A stretch of DNA of 64,000 nt, taken from contig NZ_JAKRKC020000001.1 of assembly GCF_022664455.2 (NCBI RefSeq), positions 4,159,001 through 4,223,000 of the forward strand, read 5' to 3'. This document shows positions 1 to 64,000 of the stretch, piece by piece. Origin of the DNA: Actinomadura luzonensis (GTDB lineage Bacteria > Actinomycetota > Actinomycetes > Streptosporangiales > Streptosporangiaceae). Position 1 is the stretch's first letter. Each line of letters opens with the position of its first letter. The position numbers were made by a program, and so were the translations under genes. Below the pieces are notes generated by a model. It saw only the letters and a list, made by a program, of their open reading frames with translations. It was not told the origin of the DNA and ran no database searches.

Positions 1-635
1 GCGGGGCGTCGGCGCGGCGATCGTCGCCGACGGGCGGGTGTACCGGGGGGCGCGGGGCGGCGCGGGCGAGTTCGGCCACCTGCCGGTGGACCCGGAGGCC
101 GCCGTGCGGGTGCGGGGCGCGGGGCTGCCTGGAGGCGCTGGTGGGGTCGGCGGGCCTGCTGCGCCCGGCCCGCGCCAGGTACGCCGGCGGCGGAGGCCCG
201 GGTGACGCCGCGACGCCGGCCGAGGCGGGCAGCGCCGCGACGCCGGCCGAGGCGGGCAGCGCCGCGACGGCGGCCGAGCTGGGCAGGGCCGCGGCGGCCG
301 GCGACGCCGTGGCGCGCGAGGTGTTCGCCGAGGCCGGGACGGTCCTGGGCCGGGCCACGGCGGGGCTGGTCAACGTGGTGGACCCCGAGGTCGTGGTGGT
401 GCTCGGCGAGGGCACGGCCGACTGGCCGCTGTGGCGCACCGGCTTCGAGCCGGCGCTGCGGGCGGCGCTCTACCCCGGCCGGCGGGACATCCCCGTCGAG
501 GTGGAGAGCTGGGACGACACGAGCTGGGCGCAGGGCGCGGCGGCGCTGGTGCTGGCCACCCCGTTCGACGCGGCCGGCGCGGCCGGGGAGCAGGGCCGCC
601 TGGTCCGCGCCCGCCTGATCGGAGCCGCCTCGTGA
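1..635 (+). pseudogene. ROK-family sugar kinase/regulator, 3' part, frameshifted
   Basis: The 5' end lies outside the window. From base 2 the second frame reads a ROK segment with GVGAAIV and [11 protein letters not shown]. The conserved zinc/ROK signature [10 protein letters not shown] follows in the third frame from about base 105. One extra base near 101-107 therefore breaks the frame, and the rest runs to a TGA at 633-635. ROK proteins are sugar kinases or sugar-responsive repressors; the position just before sugar ABC genes fits either role. Three copies of a 9-residue repeat (AATPAEAGS-like) sit just after the Cys motif and are not typical of the family. The stop overlaps the next start (GTGA). 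The break may be real or a sequencing error, since codon bias stays strong on both sides. Confidence 0.75.
207..287 (+). repeat. 3 x 27-bp in-frame tandem repeat inside ROK gene
   Basis: Two identical 27-base units (207-233 and 234-260) and a diverged third (261-287) encode an Ala/Glu/Pro-rich 9-residue repeat. The unit length is a multiple of three, so copy number can change without shifting frame. Confidence 0.85.
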
Positions 636-1609
636 AGCTGCACTTACCGCCGGCCGCCCGCCGCTCCCCCGCGAAGGACCAGGCCGGGAGCGGGGCGCGG
701 CAGGCCGTCCCCGAGGCCGGGCCCCGCCCGCCGCGCCGCGGGCGCTGGCGTCACGCCGCCACGGTCGCGGTGTTCCTGCTGCCTAGCCTGGTCCCGCTCA
801 CCCTCTACACGCTGATCCCGATGGTCGGCTCGTTCTGGACCAGCCTGCACGAGTGGGACCTCATCACCGACATGCGCTGGGTCGGCCTCGGCAACTACGC
901 CGACCTGCTCGGCGACGCCGACACCCGGGCCGCGTTCCTGCACACCCTGTACTTCATCGCCGGCTACCTGCCGCTGGTCTACCTCGGCGGCCTCGGCCTG
1001 GCGGTGCTGCTCGACCGGAGGATGCCGGCCCGCGCCCTGCTGCGCGGCGTCTACTTCCTGCCGGTGATCACGAGCTGGGTGGTGGTCGCGCTGATGTGGA
1101 AGTGGCTGCTGAACCCGGCCAGCGGCATCGTCAACTGGGCGCTCGGCCTGGTGGGCGTGCACGGGCCCGGCTGGTGGACCGACCCCGGCTGGGCGATGCC
1201 GTCGATCATCCTCGCCTCGGCGTGGAAGGACCTCGGCTTCGTGATGATCATCCTGCTGGCCGGGCTGCAGGCGATCCCCCGCGAGTACCAGGAGGCCGCC
1301 ATGGTGGACGGCGCGACCGCCTGGCGCAGGTTCCGGCACATCACGCTGCCCCTGCTGTCGCCCTCGACGTTCTTCGTGGTGGTGATCTCGCTGATCAACG
1401 GCTTCCAGGTGTTCGACCAGGTCAAGATCATGACGGGTGGCGGGCCGGGCGGCGCGACGCAGGTCGTGGTGTCGCAGATCTACGACCTCACCTTCCGCTA
1501 CGGCCGGGCGGGCGCGGCCTCGGCGCTGTCCTGGCTGCTGTTCGCGCTGGTGCTGCTGGTGACCGTCGTGCAGATCCGGGGCCAGAGGCGGTGGGTGACC
1601 TATGGGTAA
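632..1609 (+). CDS. Sugar ABC transporter permease (MalF/UgpA type)
   Basis: Inner-membrane permease of 325 residues for a binding-protein-dependent sugar importer. After a basic, proline-rich N-terminus the first membrane helix starts near residue 45 (VAVFLLPSLVPLTLYTLIP); about six helices are visible. The EAA loop that docks the ATPase lies near residues 217-240 (EYQEAAMVDGA). The GTG start at 632 overlaps the upstream TGA and begins where the family's N-terminus is expected. The 3' end overlaps the second permease by eight bases, so the two are translationally coupled. It should pair with the next permease and with the lipoprotein at 2421. No ATPase gene is nearby. Confidence 0.93.
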   Translation: MKLHLPPAARRSPAKDQAGSGARQAVPEAGPRPPRRGRWRHAATVAVFLLPSLVPLTLYTLIPMVGSFWTSLHEWDLITDMRWVGLGNYADLLGDADTRAAFLHTLYFIAGYLPLVYLGGLGLAVLLDRRMPARALLRGVYFLPVITSWVVVALMWKWLLNPASGIVNWALGLVGVHGPGWWTDPGWAMPSIILASAWKDLGFVMIILLAGLQAIPREYQEAAMVDGATAWRRFRHITLPLLSPSTFFVVVISLINGFQVFDQVKIMTGGGPGGATQVVVSQIYDLTFRYGRAGAASALSWLLFALVLLVTVVQIRGQRRWVTYG

Positions 1610-2408
1610 GGCGCTCCGCTACCTGCTGGTGGGCCTCGGCGCGCTGGCGATGTTGTTCCCGTTCGGCTGGGCGGTGATCACGTCGGTGACGCCGGGCGAC
1701 GCCGTGCTGGCCGTGCCGCCCGACTTCACGCCCGAGGGCGCGAGCCTGGACGCCTACGGCCGGCTGCTGGAGACGCTGCCGTTCTGGCGGATCGTGCTGA
1801 ACAGCGCCTGGGTCGGCGCCGCCTCGACCGCGCTGCAGCTGCTCACCAGCGCGATGGCGGCCTACGCCTTCGCGCGGCTGCCGTTCCCCGGCCGGGGCGC
1901 GCTGTTCGCGGTGTACCTCACGACGCTGATGATGCCGCTGCCGGTGCTGGTCGTGCCGCTGTTCCTGGAGATGCGCATGTTCGGCCTGGTCGACACGTAC
2001 TTCGCGCTGCTCGCGCCGACGATCGCCTCGGCGTTCGGGGTGTTCCTGCTGCGGCAGGCGGTCAACCAGGTGCCCCGGGAGTTCGACGAGGCGGCGGTGC
2101 TGGACGGCGCCGGGCACTTCCGCATCTTCCTGTTCGTGGTGCTGCCGCTGATCCGCCCGGCGCTCGCCACGTTCGCGATCTTCGGGTTCATGGCGAGCTG
2201 GAACAGCTACCTGTGGCCGCTGATCATCATCAAGTCGCCCGAGTTCATGACCCTGCCGCTGGGCCTGGCGACCCTGCACGGGCAGTTCACCACGCAGTGG
2301 GACGTGGTGATGGCGGGCTCGGTCGTCAGCGTCGTCCCGATCCTCGTCCTCTACGTCTTCGCGCAGAAGCACGTCATCGCCAGCGTCGCGCAGAGCGGGC
2401 TCAAGTAA
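1602..2408 (+). CDS. Sugar ABC transporter permease (MalG/UgpE type)
   Basis: Second inner-membrane permease, 268 residues, with six predicted helices and the EAA motif near residues 160-180 (EFDEAAVLDGAG). The ATG start lies inside the end of the first permease gene, the usual MalF-MalG arrangement. Only 12 bases separate it from the binding-protein gene. The two permeases should form a heterodimeric channel and use an ATPase encoded elsewhere, as is common for actinobacterial CUT1 systems that share MsiK (known for the group; inferred here). Confidence 0.93.
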   Translation: MGKALRYLLVGLGALAMLFPFGWAVITSVTPGDAVLAVPPDFTPEGASLDAYGRLLETLPFWRIVLNSAWVGAASTALQLLTSAMAAYAFARLPFPGRGALFAVYLTTLMMPLPVLVVPLFLEMRMFGLVDTYFALLAPTIASAFGVFLLRQAVNQVPREFDEAAVLDGAGHFRIFLFVVLPLIRPALATFAIFGFMASWNSYLWPLIIIKSPEFMTLPLGLATLHGQFTTQWDVVMAGSVVSVVPILVLYVFAQKHVIASVAQSGLK

Positions 2409-2420
2409 AGGAAACCCCCC

Positions 2421-3683
2421 ATGTCACGACACATCAAGATCGCGGCGGCCGTCGCCGCGGCCGCGCTGCTCGCCTCCGCCTGCTCGCAGGGCTCGGCCAC
2501 CCGGGGCACCACCGGCGAGGGCGGCAAGGTGACGCTGCGGTACTTCACCTTCTCGGCCGCGCCCGACCACCTCAAGGACCTCGACGCCATCGAGAAGGCC
2601 TTCGAGAAGGACAACCCGAACGTGGACGTGGTGGTCGAGACCGCCCCCTTCGAGCAGTACTTCACCAAGCTGCAGACCAGCATCGCCGGCGGCACCGCGC
2701 CCGACACCTTCGAGCTGAACTACGAGAACTTCGTCACCTACGCCGGCGCCGGCTCGCTGCTCGACCTCGGGACGGTGGCGGGCGACGGCGGCACCTCGGT
2801 CTACGCCCCCGCCTCGCTCGACGCCTTCAAGCACGACGGCAGGCAGTACGCGCTGCCCGCCTCGTTCTCCACGGTCGTGCTCTTCTACAACAAGGACCTG
2901 TTCGACAAGGCGGGCGTGGCCCCGCCCACCGCCTCCTGGACGTGGGCCGACGAGCAGGCCGCCGCCGAGAAGCTGACCGACCGCAAGAAGGGCGTCTTCG
3001 GCGACTTCCAGCCGGTGCAGTTCTTCGAGTTCTACAAGACGCTCAAGCAGGCGGGCGGCACGTTCCTGGCCGCCGACGGCAGGAGGACCGCCTTCGACAG
3101 CCCGCAGGGCGTCAAGGCCGCGACCTGGCTGGTGTCGAAGGTCGGCAGGACCATGCCGACCGAGGCCGAGATCGGCGGCACCGCCGACTACGACACGAAC
3201 CTGTTCAAGTCCGGCAAGCTCGCGATGTGGCACAACGGCATCTGGCAGTTCGCGGGGCTGAAGGACGTGCCGTTCCAGTGGGACGTCGTCGTCGAGCCGG
3301 GTGACACGGCCAAGGCCAGCGCCGTCTTCCACAACGCGGTGGCCGCCTCCGCGACCACCAAGCACGCCAAGGAGGCCTACGCCTGGGCCCGCTACCTGTC
3401 GTCCTCGGACGTCGCGGCGACCACCCGCATCCGCTCGTCGTGGGAGCTGCCCCCCGTCTCCGACCAGCAGGTGCTGGCCGGCTACCTCAAGGACCCGAAG
3501 CCCGCCAACCGGCAGGCGGTCTTCGACTCGCTCAAGTCCATCGCGCTGCCGCCGGTGATCAAGCGGCAGCAGGAGATGCAGGACGCGGTGACCAAGCAGC
3601 TCAGCGAGGCCGCGTCCGGGCGCAAGTCCGTGGCGGAGGCGCTGAAGGCCGCCGCCGCCGAGGTCGACGCGCTGCTCGGCTGA
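2421..3683 (+). CDS. Extracellular sugar-binding lipoprotein (SBP family 1)
   Basis: A 420-residue substrate-binding protein. It has a lysine-containing signal peptide and a lipobox LLASAC with Cys21 as the predicted lipid anchor, so it sits outside the membrane. The mature part has SBP_bac_1 features: a first lobe with the LRYFTFSAAPDHLKDL region, the hinge-region ALPASFSTVVLFYNKDLFDKAG, and aromatic residues typical of sugar clefts (WTWADE, MWHNGIWQF). An AAAGGAAA ribosome-binding site precedes the ATG. Its ligand is probably an alpha-gluco-oligosaccharide, judged from the five downstream hydrolase/transferase genes rather than from the protein itself. Confidence 0.92.
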   Translation: MSRHIKIAAAVAAAALLASACSQGSATRGTTGEGGKVTLRYFTFSAAPDHLKDLDAIEKAFEKDNPNVDVVVETAPFEQYFTKLQTSIAGGTAPDTFELNYENFVTYAGAGSLLDLGTVAGDGGTSVYAPASLDAFKHDGRQYALPASFSTVVLFYNKDLFDKAGVAPPTASWTWADEQAAAEKLTDRKKGVFGDFQPVQFFEFYKTLKQAGGTFLAADGRRTAFDSPQGVKAATWLVSKVGRTMPTEAEIGGTADYDTNLFKSGKLAMWHNGIWQFAGLKDVPFQWDVVVEPGDTAKASAVFHNAVAASATTKHAKEAYAWARYLSSSDVAATTRIRSSWELPPVSDQQVLAGYLKDPKPANRQAVFDSLKSIALPPVIKRQQEMQDAVTKQLSEAASGRKSVAEALKAAAAEVDALLG

Positions 3684-3718
3684 GCCGTCCCCGTACCTAC
3701 GCAGTTCAGGAGAGATCG

Positions 3719-4804
3719 TTGTCCCTCGTCGCGCACAGCCTCGACGTGATCAGGAGCCTCCAGGCGCCGTCGGGCGCCTACCCGGCCTCGCCCACCTTCT
3801 CGGCCTACCGCGGCTACTCGTGGCTGCGCGACGGCGCGTTCATCGCCGAGGGCGTGAGCCGGCACGGCGACACGGCCGGCGCGGACGCCTTCCACGCCTG
3901 GTGCGCGCGGGTGGTCGGGGACCGCGCGGGCCAGGTGGACGGGCTGGTGGCGCGTGCGGCGCGCGGCGAGGAGGTGCCGGTGGCCGAGATGTTGCCGACC
4001 CGGTTCACGCTGGACGGCGTGGCCGGCGCCGACCCCTGGTGGGACTTCCAGCTCGACGGGTACGGCACGTGGCTGTGGGCGCTGCGGGAGCACGCCGCCC
4101 GGCACGGCGGGGCGCCGGCGGGCGTCGAGAAGGGCGTGCGGGCGGCGGCCCGCTACCTGGCCGCGTTCTGGCACCTGCCCTGCTACGACTGGTGGGAGGA
4201 GCACGTCGAGCACCGGCACGTGGCGACGCTCGGCGCGGTGCACGCGGGGCTGCGGGCCGCGGTCGCGCTCGGCGTGCTGACGGCGACCGAGGAGGCCGCG
4301 GCGGAGCGGGCGGTGGCGGGCATCGCCGCGCTGGTGGCCGCCGAGGGCGTCGCGCCGGCCGGGCACCTGCGCAAGTGGCTCGGCGGCGACGCGGTGGACG
4401 CGAGCCTGCTGGCCTGCGTGGAGCCGTTCGGGCTGTACCCGGCCGGGCATCCGGTCGGGCGGGCGACGGTGGCCGAGGTGGAGCGGCGGCTCGCCCGGGA
4501 CGGCGGCGTGTACCGCTACCTCGCCGACACCTTCTACGGCGGCGGCCGGTGGCCGCTGCTGTCGGGCTTCCTCGGCTGGAACCACGCCAGGGCCGGGCGG
4601 CGGGCCGAGGCGGAGCGGTACCTGGCCTGGATCGCGGCCCAGGCCACCCCGGAGGGGGACCTGCCCGAGCAGGTGGGCGGGCCGCTGCTGGCGCCGGAGC
4701 GGCGGCAGGAGTGGCTGGAGCGGTGGGGGCCGGTGGCGACGCCGCTGCTGTGGTCGCACGGCATGTACCTGATCCTCGCGGGCGAGCTGGGGGTGGCGGC
4801 GTGA
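3719..4804 (+). CDS. GH15-like glucoamylase-family enzyme
   Basis: Predicted cytoplasmic (alpha/alpha)6-barrel enzyme of 361 residues, without a signal peptide. The early motif GYSWLRDGAFIAEG is characteristic of GH15-like proteins. CYDWWEEHVEHRH near residues 155-165 holds the likely catalytic acid Glu. GDLPEQ near 314-318 matches the catalytic base region of the family. Start chosen is TTG at 3719, with AGGAGA seven bases before it; reading further upstream would overlap the binding-protein gene. GH15 enzymes release glucose from alpha-linked oligosaccharides; a linkage other than alpha-1,4 is plausible beside GH31 enzymes. Its stop overlaps the next GTG, giving translational coupling. Confidence 0.85.
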   Translation: MSLVAHSLDVIRSLQAPSGAYPASPTFSAYRGYSWLRDGAFIAEGVSRHGDTAGADAFHAWCARVVGDRAGQVDGLVARAARGEEVPVAEMLPTRFTLDGVAGADPWWDFQLDGYGTWLWALREHAARHGGAPAGVEKGVRAAARYLAAFWHLPCYDWWEEHVEHRHVATLGAVHAGLRAAVALGVLTATEEAAAERAVAGIAALVAAEGVAPAGHLRKWLGGDAVDASLLACVEPFGLYPAGHPVGRATVAEVERRLARDGGVYRYLADTFYGGGRWPLLSGFLGWNHARAGRRAEAERYLAWIAAQATPEGDLPEQVGGPLLAPERRQEWLERWGPVATPLLWSHGMYLILAGELGVAA

Positions 4805-7050
4805 TCCGGCACCGGCCGTACGGATCGGGGCACCCGTACGCGGACAGCGAGGACCAGCGCGTCCCGGCCCGGCCGCTGGACGGCGAGAGCGCGGAGCTGC
4901 GGGTGCGGGCCGCCGCTTCGGTCACCGCCGTGGTGTGCGAATGGGCCGTGGACGGCTCCACTCCCGTGGAGCTGCCCTTGACCAGGGGGTACGCCCCGAC
5001 CGGCGCGGGCACGGCCGGGACGGCGGGGGCAGGCGGGGCGGTGGACGGCGGGCATCTGGCGGCCGCGCAGGCGCGGGCCGCCCGGGCGGTCGCGGGCACG
5101 TGGACCGTGCGCACGCCCGCCCTGCGTGCCGGCCACCGTTACGCCTACCGCTTCCGCGCCGCCACGGCGACGGGGGCGACCCGCTCGACCAGGTGGTTCG
5201 AGGTCACGGCCGCCACCTGGTCGGACGCGGGCGGCAAGCTGGAGGTCACCGGCGCGGACCGGATCGTCCCGGGCAGCGTGCGGTGGCTGGCCGACGGCGA
5301 CGGCCCGCTGCGGGCCCGCTTCGAGCTGGCGCTCGCGCCGGACGAGCACGTCGTCGGGTTCGGCGAGCGGTTCGACGCGGTGGACCAGCGGGGGCGGGCC
5401 CTCGACGCGGTGGTCTTCGAGCAGTACAAGGCGCAGGGCCGGCACGGCCGCACGTACCTGCCGATGCCGTACGCGCTGGTCACGGGCGGCCCGGCGAGCT
5501 GGGGCTGGCACCTGCGGACCTCGCGCCGCACCTGGTACGACGTCGGCGCGGCCCGCCCCGGCCGGATCGCCGTCGAGGCCGAGGTGGGCCGGGACGGCGT
5601 GCTGGAGGTGCGTTTCCTCGGCGGCCCCCGCCCCGCCGACGTGCTGCGCGCCTTCCTCGACGACACCGGCCGCCCGGCCGAGCTGCCGCCGTGGGTGTTC
5701 CGGCTGTGGGCCAGCGGCAACGAGTGGAACACCCAGGAGCGCGTCCTGGCCGAGCTGGACCGGCACCGCGAGCACGACGTCCCGGTCGGCGTGCTGGTCA
5801 TCGAGGCGTGGAGCGACGAGAGCACGTTCACGGCGTTCCGCGGCGCCCGGTACGAGCCGTCGGAGGAGCCGCACCGGCTGGCCGACTACACCTTCCCCGC
5901 CGACGGCCCGTGGCCGGACCCGAAGGGCCTGGTGGACGAGCTGCACCGCAGGGACGTCAAGGTGCTGCTGTGGCAGATCCCGCTGCAGAAGACCCGCCCC
6001 CACCCCCGCCACCAGGCCGCCGTGGACGCCCGGCAGCTCGTCGAGCGCGGCTACGGCGTGCGCGAGGCGGACGGCCGGCCGTACCGCAACCGGGGCTGGT
6101 GGTTCCCGCTGGCGCTCATGCCCGACCTGTCCAGCCAGGAGGTGCGCGACTGGTGGACGGCCAAGCGCCGCTACCTGGTGGAGGAGGTCGGGATCGACGG
6201 GTTCAAGACCGACGGCGGCGAGCACGCCTGGGGCCACGACCTGCGCTACGCCGACGGCCGCGACGGCTCGGCGGGCAACGCGCTGTTCCCGGTGCACTAC
6301 GCCCGCGCCTTCGGCGACCTGCTGCGCGCCTGCGGCAAGGCGCCGGTGACGTTCAGCCGGGCCGGGTTCGCCGGCTCGCAGCCGCACGGCGCGTTCTGGG
6401 CCGGGGACGAGGACTCCACCTGGGCGGCGTTCCGCGCCTCGATCAGGGCGGGGATCACCGCCTCCGCGTGCGGGATCGTCTACTGGGGCTGGGACCTGGC
6501 CGGCTTCTCCGGGCCGGTGCCGGACGCCGAGCTCTATCTGCGGGCGGCGGGCGCGGCCACGTTCATGCCGATCATGCAGTACCACTCGGAGTTCAACCAC
6601 CACCGCACGCCCGTCAGGGACCGCACGCCGTGGAACGTCGCCGCGCAGACCGGCGACGAGCGGGTCGTCCCGGTGTTCGGGCGGCTGGCCCGGCTGCGGG
6701 AGCGGCTGGTGCCGTACCTGGCCGGGCAGGCGCGGGCCGCCGTCGCGGGCGGCGCGCCGCTGATGCGCGGCCTGTTCTTCGACCATCCGGACGACCCGGC
6801 GATCTGGCGGCACCCGCTGCAGTTCAAGCTGGGCGACGCGCTGCTGGTGGTGCCCGTCACCGAGCCCGGCGTGCCGGAGGTGCCCGCCTACCTGCCCGAA
6901 GGCGCCTGGGTGGACGTCTGGACCGGCCGCGGCCTGACCGGCGGCCGGACGGTGACGCTGCCCGCGCCCCTGGACCGCCCGCCCGTGCTGTGCGCGGCGG
7001 AGCACTGGTCCCGTCTCGCCCCCGTCTTCTCCGAAGGAGCGCCACCATGA
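4801..7050 (+). CDS. GH31 alpha-glucosidase/xylosidase-type enzyme, cytoplasmic
   Basis: A 749-residue glycoside hydrolase family 31 enzyme without a signal peptide. The N-terminal beta-sandwich carries VVGFGERFDAVDQRG, then the (beta/alpha)8 barrel. The nucleophile is Asp471 in GFKTDGGE and the acid/base is Asp536 in WAGDEDSTW, both in expected contexts. The GTG start overlaps the previous TGA. The KTDGGE form resembles alpha-xylosidase and isomaltosyl/glucosyl-transferase branches rather than classical maltase-type members. The likely job is cutting imported oligosaccharides from the non-reducing end, working with the GH15-like enzyme. Hydrolase versus transferase cannot be told from sequence alone. 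Confidence 0.9.
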   Translation: MIRHRPYGSGHPYADSEDQRVPARPLDGESAELRVRAAASVTAVVCEWAVDGSTPVELPLTRGYAPTGAGTAGTAGAGGAVDGGHLAAAQARAARAVAGTWTVRTPALRAGHRYAYRFRAATATGATRSTRWFEVTAATWSDAGGKLEVTGADRIVPGSVRWLADGDGPLRARFELALAPDEHVVGFGERFDAVDQRGRALDAVVFEQYKAQGRHGRTYLPMPYALVTGGPASWGWHLRTSRRTWYDVGAARPGRIAVEAEVGRDGVLEVRFLGGPRPADVLRAFLDDTGRPAELPPWVFRLWASGNEWNTQERVLAELDRHREHDVPVGVLVIEAWSDESTFTAFRGARYEPSEEPHRLADYTFPADGPWPDPKGLVDELHRRDVKVLLWQIPLQKTRPHPRHQAAVDARQLVERGYGVREADGRPYRNRGWWFPLALMPDLSSQEVRDWWTAKRRYLVEEVGIDGFKTDGGEHAWGHDLRYADGRDGSAGNALFPVHYARAFGDLLRACGKAPVTFSRAGFAGSQPHGAFWAGDEDSTWAAFRASIRAGITASACGIVYWGWDLAGFSGPVPDAELYLRAAGAATFMPIMQYHSEFNHHRTPVRDRTPWNVAAQTGDERVVPVFGRLARLRERLVPYLAGQARAAVAGGAPLMRGLFFDHPDDPAIWRHPLQFKLGDALLVVPVTEPGVPEVPAYLPEGAWVDVWTGRGLTGGRTVTLPAPLDRPPVLCAAEHWSRLAPVFSEGAPP

Positions 7051-10000
7051 GCCGGTCACGCTCGGCCGACGCCGTCTCCGCGTCCTCGCTGCCCGCCGAC
7101 CTCGCCGACGCGCTGGACGGCGTGTACCACAACCCGACCGGCGTCGACGACCTCTACTCCACCGAGCCGACCGAGCGGTCGCCGCGCGACCCGATGGCCG
7201 GCGACGTGGTGCGGATCGACGCCACGACGTGGCCGGTCCGGCCCGGCCAGCGCGTGTGGGTGGCGTGGGCGCGGAACGGCGAGGAGCAGCCCCCGGCCGG
7301 GGCGGCCTGGGACCACAACAGCGGCGGCAACAGCTACTGGCGGGCCGAGCTCGGCCCGTTCGCCCGCGGCGACCGCGTCTCCTACACGGTGGAGGCCGAG
7401 CTGAACGGCGGCGGGCGGCGGAGCTCCGGCCCGTTCGCGTTCACCGTGACCTCGTGGAGCACCGCGACGGACGTGACCGGGTTCGCCGACAACGGCACGT
7501 CGGTGGACGTCACGACCGGCGACAGCGCGGGCGGCTCGTTCACGCCGCGGATCCGCTTCGCCTTCCCCGCGCCGGGCCGTCTCACCACGCAGATCTCGCC
7601 GAGCGGGGCGGGCCTGACCGTGTCGGGGCTGCCCGGCTACAAGGTGGCGGAGTCGCCGGCCGCGCTGACGATCTCCACCGGCTCGCTGGTGCTGGAGATC
7701 CAGAAGTCGCCGTACCGGCTGTCGCTCTACCGGGGCGACGGCACGACGCTCGTCACCCGCCACTACGACCCGGCCGGGTTCCGCAACGTCGGCTGGGCGA
7801 GCGACGGCGCCACCACGGTCACCCGGATCGAGGACCACTTCCTGTCGCCGCCCGGCGAGCGCTTCGAGGGCTTCGGCGAGCGCTACGACCGTCTCGACCA
7901 GCGCGGCACCGACGTGCACACCTACGTCTACAACCAGTACCGCGACCAGGGCGCGACCCGCCGCACCTACCTGAGCGTGCCGTTCTTCCTGAACTCGGCC
8001 GGGTACGGCGTGCACGTCGAGGGCACCCGCTACACGGTCTTCAACCTGAACACGCACCTGCCCGACCTGGCCGGCTTCACCGCCGACACCGGCGGCGCGC
8101 GGGACTCCACGCTCGTCTACCACGTCTTCACCGGCACCCCGGCCGAGATCCTGGACGGCTTCACCGAGCTGACCGGCCGGCCGCAGCCGCCGCCGCGCTG
8201 GGCGTTCGGGCCGTGGATGTCGGCCAACGAGTGGAACACGCAGGCCGAGGTGGCCCGCGAGCTGGCCAACGTCGAGGCGTACCGGATCCCGCACACCGCG
8301 ATGGTGCTGGAGCAGTGGAGCGACGAGGCCACGTTCTACCTGTGGCACGGGGCCGCGTACGAGCCGGGGCCCGGCGGCGGGAAACCGGCGTACGCGGACC
8401 TGACGTTCCCGCCGGGCGCCGCGTGGCAGGACCCGAAGGCGATGGTGGCCGACGCCCACGCGCGGGGCGTCCGGGTGGTGCTGTGGCAGATCCCGGTGTT
8501 CAAGGAGCACTTCGCCGACAATCCGGCGGCCGCGCCGCAGCAGCACCTCAACGACAAGGCGTACGCGCTGGCGCAGGGGTACGTCGTGCGCGACGCCGCC
8601 GGCGGCCCGTACCGGATCCCGTCCGGCCAGTGGTTCGGCGACAGCATGGTGCCGGACTTCACCAGCCCGGCGGCGACCGCGTGGTGGATGAGCAAGCGCG
8701 ACTACCTGATGGACGAGATCGGGATCGACGGGTTCAAGACCGACGGCAGCGAGGCCGTCTTCGGCCGGGGCGTGCGCTTCGCCGACGGCCGCCGGGGCGA
8801 CGAGATGCACAACGCCTACCCCAACAGCTACACCGGCGCCTACGACGCCTACGTCAAGGACCGGCGGCCGGACGGCGCGATCTTCAGCCGGGCGGGCACG
8901 ACGGGCGCGCAGACCAGGTCGATCTTCTGGGCGGGCGACCAGAACTCCAGCTTCGCCGCCTTCCGCGAGGCGGTCCGGGCGCAGCTCAGCGCCGGGCAGT
9001 CGGGCGTGCCGTTCACGGCGTGGGACCTGGCGGGCTTCACCGGCTCCTTCCCGGGCGCGGAGCTGTACCTGCGGGCGGCGGCGCAGGCCACGTTCTCGCC
9101 GATCATGCAGTACCACTCGGAGAAGTCCGGCCCGGCGGTGTCCGAGGCCCGCACGCCGTGGAACGTGCAGGCGCGCACCGGTGACACGCGCGTGGTGCCG
9201 GTCTTCCGCGCCTTCGCCAACGTGCGGATGAACCTGATCCCGTACCTGTGCGCCGAGGCGGCGGCGAGCGCCGCGACGGGCGCGCCGATGATGCGGGCCA
9301 TGAGCTTCGCCTTCCCCGGCGACGCCGAGGCGGCGGCGCTGGACCAGCAGTACCTGTTCGGCTCGCAGCTCCTGGTGGCGCCGGTGACCACGGAGGGCGC
9401 GACGACCAGGGACGTCCGCCTGCCCGCCGGCGAGTGGACGGACCTGTGGAACGGCGGCCGCTTCACCGGCCCCGGCGTCAAGACCTACGGCGCGGGCCTG
9501 GAGACGATCCCGGTCTACGCCCGGCCGGGCGCGATCGTCCCGCTCGACCTGGGCGCCGGCTACCGGCTCGGCGGCGAGATCGGCAACGACGTGGACGCCT
9601 ACGAGAACCTGACCTTCCGCGTCTACCCGGCGGGCGCCTCCTCCTACGCCTGCCTGGAGGGCACCGTCAGCGCGGCCGCGGACTGGGCCGCGCACACGGT
9701 GACCGTCACCGTGCCGCCGCTGACCGTCACGGCCACGCTGCAGGTGCACAGCACCCGGCCGGCGTCGGTGCCGGGCGTCAGCCCGCGGGCGAGCCTGGCG
9801 GAGCTGGCGGCCGCGCCCGAGGGCTGGTGGTGGGAGCCGGCGGGGCAGCTCACGCACGTCAAGCTGGCGAGCGCCGGCGCCGCCCGCACCGTCACGCTGA
9901 CCGGCGTGGACAAGGCGGCCTACGAGGCCGAGTTCGCCGACGGCACCGGCACCTCGGTCGGCGCCGACCATCCCGGGCACACCGGCACCGGGTTCGCCGA

Positions 10001-10292
10001 CGGCTTCGCCACCCCCGGCGACGCGGTGACCTTCCACGTCAACGCGGACGCGGCGGGCGAGCACCTGCTGCGTTTCCGCTACTCCACCACGGTCGCCGCC
10101 ACCCGCACCGTCGTCGTGGACGGCGTCACCGCCGGCCGTCTCGCCCTGCCCGCGCTGCCCGGCTGGGACGCCTGGGACACGGCGACGCTCGCCGTGCCGC
10201 TCGCGGCGGGCCCGCACGCGGTGACGCTCGCCTACGGCGCCGCCGACACCGGCGGCGTCAACCTCGACCACCTGGTGGTGGCCCGGCCATGA
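7047..10292 (+). CDS. GH31 enzyme with C-terminal CBM35/CBM6-like domain
   Basis: A 1081-residue GH31 protein that starts at an ATG overlapping the previous stop (ATGA). There is no signal peptide. Residues 1-140 form an extra N-terminal beta-domain; the GH31 sandwich shows FEGFGERYDRLDQRG. The barrel has nucleophile Asp566 (GFKTDGSE) and acid/base Asp631 (WAGDQNSSF). From about residue 960 a jelly-roll domain begins (YEAEFADGTG, later HLLRFRYST and NLDHLVV), typical of CBM35/CBM6 sugar-binding modules. A binding module on a seemingly cytoplasmic protein is odd: either a non-classical export route exists or the module contacts soluble oligosaccharide. It is a paralogue of its two neighbours. 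Confidence 0.88.
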   Translation: MSRSRSADAVSASSLPADLADALDGVYHNPTGVDDLYSTEPTERSPRDPMAGDVVRIDATTWPVRPGQRVWVAWARNGEEQPPAGAAWDHNSGGNSYWRAELGPFARGDRVSYTVEAELNGGGRRSSGPFAFTVTSWSTATDVTGFADNGTSVDVTTGDSAGGSFTPRIRFAFPAPGRLTTQISPSGAGLTVSGLPGYKVAESPAALTISTGSLVLEIQKSPYRLSLYRGDGTTLVTRHYDPAGFRNVGWASDGATTVTRIEDHFLSPPGERFEGFGERYDRLDQRGTDVHTYVYNQYRDQGATRRTYLSVPFFLNSAGYGVHVEGTRYTVFNLNTHLPDLAGFTADTGGARDSTLVYHVFTGTPAEILDGFTELTGRPQPPPRWAFGPWMSANEWNTQAEVARELANVEAYRIPHTAMVLEQWSDEATFYLWHGAAYEPGPGGGKPAYADLTFPPGAAWQDPKAMVADAHARGVRVVLWQIPVFKEHFADNPAAAPQQHLNDKAYALAQGYVVRDAAGGPYRIPSGQWFGDSMVPDFTSPAATAWWMSKRDYLMDEIGIDGFKTDGSEAVFGRGVRFADGRRGDEMHNAYPNSYTGAYDAYVKDRRPDGAIFSRAGTTGAQTRSIFWAGDQNSSFAAFREAVRAQLSAGQSGVPFTAWDLAGFTGSFPGAELYLRAAAQATFSPIMQYHSEKSGPAVSEARTPWNVQARTGDTRVVPVFRAFANVRMNLIPYLCAEAAASAATGAPMMRAMSFAFPGDAEAAALDQQYLFGSQLLVAPVTTEGATTRDVRLPAGEWTDLWNGGRFTGPGVKTYGAGLETIPVYARPGAIVPLDLGAGYRLGGEIGNDVDAYENLTFRVYPAGASSYACLEGTVSAAADWAAHTVTVTVPPLTVTATLQVHSTRPASVPGVSPRASLAELAAAPEGWWWEPAGQLTHVKLASAGAARTVTLTGVDKAAYEAEFADGTGTSVGADHPGHTGTGFADGFATPGDAVTFHVNADAAGEHLLRFRYSTTVAATRTVVVDGVTAGRLALPALPGWDAWDTATLAVPLAAGPHAVTLAYGAADTGGVNLDHLVVARP

Positions 10293-13126
10293 GACGATCG
10301 CTGCTGCTGCTGGCCGCGCTGCTGGTGCCGCTGGTCCCGCTGGCGGTGGCGTCGTCGGTGGAGGCGGCGGTGCCCCGGGTGCAGTTCACCAGCGGGCCGG
10401 CGTACCTGGTGGTGGAGTTCCTGGACGACGACCTGGTGCACTTCGAGCTGGCCGAGGGCGCGCCGCCCGGCACCGGCTCGCCGATCCGCACCACGCCGCA
10501 GGTCGCCAAGTCCGACTACCCGGGCCCGTCGAGCTTCACCCAGCAGGGGAACACGCTCACCACGGCGGCCATGAAGGTCGAGGTCGCGCCGGGCACGCTG
10601 TGCGTGACGGTGTCCGACCCGGCCCGGCAGCTGTACCAGGCGTGCCCGCGCGACCTCGGGCAGGCGTGGAAGGGCCTGTCGATCACCAAGGGCGCGATGC
10701 GGAACGCGTACGGGCTGGGCGAGCAGTTCTTCAAGGGCGGCAGCGCCGACGGCGACTGGGTGGGCCGCGTCCGCACGCCGGGCGGCCCGTACGGCAACGC
10801 GATGGCGTTCGACACCGACAACGGCCCGGTCGGCAACGCCCAGATCCCCGTCCTGTTCGCGACGGGCCCGGACCGCCTCGGCTACGGGCTGTTCCTCGAC
10901 CAGGTCTACAAGCAGGAGTGGGACCTGACCGGCGACCCGTGGACCGTCGGCACGTGGGGCGACCAGCTCAGGTGGTACACGATGACCGGCCACGGCCTGC
11001 CCGACCTGCGCTCCGACTACATGGAGCTGACCGGCCGGCCGCCGGTTCCGCCGAAGAAGGCGTTCGGCATGTGGGTGTCGGAGTTCGGCTACGACGGCTG
11101 GGGCGAGATCGACGACCGGCTCGCCGGGCTGCGCGCGGCGGCGTTCCCGGTGGACGGCTTCGTACTGGACCTGGAGTGGTTCGGCGGCGTCACGGCGGGC
11201 TCCGACACCACCCGCATGGGCACCCTCGCCTGGGACACCCGGGCCTTCCCCGACCCGCCCGGGCACATCGCCGCCTACCGCGACCGCGAGGGCCTCGGCC
11301 TGATCACCATCGAGGAGTCCTACGTCGGCCGCGGCCTGCCCGAGCACGCCGACCTGGCGGCGCGCGGCTACCTGGTGAGGTCGGGCTGCGGGACGTGCGC
11401 GCCCGCCTACCTCACCGGCAACGACTGGTGGGGCCGCGGCGGCATGATCGACTGGACGCAGGACGCCGCCGGCGACTACTGGCACGCGCTCAAGCGGCAG
11501 CCGCTCGCCGACGCCGGCATCATGGGCCACTGGCTGGACCTCGGCGAGCCGGAGATGTACGACCCCGGCGACTGGACCGCCGGCCTGCTGCCCGGCAAGC
11601 ACGCCCACGCCGACTACCACAACCTCTACAACCTCAAGTGGGCCGAGAGCGTGGCCCGCCGCTACGCCTCCGGGCAGCGGCGGCCGTTCCTGCTGGCCCG
11701 CTCGGCGGCGGCGGGCATGCAGCGCTTCGGCGTGGCCATGTGGTCGGCCGACATCGGCTCCAAGCTGACCGCGCTCGCCCAGCAGCAGAACGCCCAGATG
11801 CAGCTGTCGATGTCCGGCATCGACTACTACGGCTCCGACATCGGCGGCTTCCGCCGCGAGATGCTGAACTCCGACCTGGACGAGCTGTACACGCAGTGGT
11901 TCGCCGACGGGGCCTGGTTCGAGGTGCCGGTGCGCCCGCACACCGAGAACCTGTGCAACTGCCGGCACACCGCCCCCGACGAGATCGGGCACGTGCCCAG
12001 CAACCTCGCCAACCTGCGGCAGCGTTACGAGCTGACGCCCTACTACTACTCGCTGGCGCACCGCGCCCACCGGTACGGGGAGCCGGTCGTGCCGCCGCTC
12101 GCGTACTACTACCAGGACGACCCGAACGTGGCCGAGATGGGCGGCGAGAAGCTGGTCGGCCGCGACCTGCTGGTGGGCGTCGTGGCGGGCAGGGGCGAGC
12201 GCGAGCGGGACGTGTACCTGCCGGCCGGCACCTGGTACGACTACGCGACGGGCGAGCGGCTGACCAGCACCGGCCAGTGGTTCATGGACCGGCCGCTGTG
12301 GGTGGACGGCGTCTTCCGGCTGCCGGCCTTCGCCCGCGCCGGCGCGATCCTGCCGAAGATGCACGTGGACGGCCGGACGATGAACGTGCTCGGCCGGCGC
12401 ACCGACGGCAGCACCAGGGACGAGCTGGTGGCCCGCGTCCACCCGGACGCCGCCGCGACGAGCTTCACCCTCTACGAGGACGACGGCGCCACCACCGCCT
12501 ACCGCACCGGCGAGGTCCGCACCACCCGGATCGGCCAGCAGCGCACCGGCGACACGGCGACCGTCACCGTGGACCCGGCCGAGGGCTCCTACGCGGGCGC
12601 CCCGTCCGCCCGGCCGGTCGTCGTCGAGCTGGTCACGGACACGCAGGCCGCGTCCGTCACGCTGAACGGCGCCGCCCTGCCGCGCCTGCCCGGCAGGGCC
12701 GCCTTCGACGCGGCCGCGAGCGGCTGGTACAACGCGGGCGGCAACCTCGTGGTCGCCAAGTCGGCGAGCACGCCGGTCGGCACGGCGCTGACGTTCGCGT
12801 TCACGCTCGGGCAGGCGCCGGTGTCGGCCACGTTCCGCTGCGCGAACGGCGTCACCGAGCCGGGCCAGTCGGTCTACGCCGTCGGCGGCGCGCCGCAGCT
12901 CGGGTCGTGGTCGGTGGCCGGGGCGGTGAAGCTGTCGCCGACCGCGTACCCGGCCTGGACCGGCACCGTCACCGGCCTGCCGCCGGAGACGAGCGTGGAG
13001 TGGAAGTGCGTCAAGCGGCGCGAGCAGGGCTTCCCCGACACCGCCGACCAGTGGCAGCCGGGCGCGAACAGCGTGCTCACCACTCCGGCGAGCGGCGACG
13101 CCGGCACCACGGCCGGGTCGTTCTAG
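10289..13126 (+). CDS. Secreted GH31 enzyme with C-terminal CBM20-like starch-binding domain
   Basis: A 945-residue exported GH31 enzyme: a signal peptide with RRSLLLLAALLVPLVPLAVA and cleavage near residue 25, then the sandwich and barrel. The nucleophile is Asp417 in WLDLGEPE and the acid/base Asp488 in MWSADIGS, a different subfamily from the two cytoplasmic GH31 proteins. Residues from about 841 (SATFRCANGV, QLGSWSVAGAVKLS, VEWKCVKR) match CBM20 starch-binding folds. The ATG overlaps the previous stop. As the only secreted enzyme of the operon it probably attacks or rebuilds starch-type glucan outside the cell to make the imported substrate; glucosyltransferase activity is possible but unproven. 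Confidence 0.9.
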   Translation: MRRSLLLLAALLVPLVPLAVASSVEAAVPRVQFTSGPAYLVVEFLDDDLVHFELAEGAPPGTGSPIRTTPQVAKSDYPGPSSFTQQGNTLTTAAMKVEVAPGTLCVTVSDPARQLYQACPRDLGQAWKGLSITKGAMRNAYGLGEQFFKGGSADGDWVGRVRTPGGPYGNAMAFDTDNGPVGNAQIPVLFATGPDRLGYGLFLDQVYKQEWDLTGDPWTVGTWGDQLRWYTMTGHGLPDLRSDYMELTGRPPVPPKKAFGMWVSEFGYDGWGEIDDRLAGLRAAAFPVDGFVLDLEWFGGVTAGSDTTRMGTLAWDTRAFPDPPGHIAAYRDREGLGLITIEESYVGRGLPEHADLAARGYLVRSGCGTCAPAYLTGNDWWGRGGMIDWTQDAAGDYWHALKRQPLADAGIMGHWLDLGEPEMYDPGDWTAGLLPGKHAHADYHNLYNLKWAESVARRYASGQRRPFLLARSAAAGMQRFGVAMWSADIGSKLTALAQQQNAQMQLSMSGIDYYGSDIGGFRREMLNSDLDELYTQWFADGAWFEVPVRPHTENLCNCRHTAPDEIGHVPSNLANLRQRYELTPYYYSLAHRAHRYGEPVVPPLAYYYQDDPNVAEMGGEKLVGRDLLVGVVAGRGERERDVYLPAGTWYDYATGERLTSTGQWFMDRPLWVDGVFRLPAFARAGAILPKMHVDGRTMNVLGRRTDGSTRDELVARVHPDAAATSFTLYEDDGATTAYRTGEVRTTRIGQQRTGDTATVTVDPAEGSYAGAPSARPVVVELVTDTQAASVTLNGAALPRLPGRAAFDAAASGWYNAGGNLVVAKSASTPVGTALTFAFTLGQAPVSATFRCANGVTEPGQSVYAVGGAPQLGSWSVAGAVKLSPTAYPAWTGTVTGLPPETSVEWKCVKRREQGFPDTADQWQPGANSVLTTPASGDAGTTAGSF

Positions 13127-13280
13127 GGGGCGCACAAGGGGTCGCAGGGGTGTGTGAGTTGTCCCGGATCTGACACCGTTGTTTCACCGCGCCGCCCCAT
13201 CACAGGACGACGTGCGCGGCTCATTGTTGATCGGAAACTCCGCACCCCCCAACGGCCCCTCACCTGCCCGGAGGAGTTCC

Positions 13281-14141
13281 ATGTCCCGACGCCTGTTCAG
13301 CGTGCTCGCGTTCGCCGCCCTCCTGCTGACGATCACCCCGCCCGCCGCCCACGCGGCCGTCCAGGACGACGTCTACGTCGCGCTCGGCGACTCGGCCGCC
13401 GCCGGCCCGCTCATCCCGAACCAGGTCCTGCCCGACCTCGGCTGCTGGCGCTCCGACCACAACTACGCCCACCTGACCGCCCAGGCCATCGGCGCCCGCA
13501 CGCTGCGCGACGCCACCTGCTCCGGCGCGAAGACCACGCACATGTACCAGTCGCAGAGCACCGACCTCGGCTCGGTGCCGCCGCAGCTCGACGCGCTCAC
13601 GGCGGACACCACGCTGGTCACCGTGCAGATCGGCGCCAACGACGTCGGCCTGACCGACTTCATCGAGGACTGCCTGAACATCCTGCCGCCGCCCGTCGGC
13701 GACGCCTGCAACGACGACTACGTCGTCAACGGCCAGGACAGCTGGCGGGTCGCGACCGACGCCCTGCGGCCCCGGCTGACCCAGCTCGCCGCCGACATCC
13801 GCGCCCGCGCCCCGCAGGCCCGCGTCTTCGTCGTGGGCTACGCCACGTACGCGCCGCCGAACGGCTGCTACCCGCGCGTGCCGATCATCGCCGCCGACGC
13901 CAACTACATCCGCGGCACCCTGCAGTACTTCAACCGCATGCTCGCCGAGCAGGCCGCCTCGGCCGGCGTCGGCTTCATCGACCTGCAGACGCCGAGCGTC
14001 GGCCACGACCCGTGCACGCCGGCCGGCACCCGCTGGATCGAGCCGTACGTCCCGGCCTCGCCCGCCGCGCCGTTCCACCCGAACGCCCGCGGCATGCGCG
14101 GCTTCGCGACCGCCGTCACCGCCGCCGTCTCGGGCGCCTGA
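13281..14141 (+). CDS. Secreted SGNH/GDSL hydrolase (lipase/esterase)
   Basis: A 286-residue exported esterase. The signal peptide ends near AAHAAVQD. Block I is ALGDSAAAGP with the nucleophile Ser38, block III is QIGANDVG, and block V is HPNARGMRGF with the catalytic His; together they define the SGNH fold. Six Cys residues in the mature part suggest disulfides, as in Streptomyces SGNH lipases. The ATG at 13281 has GGAGGAG at good distance, so the in-frame upstream ATG is not used. It stands alone after a 154-base gap, and a strong palindrome follows nine bases behind its stop. Confidence 0.9.
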   Translation: MSRRLFSVLAFAALLLTITPPAAHAAVQDDVYVALGDSAAAGPLIPNQVLPDLGCWRSDHNYAHLTAQAIGARTLRDATCSGAKTTHMYQSQSTDLGSVPPQLDALTADTTLVTVQIGANDVGLTDFIEDCLNILPPPVGDACNDDYVVNGQDSWRVATDALRPRLTQLAADIRARAPQARVFVVGYATYAPPNGCYPRVPIIAADANYIRGTLQYFNRMLAEQAASAGVGFIDLQTPSVGHDPCTPAGTRWIEPYVPASPAAPFHPNARGMRGFATAVTAAVSGA

Positions 14142-14149
14142 CCACCCTG

Positions 14150-14183
14150 TTTCAGGCTTGACTTATATAAGTCTTGCCTGAAA
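14150..14183. promoter_or_regulatory. 34-bp interrupted palindrome upstream of VOC gene
   Basis: The outer arms TTTCAGGC and GCCTGAAA are perfect inverted repeats. The central 14 bases GACTTATATAAGTC are self-complementary; two TT pairs interrupt the symmetry. It ends 12 bases before the VOC start codon. The AT-rich core is far outside local composition, which favours an operator over a terminator; no T-run follows on either strand side that would clearly end transcription. Confidence 0.8.
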
Positions 14184-14194
14184 GATAAGGACCC

Positions 14195-14596
14195 ATGACC
14201 CAGAAGACGACGACCTTCCTCATGTTCCAGAACGGTGACGCCGAAGAGGCCATGACGTTCTACGTCTCGCTCTTCGACGGCTCGGAGGTGATCCGCGCCG
14301 ACCGCTACGCGGCCGGCGAGCCCGGCGGCAAGGAGGGCACGATCAAGCACGCCACGTTCACGCTGGCGGGCCAGGAGTACATGTGCATCGACAGCGCGGT
14401 GCAGCACGGCTTCACCTTCACGCCGTCGATGTCCATCTACGTCACCTGCGACACCGAGGAGGAGATCGAGCGCCTGTACGCGGCGCTGGGCGAGGGGCGG
14501 CAGGCCCTGATGCCCCTCGACTCCTACGGATTCAGCACGAGGTTCGGCTGGGTCAACGACCGGTTCGGGGTCTCCTGGCAGCTCAATCTGCCCTGA
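14195..14596 (+). CDS. VOC-superfamily PhnB-like protein
   Basis: A 133-residue vicinal-oxygen-chelate fold protein of the PhnB / 3-demethylubiquinone-methyltransferase-domain group. It shows the family opening QNGDAEEAMTFYVSLFDGSE, KHATFTLAGQEYMCIDS and the end RFGWVNDRFGVSWQL. Such proteins are small, soluble, of mostly unknown substrate, and often controlled by ArsR/TetR-type repressors. The ATG is preceded by GATAAGGAC and by the 34-bp palindrome, suggesting it is a single-gene regulon. No regulator lies next to it. Confidence 0.87.
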   Translation: MTQKTTTFLMFQNGDAEEAMTFYVSLFDGSEVIRADRYAAGEPGGKEGTIKHATFTLAGQEYMCIDSAVQHGFTFTPSMSIYVTCDTEEEIERLYAALGEGRQALMPLDSYGFSTRFGWVNDRFGVSWQLNLP

Positions 14597-14727
14597 GACC
14601 CCGACCGGGCGAAATTCGTTCTGTCCAGTATGTCGATTGACGAGCTATTTGCCGGAGAATTGGAGTTACGGCCCATTTTCTTTCCCGCGGGCGCGCGATG
14701 AGATGCGAATGAACCACCGATCATTGA

Positions 14728-14994
<267 letters not shown>

Positions 14995-15015
14995 TCGCGC
15001 GCCGGGTCCCGCCCG

Positions 15016-15795
15016 TCAGCGGTAGACGGCGTCGTCCAGGGTGAAACGGATGAACTCGCCCTCGGGCCAGAGCCGCGTGCCGGGCCACCAGCCCGCGCGC
15101 ACCCGTCCCGGCACGGTGAAGCCGTCGAAGGTCAGCTCGTCCAGGCACTCCACGCCGAACAGGTGCCGCCGGTAGGGGCCCTTGTCCGGATTGCCCCAGC
15201 GGAGGACGGTCACCCGCTCCAGCCGGCCGTCCTCCGCCACGCTCAGCCGCACGTCGTGCTCCTCGCCGCCCACCGGCACCGTGGCGACCGCCTCGCGCTC
15301 GTTGAGCGACTTCCAGCCCACGGCCGGGTCCAGGGCGGCGGCAGGGGCGAGGACGAGCTCGCAGGCCAGCCGGCCGGCGGCGCTGCGCGTCACGTCCGGC
15401 CCCGAGGCCGACAGGACGGGCAGCGCGCCCATCGCGCGCCAGCGCATCTCGCCGGCGCCGTCGCGGTAGCGGTCGAAGCCCCGCACCGGCAGCAGCCCGA
15501 GCCGGGTGCCGGCCGACCAGACGTAGCCCCTCAGCGGGTCGAGCACCTGCAACGCGCGGAAGTCGTGCCAGCCGTTCAGCCGGATCGTGCCGTGCATGCT
15601 GAGCACGACGGCCCGCAGCAGCGGCGTGCCGGGCGCGATCGCGCGCAGCAGCCAGCGCCGGGCCGGCTCCGGCAGCAGCTCGGCCTGCTCGGGGTCGAAC
15701 ACCGGCGGCCGCTCCGCCGGCTCCTGCAGCACGTCCCAGTCGCGGGCGGCCTCCTCGGTCAGGTACGGGGGCGCGACGACGACGGTCGCGCTCAC
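15016..15795 (-). CDS. DUF6544-like protein of unknown function
   Basis: A 259-residue soluble protein. The central part (MHGTIRLNGWHDFRALQVL followed by GYVWSAGTRLG) is the pattern I associate with DUF6544-type proteins. Later segments form a beta-rich lipocalin/LolA-like series ending PEGEFIRFTLDDAVYR. The GTG start at 15795 overlaps the stop of the universal stress gene, so the two are co-transcribed and coupled. No catalytic motif is recognised. The family assignment is from memory of the motif and is moderately sure. Confidence 0.7.
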   Translation of the reverse strand: MSATVVVAPPYLTEEAARDWDVLQEPAERPPVFDPEQAELLPEPARRWLLRAIAPGTPLLRAVVLSMHGTIRLNGWHDFRALQVLDPLRGYVWSAGTRLGLLPVRGFDRYRDGAGEMRWRAMGALPVLSASGPDVTRSAAGRLACELVLAPAAALDPAVGWKSLNEREAVATVPVGGEEHDVRLSVAEDGRLERVTVLRWGNPDKGPYRRHLFGVECLDELTFDGFTVPGRVRAGWWPGTRLWPEGEFIRFTLDDAVYR

Positions 15796-16730
15796 GACGC
15801 CCTCCAGGGGGCGCGGACCACGGCCACCGGGCAGGGGGCGCGCCGCAGCACGCCGTGGCTGACCGAGCCGAGCACCGCCGAGGCGAGCGCGCCCAGCCCG
15901 CGCGAGCCCACCACCAGCAGGTCGGCGTCGCGGCAGACGCGCGCGAGCCCGGGCACCGGATGCCGGTGCAGCACCACCCGCTCGATCGCGACCTCCGGGT
16001 ACTTGGCCCGCCACGGCTCCAGCGCCTCGTCCAGGTCGGGGGCGAAGTCGGGGACGGGCATGGGGCCGTACCCGGCGGGCTGGGGCGCCAGCCTGGGCGC
16101 CCGGCGGCAGTACACCACGGCCAGCCGGGCCCGGCGGGCGCTCGCCTGCTCCAGCGCGAACGCCAGCGCCGCCTCGGCGTCCGAGGACCCGTCGAACCCG
16201 GCCACGATGCGGCCCCGCTCCCGCGCGCCGGGCTCGCGTACCACGACCACGGGGACGCCGGCCTGCCCGGCCAGCGCGTACCCGGCCGAGCCGAGCATCA
16301 TCCCGATGGCCCGCCCGCCCGTGCCGCCCAGCACCAGGGTGTCGGCCTGCCCGGCCTCGGCGCGCAGCCGCCCCACCACCCCGCCGCCGGCCGCACCATC
16401 AGCCGCACCGCCGGCCGCACCGGAGGCCGCACCGGAGGCCGCACCGGAGGCCGCACTGCCGAGCACCGCCGCCGTCGCCCAGCCGGCCCGGCCCGCCCGG
16501 CCCGCCGGACGGCTCCGGCCAGCAGGCTCGCGCACCACCCGCGCCCCCGGCCGCTCCTGCCCGCCTGCCCGGCCGCCGCCGGGGACCGGGCGCCCGCCCG
16601 GCCGCGGCTCGCGGACGTGCACGACGCGCAGCGGCCGGCGCCGGCGCAGCGCGTCGGCCGCGGCCCAGTCCAGCGCGGCCCACGCCGCCGGGGATCCGTC
16701 GATCCCCACCATTACCGGCTTGCTCGTCAC
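15792..16730 (-). CDS. Tandem-domain universal stress protein
   Basis: A 312-residue cytoplasmic protein with two UspA domains. Each has the opening VGIDGSPAAWAALDWA or AGFDGSSDAEAALAFA and a nucleotide-binding loop: VLGGTGGRAIGMMLGSAG in domain 1 and VVGSRGLGALASAVLGS in domain 2. An Ala/Gly/Ser-rich spacer made of short repeats is inserted in domain 1 before its binding loop. GTG at 16730 gives the right N-terminus (VTSKPVMVGIDGS). Tandem USPs are common in actinobacterial dormancy/hypoxia regulons, and a DosR-like half-site pair lies about 85 bases upstream. Confidence 0.92.
   Translation of the reverse strand: MTSKPVMVGIDGSPAAWAALDWAAADALRRRRPLRVVHVREPRPGGRPVPGGGRAGGQERPGARVVREPAGRSRPAGRAGRAGWATAAVLGSAASGAASGAASGAAGGAADGAAGGGVVGRLRAEAGQADTLVLGGTGGRAIGMMLGSAGYALAGQAGVPVVVVREPGARERGRIVAGFDGSSDAEAALAFALEQASARRARLAVVYCRRAPRLAPQPAGYGPMPVPDFAPDLDEALEPWRAKYPEVAIERVVLHRHPVPGLARVCRDADLLVVGSRGLGALASAVLGSVSHGVLRRAPCPVAVVRAPWRAS
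16389..16460 (-). repeat. Short GA-rich coding repeat in USP gene
   Basis: About five imperfect copies of a 12-base unit (GCCGCACCGGAG on the + strand) encode a repeated AASG/AAGG spacer on the minus strand. It looks like a slippage-expanded linker within the first USP domain. Confidence 0.75.
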
Positions 16731-16811
16731 GGCCCCTCCCCTCGCCGACCCACAGCCCCAGCACACCTTCCGCGAGGCCGGCCCGGCCAGGGGAGGAGGT
16801 CACCCGCCCGC

Positions 16812-16825
16812 GGGACCTTCGCCCC
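16812..16825 (-). promoter_or_regulatory. DosR/DevR-like box upstream of USP gene
   Basis: GGGACCTTCGCCCC matches 10-11 of 14 positions of the actinobacterial dormancy box core (GGGACTWWAGTCCC as known for mycobacterial DosR). It lies about 82 bases upstream of the USP start. In a GC-rich background such matches can arise by chance, so confidence is low. Confidence 0.35.
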
Positions 16826-16876
16826 TCCCGCCCACGGGCCGGAGGCCCCCTCCCCGGGGGTCCCCGGCCCGGTGTG

Positions 16877-17266
16877 TCACCTGTACGCCTCCGTCCGCGC
16901 GGGCGGCGTCTTGCTGCCCGGCATGAAGGCGTGCCGCACGGTGGCCACGAGCCAGAGCGCGATCGTCGACCAGAACAGCACGGCCAGCGCGAACTCGCTC
17001 GCCGCGACCAGCGCGACCACGCCCGCGATCAGGGCGAGCGCGCCGATCGCGCTGGCCACCGCCACGTAGCCGGTGCGGCCCTGGAACTCCTCGGCGAGGC
17101 TGCTCAACGCGCAGCCGCCGACCAGGCCGAGCACCAGGATCGTCGCCGCCGCGCCGCGTACGTCGTTGAAGAACCACACGTCCGCGCCGCGCGTGAAGAC
17201 GACGTAGACGGCGACGTCGGCCGCCGCCGCCACCGTTGCCAGGGCGTCCTTCCAGGTCAGTCTCAT
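16877..17266 (-). CDS. Small four-helix membrane protein, unknown function
   Basis: A 129-residue protein with four hydrophobic helices: near residues 9-25, 35-52, 65-90 and 93-110 (for example VASAIGALALIAGVVALVAA). The ATG at 17266 is preceded by AAGGAGG at eight bases; an in-frame GTG nine bases earlier would sit on that site and is less likely. The C-terminal tail is basic and cytoplasmic-looking. No family motif is recognised. It sits between the USP and phytase-like genes on the same strand. Confidence 0.8.
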   Translation of the reverse strand: MRLTWKDALATVAAAADVAVYVVFTRGADVWFFNDVRGAAATILVLGLVGGCALSSLAEEFQGRTGYVAVASAIGALALIAGVVALVAASEFALAVLFWSTIALWLVATVRHAFMPGSKTPPARTEAYR

Positions 17267-17337
17267 GGGTGCCACCTCCTTCCGCCTCCGAGCGTGCGCC
17301 GGGGGGGCGGGCGGGCGACAGAGTCATAGGTCCCGCA

Positions 17338-18486
17338 TCAGCGGCAGCCCGTCGCGCCGAACGCCAGGAACCTGGTGGCCTCCTCCTGGCTGAAGTTGTC
17401 GTCGGAGCCGACGACGAGCGTGCACTCGCCGTCGTCGAGGCGCGGCCCCCAGGCCAGGCTCTCGTAGTTCTGCGCGGGCGGGGCGACGCGGCTGAGGTCG
17501 AGCACCAGGCGCTTGGCCACCGGCCGGTACGCCGGGCCGCCCGCGAGGGAGCGGCGGCCGAGCACGTTCGTGGCGCCGCGCAGGTCGAACTCGTAGAGGC
17601 GGGCGCTGTAGCCCACGCCCTGCGTCCAGGAGCGTTCGAGGGCGAGGTAGCGGAACTCGTCCACGGCCAGGAGCTCCGACACGCCGCCGTCGGCGTCGCC
17701 GGACGGCGGGACGGGCGCGGCGGGCAGCGCGTCGAGGGGGTAGGCGTACTGGCCGCGCAGCGCGCCCGCCCTGCTCCACACGGTCAGCCGGACGGGCGCG
17801 CCGCGCTCGGCGGTGGGGAGGGGGCCGTCCTCGAAGCGGGGCCCCTCGGTGACGGCGGTGACCGCGCGGGGCGTGACGGCCAGGCCCTCGAAGCCGAAGT
17901 TGCGCCGCGGCCCGCGCGGCGCCTCGGTCAGCCGCAGGCCGCGCGGCAGCGGGAACGCGCCGAGGTGGCGGCCCTGCCGGTCCATGCTCCGCACGGCGGC
18001 CTGGGAGACCGGGATGCCGGGGTTGCGGTCGTCGGGCCGGTCGCCCTCGTCGCCCCACAGCAGCCGGCCGCTCCAGCGGTCGAACCTGATGGACTCGGGG
18101 TCGGCCGACCCGGGCTTGCCGTAGCCGGGGTAGGGGGTGCCGTCGGCGCGGGTGAGCGTGGTGACGCCGGTGAGCCGCACGCCGCCGAACTGGCCGGTCG
18201 CGCGGTCGATGTCGAGGCGGCCGGTGTAGAAGCGGGCGGGGTTGTAGCGCCACCGGTCGTCGGAGATGAAGTACCAGGTGCCGGTGCGGGGATCGTGGTC
18301 GATGCCCGACAGGCCGCCCACGGCCGTGCCGTCCAGGCGGGCCAGGTGCGGCAGCCGCTGCTCGCCGAGGAAACGGGTGACGCGCACCGGGTCGCGCCGC
18401 GCGGCCGCCGACGCCGGGTGCGCGACGGTCGCCGCCGCGAGCACGGCGGCGACGGCGACGGCCATTGTTCTCCGCCTTTGAGCCAT
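17338..18486 (-). CDS. Secreted esterase-like/phytase-like protein
   Basis: A 382-residue exported protein; the signal peptide is MAQRRRTMAVAVAAVLAAAT with cleavage near ASAAA. The mature part is a beta-propeller of the 'esterase-like activity of phytase' family: GLSGIDHDPRTGTWYFISDDR, DPESIRFD, NFGFEGLAVTP and NYESLAWGP. The recurring Glu/Asp positions in FEGLAV and YESLAWG are typical of that family. It may cleave phosphate esters outside the cell, though activity is proven for few members. The ATG has GGGGGA just ahead. It ends 71 bases before the small membrane protein's start. Confidence 0.85.
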   Translation of the reverse strand: MAQRRRTMAVAVAAVLAAATVAHPASAAARRDPVRVTRFLGEQRLPHLARLDGTAVGGLSGIDHDPRTGTWYFISDDRWRYNPARFYTGRLDIDRATGQFGGVRLTGVTTLTRADGTPYPGYGKPGSADPESIRFDRWSGRLLWGDEGDRPDDRNPGIPVSQAAVRSMDRQGRHLGAFPLPRGLRLTEAPRGPRRNFGFEGLAVTPRAVTAVTEGPRFEDGPLPTAERGAPVRLTVWSRAGALRGQYAYPLDALPAAPVPPSGDADGGVSELLAVDEFRYLALERSWTQGVGYSARLYEFDLRGATNVLGRRSLAGGPAYRPVAKRLVLDLSRVAPPAQNYESLAWGPRLDDGECTLVVGSDDNFSQEEATRFLAFGATGCR

Positions 18487-18611
18487 TTATTCCCCCATCG
18501 TGGAATGCCGATGACGGGGAAATGAAATCGTGAATTCTTCAGCACGTCTACGCAGGTAGATACGGCTACAGGCGGCTAATTACCGACATTTCCCAAGAAA
18601 GAAAAAGGGGC

Positions 18612-18640
18612 GGGACGGCGGGAGGGTGTCCCGCCGTCCC
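18612..18640 (-). terminator. Intrinsic terminator after flavodoxin gene
   Basis: A perfect 11-bp stem (GGGACGGCGGG with CCCGCCGTCCC) and a 7-base loop lie 15 bases behind the flavodoxin stop on the minus strand. On that strand it is followed by a T-rich tract, CCCCTTTTTCTTTC. This is the cleanest rho-independent terminator in the window. Confidence 0.88.
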
Positions 18641-18654
18641 GGGGCGGCCGGGGG

Positions 18655-19173
18655 TCAGGCCGGGACGGCGTGGGCGGCGGCCAGGCTCTCGCCCCACTCC
18701 CTGGCCCGCTCCAGCTCGCCCGGCAGCAGCGGCCCGCGTACGCCGTCGACGTAGAAGCTCTGCGCGGGGCCGGCCAGCCGCACCCCGGCCCGGCGCAGCC
18801 GCCGGGCCACGGCCCGCGCCGCCGAGCCGGGCATGCGCGGCTTGGCGACGCGGGTGTCGAAGGCCGCCGCGCCGAGGGTGGCCGACGAGGTGCGGAGCGC
18901 GCCCAGCCACTCGCGCACGCCGCGCCCCTGGGAGACCAGCGGCGCGCCCTTGGCCTGCTCGGCGGCGGACTGGCGGGTCGAGACCCGGCTCAGCCCGAAC
19001 GCGTGCGTCGGGCCGCCCACCACCAGCAGGCACACGTCCTCGCCCACCACGACGGGCGCCGAGGCGACCTCGGCCACCTCGGCTCTCATGCCGCCGGCCA
19101 GCCCTTCGGCGATGGCCTCGGCGATCGCCTTCGTGTTGCCGAACATCGACTCGTACACCACCAGCGCGTGCAT
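18655..19173 (-). CDS. Flavodoxin-family protein
   Basis: A 172-residue FMN-binding protein. The phosphate loop is YESMFGNTKAIA at the N-terminus; the second loop VVGGPTHAFG and a later YVDGVRGPLLPGELERA region follow. It would shuttle electrons or act as a stress-linked quinone/flavin protein. The gene follows the CBS gene by four bases with GGGAGGGA as ribosome site, so the two form an operon closed by the terminator at 18612. Flavodoxin, CBS and USP proteins together are frequent in actinobacterial hypoxia responses. Confidence 0.9.
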   Translation of the reverse strand: MHALVVYESMFGNTKAIAEAIAEGLAGGMRAEVAEVASAPVVVGEDVCLLVVGGPTHAFGLSRVSTRQSAAEQAKGAPLVSQGRGVREWLGALRTSSATLGAAAFDTRVAKPRMPGSAARAVARRLRRAGVRLAGPAQSFYVDGVRGPLLPGELERAREWGESLAAAHAVPA

Positions 19174-19177
19174 CTGG

Positions 19178-19660
19178 CTACTCCCTCCCTCGGCTTGCCT
19201 CCGGCAGCACGGGTTCGAGGCGGAACATGCCGGTCACCACCTCGCTCGCCGCGCCGGTCCGCTCCGGCCGGCGGCCGGCCACGGCCGCGACGACGTCGCG
19301 CGCGGTGATGAGCCCGGCCAGGCCGTGCTCCCCCACCACCGGCACCGCGTCGCAGCCGGAGTCGGCCATGACGGCGGCCACGTGCGGCAGCGGCGTGCCG
19401 GGCGCGACCCGGGGCCGGCGTTCGCCCGTGAGCAGCGCGCCCACCTGGCGGGCCGACTGCTCCCACGGGCCGCCGGACCACGAGGCCGCCAGGTCCTCGC
19501 GGGTGAGCACGCCCACCAGGTGCCCGCCGGACACGACGGGCAGGTGGTGCACGCCGGCGCGGCGCATCAGCTCCCACGCCATGAGCGGCGACTCCCCCGG
19601 CTCGACGGCGACCAGGATCCGGCTCATGACCTGCTCGGCGACCAGCGTCTCGACACTCAT
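19178..19660 (-). CDS. Two-CBS-domain protein
   Basis: A 160-residue protein with a pair of CBS domains: domain 1 VAVEPGESPLMAWELMRRAGVHHLPVV-type pattern and domain 2 PLPHVAAVMADSGCDAVPVV followed by GLITARDVV. Such pairs bind adenosine nucleotides and act as energy sensors; it resembles Hrp1-type dormancy proteins. ATG at 19660 is favoured by the family's N-terminus (MSVETLVAEQVMS). It heads the operon with the flavodoxin gene. Two DosR-like sites lie 70-115 bases upstream. Confidence 0.88.
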   Translation of the reverse strand: MSVETLVAEQVMSRILVAVEPGESPLMAWELMRRAGVHHLPVVSGGHLVGVLTREDLAASWSGGPWEQSARQVGALLTGERRPRVAPGTPLPHVAAVMADSGCDAVPVVGEHGLAGLITARDVVAAVAGRRPERTGAASEVVTGMFRLEPVLPEASRGRE

Positions 19661-19727
19661 GACACACCTCACCACCGGCGGCTGGACCTTCACCCCTCAG
19701 CCTGTCCGTGGCGCCCCGGCCGCGCCC

Positions 19728-19775
19728 GGGGACGAAGTCCCGACAATCGGGTGCCGTTGGTCCTTTGTCCCGAGG
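19728..19775 (-). promoter_or_regulatory. Pair of DosR/OsdR-like sites upstream of CBS-flavodoxin operon
   Basis: Site A (19728-19743) reads GGGGACGAAGTCCCGA and contains the inverted pair GGGAC/GTCCC; site B (19757-19775) contains GGTCCTTTGTCCCGA. Both keep the AGTCCCGA or TTGTCCCGA half of the actinobacterial hypoxia box but have one base less spacing than the mycobacterial consensus. Their place upstream of typical hypoxia genes raises the odds. Confidence 0.45.
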
Positions 19776-19847
19776 CCCCTCGCCCTTGGCCGGGGACGGC
19801 CTGGGCCGGGGAGGCGCGGCCCAGGGGGCCGCGAGCCGGCGGGCCGG

Positions 19848-20480
19848 TCAGCCGTCGCCGGGCGTCCCGATCGCGGCGGCGACGCCGTCGAGGATGAGCC
19901 GCAGCCCGTGGGCGTACGCCTCGTCGCCGCCGGGCGCGCCGCCGTCGCGGGCGGCGGCGCGCGTGAGCGGGAACTCGGCCAGGTGGGCGGCATAGTCGGG
20001 GACGCCGCCGGCGGCCAGCCGCTCGCGGCGGGCCTGCTCGTTGAGCACGAAGCCGAGCGTGTAGTGGCTGATGGCGCCGATGGCGTGCAGGCCCTGGGCG
20101 GGCGTGAAGCCGAGGCCGGTGAGGATCTCCAGCTCCTTCTCGAAGGCGCGCGCCACGGTGAGGCCGGGGTCGCCGCCGGCGATCAGCCTGGCTCCGTCGC
20201 GGTGGCCGAGCAGGGTACGCCGGTAGCGGTGGGCGCGGCGGGCGAGCCAGTCGCGCCAGCCCTCGCCCTCGCGCGGGCCGCCCATGTCGGCGGCCAGCAG
20301 CTCGCGGGCCATCTCGTCGAGCAGGTCCTGCTTGTCGCGGAAGTGCCAGTAGAGCGCCGGGTTGCGGACGCCGAGGCGCTCGGCCAGGCGGCGCACCGTC
20401 AGGCCGTCGAGGCCGGTCTCGTCGAGCAGCTCCAGCGCGGCGCGGACGACGGTGTCGCGGGCCAGTCCCTTGGGTGCCAT
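19848..20480 (-). CDS. TetR-family repressor (TetR_C type)
   Basis: A 210-residue regulator. The N-terminal helix-turn-helix is LTVRRLAERLGVRNPALYWHF, an almost textbook TetR recognition helix. The C-terminal part (GLHAIGAISHYTLGFVLNEQA) fits the tetracycline-repressor-like effector domain. The ATG at 20480 gives MAPKGLARDTVV. The gene follows the methyltransferase by 20 bases. A short palindrome, CTGTAACAG, sits nine bases upstream of the start and may be its own operator, though it lies close to the upstream gene's end. Confidence 0.92.
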   Translation of the reverse strand: MAPKGLARDTVVRAALELLDETGLDGLTVRRLAERLGVRNPALYWHFRDKQDLLDEMARELLAADMGGPREGEGWRDWLARRAHRYRRTLLGHRDGARLIAGGDPGLTVARAFEKELEILTGLGFTPAQGLHAIGAISHYTLGFVLNEQARRERLAAGGVPDYAAHLAEFPLTRAAARDGGAPGGDEAYAHGLRLILDGVAAAIGTPGDG

Positions 20481-20489
20481 CGCCTGCCA

Positions 20490-20498
20490 CTGTAACAG
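20490..20498. promoter_or_regulatory. Short palindrome upstream of TetR gene
   Basis: CTGTAACAG is symmetric around its centre and lies between the TetR start and the preceding stop; AGCGCT overlaps its end. It could be a TetR operator half, but the space is only 20 bases. Confidence 0.3.
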
Positions 20499-20500
20499 CG

Positions 20501-21341
20501 CTAAGGGCGCCGGCGGGCCCCGGAATCCGGGGCCGGCGGGGCGGTGGCGATGACGGCGGTGGCGTCCAGCTCCTCGGAGCCGGCGACGCGGGCGGTCAGG
20601 CCGGCCTCCTCGGCGGCCCGCGCGGTGGCGGCGGCCTGGCGCTCGCCGGTCTCCACCAGCAGGTGCCCGCCGGGCGCCAGCCAGCGCGGCGCGCCGGCGA
20701 GCACCCTGCGCACCACGTCCAGGCCGTCGGCGCCGCCGTCGAGGGCGGTCAGCGGCTCGTACAGGCGGGCCTCGGGCGGCAGCAGGCCGACGGAGGCCGA
20801 CGGCACGTACGGCGGGCTGGCGATCAGCAGGTCCACCCGGCCGCGCAGCGCGGCGGGCAGCGGCTCGTACAGGTCGCCCTCGTACACGCTCGCCTCGGGC
20901 AGGTTGCGGCGGGCGCAGCGCACGGCGGCGGGGTCGAGGTCGGCGGCGTGCAGCTCGATCGGCCGGGCCAGCCCGGCGGCCAGGGCGGCGCCCATCGCGG
21001 CCGGTGCCGCAGCACAGGTCGAGCACGACCGGGACGCCGGGCAGCGCGCGGGCCAGCGCCACGGCCTGCCCGATGAGGAACCCGGTGCGGGGCCGCGGCA
21101 CGAACACGCCCGGCTCGACGGCCAGCCGCAGCCCGCAGAACCCGGCCCAGCCCAGCACGTGCTCCAGCGGCTGCCCGGCGGCCCGGCGCTCGGCCATGGC
21201 CGTCACCTCGGCGGGGGTGCGGGCGGTGGCGACGATCAGCTCGGCCTCCTCCTCGGCGAACACGCAGCCCGCGGCGCGGAGCCTGGCCACGAGCGCGGGC
21301 TCCGGAACGGGTTCGCGGGCGGGCGATGAAGAGACCGACAT
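20501..21341 (-). pseudogene. PrmC/HemK-related protein glutamine methyltransferase, frameshifted
   Basis: The N-terminal helical part (MSVSSSPAREP to VFVPRPRTGFLIGQAVALA) and the SAM site LDLCCGTG are in one frame. The rest (MGAALAAGLARPIELHAADLDP onward) is in another. One surplus base at about 20997-21003 separates them; removing it restores LDLCCGTGAMGAAL. The catalytic motif is SPPYVPS, where PrmC has NPPY, so it fits the PrmC-related group of unknown substrate. GGAAAG precedes the ATG at 21341. Length 841 bases is not a multiple of three. Either the gene is broken or the assembly has one extra base. Confidence 0.8.
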
Positions 21342-21355
21342 GAGGGTCTTTCCTA

Positions 21356-23886
21356 TCAGAGCCCGTCCACACCGCCGTGATCCGCCCCCTCCGCCGGGCC
21401 GGGGGGACGCGGGACGACGCCGCGCAGGCGCAGCCCGCCGCCCGGGCACGTGTCGAGGGTGAGCGAGCCGCCGACCGCGCCGAGCCGGTCGGTCATGTTG
21501 GTGATGCCGTGACCGGCCAGGACGGTCTCGGGCCTGGCGCCGCCGCCGGTGTCGCGGAAATCGAACGTCAGCCCGTCGCGCTCCTCCAGGGCGATGGTGA
21601 CGGTGGCCCGCTCCCCCGCGTGCTTGATGGCGTTCTGCAGGGCCTCCAGCAGGCAGAAGTAGACGTTGACCTCGATCTCCGGCGGGTAGCGGCCGAGGCC
21701 GGCGGCGTGCACGGTGGCCGGCAGCGGCGAGTGGCGGGCCGCGGCCCGCAGCGCCGCCTCCAGCCCGAACTGGGCGAGCTGCGGCGGGTAGATGCCGTGG
21801 GCCAGGTCGCGCAGCTCGGCGGCGGCCTCCCGCAGGTCCTCGGCGAGCCGCGCCAGCAGCGGCTCCACCCGCGCCGGCTGCGCGGGCAGCAGCCGTTGCG
21901 CGACACGGGCCTGCACGGCCGCCGCGACCAGGCGCTGCTGGGCGCCGTCGTGCAGGTTGCGCTCGATCGCGCGCCGTTCGCGGTCGGCCGCCGCGACCAG
22001 CCGGGCGCGCGACCCCTGCAGGGCCTCGGCCCTGGCCACCAGCATGACGTGGTTCTGCCAGGCGAGGTAGCAGACCCGGGTGAGGGCGAGCACGACGGCG
22101 ACGATCACCAGGAGGCCCGCCCAGAGCGGGTCGCCGGGCACGACGCCCGGGGACAGCCGCCCGGCGACGGCGACGGCGACCGCGGCGGTCATCGTCCCGG
22201 CCATGACCGCCTTGAACCCCTCCCGCGGCAGGTAGGCCACCGACAGCAGCACCGGCGCCACCACGACGAGCGCGGCGTAGGGCAGCGCGGCCGGCACGAC
22301 GGCGGTGAGGACGAGCCCGAAGCACCAGGTGTTGACCGCCGACAGGGCGATCACCCGCTCGATCGGGCCGCGCCGGACCGTCCGCAGGCCCGCGAGGGCG
22401 AGCAGGGCGACGACCGCCGCCGCCACCGCCAGGGCCGGCAGCCCGGGGTCGCGGGTGCGGGCGAAGGCCACGGCGGCGGCCACGTCCCCCGCGGCGGCGA
22501 CCGCGAGGGTCGCCAGCAGGCCGGAGGCGATGTAGCGGCGGGGGTACGGGTCGCGCTGCACCAGCGCGTACGCGCGGGCGGTCAGCTCCCAGACCCGCCG
22601 CAGCCCGCTCACCAGGGCGGTGCCGGGCTCCCGCCTGGCCCGGGTCACGCCGGCGCTCTCCAGCGCGGCGCGCGGCAGGTGGCCGTGCAGGCGCAGCCCG
22701 CCGCCCGGCTCGGTGGCGATGGTGAGGGTGCCGCCGACCGCGCCGAGCCGGTCGGTCATGTCGACGAAGTCGTGGCCGGCCCGGACCGCCTCGCGGGTGG
22801 CGCCGGCGCCGGTGTCGCGGCAGTCGAACGACAGCCCGTTGCGGTCCAGCAGCGCGATCGTGACGGCGGCGGCGCCGCCCGCGTGCGCGACGGCGTTGCG
22901 CAGCGCCTCCAGCAGGCAGAAGTAGACGCTGATCTCGATCTCCGGCGGGTAGCGGCCGAGGCCGGTCGCCCGGACGGTGACCGGGATCGGCGCGCGGCGG
23001 GCGGCGGCCCGCAGCGCGGCCTCCAGCCCGTACTGGGCGAGCTGCGGCGGGTAGATGCCGTGGGCCAGCTCGCGCAGCTCGGCGCCGGCGTCCATGAGGT
23101 CGCCGGCCAGCCGCGACAGCAGCGGCCCCACGCGTTCGGGGTCGGCGGCCAGCAGCCGCCGGGCGCTCTGCGCCTGCACGGCCGCGGCGGCCAGCCGCTG
23201 CTGGGGCCGTCGCGCAGGTCGCGTTCGATGTCGCGGCGCTCGCGGTCGGCGGCCGCGACGAGGCGGGCGCGGGACTCGCGCAGCGCCCCGGTCCTGGCGA
23301 CCAGCATGCCGTGGCTCTGCCAGGCGGCCAGCGACACCAGGGCGGCGATGAACGGGACGAACACGACGGACAGCAGGTCGAGGACGGCGTCGCGGGCCCG
23401 GTCCGGCGGGCCGGGGCGCAGCTCGCCGGCCAGCACGAGCGCCGTGCCGGCGAGCATGGTCGCGCCGAGCATGGCCGACAGCCGCCGCTGGTTCATGTGC
23501 TGGACGGCCACCAGCACGGGCAGCAGCACGGCGAGCGTCAGCGTGCACAGCGCCTCGGGCACGACGGCGGTGGCGGCGAGCGCGACCAGCCAGTTGGACA
23601 GGGCGAAGATGACGACCGCGGCGAACCGCCGGTAGCGGTGGATCATGTGGATCGCCCGGGCCAGGCAGGCCGCCATGGCGGCCAGCAGCGCGAGCACCAC
23701 GAGCAGCGCGGGCTCGGTGACCCGGCCGGTGAGGCGCAGCACGGCCAGCCAGCCGGCGGCGACCAGGACGCCGGCCAGGTCGGCCTGGATGTAGGTGCGC
23801 AGCCGCTCCCACTCCGGCGCGCCGATCTCGATGATGTCGTGCCCCCGCAGGCCGGCTAGGAGCCGCCGGACCCCCCGTCGTGCCAC
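21356..23886 (-). pseudogene. Double-module sensor histidine kinase, frameshifted
   Basis: Two paralogous kinase modules lie in one reading direction, each with several membrane helices, a HisKA_3-type dimer helix and a HATPase domain. Module 1 starts at the GTG 23886 (GGAGG just ahead, overlapping the receiver gene) and shifts frame near 23205. Alignment with module 2 DNA shows one base missing there. After the shift the frame runs without stop through module 2. Module 2 has the complete phospho-acceptor box IERNLHDGAQQRL. Module 1 reads IERDLRDG, with Arg in place of His (codon 23212-23214). ATPase N-boxes NAVAHAGG and NAIKHAGE are both present. Partners are probably the two response regulators upstream. 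Confidence 0.8.
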
Positions 23887-24299
23887 AGCGCCTCCAGTTC
23901 GTCGGGGCCGAAGCGGTCCTTGTGCCGGTAGTGGGCGCCGCCGGCGAGCGCGCCGGCCGGCAGGTCGTCGGCGGCGGCGACCGACAGCAGGACCACCAGC
24001 ACCTCCGGGTGCCGGCACCTGATCAGCCGCGCCGCCTCCAGGCCGCCCATGCCCGGCATGTTCACGTCCATCAGCACCACCCCGACCGGGTGCTCGCGCA
24101 GGAAGCTCAGGGCCTCCTCGCCGCTGGCCGCCTCGCCGGCCAGCTCGAAGCCGTCCGTCACCGCTATCACGCCGGCCACCGCCCTGCGGTACGACGGCAG
24201 GTCGTCCACCACGAGGACGGGCACGAGGACGGGCACGAGGTCTCGCTCCACACGCCCGATCGTCGCACCCGGCGGGCCCGCTGTCGGTGGTGCCACCAT
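23856..24299 (-). CDS. Receiver-only response regulator
   Basis: About 147 residues forming a single REC domain: acidic pair in VLVVDDLPSYRRAV, phospho-acceptor Asp in VVLMDVNMPGMGG, and the late segment ALAGGAHYRHKDRFGPDELEALW with the conserved Lys. No DNA-binding output follows, so it acts by protein contact or as a phosphate sink. The ATG at 24299 (or the adjoining GTG) follows the NarL-type gene by about 12 bases. A later GTG (VERDLVPV) is another possible start. Its 3' end overlaps the kinase start by about 30 bases. Confidence 0.87.
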   Translation of the reverse strand: MVAPPTAGPPGATIGRVERDLVPVLVPVLVVDDLPSYRRAVAGVIAVTDGFELAGEAASGEEALSFLREHPVGVVLMDVNMPGMGGLEAARLIRCRHPEVLVVLLSVAAADDLPAGALAGGAHYRHKDRFGPDELEALWHDGGSGGS

Positions 24300-24311
24300 C
24301 ACCGTCGGCCG

Positions 24312-25028
24312 CTAACCGGGCCGCGCGCCGGAGTCGAGGAACATCAGGACGGCCTTCACCCGCCGGTTGGTGTCCCGGCCGGCGGGCAGGCCCAGCTTGG
24401 AGAAGATCGAGTTGATGTACTTCTCCACCGCGCGTTCGGAGACGCGGAAGGCGGCCGCGATGGCCAGGTTCGACCGGCCGGCGGCCACCTCGGCCAGGGT
24501 CTCGCGCTCGCGGGGCGTCAGCAGGCGCAGCGCGCCCGCCTCGTCGCGGGCCCGGCCGGGGCCCTCATCGCGGGCCTCGTCGCGGATCTTCGCCGTCACC
24601 AGGGAGTCGACGACCACGGGGTCGATGAACGAGCCGCCGGCGGCGACCGTGCGGACCGCCGAGACCAGCTCGCCGGGCGCGGCGAGGCGTTCCTTCAGCA
24701 GGTAGCCGCGGCGGCTGCTGCCCTGCGCGATGAGGGTCAGCAGGTAGGCGGGGTCGAGGAACTGCGACAGGACGAGGACGGCGACGCCGGGGTGGGTGGC
24801 GCGCAGGGCGGTGGCGGCCCTGATGCCCTCGTCGGTCATGGTCGGCGGCATGCGGATGTCGGTGACCACCACGTCGGGCTTCTCCTGCTCGACGCAGGCG
24901 AGCAGGGCGTCGTGGCCGGAGCAGGCGCCGACGACCTCGACGTCGTCCTCGGTGCCGAGCAGCGCCTCGATGCCCGCTCGGACCAGGAGGTTGTCCTCGG
25001 CTATCACTATCCGCAGCGAAGTCACCAC
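24312..25028 (-). CDS. NarL/FixJ-family response regulator
   Basis: A 238-residue transcription regulator. The REC domain has IVIAEDNLLVRAG and the phosphorylation Asp in VVVTDIRMPP. A linker rich in charged residues follows. The C-terminal LuxR-type helix-turn-helix is LTPRERETLAEVAAGRSN with VSERAVEKYINSIFSKLGL. It is the DNA-binding output of the adjacent two-component system and the first gene of the minus-strand run that includes the receiver-only protein and double kinase. The start is the ATG at 25028. Confidence 0.93.
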   Translation of the reverse strand: MVTSLRIVIAEDNLLVRAGIEALLGTEDDVEVVGACSGHDALLACVEQEKPDVVVTDIRMPPTMTDEGIRAATALRATHPGVAVLVLSQFLDPAYLLTLIAQGSSRRGYLLKERLAAPGELVSAVRTVAAGGSFIDPVVVDSLVTAKIRDEARDEGPGRARDEAGALRLLTPRERETLAEVAAGRSNLAIAAAFRVSERAVEKYINSIFSKLGLPAGRDTNRRVKAVLMFLDSGARPG

Positions 25029-25214
25029 TAAACCGTAATCCGGCGCAGGTAGGCGCTCAACACCCCGAAGGGCGTGCGGGAAACCGAACCGGGAATCCGG
25101 GAGCCAGCTTCATCGGCGGGCGGCCGGGGCGGGAGGACACTGGGCGCGACGGGTATTCACGGGCCACCGGACGAGGGCGGACAGGGGATCCGGCGACGGC
25201 GGCCCGGGGAGGGA

Positions 25215-25469
25215 ATGGGGGACGCGATGGTTCACCTGGACGAGTGGATGTCGCGGGCCACGGCGTGGGCGAGCGGGCTCGCCGGCCGCGCCGACCGGGC
25301 GATCTGCCAGGAACAGGACGAACGGGCGGCCGGGCACGGGTGGACGGTCACCCGGACGGGGTTCGGCGCGCGGCGCTACCGCGACCCGCGCTTCGCCGCG
25401 CTGAAGGCCGCCCGCACGGGAAGCGCCGCCCGCGCGGGAAGCTCGGCGCGCGCCGAGGCCGTGAGGTGA
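25215..25469 (+). CDS. Small hypothetical protein before conjugation-like gene
   Basis: An 84-residue, Ala/Arg-rich soluble protein (VHLDEWMSRATAWASGLAGRADRAICQEQDERAAGHGWTVTRTG cut into the same composition throughout). GGGGAGGGA abuts the ATG at 25215, while a second ATG at 25227 is also possible. The end overlaps the next start (GTGA), so the two genes are coupled. I recognise no family. Small basic genes just ahead of TraB-like genes are usual in actinomycete conjugative elements, so a transfer-related role is an inference. Confidence 0.6.
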   Translation: MGDAMVHLDEWMSRATAWASGLAGRADRAICQEQDERAAGHGWTVTRTGFGARRYRDPRFAALKAARTGSAARAGSSARAEAVR

Positions 25470-26152
25470 GCGTCATGCCCAGGCACGACATCCACGACAC
25501 GTACGACACGTACGACACGTACGACACGTACGACACGTACGACGTGCCCGCCCGGCACGGGGCCGGGCGCAACGTCCGCTACAAGCCGAACCTGCACCTG
25601 GCGGACCTGCTGCCGCCGCGCCGGCCGAACCCGCTGGTGCTGGCCTGGCGCTGGCGCACCGAGCTGCTGCTCCTGACGCTGGCCGCCGGCGCCGCCGCCG
25701 TCCTGTACGCCGCCGCGGCGCACGGCATGTGGCCGGCCGTGATCGCGCTGGCCTGCTCGGTGGCCGCGCCGGCCGCGGTGCCCGCCGGGCGGCGGCGGCT
25801 CGCCCGGCACTTCTGGTGCGTGTTCTCCCGGCACCGGGTGCAGCGGGTGTGCCTGGAGACGCCGATGCACACGCGCAAGGGCCGGATCCCGCTGGTGCTC
25901 TGGATCACGCCCACGGGGCTCGGCGAGAGGGCTTACCTGTGGCTGCGGGCCGGGATCTCCGCCGAAGACTTCGAGGCGTTCGCGCCGGAGCTGGCCGCGG
26001 CCTGCTTCGCCGCGTCCGTCCGGGTTTCGCGCGACCCGCGGCGGGCACAGGTGGTCACCGTCGAGATCGTCCGGCGTGGGGAGGTGCTGGGGGCGGGGAC
26101 GTGGAGCGACGGCACGGACACCGGGCGCCGGGCCGAACCGCTCGTCCGATAG
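25466..26152 (+). CDS. TraB/FtsK-type conjugation protein N-terminal module, lacking ATPase
   Basis: A 228-residue membrane protein with two helices (near residues 65-105: LLLTLAAGAAAVLYAAAAHG). The following region, RIPLVLWITPTGLGERAYLW then AGISAEDFEAFAPELAAACFA and VRVSRDPRRAQVVTVEIVRR, resembles the part that precedes the FtsK/SpoIIIE ATPase in actinomycete conjugative transfer proteins. Here the protein stops at that point, so no Walker motifs follow and no integrase, replication or excisionase gene is close. It may be a remnant of an integrated element or a stand-alone paralogue. A (DTY)5 repeat lies near the N-terminus. GTG 25466 overlaps the upstream stop; ATG 25475 is an alternative. 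Confidence 0.65.
   Translation: MSVMPRHDIHDTYDTYDTYDTYDTYDVPARHGAGRNVRYKPNLHLADLLPPRRPNPLVLAWRWRTELLLLTLAAGAAAVLYAAAAHGMWPAVIALACSVAAPAAVPAGRRRLARHFWCVFSRHRVQRVCLETPMHTRKGRIPLVLWITPTGLGERAYLWLRAGISAEDFEAFAPELAAACFAASVRVSRDPRRAQVVTVEIVRRGEVLGAGTWSDGTDTGRRAEPLVR
25496..25540 (+). repeat. Five perfect 9-bp tandem repeats (GACACGTAC)
   Basis: Five exact copies encode Asp-Thr-Tyr repeats at the N-terminus of the conjugation-like protein. The lack of any base change suggests a recent expansion; copy number can vary in steps of three residues. Confidence 0.95.
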
Positions 26153-26400
26153 TCCCCGCCCTCGCCACCTGGTACGCGGGCTGAGCGCCTCGCCGGGCCG
26201 GCGGTCGCCCGCGAGCGGCGCGGCCGGGTTACGGACAGGCGGCGCGTCCGTTTCCCCTCGGGGTGGAACCGCGGGGCGGGGGCGGGCTGTCCAAGCCATG
26301 GGCGACGTTCCACACCGGTGCCCGGTACCCGGAGCCGGAGGCCGCCGGGGACGGCCCTTCCCGTCCGCCCGGCGCGAGCTGGGCGTCGCCCCCGCCAGGC

Positions 26401-26913
26401 TCAGGCGTCCGCGAGCGCGCCGTCGAGCACCCGGGTGAGGAAGCCGTCCAGGTTGGCCACGGCCCGCGCGACGCGTTCCTCCGCCGTCAGCGTCTCGAAC
26501 CGGCTGCCCGCCTCGGTCTGCCTCCTGCCTCGCGCGTAGAGCGAGCAGCCGAGGTCGGCGCACATGTAGAGGCCGACCGTGTTGCCCTGGCGGCCGGCCG
26601 CGCCGACGCGGGGCGCGGCGAACAGCGCGACGCCGGTGCCGGTGTGCGGGGTCAGGCACACCGAGCACAGGGTGCTCTTGGCGGCGCTCCTCCGGACGTC
26701 CTGGGCCAGGCGCAGCGCGATGCCGACGAGCCCGCCGCCGCGCTCGGCCACCAGGTAGGCGCGCTCGGGCGCGCCCGGGTCGCGCCAGCCGAGGAAGTCG
26801 AGGTCGGGCCAGGGGGCGGCGGCCAGGTCGCGCGGGAGGCCGAGCCGGCGGGCCTCCCCTTTGGAGCAGTTGACGAACGACGCGCGCAGGTCGCGCTCGG
26901 TGACGGGGTTCAT
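26401..26913 (-). CDS. FBP-type zinc-binding protein (EF-G-binding C-terminal family)
   Basis: A 170-residue protein of the FBP_C family, related in fold to the FusB-type proteins that bind elongation factor G and release ribosomes. The treble-clef zinc ligands are CSVCLTPH and CADLGCSLYARG, with the N-terminal SFVNCSKGEARRLGLP typical of the family. The actinobacterial members usually match this length. ATG at 26913 has GAGGGATGAG ahead. An unusual AT-rich upstream region holds CTAGG repeats. A link to fusidic-acid-like stress is family knowledge, not shown here. Confidence 0.88.
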   Translation of the reverse strand: MNPVTERDLRASFVNCSKGEARRLGLPRDLAAAPWPDLDFLGWRDPGAPERAYLVAERGGGLVGIALRLAQDVRRSAAKSTLCSVCLTPHTGTGVALFAAPRVGAAGRQGNTVGLYMCADLGCSLYARGRRQTEAGSRFETLTAEERVARAVANLDGFLTRVLDGALADA

Positions 26914-26939
26914 GGCTCATCCCTCGAAGACTAGGAACT

Positions 26940-26955
26940 CTAGGATAAAACCTAG
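26940..26955. promoter_or_regulatory. CTAGG inverted repeat upstream of FBP gene
   Basis: CTAGGATAAAACCTAG is an inverted repeat with a six-base spacer; another CTAGG lies at 26931-26935. It is 27 bases upstream of the FBP start in an AT-rich island. It may combine a -10 element (TATCCT on the minus strand) with an operator. Confidence 0.45.
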
Positions 26956-27007
26956 GGGCATTAGGTTCGAGAGCGCAACGCATTTACGGACACCCGGCCC
27001 CAAGGGG

Positions 27008-27871
27008 TCACAGGGCGGCGGGCAGCACCGGCCGGCCCCGCACGCCGGGGTCCGCCGCGAAGACGGCCCCCGCTTCCGGCTGCTCGTCCCGGTCCACGTC
27101 GAGCGCCGAGGTGGTGATGAACAGCCGGCCGAGGTCGTCGCCGCCGAAGGTGACGGCGGTGACCTTGCGCACCGGCAGGGTGACGACGGCGTCGAGGCGG
27201 CCGGCGGGGTCGTAACGGTGCACGGCCCACCCCTGCCACAGCGCCACCCACACCCCGCCTTCGGCGTCGACCGTCAGCCCGTCCGGCCGGCCGGGGCCCG
27301 GCTCGACGCTCACGAACGGCCGCCGCCCCGACAGCCCCTTGTCCGGGTCGTAGTCGAAGACGTCCACGCGGCCCGTCTCGGTGTCGGCGTAGTAGGCGAG
27401 CGAGCCGTCGGGGCTGAAGTCGAACCCGTTGGAGATCGTCACCTCCGGCAGCACCACGCGCAGCGTCCCGCCGGGCTCGGTCACGTAGAACGAGCCGCGC
27501 CCCGGGGCCGCGTCGTAGGCCATGCTGCCGATGTAGAAGCGGCCGTCCGGGTCGCAGCCGCCGTCGTTCATCCGCACGGACGGGTCGGCCCACGCCTGGC
27601 CGAGGCTGCGCAGCGGGGCGTCGAGGTCGTCGGTGTCGGCCAGCAGCAGCTCGCGCTCGGCGGCGACGACGTACCCGCCGGCCTTGCGGGGCCGCAGGGC
27701 GGCGGCGACCGGCCCCACGTGCCGGCGCCGCACCGCCCCGGCGTCGTCGAGCGCGAGCACGTCGCCGGCCAGCATGTCCACCCAGCGCAGCCCGCCCCAG
27801 CGCGCGGCCCACACGGGCCCCTCGCCGTGCTCTGCGACGGGATCGGTCACGGTGTACGCGGCGATGCTCAT
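27008..27871 (-). CDS. SMP-30/gluconolactonase/regucalcin-like protein
   Basis: A 287-residue six-bladed beta-propeller lactonase. The family's metal ligands are visible: Glu in AEHGEGPVW, Asn/Asp in VRMNDGGCDPDGRFYIGSM, Asn in VTISNGFDFSPDG, and Asp in GRPDGLTVDAEGGVWVA. Such enzymes hydrolyse sugar lactones with a divalent metal ion in the cytoplasm. The ATG has GAGGAG nine bases before. It stands alone, with the unrelated FBP gene downstream on the same strand. Confidence 0.93.
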   Translation of the reverse strand: MSIAAYTVTDPVAEHGEGPVWAARWGGLRWVDMLAGDVLALDDAGAVRRRHVGPVAAALRPRKAGGYVVAAERELLLADTDDLDAPLRSLGQAWADPSVRMNDGGCDPDGRFYIGSMAYDAAPGRGSFYVTEPGGTLRVVLPEVTISNGFDFSPDGSLAYYADTETGRVDVFDYDPDKGLSGRRPFVSVEPGPGRPDGLTVDAEGGVWVALWQGWAVHRYDPAGRLDAVVTLPVRKVTAVTFGGDDLGRLFITTSALDVDRDEQPEAGAVFAADPGVRGRPVLPAAL

Positions 27872-27959
27872 GCCGGTCTCCTCGAAGCGTCCTGGAGGTC
27901 ACGTCCGACGATGCCCCACGCGACCGGCCCGCGCGGGGACGCGGCGGGCGTGCGGCCGG

Positions 27960-28048
27960 GTCAGCGGCGGCAGGGGCAGCGGCGGCCGGGTCAGCGGCGG
28001 CAGGATCAGCGGCGGCGGGGTCAGCGACGGCCGGTCAGCGGCGGCGGG
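27960..28048. repeat. Six imperfect 15-bp tandem repeats
   Basis: Units of the form GTCAGCGGCGGCAGG repeat six times; the fifth is one base short. The array spans the region behind the SMP-30 start and the last codons of the pentapeptide gene, and gives the latter its Arg/Pro-rich tail. Confidence 0.8.
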
Positions 28049-28919
28049 GCCGGGGGGGACGCCGCCGGTGGCGGCCGGTCGTCGCCCGCGGCTCCGGCCG
28101 GCCGGCGGGCCAGTGCGCGGGGCGGGCCAGCGCGGGCGGGACACGGGTCGCCGCGTCGCCCTGGGCGGCGTTGAGCTGGGCCTGGGTGAGGAAGATCGCG
28201 CCGGTCAGGTCGGCGCCCGCGAGGTTCACGCCGCGCAGGTCGGCGCCGATGAGGTCGGCCGCGCGCAGGTCGGCCCCGCGCAGGTCGGCGCCGATCAGGT
28301 ACGCGCCCCGCAGGTTCGCCCCCCGCAGGTCGGCCCCGCGCAGGCGGGCGCCGATGAGGTCGGCCCCGCGCCGGTCCTGCCCCCGGTGCCCGGACCTGAC
28401 CAGCTCGCTCGTCCGCAGCAGCAGTTCGTTGACGGCGGCGCGGTGCGGCGCGACGTCGTAGCCCGCCAGGACGTCCGCGTCCTGCCGGGTGAGCCGGTCG
28501 GTCTCGTCGAGCGCGCGGCGCAGCTCGGCGTGGACGGGCCGGGCAGGCTCCAGGGACAGCGCCTCGGCGAGGTACCACAGCAGCTCGTGGAGCTGCCGCA
28601 TGACCGGGAAGACGGCGTACATGCGGCCGGCCGTCCCCGGCGCCTCCCGCCAGCTCCGCCCGCCGAAGGTGACCTGCGAGACCTTCTGCCCGGCGCCGAA
28701 GCAGTCGAAGACGGTGCAGCCGGGGTAGCCGCGCCCGCGGAGCTGCGCGTGGATGGAGCAGCGGAAGTCCTCGCGCAGGTTGCGGCAGGGCTCGCCGGCG
28801 GGCTTGTCGGCGGCGAAGTCGGCCGAGGCCGCGAACGGCAGCGCCACGCAGCACAGCCCGAAGCAGCTGCCGCAGTCGGCCAGCAGGCCGAGGTCGCGGG
28901 GGTCGTCGGAACGGGGCAA
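28035..28919 (-). CDS. Cys-rich pentapeptide-repeat protein
   Basis: A 294-residue protein. The N-terminal third is rich in Cys ([42 protein letters not shown]), suggesting bound metal or an iron-sulfur cluster. A helical middle follows. The C-terminal third has about 13 A(D/N)LxG pentapeptides ([19 protein letters not shown]) that fold as a right-handed quadrilateral helix. The start is TTG at 28919, with AGGAGA eight bases ahead; no better start exists. Proteins with this layout are known in actinobacteria but have no proven role. DNA-mimic quinolone protection is another pentapeptide role that is not supported by the Cys-rich part. Confidence 0.83.
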
Positions 28920-29014
28920 CGTACGGGTCTCCTGTCGGGAGGGTCGGCAGGTCCAAGGGTATGCGAGGCGGCCCGCGCGGGCGGACGGCCGCTCGCGTCG
29001 CTCCCTCCCCAGGG

Positions 29015-29785
29015 TCAGGGGTGCGTGTACGGCGTCGTCGTCGCCAGGGCGGCGAACCCGAGCCTGGCCAGGATCGGCCGGCTCTCGCCGGAGGCGTCCA
29101 CCTGCAGGTACCGGTAGCCGAGCGCGGCGGCGGCGCGGGCCCGGTAGGCGACCAGGGCCCGGTACACGCCGCGGCCGCGCCACTCCGGCTCCGTGCCGCC
29201 GCCCCACAGGCCGGCGAACTCCGTCCCGGGGTACAGGTCCATCCGGGCCGCGCTGACCGGCACGTCGCCCGCCATCGCGACGACGGCCACGACGTCGCCC
29301 TCGGCGAGCTGCTCCGTCAGCCGTTCCCTGACGGCGAGCCGGCCCGCCCCGAACACCCGCTCGTGCACCCCGGCCACCAGCTCGACGCCGTCCGCGTCGG
29401 TCACCGGCACCAGGCGGACGCCGTCCGGCTCGGGGGCGGGCAGGGCGGCGATCCGGCCGGTCTCGGCGATCATGAGGGTCTCGGGCGGCTCGGCGGCGAA
29501 GCCGGCCGCCAGCAGGCGCTCGCCCAGGTCGGCGGGGCGGTCGTGGTCGTAGAGCTTCCACTCGAACGCCGTGCCGAGCGCCCCGAAGTGGCGTACCTGC
29601 TCGGCGATCGCGCCGTCGGCCGTGCGCTCGTCCAGGTCGGACCACAGGACGCCGTTCCAGCAGGGCGGGGGGCCGGACTGGCGCACCACGCCGCCGGTCC
29701 GCTCGATCACCGCCCCCGGCGTGTCGGGGCGGGGCTCGCGGCGGAAGCGCGACTCGTACAGGTGCAGCAGGGCGTCGTGATTCAT
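29015..29785 (-). CDS. GNAT-family N-acetyltransferase
   Basis: A 256-residue acetyltransferase. The C-terminal GNAT core includes [20 protein letters not shown] and the acetyl-CoA loop [18 protein letters not shown], then [19 protein letters not shown]. The N-terminal half is a poorly conserved extra GNAT-like lobe. ATG at 29785 is preferred over a GTG nine bases before. The substrate is unknown; a small-molecule amine is usual. It lies between the pentapeptide gene and the prenyltransferase gene on the same strand. Confidence 0.85.
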
Positions 29786-29858
29786 CCGGACCACCCCAGC
29801 ACCAGGGGACGCGCGACGGCAACCGAATTATCCGCCCCCGCGCGCCCCCTTCGCGGGT

Positions 29859-30635
29859 TCAGCCGCCGAAGCGCCGCTGGCGGGCGGCGAAGCTGCGCAG
29901 CGCGCGCAGGAAGTCGATCTCGCGGAAGGCCGGCCAGTACGCCTCGCAGAAGTACAGCTCGGAGTAGGCCGCCTGCCACAGCAGGAAGTTCGACATGCGC
30001 TGCTCGCCGCTGGTGCGGATGACCAGGTCGGGGTCCGGCTGCCCGGCGGTGTAGAGGTGGCCGGCCAGGTCGTCGGCGGTCAGTGTCTCGGCCAGCTCGT
30101 GCATGGACTGCCCGGCCTCGGCCCGCTCGTACAGCAGCTCGCGCAGCGCGTCGATGACCTCCTGCCGGCCGCCGTAGCCGATGGCGAGCGTCAGGTGGAA
30201 GCCGGTCGCGCAGGTGCGGGTGGCCTCGACGGCGTTCTTCAGCGCGCGGGCGGTGGTGTCGGGCAGCATGTCGAGCAGCCCCGCGACGTGCACGCGCCAG
30301 CGGGCGTCCGGGCGGGCCAGCCGTTCGGCGACCATCTCCTCGATGACCTTGAGCAGGAAGGCCACCTCCGCGTCGCCGCGCCGCTGGAGGTTCTCCGTCG
30401 AGCACAGGAACACCGTCAGGTGCCTGATGCCGAGGCCCTCGCACCACGACAGCACGTCCTGGATGTGCTCGGCGCCGTACTGGTGGCCGATGCTCGGGTT
30501 GGGCAGGCCCTTCTGCCTGGCCCAGCGGCGGTTGCCGTCGATGATGAGGCCGACGTGGCGGGGCAGCGGGCCGGTCATGACCTGGCGGCGCAGGCGCCGG
30601 GCGTACAGGGAGTGGAGAAGATCGTTCGCGTGCAC
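29859..30635 (-). CDS. Cis-isoprenyl diphosphate synthase (UppS family)
   Basis: A 258-residue Z-prenyltransferase. Region I is GLIIDGNRRWARQKG with the essential Asp, region III is LTLAIGYGGRQEVIDA, and region V is RTSGEQRMSNFLLWQAAYSELYF. It adds isoprene units in cis to make undecaprenyl or shorter polyprenyl diphosphates for cell-wall lipid carriers. The GTG start gives VHANDLLHSLYARRLRR; an internal ATG (MTGPLPRHVG) is also possible. Actinobacteria usually hold several copies, so chain length cannot be read off. Confidence 0.93.
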   Translation of the reverse strand: MHANDLLHSLYARRLRRQVMTGPLPRHVGLIIDGNRRWARQKGLPNPSIGHQYGAEHIQDVLSWCEGLGIRHLTVFLCSTENLQRRGDAEVAFLLKVIEEMVAERLARPDARWRVHVAGLLDMLPDTTARALKNAVEATRTCATGFHLTLAIGYGGRQEVIDALRELLYERAEAGQSMHELAETLTADDLAGHLYTAGQPDPDLVIRTSGEQRMSNFLLWQAAYSELYFCEAYWPAFREIDFLRALRSFAARQRRFGG

Positions 30636-30657
30636 CCCATAAGCATGCAGTGCGGGG

Positions 30658-31101
30658 TCAGCCGGTTCGGGACGATTCGAGAAAGTCGGCGCAGCGGCCG
30701 AGGAGCGCGACCAGCGTCTGCCGCTCCTCGTCGGTGAACTGGGCGGCGAGGGCGCGCTCCAGGCGGACGGCGCGGGCGTCGGCGGCGGCCCTCGCCCGCT
30801 CGCCCTCGGGCGTGAGCCGGGTCTCCAGGATGTTCTTGTGCCACTCGTGCGGGGTGCGCTCGACGAGGCCGAGCTCCTGGAGGTTCTTGAGCACGGTGTT
30901 CATCGTCGGCGGGGTGACGCCGCAGGCCCGGGCCAGGGCAGCGGCCGAGATGCCGGGGTTCTCGCCGAGGTGGAGCAGCGCCGAGTACTGCGGCACGGTC
31001 AGGCCGGCCGGCTTGAGGGCGGCGTTCTTGGCCGCGTTGAGCGCTTGCTCCGCGCGCTTGACGTGCGCCCCCAGGCGCTCGGAGACGGGCATGGACGTCA
31101 T
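30658..31101 (-). CDS. MarR-family regulator
   Basis: A 147-residue winged-helix dimer. The recognition segment is ISAAALARACGVTPPTMNTVLKNLQELGLVER, followed by a wing with LTPEGERARAAA. MarR proteins repress divergent or own promoters and respond to small phenolic ligands. It faces away from the secreted propeller gene at 31206, and a palindrome lies between them, so divergent control is likely. Confidence 0.92.
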   Translation of the reverse strand: MTSMPVSERLGAHVKRAEQALNAAKNAALKPAGLTVPQYSALLHLGENPGISAAALARACGVTPPTMNTVLKNLQELGLVERTPHEWHKNILETRLTPEGERARAAADARAVRLERALAAQFTDEERQTLVALLGRCADFLESSRTG

Positions 31102-31143
31102 CTCCGCATGATAACGAGGGGACCGAAATGACGTTGACGAGCA

Positions 31144-31155
31144 TTAGAACTCTAA
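31144..31155. promoter_or_regulatory. Candidate MarR operator TTAGAACTCTAA
   Basis: TTAGA and TCTAA form an inverted repeat with a two-base spacer in the AT-rich divergent region between MarR (start 31101) and the propeller gene (start 31206). Confidence 0.5.
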
Positions 31156-31205
31156 CTATCGTTCGTATGCGTTCTTACTTCTTCTTCGATGGAGGGATCG
31201 TCCTG

Positions 31206-32213
31206 ATGATCCGCATGTCCGCCGTCCTGGCGTCCGCGGTCCTGGCCGGCGCGCTCGCCGCGCCGCCCGCCCTGGCCGATGCCGCCGGCCCGGCCGCCGC
31301 GCCGCGCACCACCACCGCGCCGCGCGTCACCACCGCGTACGAGCTGCCCGGCGACCGCGTCTACCCCGAGGGCATCACCGCCGACCCGCGCACCGGCGTC
31401 CTGTACGCGGCCTCCTGGGCCGACGGCACCGTCTACGAGCTGACGCCCGGCCGGCGGGTCGCCGCGACCTTCCTGCCGGCCGGCTCCGACGGCCGCGACA
31501 CCGCCAACGGCCTGGAGGCCGACGACGCGGGCCGGCTGTGGGTGACCGACTCCACCAGCGGTGTCTTCGTCTACGACACGCGCACCCGGGAGCTGCTGGC
31601 CCGCTTCGACGTCCCGGCCGGGGCGCCGAGCTTCGTCAACGACCTGGCCGTCGCCCCCGACGGCGCGGTCTACGTCACCGACAGCCTGCGCGCCGTCGTC
31701 TACCGGGTCACGCCCGCGCAGTTCGAGCGGGCGCGGGGCGGAGCCGCGGAGCTGACCCCGTTCGCCGCGCTGGAGGCCGCGCTCGACCCGCACGCGGACG
31801 GGGCGTACACGCTCAACGGCATCGTCACCGACCCGTCCGGGCGCTACCTGCTGACCGCCGACATGACCGGCGGCGACCTGTTCCGCGTGGACCTCGCCAC
31901 CCGCGCCGTGCGGCGGGTCACGCTGCGCGGCGGCGACATGCTGCACGCCGACGGGCTGGAGCTGCGCCAGGGCACGCTGTGGGCGGTGCACAACACCGCC
32001 GACACGATCAGCCGCTGGCACGTCGCGGCGGGCGGGGGCACGGCCACCGTGGAGAAGCGGCTCACCGACCCGGCGCTGCAGCTCCCGACGACGCTGGCGC
32101 GGGTGAAGGGGACGCTCTACGTCGTGCGGTCCCAGTTCGACCGGGGCGGGCCGCTGGGGGACGAGGGCGCGCCGCAGATCCCGTTCACGGTCGCCGCAGT
32201 GCGCGGCCTCTGA
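31206..32213 (+). CDS. Secreted SMP-30/gluconolactonase-like beta-propeller
   Basis: A 335-residue exported protein with signal peptide MIRMSAVLASAVLAGALAA and cleavage near ALADAAG. The propeller repeats include VYPEGITADPRTGVLYAASW, NGLEADDAGRLWVTDS, VNDLAVAPDGAVYVTDS and LNGIVTDPSGRYLLTAD. These resemble SMP-30/strictosidine-synthase-like folds with Glu, Asn and Asp metal ligands. GGAGGG lies nine bases before ATG 31206. It is divergent from MarR and probably repressed by it. Substrate unknown. Confidence 0.87.
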   Translation: MIRMSAVLASAVLAGALAAPPALADAAGPAAAPRTTTAPRVTTAYELPGDRVYPEGITADPRTGVLYAASWADGTVYELTPGRRVAATFLPAGSDGRDTANGLEADDAGRLWVTDSTSGVFVYDTRTRELLARFDVPAGAPSFVNDLAVAPDGAVYVTDSLRAVVYRVTPAQFERARGGAAELTPFAALEAALDPHADGAYTLNGIVTDPSGRYLLTADMTGGDLFRVDLATRAVRRVTLRGGDMLHADGLELRQGTLWAVHNTADTISRWHVAAGGGTATVEKRLTDPALQLPTTLARVKGTLYVVRSQFDRGGPLGDEGAPQIPFTVAAVRGL

Positions 32214-32280
32214 CGGTCACCACGGCCTCTGACCGTCACCGGGCCCCTCGCGCTTGGGCTTCGTCCGCCGGTGGGGCGGG

Positions 32281-33270
32281 TCAGTCGTGCTCAGGGCCGC
32301 CGCCCGGCCAGGCGTCCCCCCAGCCGACGTCCCTGGCCTGGCGGTAGAGCTCGCCCTGCCGCTTGGAGACGATCTCGTCGCGCAGGCCGTCCGTCTCGGT
32401 GCACAGGCGCAACGACACCAGGCCCTTGCGCTTCTGCGGGTGACGCAGCACCCGGGCGGCGGGGCGCGGCCGGGGAACGGCGGTGGCGGCGACGTAGGAG
32501 AACTTCTCGTCCTCGAAGCTGAGGGTGCCCGCCTTGAGCCGGCGGTGCAGGGACGTCCTGGGCAGCCGTACCGAGAAGTGGCACCAGTCCTGGCCGGGCC
32601 GGATGGGGCAGGCGCCGTCGTGCGGGCAGGGGGCGACGACGCTCAGCCCCTCCTGCACCAGGGCCTCGCGGGCGGCGGCGATCGTCGCGTAACCGGCGGG
32701 GGTGCCCGGCTCGACGACGATCACCAGGGCGGCGTCGCGGGCGAGCCAGCGCACGACGTCCGGCCGGTCCTGTTCGGGCAGCTCGCCCAGCGCGTACGAC
32801 ATGGTCGCCAGGTCGGCGCGGGGCCGGTCCAGGCCCGGGCGGACGGCCGCCTGCCGCCACGCGGCGCCGCGCACCCCGGCCGCGCCGGACGTACGGGCCA
32901 GACGCCGGCCCAGGTCGAGGACGTGCGGCTCGCGCTCGATGACGGTGACCTCGCGCAGGGACGGCCACAGGTCCGCGGCCGCCCAGACCGCCGCGCCCGT
33001 GCCGCCGCCCGCGTCGAGCTGGCTGACCGGCTCGAACCCCGGCATCAGGGCCGCCGCGTGCCGCATGGCGGTCGCGGCGGCGGCGTACGTGGCGGGCATG
33101 CGGTAGGCGGCGTACGCGGCGACGTCCGCCTCGCCGCGCATGTGAGCGGTCTCGGCGGGGGCGCCGGCCCGGTAGCGCTCGGTGAGCTGCGCGACCGAGC
33201 GGGCCAGCTCCTGGGGCGAGTGACGGGCCAGGGCCTTGTCCAGGGCGGCGCTGAGGTCGTCGGGCAGCAT
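32281..33270 (-). CDS. Rsm22-like SAM methyltransferase with Fe-S motif
   Basis: A 329-residue protein of the Rsm22 family, linked to the small ribosomal subunit. The SAM fold is QLDAGGGTGAAVWAAAD with TVIEREPHVLDLGRRLA. The Cys-rich segment APCPHDGACPI followed by DWCHFSVRLPRTSLHR is the family's predicted 4Fe-4S site. RLKAGTLSFEDEKFSYVA and the C-terminal CTETDGLRDEIVSKRQG are also typical. The ATG at 33270 gives MLPDDLSAALDKALARH. It likely assists ribosome assembly. Confidence 0.9.
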   Translation of the reverse strand: MLPDDLSAALDKALARHSPQELARSVAQLTERYRAGAPAETAHMRGEADVAAYAAYRMPATYAAAATAMRHAAALMPGFEPVSQLDAGGGTGAAVWAAADLWPSLREVTVIEREPHVLDLGRRLARTSGAAGVRGAAWRQAAVRPGLDRPRADLATMSYALGELPEQDRPDVVRWLARDAALVIVVEPGTPAGYATIAAAREALVQEGLSVVAPCPHDGACPIRPGQDWCHFSVRLPRTSLHRRLKAGTLSFEDEKFSYVAATAVPRPRPAARVLRHPQKRKGLVSLRLCTETDGLRDEIVSKRQGELYRQARDVGWGDAWPGGGPEHD

Positions 33271-33436
33271 GGGCGGGTTCGCTTTCGGGGTGACGGGTGG
33301 GTGCGCGGGCCCCGCTCGTCCGGGCCCCCGGCCGCGGGCGGCCCGCACGGCGGCTGCCCGGCCCCGATGAACGGCGGCTCGGCGCCCTGAGCCATTATCG
33401 ACCATCCCCACCCCTGCGACCACCGCCCCTCTCCCC

Positions 33437-33705
33437 GTACGCCCGCCCCGCCCCCGAACGCCCATCCCTCTGCCATACGCCCGCCACTCCCTCGGACGCC
33501 CATCACACCCCCGCACGTCCACCGCTCCCGGACGCCCACCGCTTCCTCCGGACGCCCACCGCTTCCCTCGAACGTTCGCCACTCCTCCGGACCCCCACCG
33601 CTTCCCCCGGGCGCCCGCCCCCTGGGACGCCCGCCGCCTGCCATCCTCCTCAGACACCTGCCGCACTCCCCGGACGCCCGCCACTTTCCCAGGACCCCGC
33701 CTCCC
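33437..33705. repeat. Degenerate 17-20 bp tandem repeats in a gene-free stretch
   Basis: The 504-base gap 33271-33774 holds no convincing gene. Most of it is about 12-13 imperfect copies of a unit close to GGACGCCCACCGCTTCCCTC on the + strand. Adjacent copies at about 33531-33570 are nearly identical. Open frames across it on the minus strand are Gly/Arg-rich artefacts of the repeat. Confidence 0.8.
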
Positions 33706-33774
33706 ACAGTCCGGGGGTGCGCCGGCGGCGAACAGGCGCCCGCCCCGCCCCCACGCCCACGTAGCGTCGTCGGC

Positions 33775-34665
33775 GTGACGATCGTCGTGGACGGCGTGGA
33801 GATCGCCTACGAGGAAGCGGGCCCGGCCACGGGCAGGGCCATGGACAGGGGCACGGGCAGCGGCGCGGTCGTGTTCGTGCACGCCAGCGTGGGCGACATG
33901 CGCATGTGGGACCACCAGTTCCGGTCGTCGTCCGAGCGGCACCGGGTGATCCGCTACGACCGGCGCGGCTTCGGCCGCTCCGGCGACGCCACGGGCGAGG
34001 TGTGCCACCACGAGGACCTGCTGGCCGTGCTCGACGCCCTGAACATCGGCCGGGCGGTCCTGGTCGGCGCGTCGATGGGCGGCGGGTACGCCGTCGAGGC
34101 GGCCCTCGCCGCGCCGTCCCGGGTGGCGGGTCTCGTGCTGGTCGGCGCGGGCCTGCCGGGCCACACCTGGCCGCCCGAAATGCTGGAGCAGGCCCGCGAG
34201 CGCGTGCACTCCTCGGTGCCCGCCGACCGTCTGAAGAGCTACCGCCACGGCACGGCCGCGCACGTGGACCCGGCGGACGTGCGGGCGATGGCGGAGGCGC
34301 ACACGCTCTGGCAGGTCGCGGGCCCCGACCGCGGCCGGGACGCGCTGAGCGACGAGGTGTGGGAGGCCGCGGTGGAGATGTGCGAGCTGGTCTTCCTGCG
34401 CTCCTGGTCCGTCCCGAGTCCGCCGGAGCGCTTCCTCGACCCGCCGGCCGCGGGCCGCCTGGCGGAGGTCTCCGCGCCCACCCTGGTGATCAACGGCCTG
34501 TCGGACGTGCCCGGCATCCAGGAGGTGTCACGCATCCTGGCCAAGGGCATCCCGGGCGCGCGCCTGCTCGAACTCCCCAGCACGGGCCACCTGCCGTCCG
34601 TCGAACGCCCGGAGCAGGTGACCCGGGCGCTGACCGCGTTCATCACCGAGACCCTGAACCCCTGA
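33775..34665 (+). CDS. Alpha/beta-hydrolase
   Basis: A 296-residue soluble hydrolase. The nucleophile elbow is VGASMGGGYA, the oxyanion region is FVHASVGDMRMWDHQ in place of the usual HGxxG, the acid Asp follows INGLSDVPG, and the catalytic His is in STGHLPSVERPEQV. The GTG start lies four bases behind a run rich in C, without a strong ribosome site. Substrate unknown; esterase or haloperoxidase-like branches are possible. It follows the repeat region and precedes a convergent gene. Confidence 0.88.
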   Translation: MTIVVDGVEIAYEEAGPATGRAMDRGTGSGAVVFVHASVGDMRMWDHQFRSSSERHRVIRYDRRGFGRSGDATGEVCHHEDLLAVLDALNIGRAVLVGASMGGGYAVEAALAAPSRVAGLVLVGAGLPGHTWPPEMLEQARERVHSSVPADRLKSYRHGTAAHVDPADVRAMAEAHTLWQVAGPDRGRDALSDEVWEAAVEMCELVFLRSWSVPSPPERFLDPPAAGRLAEVSAPTLVINGLSDVPGIQEVSRILAKGIPGARLLELPSTGHLPSVERPEQVTRALTAFITETLNP

Positions 34666-34728
34666 ACCCTCGGACCCCCGGACCGCCGGGAAGCCGAGTC
34701 ACTGAACCACCGCGCCACGCAGGGGCGG

Positions 34729-35088
34729 TCAGCCCGCGCTGTCCAGGAGCGCGGCCAGGCGTTTGGGCGCGACGAGCCGGTAGCTGTCCCTGATCAGCTC
34801 GTCGAGCTCGTCCCAGTCCTGCTCGACGTCGAGCCGCGCGCCGAGCCAGCCCTTGCCGCCGACGTAGTCGGGCACGAAGAACCGGTCGGGCTGGGCGCTC
34901 ACCATCGCCTCCTGCACGCCCGGCCCGGCCTTGAACGTCATCGACCGCCCGTCCTCGCTGGTCATGACGAACAGCTTCTCCCGCACCCGGTAGGACGGCG
35001 CGGTGTGCCCGCCGAAGGGTTTCTCCGCCGCTTCCGGCAGGCCCAGGCAGATCTCCCGCAGCCGCGCCGCCACCTCATCGTCGATCAT
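34729..35088 (-). CDS. MmcQ/YjbR-family protein
   Basis: A 119-residue protein with the MmcQ/YjbR fold (CyaY-like). Key segments are LPEAAEKPFGGHTAPSYRVREKLF, MTFKAGPGVQ, VPDYVGGKGWLGARLD and LIRDSYRLVAPKRLAALL. The ATG at 35088 has GGGAGG ahead. These small proteins are often called DNA-binding, with little experimental support. Monocistronic in appearance. Confidence 0.9.
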   Translation of the reverse strand: MIDDEVAARLREICLGLPEAAEKPFGGHTAPSYRVREKLFVMTSEDGRSMTFKAGPGVQEAMVSAQPDRFFVPDYVGGKGWLGARLDVEQDWDELDELIRDSYRLVAPKRLAALLDSAG

Positions 35089-35168
35089 GTACGCCTCCCG
35101 TTCGCCGAGACGGCGAGAGTACCGCGCCCCTCCGACAATTCCCGCCCTCCTGACGGCAGTTGCGCTCC

Positions 35169-36959
35169 TCACGGCAGCAGGGCGCGCAGCGGCAGCAGGA
35201 CGGCGCTGGCCAGCCCACCCCCGAGGATCAGCCCCGACCCGGCCGTCGCCGCCAGGGAGCCGCCGCCGGCGACCACCCGCCCGCGGAGCAGGCGCCGCAC
35301 GACCCCGCCCGCCACGACGGCGGACGACGTCGCGGGCGGGAGCAGGATCCCGAGGCCGAGCATGGTCGGCATCGCCGCCGGCCACCACGACAGGACGGCC
35401 CCCAGCCCGCCCGCCGCCGCCAGGTACGCCCCGGCCGAGGCCGCCTGCCGCGCCGAGCCGCGCAGCAGGTCGTCGAGGAACGCGATCGCCGTCGCGACGG
35501 GCGCGGGAAGGACGGCCGTGCCGGCGGCCCCGCTCCTGGCCACCGCGTACAGCAGGCCGACCCCGGCGAGCGCGCCGACGGCGCTCCCGAACGCCTGGCA
35601 GGACAGCAGCACCCGCCGCGGAGGCGTCTCACCGGGCGGCGCGTGGTGCGCCACCTTGGCCGCCTCGACGAAGTAGGCCGAGGCGAGGGAGACGCAGCAC
35701 ACGAGCCCGGCGACGGCGTACCCGACCGGGGCGGGGACGCGCAGCAACGCGAGCACGACGATCGCCAGATACTGCAGGACCGCGACGGGGGCCAGGCCGA
35801 TGGCGGCGTTGACACGGTTGAGCAGCAGGGCGAACAGCAGCGTCATGGCGGGCAGCCCGGCCGCGACGAACAGCCCGGCCGGCACGTCCCGCAGCACGAC
35901 GCCGAGCACGACGACGACCGCGCCGTACCCGCCGGCCACCGCCGCCACGGCGAGAGCCTTCGAAGCGCTCCCCTCCCCCGTCACCCGCCGCTCGACACCT
36001 TTCTCGTACGCCCCGCGCCGCCCCGCCCCGAGGAGCCGCGATCGTGCGCCGCCGCAGCCCCGCTCCCGCACCACGAAGCCCACCCCGTACCCGAGCAGCA
36101 ACCCCGCCCCCACCGCCACCACGTACGGCGACCCCAGATGCTCCACATACCCCTCACCCCCGCCGGACGACGCGGACAACCCCCACGTCAGTACCGAGTA
36201 GCCGGCCCCGCCCGCCACCCAGACCGCCGCCGCGCCCGAGATCCTGAGCCCCAGCCCGAACAGCATGGGCGACAACGACACCGCCACGTAGGACGGCAGC
36301 CCCGGGCCGAGCCGCACGCTGTCGTGCCCGGTCAGCGTCGCCGCCGCCGCGACGAGCGCGCCCGCCGCCGCGGCCACGAGCAGCACGCGCTGCCCGCCGT
36401 CCCCGGCCGCCTCGCCGCCGCCCGGCCGGGTGAGCGTCCGCATGAGGTCGATGACCGGCCACAGCGCGGGATAGCGCAGCGACGCGTCGCTGACGACGGA
36501 CGGGGCCAGCAGCAGCCCCGCGCCGATGCCGGCCAGGTTCGCCAGCAGCGCGAGACCGGCCAGGGCGGGCCAGGACGGCTCGCCGCCGCGCAGGAGCGCC
36601 GCGCCCACGGCCGCGTCCAGCCCGGCGACCGCGAGCGACCCGCCCGAGGCGGTGGCGTACGCGACGAACAGGGCCGGCCAGCTCAGCAGCCGGACCAGCC
36701 GCAGGACGGCGCCGCCGGCCAGCACGACGACGATGGCGCCGCCGAAGCCGGTGCCGACGGTGAAGGTGAGGACGACGTTGAGCGCGCTCAGCCCGGTCCC
36801 GAGCACCGCGCCGATCGCGAGCGACACGACCAGAGCCCGGCGGGGCGGCCCCCGCCCGACCCCGCCACTGGCCGCGCCCAACGCGGCGGGGCCCGCCGTC
36901 CCGGACGCGGACACCGCGGCCTCGGGAGCGGAGCGCCGCCGCTTGGGGGCCCTGGCCAC
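35169..36959 (-). CDS. Polytopic membrane protein, divergent OPT-family transporter
   Basis: A 596-residue protein with about 14-16 hydrophobic helices. The first helices, GAVLGTGLSALNVVLTFTVG followed by GFGGAIVVVLAG, resemble the entry of bacterial oligopeptide/siderophore OPT transporters, as do the duplicated C-terminal half (VLGVVLRDVPAGLFVAAG) and GLGILLPPATSSAVVAGG near the end. A basic Ala/Pro-rich N-terminus precedes helix 1. If OPT, it would import small peptides or metal chelates by proton coupling. Similarity is judged by eye; a wholly different multi-pass family remains possible. Confidence 0.55.
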   Translation of the reverse strand: MARAPKRRRSAPEAAVSASGTAGPAALGAASGGVGRGPPRRALVVSLAIGAVLGTGLSALNVVLTFTVGTGFGGAIVVVLAGGAVLRLVRLLSWPALFVAYATASGGSLAVAGLDAAVGAALLRGGEPSWPALAGLALLANLAGIGAGLLLAPSVVSDASLRYPALWPVIDLMRTLTRPGGGEAAGDGGQRVLLVAAAAGALVAAAATLTGHDSVRLGPGLPSYVAVSLSPMLFGLGLRISGAAAVWVAGGAGYSVLTWGLSASSGGGEGYVEHLGSPYVVAVGAGLLLGYGVGFVVRERGCGGARSRLLGAGRRGAYEKGVERRVTGEGSASKALAVAAVAGGYGAVVVVLGVVLRDVPAGLFVAAGLPAMTLLFALLLNRVNAAIGLAPVAVLQYLAIVVLALLRVPAPVGYAVAGLVCCVSLASAYFVEAAKVAHHAPPGETPPRRVLLSCQAFGSAVGALAGVGLLYAVARSGAAGTAVLPAPVATAIAFLDDLLRGSARQAASAGAYLAAAGGLGAVLSWWPAAMPTMLGLGILLPPATSSAVVAGGVVRRLLRGRVVAGGGSLAATAGSGLILGGGLASAVLLPLRALLP

Positions 36960-37065
36960 GGTCCGGTGTTACCCGCACCCTTAAGGCCCTTAACGGCAGC
37001 CATTCCATACAGGCGAGGTATTGCGGTGACACGCCGATGTCGCGTAGAGCGAAGAGGGGAGGAGT

Positions 37066-37731
37066 ATGCGTTCTCGCAGCGTGTGGAGGGTGGCGCTGGT
37101 CGTCGTCGCGCTCGTGGCCGGTCTGGGTCCGCTCCAGGGGCCAGAGGCGCTGGACGGGCTGGTCGGGCTGGCGGTACGGCGGCTGCGGCTGGCCGACGAG
37201 GTGGCGGCGGCCAAGTACGTCACCGGCGCGCCGGTCACCGACGCGGCGCGGGAGCGGCGGCTGCTGGAGCGGGTCGGCGAGGAGTCGGCCGGTGTCGGGC
37301 TGGCTCCAGCGATCGGCGTGCGGTTCTTCCGGGCGCAGATCGAGGCGGGGAAGGCGGTGCAGCGCGGCCTGCACGCGCGCTGGCGCGCGGACCCGGCGTC
37401 CGCTCCCCGTCGCCCGCCCGACCTGGCCACCGGCGTGCGGCCGCGGCTCGACCGGCTCACTCTCCCGATGGTGCGCCTGCTGCTGCGGCTCGGCCCGTTG
37501 CGGGAGGAGCCGGGACGCTGCCGGGACGCGCTCGTCCGGGCGTGGCCGGCCGCGCGGGCGGGGCTCGACCGGCTGCACCGCGACGCGTTGGGCGTGGCCC
37601 TCGCCCCGCTGTGCGCCCCCGAGCCCGCCGCACGCGCGCCGGAGCCGCCCCGGTCCGCCGCGCCGGCAGCCGCCGGGGCCGGTCGACGGGCGTGCCTCAG
37701 TGCGTGCGCTCGCCCTCGGGCTTCTCGATGA
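37066..37731 (+). CDS. Secreted AroQ-gamma chorismate mutase
   Basis: A 221-residue protein. A hydrophobic N-terminus (VWRVALVVVALVAGLG) is probably a signal peptide. The all-helical chorismate mutase core is RRLRLADEVAAAKYVTG, then DAARERRLLERVGEESA and FFRAQIEAGKAVQRGLHARW, matching the exported gamma class known from mycobacteria. It converts chorismate to prephenate outside the cytoplasm, for reasons unclear in actinobacteria. GGGGAGGAG precedes the ATG. The Ala/Pro-rich C-terminal tail runs 35 bases into the convergent Dps gene, so the original stop may have been lost. Confidence 0.85.
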   Translation: MRSRSVWRVALVVVALVAGLGPLQGPEALDGLVGLAVRRLRLADEVAAAKYVTGAPVTDAARERRLLERVGEESAGVGLAPAIGVRFFRAQIEAGKAVQRGLHARWRADPASAPRRPPDLATGVRPRLDRLTLPMVRLLLRLGPLREEPGRCRDALVRAWPAARAGLDRLHRDALGVALAPLCAPEPAARAPEPPRSAAPAAAGAGRRACLSACARPRASR

Positions 37732-38311
37732 GCGGCGTGTCCACCAGGTGCTCGATGAGGAACCACGTCTGCAGCTCGTTGGTCCGGATCACCTCGGACA
37801 CCAGCAGGTCGTTGGTGCCGTCGTCGCCCATCTCCTGCGCACGGGACGCGGCGTCGTGGCAGGCGACCAGGATCGTCTCGTGCGCCTCGATCAGGCGGGA
37901 GAGCATCGCGGGCACCTCCTCGCAGCCGTTCGGGGGCCGCGGGATCACGGTGATCTCGGCGACGTGGCGCGGGTCCCCGACGGCGACGCCGCCGAGCGTC
38001 TGCACCCGTTCGGCGATCTTGTCCACGAGTTCGACCTGCTCCTCGGCGTGCTTGTCCAGCAGCAGGTGGAGCTGGTAGAAGGTGGGGCCGCGCATCAGCC
38101 AGTGGTGCTTCTTGTACAGGGCGTAGAGGATCTGCGTGTCGGCGAGGATCTGGTTGAGGCGCTCGCACGAGTACATGCGCGCGTCCCGCGACAGGCCGAG
38201 CGGGAACATCCGCACGGTGCCGAACTCCTGGATCTCCACGCCGTTGACGTGCAGCCACGGCTGGCTGTCTGCCTTGGCCTTGGTGGCCTTGGTGGAACGT
38301 TTGGTCGGCAT
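37697..38311 (-). CDS. dps: Dps-family DNA-protecting ferritin
   Basis: A 204-residue ferritin-like protein. The N-terminus is Lys/Thr-rich (PTKRSTKATKAKA), a usual DNA-binding tail. The ferroxidase segment is HHWLMRGPTFYQLHLLLDKHAEEQVELVD. The C-terminal helix continues to FLIEHLVDTPL. It stores iron and shields DNA from peroxide. ATG at 38311 has GAGGAG ahead. The gene is convergent with the chorismate mutase, with 35 bases overlap. Confidence 0.93.
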   Translation of the reverse strand: MPTKRSTKATKAKADSQPWLHVNGVEIQEFGTVRMFPLGLSRDARMYSCERLNQILADTQILYALYKKHHWLMRGPTFYQLHLLLDKHAEEQVELVDKIAERVQTLGGVAVGDPRHVAEITVIPRPPNGCEEVPAMLSRLIEAHETILVACHDAASRAQEMGDDGTNDLLVSEVIRTNELQTWFLIEHLVDTPLIEKPEGERTH

Positions 38312-38402
38312 GCGCGTCTCCTCGGAACGGCGAACAGCAACAATCGCCATCAACCTCCCCTCCCCCGCCCCAAGCGCCGCCGGGAACCTGCACAAAAGAC
38401 GG

Positions 38403-39650
38403 TCAATCCTGCCGCACAGGACGACGGGCAGAGCGAGGGGCGGGGCGAGGGACAGCATGGCGGGCGGGGAACGCGTGCCGCCGGGCCGCGACCGCCACCG
38501 CCAGGGCGCCGGCCAGCAGCGGCAGCGCGGCCCACGGCAGGGCCGCCGCGCCGGCGGATTCCAGCACCAGGCCCCCGGCCAGCGACCCCCCGGCGATGCC
38601 CGCGTTGTAGACGGTGGTCTGCATGGAGGTGGCCACGTCGGCGTCGGCCGGTCCGGCGGCTCGCACCAGCGCCGTCTGCAGCAGCGTCGGCACTCCCCCG
38701 AAGGCCGCCCCCCACAGTGCCGCGCCGATCAGAGTCAGGGGTAGGGACGCGGCAAGGGACGCGGCGCCGCCGAGCAGGGGCATGACCGCTGCCATCACGG
38801 CCAGCACCGCCAGCAGCGCGGCCCGCGGCCACCGGTCGATCACCGCGCCGGTGACCCAGATCCCGGCGACCGTCCCGGCCCCGAACACCAGCAGCACGAC
38901 GCCCGTCGCCGCCGTCCCGGACAGCGCGGCCAGCGGCGCCAGGTACGTGTACACGGCCTGGTGCCCGACCAGCACCGCCGCGGTGACGCCGAGCACGGTC
39001 CGGACGCCGGGCCGCGCCGCCACCCGGCGCAGCGGCGTCCGCTCCCCCGCCGCCTCGCCGGGAAGGTCCGGCACCTTCCACCGCGCGAACGCCGCCAGCG
39101 CGCCCGCCAGGCAGGCGAGCGCGGCGAAGGCGGCCCGCCAGCCGAGCGCCCCGGCCAGCGCCGCGCCCGCCGGGATGCCGACGCACAACGCGACCGTGAT
39201 GCCGGCCGAGACGATCGCGATGGCCCGGCCGCGCCGTTCCTCGGGCACCAGGCGGGCGGCGTACCCGACGAGCATGGCCCACAGCAGCCCGCCCATGACG
39301 CCGGCCAGCAGCCGCGCGGCGAAGGTGACGGCGTACCAGGACGACAGCGCGGTCACGGCGTTGAGCAGCGCGAAGCCGCCGAGCGCGGTGACCAGGACGG
39401 GCCGCCGCCGCAGCCCGCGCACCAGGGCGGTCAGCGGGATCGCGGCCAGGGTGGACGCCGCGGCGTAGCCGGTGACGAGGAACCCGGCGCGGCTCTCGGG
39501 CACGCCCAGGGCCGCGGCGAGGCCGGGCAGCAGCCCGGCGGGCAGCAGCTCGGTCATGACGGCGGTGAACGCGGCGGCGAACAGGGCCGTCAGCGCCGCC
39601 CACGGCATCCGCACGGCGGGCCCCGGCGGGGCGAGGGTGGTCTGGGACAT
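38403..39650 (-). CDS. MFS efflux transporter (AraJ/DHA1 type)
   Basis: A 415-residue transporter with 12 helices. Motif A is seen as GLRRRPVLVTALGG between helices 2 and 3. The first helix, MTELLPAGLLPGLAAALGV, is characteristic of the sugar-efflux/chloramphenicol-resistance branch. VLVGHQAVYTYLAPL marks the start of the second half. The gene is divergent from a MerR regulator with a clear operator between them, so expression is probably induced by the exported compound. Confidence 0.93.
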   Translation of the reverse strand: MSQTTLAPPGPAVRMPWAALTALFAAAFTAVMTELLPAGLLPGLAAALGVPESRAGFLVTGYAAASTLAAIPLTALVRGLRRRPVLVTALGGFALLNAVTALSSWYAVTFAARLLAGVMGGLLWAMLVGYAARLVPEERRGRAIAIVSAGITVALCVGIPAGAALAGALGWRAAFAALACLAGALAAFARWKVPDLPGEAAGERTPLRRVAARPGVRTVLGVTAAVLVGHQAVYTYLAPLAALSGTAATGVVLLVFGAGTVAGIWVTGAVIDRWPRAALLAVLAVMAAVMPLLGGAASLAASLPLTLIGAALWGAAFGGVPTLLQTALVRAAGPADADVATSMQTTVYNAGIAGGSLAGGLVLESAGAAALPWAALPLLAGALAVAVAARRHAFPARHAVPRPAPRSARRPVRQD

Positions 39651-39665
39651 GCGACCATGCTGAAA

Positions 39666-39685
39666 CCTTCACACTGATGAGAAGG
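39666..39685. promoter_or_regulatory. MerR-type operator between MFS and MerR genes
   Basis: The sequence has arms CCTTC and GAAGG around a 10-base centre with inner CA/TG symmetry. It lies 15 bases from the MFS start and 17 bases from the MerR start, as MerR-activated promoters require. Confidence 0.75.
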
Positions 39686-39702
39686 CAAACGAGGAGGGCG
39701 GC

Positions 39703-40074
39703 ATGCGGATCGGGGAGCTGTCGCGGCGCACCGGCGTGCCCACGCGGATGCTGCGCTACTACGAGGAGCAGGACCTCCTGCACCCGGACCGGGCGGGCAA
39801 CGGCTACCGGGACTACCCGGAGCAGGCGGTGTACCGCGTCCAGCAGATCCGGGGGCTGCTCGACTCGGGGCTGACCACGGACATCATCCGCCGCATCATC
39901 CCGTTCCTCGACCGTCCGGACGACATCCACCTGCACCCCGACTGTCTCACCCCCGAGCTGGCCGACCTGCTCAGGGCCGAGGCGGCGCGCATCCAGCAGC
40001 GGGTGGAGTGCCTGTCCCGCAACCGCGACCGCATCCTCGCCTACCTCGCCGCGGTCGAGGCGGCGAAGAGATGA
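39703..40074 (+). CDS. MerR-family regulator
   Basis: A 123-residue regulator with the MerR head IGELSRRTGVPTRMLRYYEEQDLL followed by GYRDYPEQAVYRVQQIRGLLDSGL. The coiled-coil dimerisation helix ends the protein and there is no separate ligand domain; Cys in HPDCL and VECLS could bind a metal or thiol-reactive ligand. GAGGAGGGCGGC precedes the ATG. It most likely controls the divergent MFS gene by distorting the 39666 operator. Confidence 0.93.
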   Translation: MRIGELSRRTGVPTRMLRYYEEQDLLHPDRAGNGYRDYPEQAVYRVQQIRGLLDSGLTTDIIRRIIPFLDRPDDIHLHPDCLTPELADLLRAEAARIQQRVECLSRNRDRILAYLAAVEAAKR

Positions 40075-40120
40075 CGGCGGGGAGATGACGGCGGGGAGAG
40101 GACGGGAGAGATGACGGCGG
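40068..40120 (+). repeat. 14-bp tandem repeat spanning MerR stop and GNAT start
   Basis: Four units of GAGATGACGGCGGG (third one degenerate) repeat head to tail. The unit holds the MerR stop, and each intact copy offers a ribosome-site-like GGGGAGA and ATG, in different frames; only the last ATG (40111) leads into the next gene. Confidence 0.85.
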
Positions 40121-40740
40121 CGTCCCTGCCGGGCATCCTCGCCGCCGCCGAACGCGGCCGGCCGCCCGCGCCGGACGGCGGTCTGACGGTGGTGCCGCAG
40201 TCGTCCCCGCGCGACCTGGGCGTCATCGCGTTCACCGCGCACTCGGTGGTCTTCGCCGACCTGCCGGCCGCCTGGGTGCGCGACCGGCTGTCGCCCGGCG
40301 ACCTGTCGGCGCCGCTCGGCCCGCCGTTCCTGCTGGACCTGGCGCGGCGGACCGGGCGGCGCGCCGGGACGCTGGACCTGCTCGCGCTCGCGGCGCCGCT
40401 GCCCGGCCCGGCGCCGCTCGCGCTGGAGCGGAGCGCCGGGCTGGAGCACGCGCGGGCGGCTCGGGCCTGGAGGTACCGGGACGAGGTCCGCGTGTGGGTG
40501 TGCGAGGGCGGCCTGCTCTGCGTGGGGCGGGGCGTGGGCGGCCGGTGGGAGGTCGCCGTGGAGGTCGAGCCGGCGCACCGGGGGCGGGGGCTCGGCCGGC
40601 TGCTCGCCACGGCCGCCCGCCACCTGGCTCCCCGGCCGCTGTGGGCGCAGATCGCCCCGGGCAACGCGGCGAGCGTGCGGGCGTTCCTGGCCGCCGGGTA
40701 CGTGCCGCTCGGCGCCGAGGTCCTGCTGACGCCGCCCTGA
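40111..40740 (+). CDS. GNAT-family acetyltransferase
   Basis: A 209-residue protein with a C-terminal GNAT fold: WEVAVEVEPAHRGRGLGRLLATAARHL is the acetyl-CoA loop and QIAPGNAASVRAFLAAGYVPLGAE the closing motif. The N-terminal half (LGVIAFTAHSVVFADLPAAWVRDRL) lacks GNAT features and may form a separate lobe. It is preceded by repeats and GGGAGAG. Substrate unknown. Confidence 0.85.
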   Translation: MTAASLPGILAAAERGRPPAPDGGLTVVPQSSPRDLGVIAFTAHSVVFADLPAAWVRDRLSPGDLSAPLGPPFLLDLARRTGRRAGTLDLLALAAPLPGPAPLALERSAGLEHARAARAWRYRDEVRVWVCEGGLLCVGRGVGGRWEVAVEVEPAHRGRGLGRLLATAARHLAPRPLWAQIAPGNAASVRAFLAAGYVPLGAEVLLTPP

Positions 40741-40818
40741 ACGGGCTTTTACCGGTCATCGGCTCCCCGTTGCCCTAAACCGGGTGTGGCGTAGCGCGAA
40801 CGCCTCAAGATCGCTACG

Positions 40819-40850
40819 TATAGTGATCAGCGATGTCACTTCGTGATCAC
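40819..40850 (+). promoter_or_regulatory. Promoter region with repeated GTGATCA motifs
   Basis: TATAGT at 40820-40825 is a good -10 candidate for the small exported gene. GTGATCA occurs at 40823-40829 and the palindrome GTGATCAC at 40843-40850, exactly 20 bases apart. AGTGA and TCACT also pair across this span. Confidence 0.5.
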
Positions 40851-40861
40851 AGGGGGGAATC

Positions 40862-41158
40862 ATGAGACGTAGCCTCATCGCCGCCGGTGGAGCCTTCATC
40901 GCCGCAACCGTCATGTTCGGGGGCGTGGCCGCGGCGGGCGGCAACCCGAACGACGAGTGGAACGACCAGTGGACTCACGCCTGGGGCCACTGGGCTCACG
41001 AATCGCCCCAGGACTGCGCCCTCGGCATGAACGACGATGCCACGTACCACCACGTCACCAAGCACGGAGTGTTCGCCGGCACCCGGGACGCCGACGCCTG
41101 CAAGGGCGGCCCCGAGACCACCATGGACAGGCCGGAGGAGGACGCCCCCGGCGCCTGA
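40862..41158 (+). CDS. Small secreted protein, unknown function
   Basis: A 98-residue protein with a clear signal peptide (MRRSLIAAGGAFIAATVMFGG, cleavage near GVAAAGG). The mature 70 residues are rich in Trp, His, Asp and contain two Cys (PQDCALG and ADACKGG) that may form a disulfide. Asp/Asn/His density suggests metal or surface binding. GGGGGGAA precedes the ATG. No family recognised. It has its own promoter-like region and is followed by a strong hairpin, so it is a single-gene unit. Confidence 0.82.
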   Translation: MRRSLIAAGGAFIAATVMFGGVAAAGGNPNDEWNDQWTHAWGHWAHESPQDCALGMNDDATYHHVTKHGVFAGTRDADACKGGPETTMDRPEEDAPGA

Positions 41159-41180
41159 CAACCGGCACCGTCGCAGCAGC

Positions 41181-41220
41181 CGGCCGTCCCGGCGCCCGCT
41201 TCAGGGCGCCGGGACGGCCG
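41181..41220 (+). terminator. 17-bp perfect hairpin after small secreted gene
   Basis: The arm 41181-41197 and the arm 41204-41220 (core GTCCCGGCGCCC with GGGCGCCGGGAC) pair perfectly around loop GCTTCA. No T-run follows, as is common for GC-rich actinobacterial terminators. It also insulates the following TetR gene. Confidence 0.8.
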
Positions 41221-41339
41221 CGTTCCCGGGGCCCGTTCCCGGGCCGCTCTTTCCGGGCCGCTCTTCCCGGGCGGCCGGACTTCGGGCGCTGCTACGCTTC
41301 ACCGCGTAACCAGGTCGGGACCGCAAGGAGAGTCGCGCG

Positions 41340-42131
41340 TTGGTCGTCTACGCCGGTCAGGGGGACGCCCGCCGTTCGATGGCGCTGCTGTGGCGCGCCG
41401 GGCAGGAGCGGGGCGAGCCGCGGCCGGGCCCCAAGCCGGGGCTGAGCGTCGACGTGATCGTCGACGCGGCGATCGAGGTGGCCGACGCCGAGGGCATGGC
41501 GGCGCTGTCGATGCGCAAGGTCGGCGAGCGGCTGGGGCGCACCGGGATGGCGCTCTACACGTACGTGCCGAGCAAGGGCGAGCTGGTCGACCTCATGTAC
41601 GACCAGGCCATGGCCGAGCTGCCCGCCGAGTACGACCTGAGCGGCGGCTGGCGGCCGGCCGTCACCGCGTGGGCCGAGCAGACCCGCGCCTTCTACCTGC
41701 GCCACCCGTGGATCCTCCAGGTGTCGCAGGCCCGGCCGGTGCTGGGGCCGAACGAGTTCGCCGCGCTGGAGACCCTGGTCGGCGTGCTGCGCGCGACCGG
41801 GCTGCGGCCGCCCCGGGTGCGGGGCGTGGTGGCCCTGCTGTACGACTTCGTGCGCGGCGCGGCCAGGACGGTCGCCGAGTCGCGCCAGGCCCCGTCGGAG
41901 ACCGGCGTGTCGGACGAGGAGTGGTGGCGGGCCCGCTCGTCGCTGCTGGAGGAGGTGGCGCCCGGGTTCGCCGAGCGCTACCCGATGGCGCGGTGGGTGG
42001 AGTCGGAGGACGACTGGCCCGGCGAGGACATTCCGTACCTGGAGCATCGGGTGCGCGAGACGTTCCTGGCGGGCCTGGAGGTGATCCTCGACGGCGTCGA
42101 GGCGGCCGTCCGCGACGCCGCGCCGCGCTGA
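41340..42131 (+). CDS. TetR/AcrR-family regulator
   Basis: A 263-residue regulator. The DNA-binding part is LSMRKVGERLGRTGMALYTYVPSKGELVDLMYD, in which ALYTYVPSK is typical of TetR proteins with the TetR_C_1 ligand domain. The ligand half includes PWILQVSQARPVLGPNEFAALE and LLYDFVRGAARTVAE. The start is TTG at 41340, with AAGGAGA eight bases ahead. The gene has no close partner, so its target is unknown. Confidence 0.9.
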   Translation: MVVYAGQGDARRSMALLWRAGQERGEPRPGPKPGLSVDVIVDAAIEVADAEGMAALSMRKVGERLGRTGMALYTYVPSKGELVDLMYDQAMAELPAEYDLSGGWRPAVTAWAEQTRAFYLRHPWILQVSQARPVLGPNEFAALETLVGVLRATGLRPPRVRGVVALLYDFVRGAARTVAESRQAPSETGVSDEEWWRARSSLLEEVAPGFAERYPMARWVESEDDWPGEDIPYLEHRVRETFLAGLEVILDGVEAAVRDAAPR

Positions 42132-42184
42132 CCCCGCCGCACCGACCCCGCCGCACTTGCCGCGCGACGCCAGGCCCCGTGACG

Positions 42185-42526
42185 CTAGGCCGCGCGGCGG
42201 GCGGCGAGCTCGTCGAGGTCGCGGACGAACCAGAGCTGCCGGCCCCGGTTCGACTCGGTCACCCAGGCGCGCAGCGCGGAGCTGCCGGCCGTGAAGCGCG
42301 AGATGTCGCCGACGACGGCGAGCCCGAGCCGGTAGTTGGCGAACTTCTGGGTGATCTGCCCGGCGACGCCGGTGGCGAGCGCGAAGAAGTCGTCGTGCAG
42401 GCGCCCGGCGGGCACGGCCACCCAGGTGGCGCCGCTGCCCCAGGTGCCGGCGATGAGGTCGAGCGCGTCCTGCTCGTCGCGCAGCGGCGGGCCGTCGGGC
42501 GGGCAGACGTGGACGTCGTCGAGCAT
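42185..42526 (-). CDS. DUF4180-family protein
   Basis: A 113-residue protein of the DUF4180 family: DALDLIAGTWGSGATWVAVPAGRL, DDFFALATGVAGQITQKFANYRLGLAVVGDIS and ESNRGRQLWFVRDLDEL. ATG at 42526 has GGAGGA close ahead. A longer form from ATG 42574, whose ATGA overlaps the upstream stop, is possible. These proteins often accompany small MerR-like or excisionase-type regulators, as here, and are thought to be structural or regulatory partners. Confidence 0.88.
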   Translation of the reverse strand: MLDDVHVCPPDGPPLRDEQDALDLIAGTWGSGATWVAVPAGRLHDDFFALATGVAGQITQKFANYRLGLAVVGDISRFTAGSSALRAWVTESNRGRQLWFVRDLDELAARRAA

Positions 42527-42570
42527 GGTTCCTCCGGTCGGGGTCGTGAGGTCGCGCGGGGGCGGGGGCG

Positions 42571-42972
42571 TCATTGGCGGGTCAGGGCGTCGATGATGCG
42601 CAGCACCTGGGCGGCGGGCTCCAGCTCGCCCAGCACGATCACCTTGAGGGCGGCCCGCTCCTCCTCGTAGGCGAACTGCACGCGCACGCCGTTCGGCCGC
42701 CCGGACAGGGAGCCGGTGACCATGGTGGTGACGCGGTCCATCTCCGCGCGGCCGATCCCGTCGAGCTGGACGATGGCCGACACCTCGGCCCGCCGCGGCG
42801 CGGACGCGGCCGGCGCCGGCAGCCCGGCGAAGGCGGCCAGGTCGTCCTTGGCGATCCGGTAGCGCTTGCCGACCCGGACGGCGGGCAGCCGCCCGTCGCG
42901 TACGTAGTTGCGCACGGTCTTGACGTGCAGCCCGAGCACCCCGGCCGCCTGCTCAACGGTGTATTGCTCCAT
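42571..42972 (-). CDS. Helix-turn-helix (excisionase-type) regulator with C-terminal domain
   Basis: A 133-residue protein. Residues 1-50 are a MerR/excisionase-like helix-turn-helix (YTVEQAAGVLGLHVKTVRNYV with RDGRLPAVRVGKRYRIAKDDL). The C-terminal 75 residues (VSAIVQLDGIGRAEMDRVTTM) form a separate alpha/beta domain. It precedes DUF4180 and is coupled to it. A 21-bp near-perfect palindrome starts three bases upstream, giving strong grounds for autoregulation. Confidence 0.9.
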   Translation of the reverse strand: MEQYTVEQAAGVLGLHVKTVRNYVRDGRLPAVRVGKRYRIAKDDLAAFAGLPAPAASAPRRAEVSAIVQLDGIGRAEMDRVTTMVTGSLSGRPNGVRVQFAYEEERAALKVIVLGELEPAAQVLRIIDALTRQ

Positions 42973-42974
42973 AT

Positions 42975-42995
42975 CGTTCCCTATCGTAGGGCACG
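42975..42995. promoter_or_regulatory. 21-bp operator upstream of HTH-DUF4180 pair
   Basis: Symmetric arms CGT-CCCTA and TAGGG-ACG flank a three-base centre at 42985, with one mismatched pair per side. It lies directly in front of the regulator's ATG. Confidence 0.72.
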
Positions 42996-43007
42996 ACAGG
43001 GAGTGTT

Positions 43008-44141
43008 TCAGGCATGTGCGCCCACGGTGACCACGCCGACGGTCAGCCGTGGCCGGGCCTCCAGCACCTTCCCCAGCCGCTCGACCTGCTCCTCCAGCTC
43101 ACGCTCGCGCGCGGGGCCGAGGTCGCGGAGCGGTTCGACGGTCACGTCGAGGCGGTCGCCCGAACGGCGCTGGTGCCACACCCCGGCCACGACGCCGTCC
43201 ACGAGCAGCACCGGGAAGTTGCCCGCCTGCCCGCGGTTGAGCGCCCGCCCGGCCGCCGCCCCCGGGTACAGCAGCTCGCGCGGCTGCCCCGCCACCACGT
43301 ACGCGTCGAAGTACGGCAGCAGCCGCACCCCGCGCGGCGGCTCCCCGGGCATCGCCGTGTCGCCCGCGACCACCCACGCCGGCCGCCCCTCGAACCGCAC
43401 CTCCTCCACCCCGGCCGCCTCGAACGCCCGCGCCGCCCACCGCACGGGCCCGCCCGCCCACCGGGCGAACTGCGCGGGCGTGGCCGGCCCGTACCCGGTC
43501 AGGTAGCGGCGGGCCAGCTCGGCGGCCCCGTCCGCGACCGCCCCGGTGCCGGCGGGCGGCCTGGTGTAGGTGACCTTGCGCCCCCTGTCCGGCCCGAACA
43601 CGAACGCCCCCCGGTGCGCGGCCAGGCTCATCGCCTGCCGCCAGCGCGGCCACTGCCCGCCGAACGCGGGCACCACCAGGTCGCCCGCCCACGGCCCGGC
43701 CGCGGCGACGACCCGCTCGCTCAGCTCGTCGATGGTCAGCTCGCCGTCCCCGACGGCCGCGCCGATCGCGGCCACCACCCGTTCGGTCTGCTCGGGGGTC
43801 ATCCGGATGTGCGGCGCGTGCGGGTTGCGCTCGCCCGGCATCGAGGACAGGGCGCTCACCCACATCGGCAGGTCGCGGGCGGGCAGCAGGTGGACGGTGC
43901 CGCGCGGGCCGTAGGTCTTGACCAGCTGCCCGCCGGGCCGGAGCGCGTCGCGGACGTGCGCGCGGGTCGCCCCGGCCAGGCGCAGCCCGACGGACGCCTC
44001 GGCGGCCGGCATGACCTGGGCGTGCGCGCCGCACATGGCGGCCACGGCGTCCACCGGTCCGGGCAGCGCGGGCCCGGCTCCGAGCCCGGCCCGCTCCAGC
44101 CGTCTCGCGCTCACCTGCGGCCACGACAGTTCGATCACCAC
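43008..44141 (-). CDS. Winged-helix DNA-binding protein (AlkZ-like, HTH_42)
   Basis: A 377-residue protein of the winged-helix family that includes AlkZ DNA glycosylases and their relatives. Segments seen: LSWPQVSARRLERAGL, VGLRLAGATRAHVRDAL, LVKTYGPRGTVHLLPARDLPMW, YLTGYGPATPAQFARWAGG, VRLLPYFDAYVVAG and LLVDGVVAGVWHQRR. The last two are strong family marks. AlkZ-like members excise alkylated or crosslinked bases, and some are self-resistance proteins in antibiotic clusters; many are of unknown role. Coupling to the following HTH gene is loose (35-base gap). Confidence 0.85.
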   Translation of the reverse strand: MVIELSWPQVSARRLERAGLGAGPALPGPVDAVAAMCGAHAQVMPAAEASVGLRLAGATRAHVRDALRPGGQLVKTYGPRGTVHLLPARDLPMWVSALSSMPGERNPHAPHIRMTPEQTERVVAAIGAAVGDGELTIDELSERVVAAAGPWAGDLVVPAFGGQWPRWRQAMSLAAHRGAFVFGPDRGRKVTYTRPPAGTGAVADGAAELARRYLTGYGPATPAQFARWAGGPVRWAARAFEAAGVEEVRFEGRPAWVVAGDTAMPGEPPRGVRLLPYFDAYVVAGQPRELLYPGAAAGRALNRGQAGNFPVLLVDGVVAGVWHQRRSGDRLDVTVEPLRDLGPARERELEEQVERLGKVLEARPRLTVGVVTVGAHA

Positions 44142-44252
44142 GTCCTCCTCGCTTCTGCGGCGTTCTCCCTCACGGTAGAAGCCAATGCGGAAAGGTGGCT
44201 TCCGCTATCGTGCCGCGTCCCGGCTCGCCCGCGCAGGGCTGACCGCGCGGGG

Positions 44253-45074
44253 TCAGCCGCCGCAGGCCGCCCGTACGTCGGCGACGAGGGCGGCCGCGTC
44301 GTCCAGGGTGCGGCCGATCTCCTCGGGCGTCCGGCCGGTCGCGGCGAGCAGCGCCTGGGCGCGTTCGGCGAAGCGGCCGGGGGCCGACGGGAGGCGGCCG
44401 GCCGAGGCGACCATGCCCTTCTCGTTGATCAGCCAGGCGCCGTCGGCGGCGTGCAGGGCCTGGCAGGCCACGCCGATCGCGCGGAACAGCGCGCCCGCCG
44501 CGTACGCCGGGTCCGCGCCGGCGGCGCCCTTCCGGGCGATCATGAGGCAGAAGTCGCACTCCCACAGGCCCCTGACCAGCGCCTCGCGCAGCGCGGGCGG
44601 GTAGCCGGCGGCCAGCTCGGCGCGCAGCGCGCCCAGCTCCCCCGCGGGGTCGGCGAGGACCCGGCACAGCGCCACCTCGCCCGCGTAGGCGTGCGAGTAG
44701 AAGCCCAGGGGGTGGCCGGCCTGCGCGCCGACCTCGTAGCGGCCCTCCTGGCAGTCACGCCAGACCCGGCGGACGCGGTCGAGGTCGCGGTAGATCCAGT
44801 CGACCCGCAGGCCGCGCACGGTGAGCCAGCCGCCGCCGTCCACCCAGGGGCCCCAGCCGCCGGGCTCGGTCACCTCGGCGGGCTCGCCGGTCACCTCGCG
44901 GGCCAGGGCCCGCAGGCGGGCGGTGTCGAGCGGGTGGCGGTAGTAGAGGCCGAGGTCGGTGTCGGAGTCGGGGCGGTGGGTGCCGCGGGCGCGGCTGCCG
45001 CCCAGGACCACGGCCGCCACCCCGGGCACGGCGGCCAGCCGTCCGGCGAGCTCGCGCAGTTCCTCGTCGCGCAC
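44253..45074 (-). CDS. Nucleotidyltransferase-domain protein
   Basis: A 273-residue protein. The nucleotidyltransferase motif is VLGGSRARGTHRPDSDTDLG with the metal-binding Asp pair, then LRVDWIYRDLDRV with the third acidic residue. The helical C-terminal part (LWECDFCLMIARKGAAG, INEKGMVASAGRLP) resembles DUF4037-type partners. It may modify small molecules, tRNA or proteins with a nucleotide. GTG start. It stands between the winged-helix gene and GH12 on the same strand. Confidence 0.87.
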   Translation of the reverse strand: MRDEELRELAGRLAAVPGVAAVVLGGSRARGTHRPDSDTDLGLYYRHPLDTARLRALAREVTGEPAEVTEPGGWGPWVDGGGWLTVRGLRVDWIYRDLDRVRRVWRDCQEGRYEVGAQAGHPLGFYSHAYAGEVALCRVLADPAGELGALRAELAAGYPPALREALVRGLWECDFCLMIARKGAAGADPAYAAGALFRAIGVACQALHAADGAWLINEKGMVASAGRLPSAPGRFAERAQALLAATGRTPEEIGRTLDDAAALVADVRAACGG

Positions 45075-45099
45075 CCGCCGAGCCTAGCGCCCGCGCGGC

Positions 45100-45792
45100 T
45101 CAGGAGGCGGAGACCGAGAAGCTGTTGGTGGTGAAGTTCATGCCGCCGCTGCTGGAGGTGATCTCGTAGCCGAACTGCACGTTGCCGAGCGTCACGTCGC
45201 CCATCCAGCCGTTGGAGCGCAGCCAGGTGAGCACCGCCTTGACGTCCACCGTGCCGGAGGTGGCGTTGCCGGTCCTGACGAAGGAGAAGACCTGGTTGGC
45301 GCCGTTGCTGCCGCGGTAGACGTCCCAGCTGTGGCCGCCGACGGTGGCGCTGGTCCGGCGGGTGCCGAGCGGGCCGACGGCGCCACGCCTGTTCATCCAG
45401 AGCATGATCTCGTAGGCGTTGGCGGAGTCCCAGATGTCGTAGGCGGTGGTGTAGGCGCCGCCGCTGGGCACGGTCACGTTGAACGTGCTGGTGACGCTGC
45501 CGAGGGCGCTGACGCGCTTGCCGACGTACTTGGTGGCGTTGGGGTAGGACTTGACGCCGCCGGTGTCGGGGTGGTTCGCCCACACGCCCCAGTTGCTGGA
45601 GGAGTTCGCCCAGATGGTCTGGGGTCCTGCGCCGCTGCCCCAGATGTTGTTGTAGAGCGTGTAGCCGCCGTTGGTCCAGGTGCCCCAGCGGTCGCTGGAG
45701 GACCAGGTGGCGGCGAGCGCGGGCGGGGCGAGGAGGCCGAGGACGATCGCCAGCGCGGCGACGGGGGCGGCGAGGGGCACGATCCTGCGCAT
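45100..45792 (-). CDS. Secreted GH12 endoglucanase
   Basis: A 230-residue secreted enzyme: signal peptide to about ALAATWSS, then one GH12 jelly roll. The nucleophile Glu is in AYEIMLWMNRRG and the acid/base Glu in FGYEITSSSGG. NIWGSGAGPQTIWA and WDVYRGSNGANQVFSF are family segments. No cellulose-binding module is attached, so it probably acts on soluble beta-1,4-glucan or xyloglucan. GGAAAGGGAAG precedes the ATG. The palindrome at 45818 lies in its promoter. Confidence 0.93.
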   Translation of the reverse strand: MRRIVPLAAPVAALAIVLGLLAPPALAATWSSSDRWGTWTNGGYTLYNNIWGSGAGPQTIWANSSSNWGVWANHPDTGGVKSYPNATKYVGKRVSALGSVTSTFNVTVPSGGAYTTAYDIWDSANAYEIMLWMNRRGAVGPLGTRRTSATVGGHSWDVYRGSNGANQVFSFVRTGNATSGTVDVKAVLTWLRSNGWMGDVTLGNVQFGYEITSSSGGMNFTTNSFSVSAS

Positions 45793-45817
45793 GACGCTTC
45801 CCTTTCCTTGGAGTTAG

Positions 45818-45834
45818 TTTGGATAGCGTCCAAA
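45818..45834. promoter_or_regulatory. Operator-like palindrome TTTGGATAGCGTCCAAA
   Basis: The arms TTTGGA and TCCAAA pair perfectly around a five-base centre, 26 bases upstream of the GH12 start. LacI-type repressors of cellulose genes use similar symmetric sites; the DGPF gene lies on the other side. Confidence 0.6.
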
Positions 45835-45888
45835 TGAAAGGAGAGGGAGTCAAGCGGGCGTGAAACTTTCGCCCCTAGGATGTGCGGG

Positions 45889-46275
45889 GTGAAGTACATG
45901 CTGATGATCTACGCCAACGCCGAGTCCCAGCAGCACGTGGCCGACCACGAGGCCGAGGTCATGGCGGAGGTCGACGCCCTGATGAAGGAGCTGACCGGCA
46001 GCGGCGAGCTGGTGGGCGGGCAGGCGCTGGACGGGCTCGGCTCGGCGCGCACCGTCCGGGTGCGCGGCGGCGCGCCGGCCGTCACGGACGGGCCGTTCCT
46101 GGAGGCCAAGGAGTTCCTGGCCGGCTACCTCGTCGTGGAGTGCGCGAGCGCCGAGCGGGCCACGGAGATCGCCGCCCGCTGGCCGGACGCGCGGCTGTGC
46201 GCGATGGAGGTGCGGCCGATCATCGACGAGGTGGAGCCGCCGGCGGGCGACCCCCAGGATGACCGCACAGGGTGA
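45889..46275 (+). CDS. YCII/DGPF-domain protein
   Basis: A 128-residue ferredoxin-like fold protein with the defining motif TDGPFLEAKEFLAGY and the N-terminus KYMLMIYAN. Such proteins are the standard partners of ECF42 sigma factors, and one follows directly. GTG 45889 gives the usual family start; ATG 45880 is possible. The role is unknown, but the DGPF protein is thought to be a target or modulator in the ECF42 system. Confidence 0.9.
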   Translation: MKYMLMIYANAESQQHVADHEAEVMAEVDALMKELTGSGELVGGQALDGLGSARTVRVRGGAPAVTDGPFLEAKEFLAGYLVVECASAERATEIAARWPDARLCAMEVRPIIDEVEPPAGDPQDDRTG

Positions 46276-46356
46276 GCGAACGGGACGAGCGCGCGGGGTG
46301 AATGCGCGGGGTGAGTGGACGGGATGAGTGCGCGGGATGAGCGTGGCGTGAGCGAG
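46270..46356 (+). repeat. Degenerate GGGRTGAG repeats at the sigma-factor start
   Basis: At least six near-copies of GCGGGGTGAGTG-like units lie between the DGPF stop and the first codons of the sigma factor. They generate several possible GTG/ATG starts. Confidence 0.7.
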
Positions 46357-47583
46357 GTGGCCGAGGGGCTGCTGCGGGAGCTCGCGCCGCAGGTGCTGGG
46401 CGTCCTGGTCCGGCGGCACGGGCAGTTCGACGCCTGCGAGGACGCCGTCCAGGAGGCGCTGCTGGACGCCGCCGTGCAGTGGCCCGAGCAGGGCGTGCCG
46501 GACAACCCGCGGGCCTGGCTGGTGACCGTGGCGTCCCGGCGGCTGATCGACCACGTGCGCAGCGAGCACGCGCGGCGGCGGCGCGAGGAGGGCGTGGCGG
46601 TGAGCGCGCCGGCCGACGCGCTCACGATGCCCGCGCCCGGCGAGGAGCGGGCCGGCGACCGGGACGACACGCTCACGCTGCTGTTCCTGTGCTGCCATCC
46701 GGCGCTGTCGCCGCCCTCGCAGCTCGCGCTCACGCTGCGGGCGGTGGGCGGGCTGACGACGGCGCAGGTGGCGCGGGCGTTCCTGGCGCCCGAGGCGACG
46801 ATGGCGCAGCGCATCAGCCGGGCCAAGCAGCGGATCAAGGCCGCGGGGGCGAGGTTCGCGATGCCGCCGGAGAGCGAGCGGGACGAGCGCCTGCGCGTCG
46901 TGCTGCACGTCCTCTACCTGATCTTCAACGAGGGCTACACCGCCACCTCGGGGCCCGACCTGCACCGGGCCGAGCTGACCGGGGAGGCGATCCGGCTGGC
47001 CAGGGCGGTTCGCCGGCTGCTGCCCGACGACGGCGAGGTGGCCGGGCTGCTGGCGCTGATGCTGCTCACCGAGGCGAGGCGGCCGGCCCGCACGGGGCCG
47101 GACGGGCGGCTGGTCCCGCTCGCCGAGCAGGACCGCGGCCTGTGGGACCGGCGGCTCATCGACGAGGGCGTCGAGCTGGTGAGCAAGGCGTTGTCCACGA
47201 GCGCGCTGGGGCCGTACCAGGTGCAGGCGGCCATCGCGGCGGTGCACGACGAGGCGCCCTCGGCCGCGGAGACCGACTGGCCGCAGATCCTCGCCCTGTA
47301 CGGGGTGCTGTCCGGCCTGGACGACAACCCGGTCGTGGCGCTCAACCACGCGGTCGCGGTGGCCATGGTGCACGGCCCGCGCGCCGGGCTGGACCGGCTC
47401 GACCGGCTGGCGGCGGACGACCGGCTCAAGGGCCATCATCGCCCGGCCGCGGTGCGGGCGCACCTGCTGGAGATGGCGGGCGACCCGGCGGGGGCGGCGC
47501 GCGCCTATCAGGAGGCGGCGCGGCTGACGTCGAGCCTGCCGGAGCGGGACTACCTCGAGCACCGGGCCGCCAGACTTTCTTGA
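46324..47583 (+). CDS. ECF42-type RNA polymerase sigma factor
   Basis: A 419-residue sigma factor. Region 2 is HGQFDACEDAVQEALLDAAVQW with RLIDHVRSEHARRRREE. Region 4 is LTLRAVGGLTTAQVARAFLAPEATMAQRISRAKQRI. The rest is a long TPR-like helical extension (FNEGYTATSGPDLHRAELTGEAIRLAR, LDDNPVVALNHAVAVAMVHG, HLLEMAGDPAGAARAYQEA) specific to ECF42, which works without an anti-sigma factor. It directly follows its DGPF partner. The start is uncertain because of repeats; ATG 46324 was chosen, GTG 46348 is the alternative. Confidence 0.93.
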   Translation: MSARDERGVSEVAEGLLRELAPQVLGVLVRRHGQFDACEDAVQEALLDAAVQWPEQGVPDNPRAWLVTVASRRLIDHVRSEHARRRREEGVAVSAPADALTMPAPGEERAGDRDDTLTLLFLCCHPALSPPSQLALTLRAVGGLTTAQVARAFLAPEATMAQRISRAKQRIKAAGARFAMPPESERDERLRVVLHVLYLIFNEGYTATSGPDLHRAELTGEAIRLARAVRRLLPDDGEVAGLLALMLLTEARRPARTGPDGRLVPLAEQDRGLWDRRLIDEGVELVSKALSTSALGPYQVQAAIAAVHDEAPSAAETDWPQILALYGVLSGLDDNPVVALNHAVAVAMVHGPRAGLDRLDRLAADDRLKGHHRPAAVRAHLLEMAGDPAGAARAYQEAARLTSSLPERDYLEHRAARLS

Positions 47584-47608
47584 CAATTTTTGTTTTCGGT
47601 GCCATGGT
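47580..47608 (+). promoter_or_regulatory. Promoter for ArsR gene overlapping sigma-factor stop
   Basis: TTGACA at 47580-47585 is a perfect -35 box and includes the sigma-factor stop codon. A weak -10 (CATGGT, 47603-47608) follows at 17 bases. Transcription would begin about at the ATG 47615, hence a leaderless mRNA is likely; no ribosome site precedes that ATG. Confidence 0.55.
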
Positions 47609-47614
47609 TCCGAC

Positions 47615-48217
47615 ATGCACGATGTCGAGGTGATCGAGGATCCGGCGGCGGCCGAGGCGTCGCTCGACCCCATGCGCTCGCGGCTGCTCGCCGAGCTGGC
47701 CGAGCCCGGCTCGGCCACGTCGCTGGCGGCCAAGGTCGGCCTGGCCCGGCAGAAGGTCAACTACCACCTGCGCACGCTGGAGAAGCACGGCCTGGTCGAG
47801 CTGGTCGAGGAGCGCAGGAAGGGCAACGTCACCGAGCGCGTCATGCGGGCCACCGCCGCCTCGTTCGTGATCTCCCCGAACGCGCTGGCCGCCGTCCAGC
47901 CCGATCCGTCCCGCGCGCCCGACCGGCTGTCGGCGCGCTGGCTGCTGGCCGTGGCCGCGCAGCTCGTCCGCGACGTCGGCGTGCTCATCAGCGGGGCGGC
48001 CAAGGCGCAGAAGCGGGTGGCGACGTTCGCGATCGACGGCGAGGTGCGCTTCGCCTCGGCGGCCGACCGGGCGGCCTTCGCCCAGGAGCTGGCCGAGTGC
48101 GTCACCTCCCTGGTCGGCAAATACCACGACGAGACGGCGGAAGGCGGGCGGCCGCACCGGCTGGTCGTCGCCGTGCACCCCGCCGTCGAACAGCAGCAGC
48201 AGCGGCAGGAGGGCTGA
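47615..48217 (+). CDS. ArsR-family HTH regulator
   Basis: A 200-residue regulator. The ArsR-like winged helix is SLDPMRSRLLAELAEPGSATSLAAKVGLARQKVNYHLRTLEKHGL cut by short linkers, with QKVNYHLRTLEKHGLVE as recognition part. The C-terminal half is a separate ligand-like domain without Cys metal sites, so it is not a metal sensor. The gene ends one base before the SRPBCC gene, a frequent actinobacterial pair in which the repressor controls its partner. Confidence 0.9.
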   Translation: MHDVEVIEDPAAAEASLDPMRSRLLAELAEPGSATSLAAKVGLARQKVNYHLRTLEKHGLVELVEERRKGNVTERVMRATAASFVISPNALAAVQPDPSRAPDRLSARWLLAVAAQLVRDVGVLISGAAKAQKRVATFAIDGEVRFASAADRAAFAQELAECVTSLVGKYHDETAEGGRPHRLVVAVHPAVEQQQQRQEG

Positions 48218-48218
48218 G

Positions 48219-48938
48219 ATGGGGCACGCGTTCGAGCTGCCCCACGAGGGGGCGGTCGGGGCGACGCCCGAGGAGGTCTGGGACGCCATCAGCACCGGCC
48301 CCGGCATCACCTCCTGGTTCATGGGCCGCAGCGAGGTGACGGACGGGGTGGTGCGCACCGCGTTCGGCGGCTTCGAGCTGCCCGCCTCGACGGTGACCGA
48401 GGCCGTGCCGCCGCACCGCTTCGCGCACTCCAGCGACAAGACGGACGACGGCCGCTTCGTCGCCTACGAGTTCCTGGTCGAGGGCCGCGAGCGGGGCAGC
48501 ACCGTGGTCCGCATGGTGACCAGCGGCTTCCTGCCGGGCGACGACTGGCAGGACGAGTTCGAGGCCATGTCCAGGGGCCTGGAGATGTACTTCGCGACGC
48601 TGGTGGAGTACCTGAACCACTTCGCGGGGCGCACGGCCCGGCCGGTCACCGTGTTCGGGCCGCCGGTGCGGGACTGGGCGCGGGCCTGGGACGGCGTGTA
48701 CGCCGAGCTGGGCGGCCGTCCCGCGATCGGCGACGTGGTACGGCTCGGCCCGGTGGAGGGCGTCGTCTACCACCGCAACACGCAGACGCTCGGCGTCCGG
48801 GCCGCGGACGGCCTCTACCGCGTCCTCCAGGGCTTCGGCGGCTCGATGATCGCCTCCCACCTGCGCTACGACGCGGGCGGCGACGTGGAGCCGGCGTGGC
48901 GGGAGTGGCTGGAGCGCCTGCACGCCGCCGGGGAGTGA
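48219..48938 (+). CDS. SRPBCC/AHSA1-domain protein
   Basis: A 239-residue protein. The first 145 residues form a START-like SRPBCC fold (GATPEEVWDAISTGPGITSWFM, PHRFAHSS, YEFLVEGRERGSTVVRMV). The C-terminal part (YAELGGRPAIGDVVRLG to LRYDAGGDVEPAWREWLERLH) is an additional domain. SRPBCC domains bind hydrophobic ligands; this type is often paired with ArsR genes. One base separates it from that gene. Confidence 0.9.
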   Translation: MGHAFELPHEGAVGATPEEVWDAISTGPGITSWFMGRSEVTDGVVRTAFGGFELPASTVTEAVPPHRFAHSSDKTDDGRFVAYEFLVEGRERGSTVVRMVTSGFLPGDDWQDEFEAMSRGLEMYFATLVEYLNHFAGRTARPVTVFGPPVRDWARAWDGVYAELGGRPAIGDVVRLGPVEGVVYHRNTQTLGVRAADGLYRVLQGFGGSMIASHLRYDAGGDVEPAWREWLERLHAAGE

Positions 48939-48979
48939 CGAGGGGTGACGAGCCCCCGCCGGGCGGGCAGGGGCAGGGC

Positions 48980-49462
48980 ATGAACGTGGTCGCGCTGTCC
49001 GACACCCACGCGCCCCGGCGCTGGCGCTCCTGCCCGCCCCGGGTCGCCGGGCACCTGCGCGGCGCGGACGTCATCCTGCACGCCGGGGACGTCTGCGTCG
49101 CCTCGGTGCTCGCCGAGCTGGCCGCCTACGCGCCGGTGCACGCGGTCAAGGGCAACAACGACGGCCCGGACGTGACGGCCCCGGAGACGCTGGAGCTGAC
49201 CCTGGAGGGCCTGCGGATCGGCATGATCCACGACAGCGGCCCGGCCAAGGGCCGCCTGCCCCGCCTGCGGCGCCGCTTCCCCCGCGCGGACCTGGTCGTC
49301 TTCGGCCACTCCCACATCCCGTGGGACGAGTCGGGCGAGGGCCTGCGCATCTTCAACCCGGGCTCCCCCACCGACCGGCGCCGCCAGCCGCACGGCACCG
49401 TGGGCCTGCTCACCATCGAGGACGGCGCCCTGACCAGGGCCGAGATCGTGCCGGTCACCTAG
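48980..49462 (+). CDS. YfcE/MJ0936-type metallophosphoesterase
   Basis: A 160-residue phosphodiesterase. Metal motifs: SDTHAP, LHAGDVC, KGNNDGPD, GHSHIPW, and NPGSPTDRR. This is the single-domain YfcE family that cleaves phosphodiesters with two metal ions. The ATG 48980 gives MNVVALSDTH; GGGGCAGGG lies ahead. Its stop overlaps the convergent dimethylargininase-like stop by four bases (CTAG). Confidence 0.9.
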   Translation: MNVVALSDTHAPRRWRSCPPRVAGHLRGADVILHAGDVCVASVLAELAAYAPVHAVKGNNDGPDVTAPETLELTLEGLRIGMIHDSGPAKGRLPRLRRRFPRADLVVFGHSHIPWDESGEGLRIFNPGSPTDRRRQPHGTVGLLTIEDGALTRAEIVPVT

Positions 49463-50295
49463 CGCGGCCCCGACAAGGAGCGGGGCGGCGTCCCGTGCAG
49501 CTCCAGCGTGCAGCACTTGATGCCGCCGCCGGCCTTGAGCAGCTCGGTGAACTCGACCCCGATCGGCTCGTAGCCGCGCTCGGCGAGCCGGCCCGCCAGC
49601 CGGCCGGCCGCGCGGGGCAGGATCACGTGCCGGCCGTCGGACAGGGCGTTCAGCCCGAAGACCGCGGCGTCCGCCTCCTCGGCCGCCAGCGCGCCGGGGA
49701 AGCGGGCCGCGAGCAGCTCCCGCGACGCCGGGCAGAACGCGGGCGGGTAGTACATGATCTCGTCGTCGCCGAGCACGGTCAGCGCCGTGTCCAGGTGGTA
49801 GAAGCGGGGATCGACCAGCGTGAGGCCGAGCACCGGGCGGCCGAAGAAGCGGGCCGTCTCGGCGTGCGCGGCGGGCTCGGTGCGGAAGCCGGTGCCGGCC
49901 AGGACGGTCCCGCCGGCGACGAGGAAGTCGCCCTCGCCCTCGTTGACGTGCGCGGCCTGGCGGACCTCCCGGTAGCCCCGGGAGCCGAACCACTCCAGGT
50001 AGGCCGCCGGCTCCTCGGCGCGCTGGGGGTGCCGGAAGCGGGCGACGAGGGCCCGCTCGCCGAGCGCGAGCGCGCCGTTGGCGGCGAAGACCATGTCGGG
50101 CAGGCCCGGCAGCGGGTCGATGAGGTCCACGCGGTGTCCCAGGTCGACGATGACGTCGTGCAGCCACTTCCACTGCGACAGGCCGATCTCGGGGAACGTG
50201 GGCCGCCCGGGATCCATCCACGCGTTGATCGAGTAACGCACCTCGAAGTTGTCGGGCCGGCACATCAGGTAGTGCCGCCGTGTGCTGTCCCGCAC
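49459..50295 (-). CDS. Dimethylargininase/amidinotransferase-family hydrolase
   Basis: A 278-residue guanidine-modifying enzyme. It has MCRPDNFEVRYSINAWMDP, PGLPDMVFAANGALAL, NEGEGDFLVAGG, DPRFYHLDTALTVLG and the catalytic Cys in GGGIKCCTLELHG. The Asp-His-Cys pattern fits N,N-dimethylarginine dimethylaminohydrolase, releasing citrulline and an amine; arginine deiminase activity is a possible alternative. It is divergent from the aryl-AMP ligase. Whether it belongs to the biosynthetic cluster is unclear. Confidence 0.88.
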   Translation of the reverse strand: MRDSTRRHYLMCRPDNFEVRYSINAWMDPGRPTFPEIGLSQWKWLHDVIVDLGHRVDLIDPLPGLPDMVFAANGALALGERALVARFRHPQRAEEPAAYLEWFGSRGYREVRQAAHVNEGEGDFLVAGGTVLAGTGFRTEPAAHAETARFFGRPVLGLTLVDPRFYHLDTALTVLGDDEIMYYPPAFCPASRELLAARFPGALAAEEADAAVFGLNALSDGRHVILPRAAGRLAGRLAERGYEPIGVEFTELLKAGGGIKCCTLELHGTPPRSLSGPR

Positions 50296-50356
50296 GGCGT
50301 TCCCCTCCTTCGTGAGTCTCCCTGTCTACTGGCCGGCGCGCGGGCGGGGGCGCGCG

Positions 50357-50381
50357 GCGAAAGATGTCGGCAAGACATCGG
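50357..50381. promoter_or_regulatory. 25-bp shared element, copy 1, upstream of aryl-AMP ligase
   Basis: Begins GCGAAAGATGTC and ends GGCAAGACATCGG. GATGTC and GACATC form an inverted repeat around GGCAA. The same 25 bases with two changes recur at 62849-62873. This copy ends 68 bases before the ligase ATG and lies in a divergent intergenic region. Confidence 0.72.
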
Positions 50382-50449
50382 CGCCCGCCGCGGCGGCGCT
50401 GTGAGCATGCGGGCAAGAGGAGCTGCCCCCGCCTGAAGGGAAAGCGATC

Positions 50450-52036
50450 ATGCTCGACGGCTTCGTCCCGTGGCCGGACCACCTCGCCGAGGAGTACCGC
50501 CGGGCCGGTTACCGGCTCGGGCGCCCGCTCGGCGACCTGCTCCACGAGTCGTGCGCGCGGCACGCCGGCCGGGTGGCCGTCGTCTGCGGGGAGCGCCGGA
50601 TGACCTACGCCGAGCTGTCGCGGGCGGCGGACCGGATGGCGTACGGCCTGCTGGAGCTGGGCGTCAAGCCGCTGGACCGGGTCGTGGTGCAGCTGCCGAA
50701 CGTGCCCGAGTTCGTCGTGCTGCTGTTCGCGCTGCTGCGCGCCGGCGCCATCCCCGTCCTGGCGCTGCCCGGGCACCGGCGGGCCGAGATCGCCGGAGTG
50801 CACGGGCACGCGGGCGCGGTGGCGTACGCGATCAAGGACGAGTTCGGCGGCTTCGACTACCGCCGGCTCGCCCGCGAGCTGCCCTCGCCCGGGCACGTGC
50901 TGGTCAGCGGCGACGCGCAGGAGTTCACCGCGCTCGACACGCTGGAGGGGACGGCGCGGGAGCTGCCGGCGGCCGACCCGGGCGACCCGGCGCTGTTCCT
51001 GCTGTCGGGCGGGACGACCGGGCTGCCCAAGCTGATCCCGCGCACGCACGACGACTACGGCTACTGCATGCGGGCGACGGCCGAGGCGATGCGGGCCGGC
51101 TCCGGCCTCGTGTACCTGGCGGTCAACCCGGCGGCGCACAACGCGGCGCTCGGCTGTCCCGGGGTGCTCGGCAGCCTGCTGCTCGGCGGCAAGGCGGTGC
51201 TCACCTCCAGCGTGCGGCCCGACGAGGTCTTCCCGCTGATCGAGCGGGAGGGCGTCACCGTGACCACGATCGTGCCGGCGGTGCTGCGGCTGTGGGCCGA
51301 CGCGGGCCCGCGCGGGCACGACCTGTCGCGGCTCACGTTGCAGGTCGGCAGCGCCCCGCTGGACCCGGCGCTGGCGCGCCGGGCCCGCGAGGGCCTGGGG
51401 TGCGGGCTGACCCGGTGGTTCGGCCTCAGCGAGGGCCTGCTCACCCACACCCGGCTGGACGACCCCGACGAGGTGATCGACGGCACGGAGGGGCGGCCGC
51501 TCGCGGCGGCCGACGAGGTCCTGCTCGTGGGGCCGTCCGGGGAGCCGGTGCCCGACGGCGAGGCGGGCGAGCTGCTGGTACGCGGGCCGTACACGATCCG
51601 CGGCTACTTCCGGGCGCCGGAGCACAACGCGCGCTCGTTCGCCCCCGGCGGGTACTTCCGGACCGGGGACCTGGTGCGGCGGCGGCCTGACGGCAACCTC
51701 GTCGTCGTGGGCCGGGTCAAGGACGTGATCAACCGGGCGGGCGAGAAGATCTCCCCCGAGGAGGTGGAGCGCTGCCTGCTCACGCATCCGGCGGTGCGGG
51801 ACGCGGCCGTGCTCGGCGTGCCGGACGGCGCGCTCGGCGAGCGCACGTACGCCTTCCTCGTGCTGGCCGGCGACGTCCGGCCGCCGGCGGTCAAGGCGTA
51901 CCTGCGCGAGCGCGGGCTGGCCACGTACAAGATCCCGGATCGGATCGTGCCGATGGCGGAGCTGCCGCGCACCCCCATGGGCAAGATCGACAAGAGGGCG
52001 CTGCGCGACGGCGTCACCGCCCGGCGCGCCTCCTGA
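50450..52036 (+). CDS. Stand-alone aryl-acid-AMP ligase (DhbE/EntE family)
   Basis: A 528-residue adenylation enzyme. The phosphate loop is LLSGGTTGLPKLIP, the A8 region is GDLVRRRPDGNLVVVGRVKD, and the A10 Lys is in PMGKIDKRAL. The N-terminus FVPWPDHLAEEYRRAGYR is that of aryl-acid ligases that load 2-hydroxybenzoate-type starters onto a carrier. In the pocket, His230-Asn231 are kept, but the following residues are Ala-Ala-Leu-Gly-Cys where DhbE has Tyr-Pro-Leu-Ser-Ser. A different, perhaps larger, heteroaromatic acid is therefore likely. A good ribosome site (AAGGGAAAG) precedes the ATG. Confidence 0.93.
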   Translation: MLDGFVPWPDHLAEEYRRAGYRLGRPLGDLLHESCARHAGRVAVVCGERRMTYAELSRAADRMAYGLLELGVKPLDRVVVQLPNVPEFVVLLFALLRAGAIPVLALPGHRRAEIAGVHGHAGAVAYAIKDEFGGFDYRRLARELPSPGHVLVSGDAQEFTALDTLEGTARELPAADPGDPALFLLSGGTTGLPKLIPRTHDDYGYCMRATAEAMRAGSGLVYLAVNPAAHNAALGCPGVLGSLLLGGKAVLTSSVRPDEVFPLIEREGVTVTTIVPAVLRLWADAGPRGHDLSRLTLQVGSAPLDPALARRAREGLGCGLTRWFGLSEGLLTHTRLDDPDEVIDGTEGRPLAAADEVLLVGPSGEPVPDGEAGELLVRGPYTIRGYFRAPEHNARSFAPGGYFRTGDLVRRRPDGNLVVVGRVKDVINRAGEKISPEEVERCLLTHPAVRDAAVLGVPDGALGERTYAFLVLAGDVRPPAVKAYLRERGLATYKIPDRIVPMAELPRTPMGKIDKRALRDGVTARRAS

Positions 52037-52082
52037 CGCCGGTCAGGAGGCGCGGGACAGGGCGCGGATCAGGAGGCGCGGA

Positions 52083-52484
52083 TCAGGAGGCGCGGGCGGC
52101 CCTGCGGGCGCGGTCACGCAGCCGGCGGGCGGCCAGGTGGATGGTCGAGAAGTGCCGGGCGGCATTGGCCCGCATCGGCGCGGGGATGTCGGCGAGCCCC
52201 CGGTAGAGCACGCACGACAGCTGCAGGTAGCTCATGAACAGCGCGAGCTCGTCCACCAGCGGGTCGAGCCGCCCCTCGGCGGTCACCGCCAGCGGCCCCC
52301 GCCAGCCGTCCACGAGCTCCAGCAGGGCCCGCTGCCGCTCGACCAGGACGGGCAGCACCTCGCCCACCGGGTAGGGGCCCGAGCCGCGCATGGGGTGCGC
52401 GGCCAGCACGGCGGCGATGGCGTCGGCCGCCTCGGCGACCGCGTCGGCGAGGCGGTGCCGGTCGGTGTCGGGTGCGGTGGTCAT
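52083..52484 (-). CDS. Small helical protein coupled to UvrA-like gene
   Basis: A 133-residue, all-helical protein (LADAVAEAADAIAAVLAAHP, LVERQRALLELVDGWRG, LVDELALFMSYLQLSCVLYRGLADI, HFSTIHLAARRLRDRARRAARAS). The basic C-terminus could contact nucleic acid. The ATG overlaps the UvrA-like stop (ATGA) with AAGGGAG ahead, so both are made together. No family recognised. It may assist the resistance protein or act in biosynthesis. Confidence 0.75.
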   Translation of the reverse strand: MTTAPDTDRHRLADAVAEAADAIAAVLAAHPMRGSGPYPVGEVLPVLVERQRALLELVDGWRGPLAVTAEGRLDPLVDELALFMSYLQLSCVLYRGLADIPAPMRANAARHFSTIHLAARRLRDRARRAARAS

Positions 52485-54784
52485 GGCGTGCTCCCTTCCA
52501 GGGCCCGGCGCAGGTAAAGGGCGGTGGGCGAGCCGGCGACGTCGAGCAGCCCGGCGGGCGGGCCCTGGTAGAGCAGCCGGCCGCCCCGGCTGCCGCCCTC
52601 GGGGCCGAGCTCGATCAGCCAGTCGGCGTGCGCGATCACGTCGAGGTTGTGCTCGATCACCACCACGGTGGCGGCGTAGGAGTCGACCAGCCGGTCCAGC
52701 GTGCCGAGCAGCCGCTCCACGTCGGCCAGGTGCAGCCCGCTGGTGGGCTCGTCGAGGACGTAGGTGGTGCTGCGGCTGCTCAGGTGCCCGGCGAGCTTGA
52801 TGCGCTGGCACTCGCCGCCGGACAGGCTGGTGAGCGGCTGCCCGAGCCGCAGGTAGTCGAGCCCGACGTCGCCGATCGCGGTCAGCACGGGCACGATCTT
52901 GCGGTTGCCGGCGAAGAACTCGCGGCCTTCGGCCACGGTCAGCTCCAGCACGTCGCTGATGTCGAGGCCGCGCAGCCGGTAGCCGAGCACCTCGTCGGTG
53001 AAGCGTCTGCCGTTGCAGGTCTGGCAGGTGAGGGTCACGCCCTCCAGCGAGGCGAGGTCGGTGAAGACCACGCCGAGGCCGTTGCAGGTGGGGCAGGCGC
53101 CGGAGGAGTTGGCGCTGAACAGGGCGGGGCTGACGTGGTGGGCCTTGGCGAACTCGGCGCGGATCGCGTCGCCGATGCCGGTGTGGGTGCTGGTGGTGGA
53201 GCGCCGGTTGGCGTGCGGCATCGACTGGTCGACGATCACCGCCTCCGGGTGCTGCGCCCGGAAGGCGCCGTTGATCAGGCTGGACTTGCCCGCGCCGGCC
53301 ACGCCGCAGAGCACGGTGAGCGCCCGCTCGGGCAGCTCGACCGTGAGGTCGCGCAGGTTGTGCATCCGGGCGTGCGCCACCGTGAGCATGCCCGCCGGGG
53401 TGCGCACGCGCTCCTTCAGCCGGGTGGCGCCGGTCATGAACCTGCCGGTGAGCGTGCCCGAGCCGGCCAGCTCGGCGACCTGGCCGGCGAAGACCACCTT
53501 GCCGCCCGCCGCGCCCGCGCCGGGGCCGAGGTCGATGACGTAGTCGGCGGCGGCGATCACGTCGCGGTCGTGCTCCACCACCAGGACGGTGTTGCCCTGG
53601 TCGCGCAGCGCGTGCAGCAGGTTCGTCAGCCGGTGCACGTCGCGCGGGTGCAGGCCCATGCTGGGCTCGTCGAAGACGTAGAGCATGTCGTTGAGGCTGC
53701 CGGACAGGTGCCGGACGATCTTCACCCGCTGCGACTCGCCGCCCGACAGCGTGGCGGTGCGGCGCTCCAGGCTGAGATAGCCGAGGCCGATCTCCACCAG
53801 GTGGCCGACGCGCGAGATCAGCGCCTCGATCACCGGCTTGGCCTGCGGCAGGTCGAGCGCGCGCAGGACGCCCACCAGCTCCTCGGCCTCCATCGCGGCG
53901 TAGTCGGCGATGTTGCGGCCGTCGATCCTGCAGTCGAGGGCGAGCGCCGACAGCCGGGTGCCGCCGCAGACCGGGCAGGGCACCGAGGTGACGAACCGGG
54001 CGGCCATCTGCCGGGTGCGGGCGCCGAGCTCGCGGTCCGGCTTGACGAAGCGGCGGCGGAACTTCACCACCGCGCCCTCGTAGGCCATGTTGATCCGCTG
54101 CCCGCCGACCTCCAGCGGCACCGTGCCGTCGGTGCCGTGCAGCAGCTCCTCGCGCTCGGCCGGGGTGTAGTCGGCGACCGGCTTGTCGGGGTCGAACCGG
54201 CCGGAGGCGGCCAGCAGGTACCAGTCGCGCGAGCCGACGTCGAAGACCGGCGCGCGCAGCGCGCCCTCGTTGAGCGACTTCGACGGGTCGAGGAAGGCGT
54301 CCATGTCGATGCCGACGACCTCGCCCAGGCCCTCGCACTCGGGGCACATGCCGGCCGGCATGTTGAAGGAGAAGGCGTCGGCGTAGCCGACGAACGGCTC
54401 GCCCGCGCGGGAGAACAGCAGCCGCAGCAGCGGCGCGATGTCGGTGATGGTGCCGACCGTGGAGCGCGGCCCGCCGGAAAGGGGCCGCTGATCCACCGCG
54501 ACGGTGGCCGGCAGATGCTCGATCAGATCGAAGTCGGGGCGGGCCGAACTGGGCAGGAAATTGCGGACGAATGCCGGCAGCGTCTCATTCCATTGCCGTT
54601 GCGCCTCGACCGCGACGGTGTCGAAAACCAGCGACGACTTTCCCGATCCGGATACTCCGGTGACGACCGTGAGGGTGCGTTTGGGGATCTCCGCGTCGAC
54701 GGTGTCCAGGTTGTGCTCCCGAGCGCCGACCACCCGGATCCATTCCGGCACCGATGCGATGTCCACGCGCCGTTCAGCATTCAC
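52481..54784 (-). CDS. UvrA-like self-resistance ABC protein (DrrC/class II UvrA)
   Basis: A 767-residue twin-ATPase, shorter than repair UvrA (about 940). Walker A motifs are GVSGSGKSSLVFD and GVAGAGKSSLING; signature motifs LSGGESQRVKI and LSGGECQRIKL; Walker B VFDEPSMGLHP and VLDEPTSGLHL. Zinc pairs CPECEGLGE, CPVCGGTR and CPTCNGLG/CQTCNGRR are present. Class II UvrA proteins such as DrrC protect producers of DNA-intercalating drugs. Here it sits among biosynthetic genes and is the best clue to a DNA-binding product. A housekeeping repair role is unlikely without uvrB nearby. Confidence 0.93.
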   Translation of the reverse strand: MNAERRVDIASVPEWIRVVGAREHNLDTVDAEIPKRTLTVVTGVSGSGKSSLVFDTVAVEAQRQWNETLPAFVRNFLPSSARPDFDLIEHLPATVAVDQRPLSGGPRSTVGTITDIAPLLRLLFSRAGEPFVGYADAFSFNMPAGMCPECEGLGEVVGIDMDAFLDPSKSLNEGALRAPVFDVGSRDWYLLAASGRFDPDKPVADYTPAEREELLHGTDGTVPLEVGGQRINMAYEGAVVKFRRRFVKPDRELGARTRQMAARFVTSVPCPVCGGTRLSALALDCRIDGRNIADYAAMEAEELVGVLRALDLPQAKPVIEALISRVGHLVEIGLGYLSLERRTATLSGGESQRVKIVRHLSGSLNDMLYVFDEPSMGLHPRDVHRLTNLLHALRDQGNTVLVVEHDRDVIAAADYVIDLGPGAGAAGGKVVFAGQVAELAGSGTLTGRFMTGATRLKERVRTPAGMLTVAHARMHNLRDLTVELPERALTVLCGVAGAGKSSLINGAFRAQHPEAVIVDQSMPHANRRSTTSTHTGIGDAIRAEFAKAHHVSPALFSANSSGACPTCNGLGVVFTDLASLEGVTLTCQTCNGRRFTDEVLGYRLRGLDISDVLELTVAEGREFFAGNRKIVPVLTAIGDVGLDYLRLGQPLTSLSGGECQRIKLAGHLSSRSTTYVLDEPTSGLHLADVERLLGTLDRLVDSYAATVVVIEHNLDVIAHADWLIELGPEGGSRGGRLLYQGPPAGLLDVAGSPTALYLRRALEGSTP

Positions 54785-55117
54785 GACTTCGACCCTATCA
54801 TTGAAGTTTTACGTTGAGAGTGAGCCGCGATAAGACCCGGAAAACACGGGACGACCGGATGCCAACTCTCAACCGGACCTGATTGCCGCCGGTCCGGCCA
54901 GGGTAGACAGGCGGCGCCCGCCGCTCAACACCCCGGACGCGTTGACGGGCGAAAGCACGGCGTGCGAACAATGAGGCGCCGGGCCGGTCCGGGAAAGCCG
55001 CGGCGCCTTTTCATTCGCGCCGCCCGCCCCGGACCGCCGCCTTTCCGGCGGCCGCGGGCGGATGTCCTGTCGCCGGGACACCCACCGCCGGGCCGCGCGA
55101 GCGAGAGGGGAAATCGC
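54785..55117. other. 333-bp divergent intergenic region with promoter and leader hairpin
   Basis: No gene is seen. A likely + strand promoter has TTGACG (54943-54948) and AACAAT (54968-54973). The palindrome GCACGGCGTGC (54956-54966) sits in its spacer, preceded by GCGAAAG as in the 25-bp shared element. An AT-rich patch at 54795-54830 probably carries the promoter for the UvrA-like gene. Confidence 0.5.
54975..55012 (+). terminator. Leader hairpin with T-run before acyltransferase operon
   Basis: AGGCGCCG (54975-54982) pairs with CGGCGCCT (55002-55009), followed by TTTTC. No + strand gene ends within 2.9 kb upstream. It therefore looks like an attenuator in the 5' leader of the acyltransferase-P450 transcript. 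Confidence 0.5.
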
Positions 55118-56242
55118 ATGACCTCCACGACCGTCTCCAGCCGTTTACCGTCGCTGACCGGGCTGCGTTTCGTGGCCGCGTTCTGCGTGCTGCTCGAACA
55201 CCTCAACATCATCGCGGTTTTCGTGCCGCCGGCGCGGGTCTCGGTGTCGTTCTTCTTCGTGCTGAGCGGTTTCGTGCTCACCTGGTCGTCCCGGCCGGGC
55301 GACACGTACCGGTCGTTCTGGCGGCGCAGGTTCTGGAAGATCTTCCCCAACCACACCGTGAGCTGGGCGCTGATGCTGGTCATCCTGGCCGTCACCGGCG
55401 TCTCGCTGGTGCCGGGGGTACTGCCGCCAGGGCCGACGCCGCCCCTGCCCGCCGCCGCCAACCTGACGCTGCTGCACTCGTGGGTGCCCACGTTCGACTA
55501 CATGTTCAGCGTCAACCCGGTGAGCTGGTCGCTGAGCAGCGAGATGCTCTTCTACCTGCTGTTCCCCGCGCTGCTGCCGCTGGTGCTGCGCATCCCGGCG
55601 CGGCGGCTGGCGCTCGCCGCCGCGGGGCTGGTGGCGCTGGCCTGGCTGATCCCGCTGGTGTCGCTGACCTTCTCCGGCCCGGCGCTCATGCCCGGGCTGC
55701 TGCAGAGCCAGTACTGGTTCGCCTACTTCTTCCCGCCCGCCCGGCTGCCGGAGTTCGTGCTCGGCATGGTGCTGGCCCGGATGGTCATCCACGGCTTCAC
55801 CCCGCGGCTGGGCGTGGCGCTGACCGGGGCCGCCACGCTGGTGTTCCTGTTCGTCGCGACGGCCGCGGGGCTGCCCGCGCCGTTCATGTTCGCGGCCGTG
55901 ACCCTCGTGCCCGTGGCCCTGGTGGTGCTGGGCGGCGCCTCCATCGACGTCCGGCACGCGCGCTCGTTCTGGGGCACCCGCCTCATGGTCTTCCTCGGCG
56001 AGATCTCCTTCGCGCTCTACCTCATCCACCCGCTGGTGAACCTGGCCTTCAACCAGCTCACGCAGGGCCGGGTCCGGGCGGCGCTCGGCGACGCCGGCGC
56101 GAACGTCATCGTCATCGCGCTCTGCCTGCTGGCCGCCTGGGCGCTGTACCGGGCCGTGGAGCGGCCGCTCATGCGGCGGTTCGGCTCCTCCCGCCCGGCA
56201 CCCGCCCCGGCGCCGGCGGCGCCCACGGCCCAGGGGGCCTGA
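55118..56242 (+). CDS. Membrane O-acyltransferase (acyltransferase 3 family)
   Basis: A 374-residue, about ten-helix protein of the OafA-like family. The catalytic His28 is in FCVLLEHLNII; FFFVLSGFVLTWS and RRRFWKIFPNHTVSW carry the conserved RxxR-like cytoplasmic segment; the late FLGEISFALYLIHPLVNL is a family mark. It transfers acetyl or acyl groups to hydroxyls of sugars, peptides or antibiotics. GAGGGG precedes ATG 55118. Position at the head of a probable operon with two P450 genes suggests acylation of a product that P450s hydroxylate. Confidence 0.9.
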   Translation: MTSTTVSSRLPSLTGLRFVAAFCVLLEHLNIIAVFVPPARVSVSFFFVLSGFVLTWSSRPGDTYRSFWRRRFWKIFPNHTVSWALMLVILAVTGVSLVPGVLPPGPTPPLPAAANLTLLHSWVPTFDYMFSVNPVSWSLSSEMLFYLLFPALLPLVLRIPARRLALAAAGLVALAWLIPLVSLTFSGPALMPGLLQSQYWFAYFFPPARLPEFVLGMVLARMVIHGFTPRLGVALTGAATLVFLFVATAAGLPAPFMFAAVTLVPVALVVLGGASIDVRHARSFWGTRLMVFLGEISFALYLIHPLVNLAFNQLTQGRVRAALGDAGANVIVIALCLLAAWALYRAVERPLMRRFGSSRPAPAPAPAAPTAQGA

Positions 56243-56288
56243 CCCTCCTCCGCCCATCGTCCGTCCACCTCCGACGACAAGGACCGGC

Positions 56289-57476
56289 ATGACCACGACA
56301 TCCGCACAGTGGGACACCGACGAACGCCAGTTCTGGCTCCGCGGCGAGCAGCCCCCGGCCTGGGTCGACTTCGACGAGGCCATCGGCGTCTGGCGGGTCT
56401 TCGGCTACCCGGAGGCCCTGCGCGCCTTCACCGAGATCGACACCTTCTCCTCCAACACCGAGCGGCTGGCGCCGATGGAGGTCCAGTACACCGAGGGCAA
56501 CCTCGTGGAGATGGACCCGCCGCAGCACGGCAAGCTGCGCAAGCTGGTCACGCACGCGTTCACCCCGCGCATGGTCGCCAACCTGGAGCCCCGCGTCCGG
56601 GAGATCACGAACGAGCTGCTCGACGCGACCGGCGGGGCCGGGCGCATCGAGCTGATCAACGACCTGGCCTACCCGCTGCCGGTCATCGTCATCTGCGAGC
56701 TGCTGGGCATCCCCGCCGACGACCGCCACCTGTTCAAGCGCTGGGTGGACGAGATGATGGCGCAGACGCACGAGTACTCCTTCTCCGAGCCCACCGAGCT
56801 GCAGGAAAGCAGCATGCAGCACGCCATGGAGCAGATGGGCCGGCTCGTCGACTACATCTGCGAGCACGCCGAGGACCGGCGCCGCACACCCCGCGAGGAC
56901 CTGCTCAGCAGCCTCGTGCACGCCGAGGTGGACGGCCGCCGGATGAGCAACAACGAGGTCGCCATCTTCGCCAACTCGCTGCTGGTGAACGGGCACCTGA
57001 CCACCACGATGCTGCTGGGCAACTCGGTGCTGTGCCTGGACGCCCACCCCGAGCAGTTCGCCGAGGTGCGCGCCGACCGGTCGAAGATCCCCGGCGCGAT
57101 CGAGGAGGCCCTGCGCTTCGTCACGCCCGCGCCGGTGCTCGGCCGCGCCACGCTGCGCGAGACCGAGCTCGGCGGCCGCGTCATCCCCGCGGACCAGATC
57201 ATCCAGGTCTGGGTGGGCGCCGCGAACCGGGACCCCCGCCAGTTCGAGCGGCCGGACGTCTACGACCTCCACCGCGACCCCAACCCGCACCTGACCTTCG
57301 GGCGCGGCATCCACTTCTGCGTCGGCGCGGGGCTGGCGCGCCTGGAGAGCCGGGTGGTGATGGACCTCCTGCTCGACCGCTACCGCAGCGTGCGCAGCGA
57401 CCCGGACGAGCCGCCCGCGTTCCTCACCAACCCGTACGTCACGGCCCTGCGCTCGTTCCCGCTGCTGGTCGCCTGA
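56289..57476 (+). CDS. Cytochrome P450 (first of tandem pair)
   Basis: A 395-residue class I bacterial P450. The heme ligand is Cys344 in FGRGIHFCVGAGLARLE; the ExxR pair is EEALRFV. The I-helix reads LLVNGHLTTTMLLGN, so the acidic residue of the usual GxE/DTT is Leu; proton delivery must use other groups or substrate hydroxyls. It shares about every second residue with the next gene, a tandem duplicate. It needs ferredoxin partners, none present. Only 46 bases follow the acyltransferase. Confidence 0.95.
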   Translation: MTTTSAQWDTDERQFWLRGEQPPAWVDFDEAIGVWRVFGYPEALRAFTEIDTFSSNTERLAPMEVQYTEGNLVEMDPPQHGKLRKLVTHAFTPRMVANLEPRVREITNELLDATGGAGRIELINDLAYPLPVIVICELLGIPADDRHLFKRWVDEMMAQTHEYSFSEPTELQESSMQHAMEQMGRLVDYICEHAEDRRRTPREDLLSSLVHAEVDGRRMSNNEVAIFANSLLVNGHLTTTMLLGNSVLCLDAHPEQFAEVRADRSKIPGAIEEALRFVTPAPVLGRATLRETELGGRVIPADQIIQVWVGAANRDPRQFERPDVYDLHRDPNPHLTFGRGIHFCVGAGLARLESRVVMDLLLDRYRSVRSDPDEPPAFLTNPYVTALRSFPLLVA

Positions 57477-57489
57477 AGGAGAAGCCGTC

Positions 57490-58671
57490 ATGACCGTCCT
57501 CACGGACCGATGGAACGTCAATCCGCGGCACTTCTGGCTGCGCGGCGAGAAGCCGGAGCAGCCGGTCGCCTTCGACCCCGCGCTCGGGATCTGGAACGTC
57601 TACGGCTACCCGGAGGCGGTGGCCGTCCTCGGCGACCCGAAGACCTTCTCCTCCGACACCACGCGGCTGGTGGCGGCCGACCTCGACCCCTCGCTCAACG
57701 ACGGCGTGCTGTTCCAGATGGACCCGCCGGCGCACCGCAAGCTCCGCAACCTGGTCAGCCACGCCTTCTCCCCGAAGATCGTCGCCGGGCTGGAGCCGCG
57801 CATCAGCGGGCTCACCGCCGAGCTGCTGGACGAGGCCGCGGAGCGGGGCCGGCTGGAGCTGGTGGGCGACCTCGCCTACCCGCTGCCGGTGATCGTCATC
57901 GCCGAGCTGCTCGGCGTCCCCGCGAGCGACCGCGACCTGTTCAAGGGCTGGGTGGACCGGCTGTTCGAGAGCACGCACCAGTTCTCCATGGCCGAGGAGC
58001 CGCAAGGGCTGGAGACCCACCTGGAGATCACCAAGGCGATGACCGGCTACCTGCGCGAGCACGCCGTCGAGCGCCGGCGGCGGCCGCGCGAGGACCTGCT
58101 GTCGGAGCTGGTGCTCGCGGAGGTGGACGGCGAGCGGCTGAACGACAACCAGATCGTCAACTTCGCCAACATCCTGCTGATGGCCGGTCACATCACCACG
58201 ACGATGCTGCTGGGCAACACCGTGCTCTGCCTGGACGCGCACCCGGAGTGGTTCGCGGCGGTGCGCGCCGACCGGTCGGTGCTGCCGGCGGCGCTGGAGG
58301 AGACGCTGCGTTACTTCAGCCCGTTCACCGCCGCCGCGCGCTCCACCACGGCCGCGACGGAGCTGGCCGGTCACACCGTCCCCGCCGACCAGATGATCAT
58401 GGTGTGGGTGGCCGCGGCCAACCGCGACGGGCGGCAGTTCCCCGACCCGGACGTCTTCGACCCGTCCCGCGACCCCAACCCGCACCTGGGCTTCGGCCGC
58501 GGCGTGCACTTCTGCCTGGGCGCGCCGCTGGCCAGGATCGAGGCCAGGATCGCGCTGGAGGTGCTGCTGGAGCGCCATCCGGTGCTGCGCACCGACCCCG
58601 GCGACCCGCCGTCGTTCGTGCCGGCGCCGGACATGAGCGGGGTCGAGCGCCTGCCGCTGCTCACCTCATGA
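57490..58671 (+). CDS. Cytochrome P450 (second of tandem pair)
   Basis: A 393-residue P450, paralogue of the preceding gene 13 bases upstream. Cys342 in FGRGVHFCLGAPLARIE is the heme ligand and EETLRYF holds the ExxR pair. The I-helix is LLMAGHITTTMLLGN with Ile where Glu/Asp is usual. GAAGGAGAAG precedes the ATG. The pair may perform sequential oxidations on one scaffold. Its 3' end overlaps the convergent hydrolase by six bases. Confidence 0.95.
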   Translation: MTVLTDRWNVNPRHFWLRGEKPEQPVAFDPALGIWNVYGYPEAVAVLGDPKTFSSDTTRLVAADLDPSLNDGVLFQMDPPAHRKLRNLVSHAFSPKIVAGLEPRISGLTAELLDEAAERGRLELVGDLAYPLPVIVIAELLGVPASDRDLFKGWVDRLFESTHQFSMAEEPQGLETHLEITKAMTGYLREHAVERRRRPREDLLSELVLAEVDGERLNDNQIVNFANILLMAGHITTTMLLGNTVLCLDAHPEWFAAVRADRSVLPAALEETLRYFSPFTAAARSTTAATELAGHTVPADQMIMVWVAAANRDGRQFPDPDVFDPSRDPNPHLGFGRGVHFCLGAPLARIEARIALEVLLERHPVLRTDPGDPPSFVPAPDMSGVERLPLLTS

Positions 58672-59466
58672 GCGCTGTGACGAGCCCCGGCTCCGCATCT
58701 GCGCGAGGACGGCGTCGCCGAGCGGCGTGCCGCGGCGGCCGAGGTCCAGCGGCAGGTCGAAGTGGTTGCGCCCGCGGGCGATGAAGGAGACCAGCTCCGG
58801 CGTCCGCGGGCGGGCGGCGGCGACGAAGTCGTGGTGCTGCCGGGTGAAGGCCGCCGTCTCGTTGTCGCCCACGGCGACGACCAGCGGCGGCAGCCGGTCC
58901 GGCAGCCGCCGCAGGGGGCTGTTGCGCGCCGCGGCCGCCGCGTCCAGCCCGAGCGCCGCGTTGACGTAGGTGCGGCGCAGCTCGCCGAGCTCGTAGACGC
59001 CGCTGAGCAGCGCCGCGCCGGCGACCGGCGGCCCGTCGAGCAGGGCCATGGCCACCAGGTGGGCGCCCGCCGAGCTGCCGCTGAGGTGGACCGGCCCGTG
59101 GGCGCGCGCGGCCAGCCACCGCACGCCCTCCCGCACCATGGCGACGATCTCGTCGAGCCGGTAGCGGGGGGCCAGCCCGTAGCCGAGCGCGGCGAAGGCC
59201 ATGCCCTCGCGCCGGAAGTCGGCCGCGGCGAACGCGGAGTCCTCCCTGCCGAGCTCCTGCCAGTAGCCGCCGTGCACGTAGACCATGAGAGGCGCGTCCG
59301 GGGAGCCGCCCGGGAAGTGGTCGGCGACCTGCTCGGGCCGCGGGCCGTACCGGAGCGGCCGGTAGCCGGCGGCCCGCGCGGCCCGGCTGCGCCGCTCGTA
59401 CTCCTCCAGATGAACCCGCAGGTCGGCGACGCGCGTGCTGGGCGAGTAGTCGCGGTCGAGGCTCAC
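58666..59466 (-). CDS. Kynurenine-formamidase-like alpha/beta-hydrolase
   Basis: A 266-residue hydrolase. HGGYWQELGRE is the oxyanion motif typical of kynurenine formamidase-like proteins, the nucleophile Ser is in LSGSSAGAHLVAM, the acid Asp in VAVGDNETAAF, and the catalytic His in RGRNHFDLP. In quinoxaline/quinaldate pathways such a hydrolase removes formyl from N-formylkynurenine formed from tryptophan. That role is inferred from context. General arylformamidase or carboxylesterase activity is an alternative. Confidence 0.88.
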   Translation of the reverse strand: MSLDRDYSPSTRVADLRVHLEEYERRSRAARAAGYRPLRYGPRPEQVADHFPGGSPDAPLMVYVHGGYWQELGREDSAFAAADFRREGMAFAALGYGLAPRYRLDEIVAMVREGVRWLAARAHGPVHLSGSSAGAHLVAMALLDGPPVAGAALLSGVYELGELRRTYVNAALGLDAAAAARNSPLRRLPDRLPPLVVAVGDNETAAFTRQHHDFVAAARPRTPELVSFIARGRNHFDLPLDLGRRGTPLGDAVLAQMRSRGSSQRS

Positions 59467-59513
59467 CGCGCACCCCTTTCTCCGAGACGAATGCTGATGA
59501 TCCGGGAGGCGAA

Positions 59514-60020
59514 GTGTCCAGAGACTCGGCCGAGGTACGGTTCGTCCGCTGGCCGGCCCAGGCGGAGCTGCGCAACCGCTGCAGGAGCGAGGGGATCCCG
59601 TGCCTGCTGGTGGTGGAGGGCGGCGCGCGGCCCCCGGTGTGCAGCGACCCGCGGGAGGACTGGGTCCGCGCGCCGATCTCCCGGCCGGACCTGGAGGCCC
59701 GCGTCGCGGCGCTCCGGCAGCGCGTCCACGACCGGCGCAACCCGGTGCTGGACGCGACCGGCACGTTGTTGTTCGACGCGCGGTCGGTCACCGTCTCCAG
59801 CACGCACACCGAGCTGATGGCGTTGTTCGTGGAGCGGTTCTGCGAGGTCGTCTACCGCGAGGAGCTGATGGAGCGCCTGGCCGCGTGCGGGCCGCCGCCG
59901 ACCAGGAACGCGCTGGACCTGCACATCATGCGGCTGCGCCGCCGGGTCGGCACGGTGGGCCTGGCGATCAGGACGGTGTGGGGCCTCGGCTACCTGCTGG
60001 AGCCCTCACACGCGGCGTGA
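59514..60020 (+). CDS. OmpR/PhoB-type winged-helix regulator with degenerate N-domain
   Basis: A 168-residue regulator. Residues 1-60 may be a shrunken receiver (LRNRCRSEGIPCLLVVEGG) without acidic pocket or phospho-Asp. Residues from about 75 form an OmpR-type winged helix (SSTHTELMALFVERFCEVVYREELMERL cut by turns, RNALDLHIMRLRRRVGTVGLAIRTVWGLGYLL in sense). It probably acts without phosphorylation as a cluster-specific regulator. GTG start with GGGAGG ahead. It overlaps the convergent aminotransferase stop by 15 bases. Confidence 0.82.
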   Translation: MSRDSAEVRFVRWPAQAELRNRCRSEGIPCLLVVEGGARPPVCSDPREDWVRAPISRPDLEARVAALRQRVHDRRNPVLDATGTLLFDARSVTVSSTHTELMALFVERFCEVVYREELMERLAACGPPPTRNALDLHIMRLRRRVGTVGLAIRTVWGLGYLLEPSHAA

Positions 60021-61277
60021 GGCGTCGCACTCGGCCACGAAGTCCAGCAGCCGCGCCACGCCCTCACGCAGCACCTCGGGCGCGACGCAGAAGGCGATCC
60101 GCACGAGCCGGTGCGACCACGGCGCCGGCTCGATCGAGCGGACGGCCCCGGCGCCGTCCAGGCCGGGCTGGAGCGCGAACCCGGTGCCGGGCACGACGGC
60201 CACGCGCCGCTCGCGCAGCAGCCGGGCCGCGAACGTCTCGGCGTCGAGCCCCGAGCGGGCGATGTCCAGCATCGCGTACCAGCCGCCGGACGGCAGCCCG
60301 GGCAGCAGGCCCGCGGCCACCAGGCCGGGCAGGACCGCGTCCCGGTTGCGCCGGACCAGCTCGCCGTGCGCGTCCGCGGCCGGCAGGCACCGCATGGCGG
60401 CGATCCCGGCGTGCTGGACGGGGGTGGACGGGCCGATGATGCTGGCCTCCTGGACCACGCGCAGCGTGCTCGCGGTCCGCTCGTCGGCCGTCACCACGTA
60501 GCCGAGCCGGTAGCCGGTCATGGCCATGCTCTTGGAGAAGCTGAACGTGCTGTGCACGATGCGCTCGGCCTCCGGCAGCCCGCGTTCCAGCGACGCCGGG
60601 GAGACGTGCTCGCCGTCGAAGACGAAGTGCTCGTACGCCTCGTCGCTGACCACCCGCCAGCCGCGGGACCTGGCCGCGTGCAGCAGCCGGCCCACGGCGG
60701 CGGCGTCCATGACCACCCCGGACGGGTTGGCCGGGGAGTTCAGCAGCAGCACGCGGGTGGCCGGCCCGGCGGCGGCCAGGACGGCCTCGGGGTCGGGCCG
60801 GTAGCCGGGGCCGAGGGGGTAGAACACCGGCCGCAGCCCGGCCAGCAGCGCCTGCTGGAGGTGGACCGGCCAGTGCAGCTCGGGCAGCAGGATCTCCGCG
60901 CCCGGCTCGGCGATCGCCTTCAGCAGCGACGCCAGGCCCTGGCAGGAGCCCGGGGTGACGAACACGCGCGAGGGGGCGGCGTCGATGCCGTTGGCGGCGC
61001 GGAGCTTGGCCACGATCAGCTCGCGCAGCTCCAGAAGGCCGTCCACCGGGGTGTAGCCGGTCTCGCCGCGCCGCACCGCGGCCACGAGCGCGTCGGCGAC
61101 CTCCGGCGGCGGGTCGAAGTACGGCTCGCCCACGTGGAGCTTGGCCACCTGCCCGCCGGGGCCTCGTTCCTCCTCGGCGGCCGCGTAGAAGATCTCGTGC
61201 AGCCACGACAGCGGGATCGTCGAGGCGATCGGCACCTGGCTCGGCACGTGGCTCGGCACCTGGCTCAGCATGGTCAT
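60006..61277 (-). CDS. Class I/II PLP-dependent aminotransferase
   Basis: A 423-residue fold-type I enzyme. Segments: LHVGEPYFDPPPEVADAL, GYTPVDGLLELRELIV, VFVTPGSCQGLASLL, LLNSPANPSG, SDEAYEHFVF and the PLP Lys in FSFSKSMAMTGYRLGY. The C-terminal Arg in VRIAFC binds the carboxylate. The N-terminus carries a short repeat (SQVPSHVPSQVP). ATG 61277 has GGAGGAG ahead; ATG 61298 overlaps the upstream stop. It could transaminate kynurenine or a hydroxykynurenine on the way to quinaldate, or make an unusual amino acid. Confidence 0.92.
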   Translation of the reverse strand: MTMLSQVPSHVPSQVPIASTIPLSWLHEIFYAAAEEERGPGGQVAKLHVGEPYFDPPPEVADALVAAVRRGETGYTPVDGLLELRELIVAKLRAANGIDAAPSRVFVTPGSCQGLASLLKAIAEPGAEILLPELHWPVHLQQALLAGLRPVFYPLGPGYRPDPEAVLAAAGPATRVLLLNSPANPSGVVMDAAAVGRLLHAARSRGWRVVSDEAYEHFVFDGEHVSPASLERGLPEAERIVHSTFSFSKSMAMTGYRLGYVVTADERTASTLRVVQEASIIGPSTPVQHAGIAAMRCLPAADAHGELVRRNRDAVLPGLVAAGLLPGLPSGGWYAMLDIARSGLDAETFAARLLRERRVAVVPGTGFALQPGLDGAGAVRSIEPAPWSHRLVRIAFCVAPEVLREGVARLLDFVAECDASRRV

Positions 61278-61294
61278 GGTCTCCTCCTGGGCTG

Positions 61295-62035
61295 TCATGT
61301 GGTGCGGCCCCCGTCCACCGGGACGAGCGCACCGGTGATCCATCCGGCGAGGTCCGGGTCGAGCAGCTGGCAGACCCACCGCGCGATCTCCTCGCCCGTC
61401 CCGAAGCGGCCCATGGGGGTGGCCGCGAGCAGGCTCTCGCGCAGGTCCCGCCGGCCCTCCGGGGTCAGCCCGGCCTCCTCCCACATCGGGGTGTCCACCG
61501 GGCCGGGCAGGACGGCGTTGACGCGTACCTCGGGCGCGAGCTCCCGGGCCAGGGAGCGGGTCAGGCTGTTGAGCGCGGCCTTGCTGGCGCCGTAGAAGGA
61601 GCGGCCGGGCATGGACAGCACGCCGCCGACGGAGGAGACGTTGACCACCGCGCCGCGGGCGGCCCGCAGGTGCGGCAGCGCGCTTCTGATCAGCTCGGCG
61701 GGGGCGCGCACGTTGACGGCGAGCATCCGGTCGAACTCCTCGGGGCCGGCCTCCTCCAGGCGGGCGAACCGGGCCAGACCGGCGTTGTTCACCACGCCGT
61801 GCAGCGCGCCGAACCGCTCCACGGCGGCGCGCACGATCCGGCCGGCCGCGCCCGGCGCGGCCACGTCCTCCGGGACGGCCTGCGCCGCCCCGTCCGTGGC
61901 GAGCTCCTCCAGCGCCGCGCGCCGCCGCCCGACGGCGGTGACGAGCGCGCCCTCCTTCAGCGCCCGCTCCGCGATGGCCCGGCCGATGCCGGTGCCCGCC
62001 CCGGTGACCACCACCGATCTGCCCTGGAGGCTCAT
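61295..62035 (-). CDS. Short-chain dehydrogenase/reductase
   Basis: A 246-residue classical SDR. The NAD(P) motif is VTGAGTGIGRAIAE, the NNAG motif VVNNAGLARF, catalytic Ser in VNVSSVGGV, and YGASKAAL holds Tyr and Lys. GRRRAAL after the second strand suggests NADP. ATG overlaps the thioesterase stop (ATGA). It probably reduces a keto group of a biosynthetic intermediate; substrate unknown. Confidence 0.93.
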   Translation of the reverse strand: MSLQGRSVVVTGAGTGIGRAIAERALKEGALVTAVGRRRAALEELATDGAAQAVPEDVAAPGAAGRIVRAAVERFGALHGVVNNAGLARFARLEEAGPEEFDRMLAVNVRAPAELIRSALPHLRAARGAVVNVSSVGGVLSMPGRSFYGASKAALNSLTRSLARELAPEVRVNAVLPGPVDTPMWEEAGLTPEGRRDLRESLLAATPMGRFGTGEEIARWVCQLLDPDLAGWITGALVPVDGGRTT

Positions 62036-62781
62036 ACCGGCGTCACCTGCACCGTGTCGGCGATCAGCCCGGCGAGGTCGTGCCTGAGGTGGAAGTGGCC
62101 GCCGGGCCGGACCCGCAGGGCGAAGTCCCCGGTGGTGACCCGCGCCCACTCGGGCTGCGTCGCCTCCTCCACCAGGGGGTCGCCGTCGCCGTGGTAGCAG
62201 CGGACCGCGCAGGACAGCGGCGCCGTCCCGGGGCGCGGCCGGTAGGTCTCGCTGGCCCGCACGTCGGAGCGCAGCATGGGCAGCAGGACCGAGCGCAGCT
62301 CAGTGTTGCCGGCGATGTCGGGGTCGATGCCGCCGAGCTCGCACAGCGTCGTCCAGAACTCCTCGTCCGGCCCCAGGTGGGTGCGCCCGCCCGCGGCCAG
62401 CTCGGGCGGCGGCGAGCTGGAGACGCAGAGGCGCAGCGGCTGCGACCCCGCCTCGCGCAGCGCCAGCGCCGTCTCGTAGGCGACCAGCGCGCCCAGGCTG
62501 TGGCCGAACAGCACGCAGGGCGTCTGCCTCGCGGTCTCCAGCAGCTCGGCGGCGACGCCCGCGGCCATCGTCCGGACGTCGCCCGCGGGCGGCTCGCGGA
62601 ACCTGTCGCCCCGGCCGGGGTACTGGACGGCCAGCAGCCGCACGGCGGGCGGCAGCGCGGGCACCCACTCCGCGAAGAACCCGGCGGAGCCCCCCGAGTG
62701 CGGGAAGCACACCACGCTCAGCCCGGGGCGCTCCCCCCGGGTCAGCGGCCGCAGCCAGCGCCGTTCCCACGTTCGCACCAT
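62032..62781 (-). CDS. Type II thioesterase
   Basis: A 249-residue editing thioesterase. It has VVCFPHSGGSAGFFAEW, VQYPGRGDRF, the nucleophile Ser in LFGHSLGALVAYE, Asp in YHGDGDPLV, and His in PGGHFHLRHD. Such enzymes remove wrong or stalled acyl groups from NRPS/PKS carriers, so they are a strong sign of a modular synthase nearby. ATG 62781 follows GGAGGAGG closely; GTG 62778 is an option. It heads the minus-strand operon thioesterase-SDR-aminotransferase. Confidence 0.95.
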   Translation of the reverse strand: MVRTWERRWLRPLTRGERPGLSVVCFPHSGGSAGFFAEWVPALPPAVRLLAVQYPGRGDRFREPPAGDVRTMAAGVAAELLETARQTPCVLFGHSLGALVAYETALALREAGSQPLRLCVSSSPPPELAAGGRTHLGPDEEFWTTLCELGGIDPDIAGNTELRSVLLPMLRSDVRASETYRPRPGTAPLSCAVRCYHGDGDPLVEEATQPEWARVTTGDFALRVRPGGHFHLRHDLAGLIADTVQVTPV

Positions 62782-62848
62782 GACCTCCTCCGTCGCGGCC
62801 GGCCTTCGCTGACCACTGTTCCGCCCGGGAGGGGCGGCGGCGGCGTCC

Positions 62849-62873
62849 GCGAAAGATGTGGGCAAGAGATCGG
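62849..62873. promoter_or_regulatory. 25-bp shared element, copy 2, upstream of P450
   Basis: Starts GCGAAAGATGTG and ends GGCAAGAGATCGG; 23 of 25 bases equal copy 1 at 50357. It ends 62 bases before the P450 GTG and lies between divergent transcripts, thioesterase and P450. Confidence 0.72.
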
Positions 62874-62935
62874 GCCGCCGGCGGCCGCCGCGGCGACGAT
62901 GGCGGGGCGACGACGGCAGGGAAAGGAGCGCCCAC

Positions 62936-64000
62936 GTGAGCCCGTCACTCGATCTGACCGACCCGGCCGCGTTCGTCAGGACCGACCCCCACGCGTTCTG
63001 GCGCGAGGTGCGGAGGGAGCATCCGGTGTACTGGCACGAGCCGTCCGGCGGGCGGCCCGGCTTCTGGGTGGTCTCCCGGTACGCCGACGTGCTGGCCTGC
63101 TACGACGACTGGAAGCGGCTCAGCTCGGCCCGCGGTACGGTCCTCGACGTGCTGCTGCGCGGCGGCGACTCGGCGGGCGGCAAGATGCTCGCCGTCACCG
63201 ACCGCCCGCGCCACCGGCACCTGCGCAACCTGATGCTCCAGGCGTTCTCGCCAAGGCGGCTGGGCGAGGTCGCCGCGAAGGTGGAGGCGCGCACCGCCCG
63301 CCTGGTCGCGGCCGTGACCGAGCTGGGCCGCTTCGACTTCGCCGCCGAGGTGGCCGAGCACATCCCGATGAACACGATCTGCGACCTGCTGTCCATCCCG
63401 GAGCAGGACCGCAAGGAGCTGCTGCAGTGGAGCAAGTCGGCGCTGTCGTCGGAGCGTCCCGACAGCGCCGAGCTGGACTCCCTGGAGGCCAGGAACGAGA
63501 TCGTGCTCTACCTCATGGACCTCGCCTTCGAACGCCGCGCCCGCCCCGGCGACGACGTGATCAGCATGATCGCCGGCGCCGAGGTGGAGGGCCGCCCGCT
63601 CACGCCCGAGGAGATCGCGCTCAACTGCTACAGCCTGCTGCTCGGCGGCGACGAGTCCTCCCGGATGTCGGGCATCGCCGCGGTGCTGGCCTTCGCCCGC
63701 GATCCCGGCGAGTGGCGGCGGCTGCGCGAGGGCGCGGTCGGCCTGGACACCGCCGTGGAGGAGATCCTGCGGTGGGCCACGCCGGGCATGCACTTCGCCC
63801 GCACGGCGCTGACCGATCTCACGCTCGGCGGGCAGCGGGTGCGCGCGGGCGACATCGTCACCCTGTGGAACACCTCGGCGAACAACGACGAGACGGTCTT
63901 CCCCGGCCCGCGCGTCCTCGACCTGGGACGCCGGCCGAACAAGCACCTCACCTTCGGCCACGGGCCGCATTTCTGCGTGGGCGCGTTCCTCGGCCGGACC
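62936..64000 (+). CDS. Cytochrome P450, 3' end cut by window
   Basis: At least 355 residues of a third P450, unlike the tandem pair. The heme loop FGHGPHFCVGAFLGR has Cys347. The I-helix is LLLGGDESSRMSG with Glu and Ser-Ser. EEILRWATPGMHFARTAL carries ExxR. Such forms occur among P450s acting on carrier-bound amino acids in peptide pathways (for example beta-hydroxylation), which is an inference here. GTG start; AAAGGAG lies ahead. The last few tens of residues lie beyond the window. Confidence 0.93.
   Translation, partial: MSPSLDLTDPAAFVRTDPHAFWREVRREHPVYWHEPSGGRPGFWVVSRYADVLACYDDWKRLSSARGTVLDVLLRGGDSAGGKMLAVTDRPRHRHLRNLMLQAFSPRRLGEVAAKVEARTARLVAAVTELGRFDFAAEVAEHIPMNTICDLLSIPEQDRKELLQWSKSALSSERPDSAELDSLEARNEIVLYLMDLAFERRARPGDDVISMIAGAEVEGRPLTPEEIALNCYSLLLGGDESSRMSGIAAVLAFARDPGEWRRLREGAVGLDTAVEEILRWATPGMHFARTALTDLTLGGQRVRAGDIVTLWNTSANNDETVFPGPRVLDLGRRPNKHLTFGHGPHFCVGAFLGRT

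Follow-up and report, generated by a model that had tools for sequence, protein, structure and literature searches.

Which sugar is handled by the operon at positions 632-13126 (+ strand) of the window, and does the strain make this sugar or merely take it up? The window is the whole stretch of 64,000 nucleotides of DNA that was analysed, and the operon joins CUT1 permeases and a binding protein to one GH15 and three distinct GH31 enzymes. Inspection of the open reading frames and their starts revealed seven frames lying head to tail downstream of the end of a ROK regulator; most of them overlap, the stop of one gene and the start of the next overlapping or nearly so. The features are as follows:

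1-635, + strand: ROK-family regulator, C-terminal part (Pfam ROK).
632-1609, + strand: CUT1 ABC permease, MalF type (Pfam BPD_transp_1; position conserved in relatives).
1602-2408, + strand: CUT1 ABC permease, MalG type (open reading frame; 79-94% identity within the complete operons of relatives).
2421-3683, + strand: solute-binding protein (SBP), lipoprotein type, of the Lmo0181 type that binds cycloalternan (cyclobis-(1->6)-alpha-nigerosyl, CNN) (solved-structure match).
3725-4804, + strand: predicted GH15 isomaltose glucohydrolase (TTG start with AGGAG ahead; match to 5z3a).
4801-7050, + strand: GH31-A, predicted intracellular cycloalternan-degrading 1,3-alpha-isomaltosidase (CADE) (5x3i, 5f7s; Pfam AIMA-like_N); nucleophile D471 in the context KTDGGE, acid/base D536.
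7047-10292, + strand: GH31-B, homologue of the cycloalternan-forming enzyme (CAFE) (Lmo2446, 4kmq and 5f7u; Pfam Lmo2446-like_N and CBM_35); nucleophile D566 in the context KTDGSE, acid/base D631.
7047-7118, + strand: eroded signal-peptide region of GH31-B (DNA alignment with relatives; codon list).
10289-13126, + strand: GH31-C, secreted GH31 with DUF5110 and a C-terminal CBM20, presumed 6-alpha-glucosyltransferase (Pfam; orthologues adjoining CAFE); nucleophile D417 in the context WLDLGEPE, acid/base D488.

The reading frame of the ROK regulator is broken near 95-100, where relatives have a single uninterrupted frame across the same point. No transport ATPase is encoded in the operon, MalK-type proteins being encoded elsewhere in the genome. 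The initial annotation had described three GH31 of different kinds combined with a GH15 and CUT1 transport; all these genes are present and Pfam agrees (GH15 once, GH31 three times, CBM35 on GH31-B, CBM20 on GH31-C). The nucleophile contexts that it quoted are those given above, and both the nucleophile and the acid/base aspartate were found in each GH31.

The best match of the SBP among solved structures was 5f7v (Lmo0181, E=1.7e-98), the runner-up reaching E=2.9e-25. According to PMC7676653, Lmo0181 was solved with cycloalternan. In the window, this type of binding protein is accompanied by CUT1 permeases, which is a feature of cycloalternan loci. The sole solved match of the GH15 was the isomaltose glucohydrolase 5z3a (E=4e-126, alignment of residues 2-357), with E158 as the presumed acid and E315 as the presumed base. 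The Kribbella flavida GH15 seen in 5z3a comes from the work on CNN catabolism by Tagami et al. (2016), which PMC12446779 cites, and A338 of the window protein corresponds to Ala358 of KfIG (PMC12446779), the conserved alanine of inverting enzymes. The features of an isomaltose glucohydrolase (EC 3.2.1.205) were found together, i.e., a full-length match to KfIG, the Glu pair and the conserved Ala. The GH15 had at first been considered foreign to known systems; it is in fact of the Kribbella flavida type, already assigned to the pathway. GH31-A was matched over its whole length by 5x3i (E=7.8e-278), which we take to be the 1,3-alpha-isomaltosidase of Kribbella flavida, and by 5f7s (E=2e-255). 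The latter belongs to the group of entries for TpCADE (5I0G), the cycloalternan-degrading enzyme of Trueperella (PMC9061262). GH31-A shows no signal peptide and has an AIMA-like N domain and both catalytic Asp, as do intracellular cycloalternan-specific GH31 enzymes. Judged by sequence, the uptake and degradation half passes every test of the cycloalternan family.

For the synthesis genes, GH31-B aligns end to end with Listeria Lmo2446 over residues 20-1079 (1044 bits), CBM35 included, and carries the Lmo2446-like N-terminal domain, the GH31 barrel and the CBM35 of a CAFE homologue. It is the only CAFE match in the window genome, and no second CAFE-like GH31 was found among the six GH31 matches of that genome. 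GH31-C, a protein of 945 residues, has a clear signal peptide at its N-terminus, MRRSLLLLAALLVPLVPLAVASSVEA, and the CBM20, so that the one secreted starch-binding member announced by the initial annotation is indeed there. It has no close relative among solved structures: the closest match was 6jr6 (E=1e-54), followed by 4b9y, an oligosaccharide 4-alpha-glucosyltransferase, and 5x7o, which we take to be the 6-alpha-glucosyltransferase (GH31) of Paenibacillus sp. 598K, came below 4b9y among others as a weak match (E=1e-42). The structure model of GH31-C was poor (mean pLDDT 62.9, alignment of 26 close relatives). The enzyme of Paenibacillus sp. 598K is described in PMC13084667 as a secreted GH31 acting on alpha-1,4-glucan. 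GH31-C shows neither orthology to the Bacillota 6-alpha-glucosyltransferases (CtsZ / Ps6TG31A type) nor their 1280-1340-residue architecture and CBM35-like C-terminus. An orthologue 63-82% identical to GH31-C adjoins CAFE in actinobacterial loci. The ring is made by two GH31 enzymes, a 6-alpha-glucosyltransferase and CAFE, as stated in PMC9061262. Because GH31-C is secreted, bears a CBM20 and lies constantly beside CAFE, it is most likely the former.

The comparison with known systems points the same way. In Kribbella flavida, the CNN catabolic enzymes are matched over their full length by the window GH15 and GH31-A, and two Kribbella loci (L105, L109) have the same genes, the same binding protein and the same permeases. 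However, the two halves form divergent operons in Kribbella and a single one in the window, and the Kribbella CAFE has a signal peptide whereas the window CAFE has none. In Listeria monocytogenes, whose Lmo2446 is secreted, this CAFE is homologous to the window CAFE end to end, and Lmo0181 is by far the closest to the window binding protein. In the Listeria loci fetched, the neighbour of CAFE was a GH31 of 1320-1336 residues, about 25% identical to the window GH31-C, and no GH15 match was seen. The Listeria pathway is credited to Light et al. (2016), as cited in PMC7676653. Three Arthrobacter loci (L112, L113, L115) hold the same CAFE and GH31-C pair, their GH31-C being 63% identical to that of the window. 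Two side-by-side GH31 for making a ring from starch are common to the known ring-making pair and the window, which differs in that its CAFE has no export signal and its GH31-C is not orthologous to the 6-alpha-glucosyltransferase of Bacillota. The operon is very probably the actinobacterial cycloalternan pathway. The likeness to cycloalternan systems noticed initially has thus been borne out by the matches of SBP, GH15, GH31-A and GH31-B to solved proteins of that pathway, and the three GH31 do not all cluster with plain glucosidases.

The complete operon was found in identical order in 10 of 151 family genomes, the window genome included, and since nine other family genomes share it, this gene order is not due to chance. 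A match to CADE alone was obtained in 11/151 genomes; five of them were read, and all five retain ROK-MalFG-SBP-GH15-CADE, with neither CAFE nor GH31-C seen at the locus. Within Nonomuraea, CAFE occurs in 24/55 genomes and CADE in 31/55, seven of them having CADE without CAFE. A phylum-wide sample of 396 genomes yielded one further CAFE match, a partial one. Beyond the family, Kribbella, Microbacterium and Arthrobacter are among those that possess the CAFE and GH31-C pair, which often forms a divergent operon opposite the uptake genes. In Bacillota, including Listeria, CAFE is followed by a GH31 of 1280-1340 residues that is about 25% identical to GH31-C.

The N-terminus of the window CAFE, MSRSRSADAVSASSLPADLADALDG, contains no hydrophobic stretch, so that export of CAFE, a feature of the pathway, is not indicated for this protein; the export calls for CAFE were made from hydropathy. 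A hydrophobic signal was found in 74 of the 76 assessable public CAFE loci (78 in total), the two exceptions being Bailinhaonella thermotolerans (L099) and [Actinomadura] parvosata (L119). The signal-less lineages are therefore the window strain, [Actinomadura] parvosata and Bailinhaonella. In the DNA alignment, the start codon of the window CAFE aligns with that of its relatives, but parts of the hydrophobic core have been deleted and others substituted. In addition, a TTA leucine codon stands at the matching place in all 23 signal-bearing Streptosporangiaceae CAFE loci listed, namely at codon 4 wherever the start is unambiguous. It is missing from all three signal-less genes, serine being found there in the window (TCA) and in parvosata. 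TTA is rare elsewhere, with 1/43264 codons in the other operon genes and 3/16993 in CAFE after codon 20. It had been proposed that a CBM35 on a non-secreted protein matched no known system. The non-secretion stands, but the CBM35 is no such mark, Listeria Lmo2446 having a C-terminal CBM35 too. The signal-less CBM35 protein is the one real departure from the known pathway, and it represents a loss, seen in the window strain and in two further lineages, that does not point to another sugar.

The synthesis genes have also changed faster. Relative-rate tests were run between the window strain and its sister Nonomuraea PA05, with N. basaltis as outgroup, by counting unique amino-acid changes. CAFE had 169 changes in the window strain vs 33 in PA05 (p=1e-21), i.e., about fivefold, and GH31-C 105 vs 43 (p=3.5e-7), about two and a half times. 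The differences were not significant for CADE (42 vs 30), GH15 (19 vs 15) and MalG (5 vs 3), and weak for SBP (25 vs 12, p=0.03), while the fourfold sites of CAFE were equal (56 vs 56). In parvosata, counts of 98 vs 30 for CAFE and 67 vs 34 for GH31-C were obtained, with a slight increase for CADE in one comparison out of two. In Bailinhaonella, they were 199 vs 33 and 149 vs 33, and this lineage was also somewhat faster in SBP, MalG, CADE and fourfold sites. The marked rise in protein change thus concerns CAFE and GH31-C in all three signal-less lineages, where it goes beyond whatever increase the fourfold sites show; no such shift was seen in the control pair N. solani / PA05. The residues lost are Lys, Asn, Ile and Thr and those gained are Arg, Asp, Gly, Val and Ala, a drift toward GC-rich codons. 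Besides, the parvosata CAFE is frameshifted at residue 365 (a sequencing error is possible) and the Bailinhaonella GH31-C stops short of its CBM20. The window CAFE remains open across 1081 codons, keeps both catalytic Asp and is altered at only 10 of the 378 columns that do not vary among the other sequences. Because this is far below what about 170 random changes over some 1000 positions would give, selection on it appears not to have stopped; its constraint seems weakened, not gone.

Starch is converted to cycloalternan extracellularly, which is believed to reserve the sugar for those able to import it. In the working form of the pathway, the secreted GH31-C would attach alpha-1,6-linked glucose to starch fragments, and a secreted CAFE would transfer the isomaltosyl end onto O3 of another, the ring being then closed. 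Import of the ring would fall to the binding protein and MalFG, together with an ATPase whose gene lies elsewhere; GH31-A would then cleave the ring to isomaltose, which GH15 would split to glucose. In the window strain, a Nonomuraea, the synthesis half (CAFE, GH31-C) is probably in the course of release from selection. Having lost its signal peptide, and with it the conserved TTA, the window CAFE should remain in the cytoplasm. Since the synthesis genes are signal-less or accelerated and the uptake and degradation genes show hardly more changes than in the close relative, the strain most likely consumes cycloalternan that its neighbours produce, a lifestyle that requires producers nearby. As the synthesis half lacks the export feature, production of cycloalternan by this strain is not claimed. 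Homologies, gene order, the missing signal and the rate shift are observations, from which the enzyme activities, the lack of export and the consumer lifestyle are deduced. The intact frame of CAFE and the retention of signal peptide and CBM20 by GH31-C weaken the case for decay; the full reading, i.e., a cycloalternan pathway whose synthesis half is decaying in a strain that has become a consumer, is nevertheless rather probable.

The main alternative is that the signal-less CAFE works in the cytoplasm, where it would act on 6-glucosylated oligosaccharides, made outside by GH31-C and imported, as an isomaltosyl transferase or a hydrolase, GH31-A and GH15 finishing the degradation. The frame, the catalytic residues and most invariant columns of CAFE are indeed kept, its changes fall mostly at variable positions, and the three signal-less CAFEs share a direction of change (Lys or Asn lost; Arg, Gly or Pro gained). 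However, a drift toward GC-rich codons is also expected under relaxed selection, GH31-C is accelerated in the same genomes, the parvosata gene carries its frameshift, and a ring built only for opening inside offers no evident gain. Such a role is rather unlikely, and it is doubtful that CAFE has been newly selected in the cytoplasm for producing rings or isomaltose units from imported 6-glucosylated dextrins. If a cytoplasmic role were true, the starch pathway would be private, not public. Relaxation of the synthesis half remains the most likely explanation.

An ordinary working operon, with a CAFE that leaves the cell non-classically or whose start was misjudged, would agree with the intactness of the other genes and the conserved enzyme core, but is quite unlikely. 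A misplaced start masking a signal peptide was ruled out: the ATG at 7047 has a ribosome site (AAGGAG), overlaps the CADE stop (ATGA) and corresponds to the start codon of relatives, and no in-frame hydrophobic stretch lies upstream. Neither version explains the rate shift. Horizontal replacement of CAFE and GH31-C, with a signal-less relative of Bailinhaonella as donor, was suggested by trees, in which the two genes join the window strain to Bailinhaonella and reject a place among its congeners (p-AU 0.0125), while CADE and SBP reject the Bailinhaonella placement (p-AU 0.0016). Tests on the genes taken singly did not reach significance (p-AU 0.148 and 0.065), only two identical changes are shared at otherwise invariant columns, and long branches account for the grouping. 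Moreover, CAFE, GH31-C and CADE look equally old, because their fourfold divergence from PA05 is similar (0.262, 0.264 and 0.304, respectively). Such a transfer is thus very improbable, and the grouping is best read as the result of long branches or convergence. Finally, the initial annotation had envisaged a novel sugar, cyclic or branched. This idea finds an argument in the low identity of GH31-C to the Bacillota neighbour of CAFE, owing to which the exact product is not fixed by sequence; it is hardly credible and was discarded, four components (SBP, GH15, GH31-A and GH31-B with its CBM35) matching solved cycloalternan proteins over their full length and the GH15 being a known partner in that pathway.

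In streptomycetes, TTA is the codon classically dependent on bldA, and its conservation near the CAFE start suggests that in Streptosporangiaceae the synthesis of cycloalternan, not its uptake, may be under a developmental switch of the rare-leucine-tRNA (bldA) type. The family provides a natural series for the loss of a secreted public good, with genomes holding the whole operon, genomes holding the uptake half only and at least three genomes in between, in which the ring-maker is signal-less and evolves faster.

In several Bacillota loci the gene for the cycloalternan-forming enzyme (CAFE) is immediately preceded by another large CAFE-like GH31, which shares 36-42% identity with the window CAFE:

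Second CAFE-like GH31 in Bacillota loci (locus:coordinates)
L122:5844-9671
L125:4600-7947
L127:4753-8163
L128:5403-9128
L139:6529-9885

In the last of these, from Fusibacter sp. 3D3, a single open frame of 2335 codons (L139:9917-16921) encodes CAFE fused to the GH31 that follows it. The CAFE frame is interrupted in the assemblies of [Actinomadura] parvosata (L119, near 11092) and N. jiangxiensis (L150, near 10838), with adjoining genes intact; these breaks are either errors or additional losses of the synthesis step.

Upstream of the operon, the ROK regulator shows a frame break near 95-100 (window 60-140). Its first part lies in one frame (locus L051, 8358-9203) and the CGCGARGC motif in a different one, while six relatives are uninterrupted across the same point; the break reflects either a real loss or an assembly error. 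Elsewhere in the window, the 94-base tRNA-Gly called by ARAGORN (39055-39148, minus strand) overlies sequence resembling protein-coding DNA and is probably false.

Every signal-bearing member of the Streptosporangiaceae that was examined retains a TTA codon in the n-region of its CAFE signal peptide (start of CAFE in loci L083-L098, L117, L118, L121, L123, L126, L147 and L150), and this codon is nearly absent from the rest of the operon. Such a distribution suggests that cycloalternan synthesis may be under bldA-type control, through the rare leucine tRNA that reads TTA codons.
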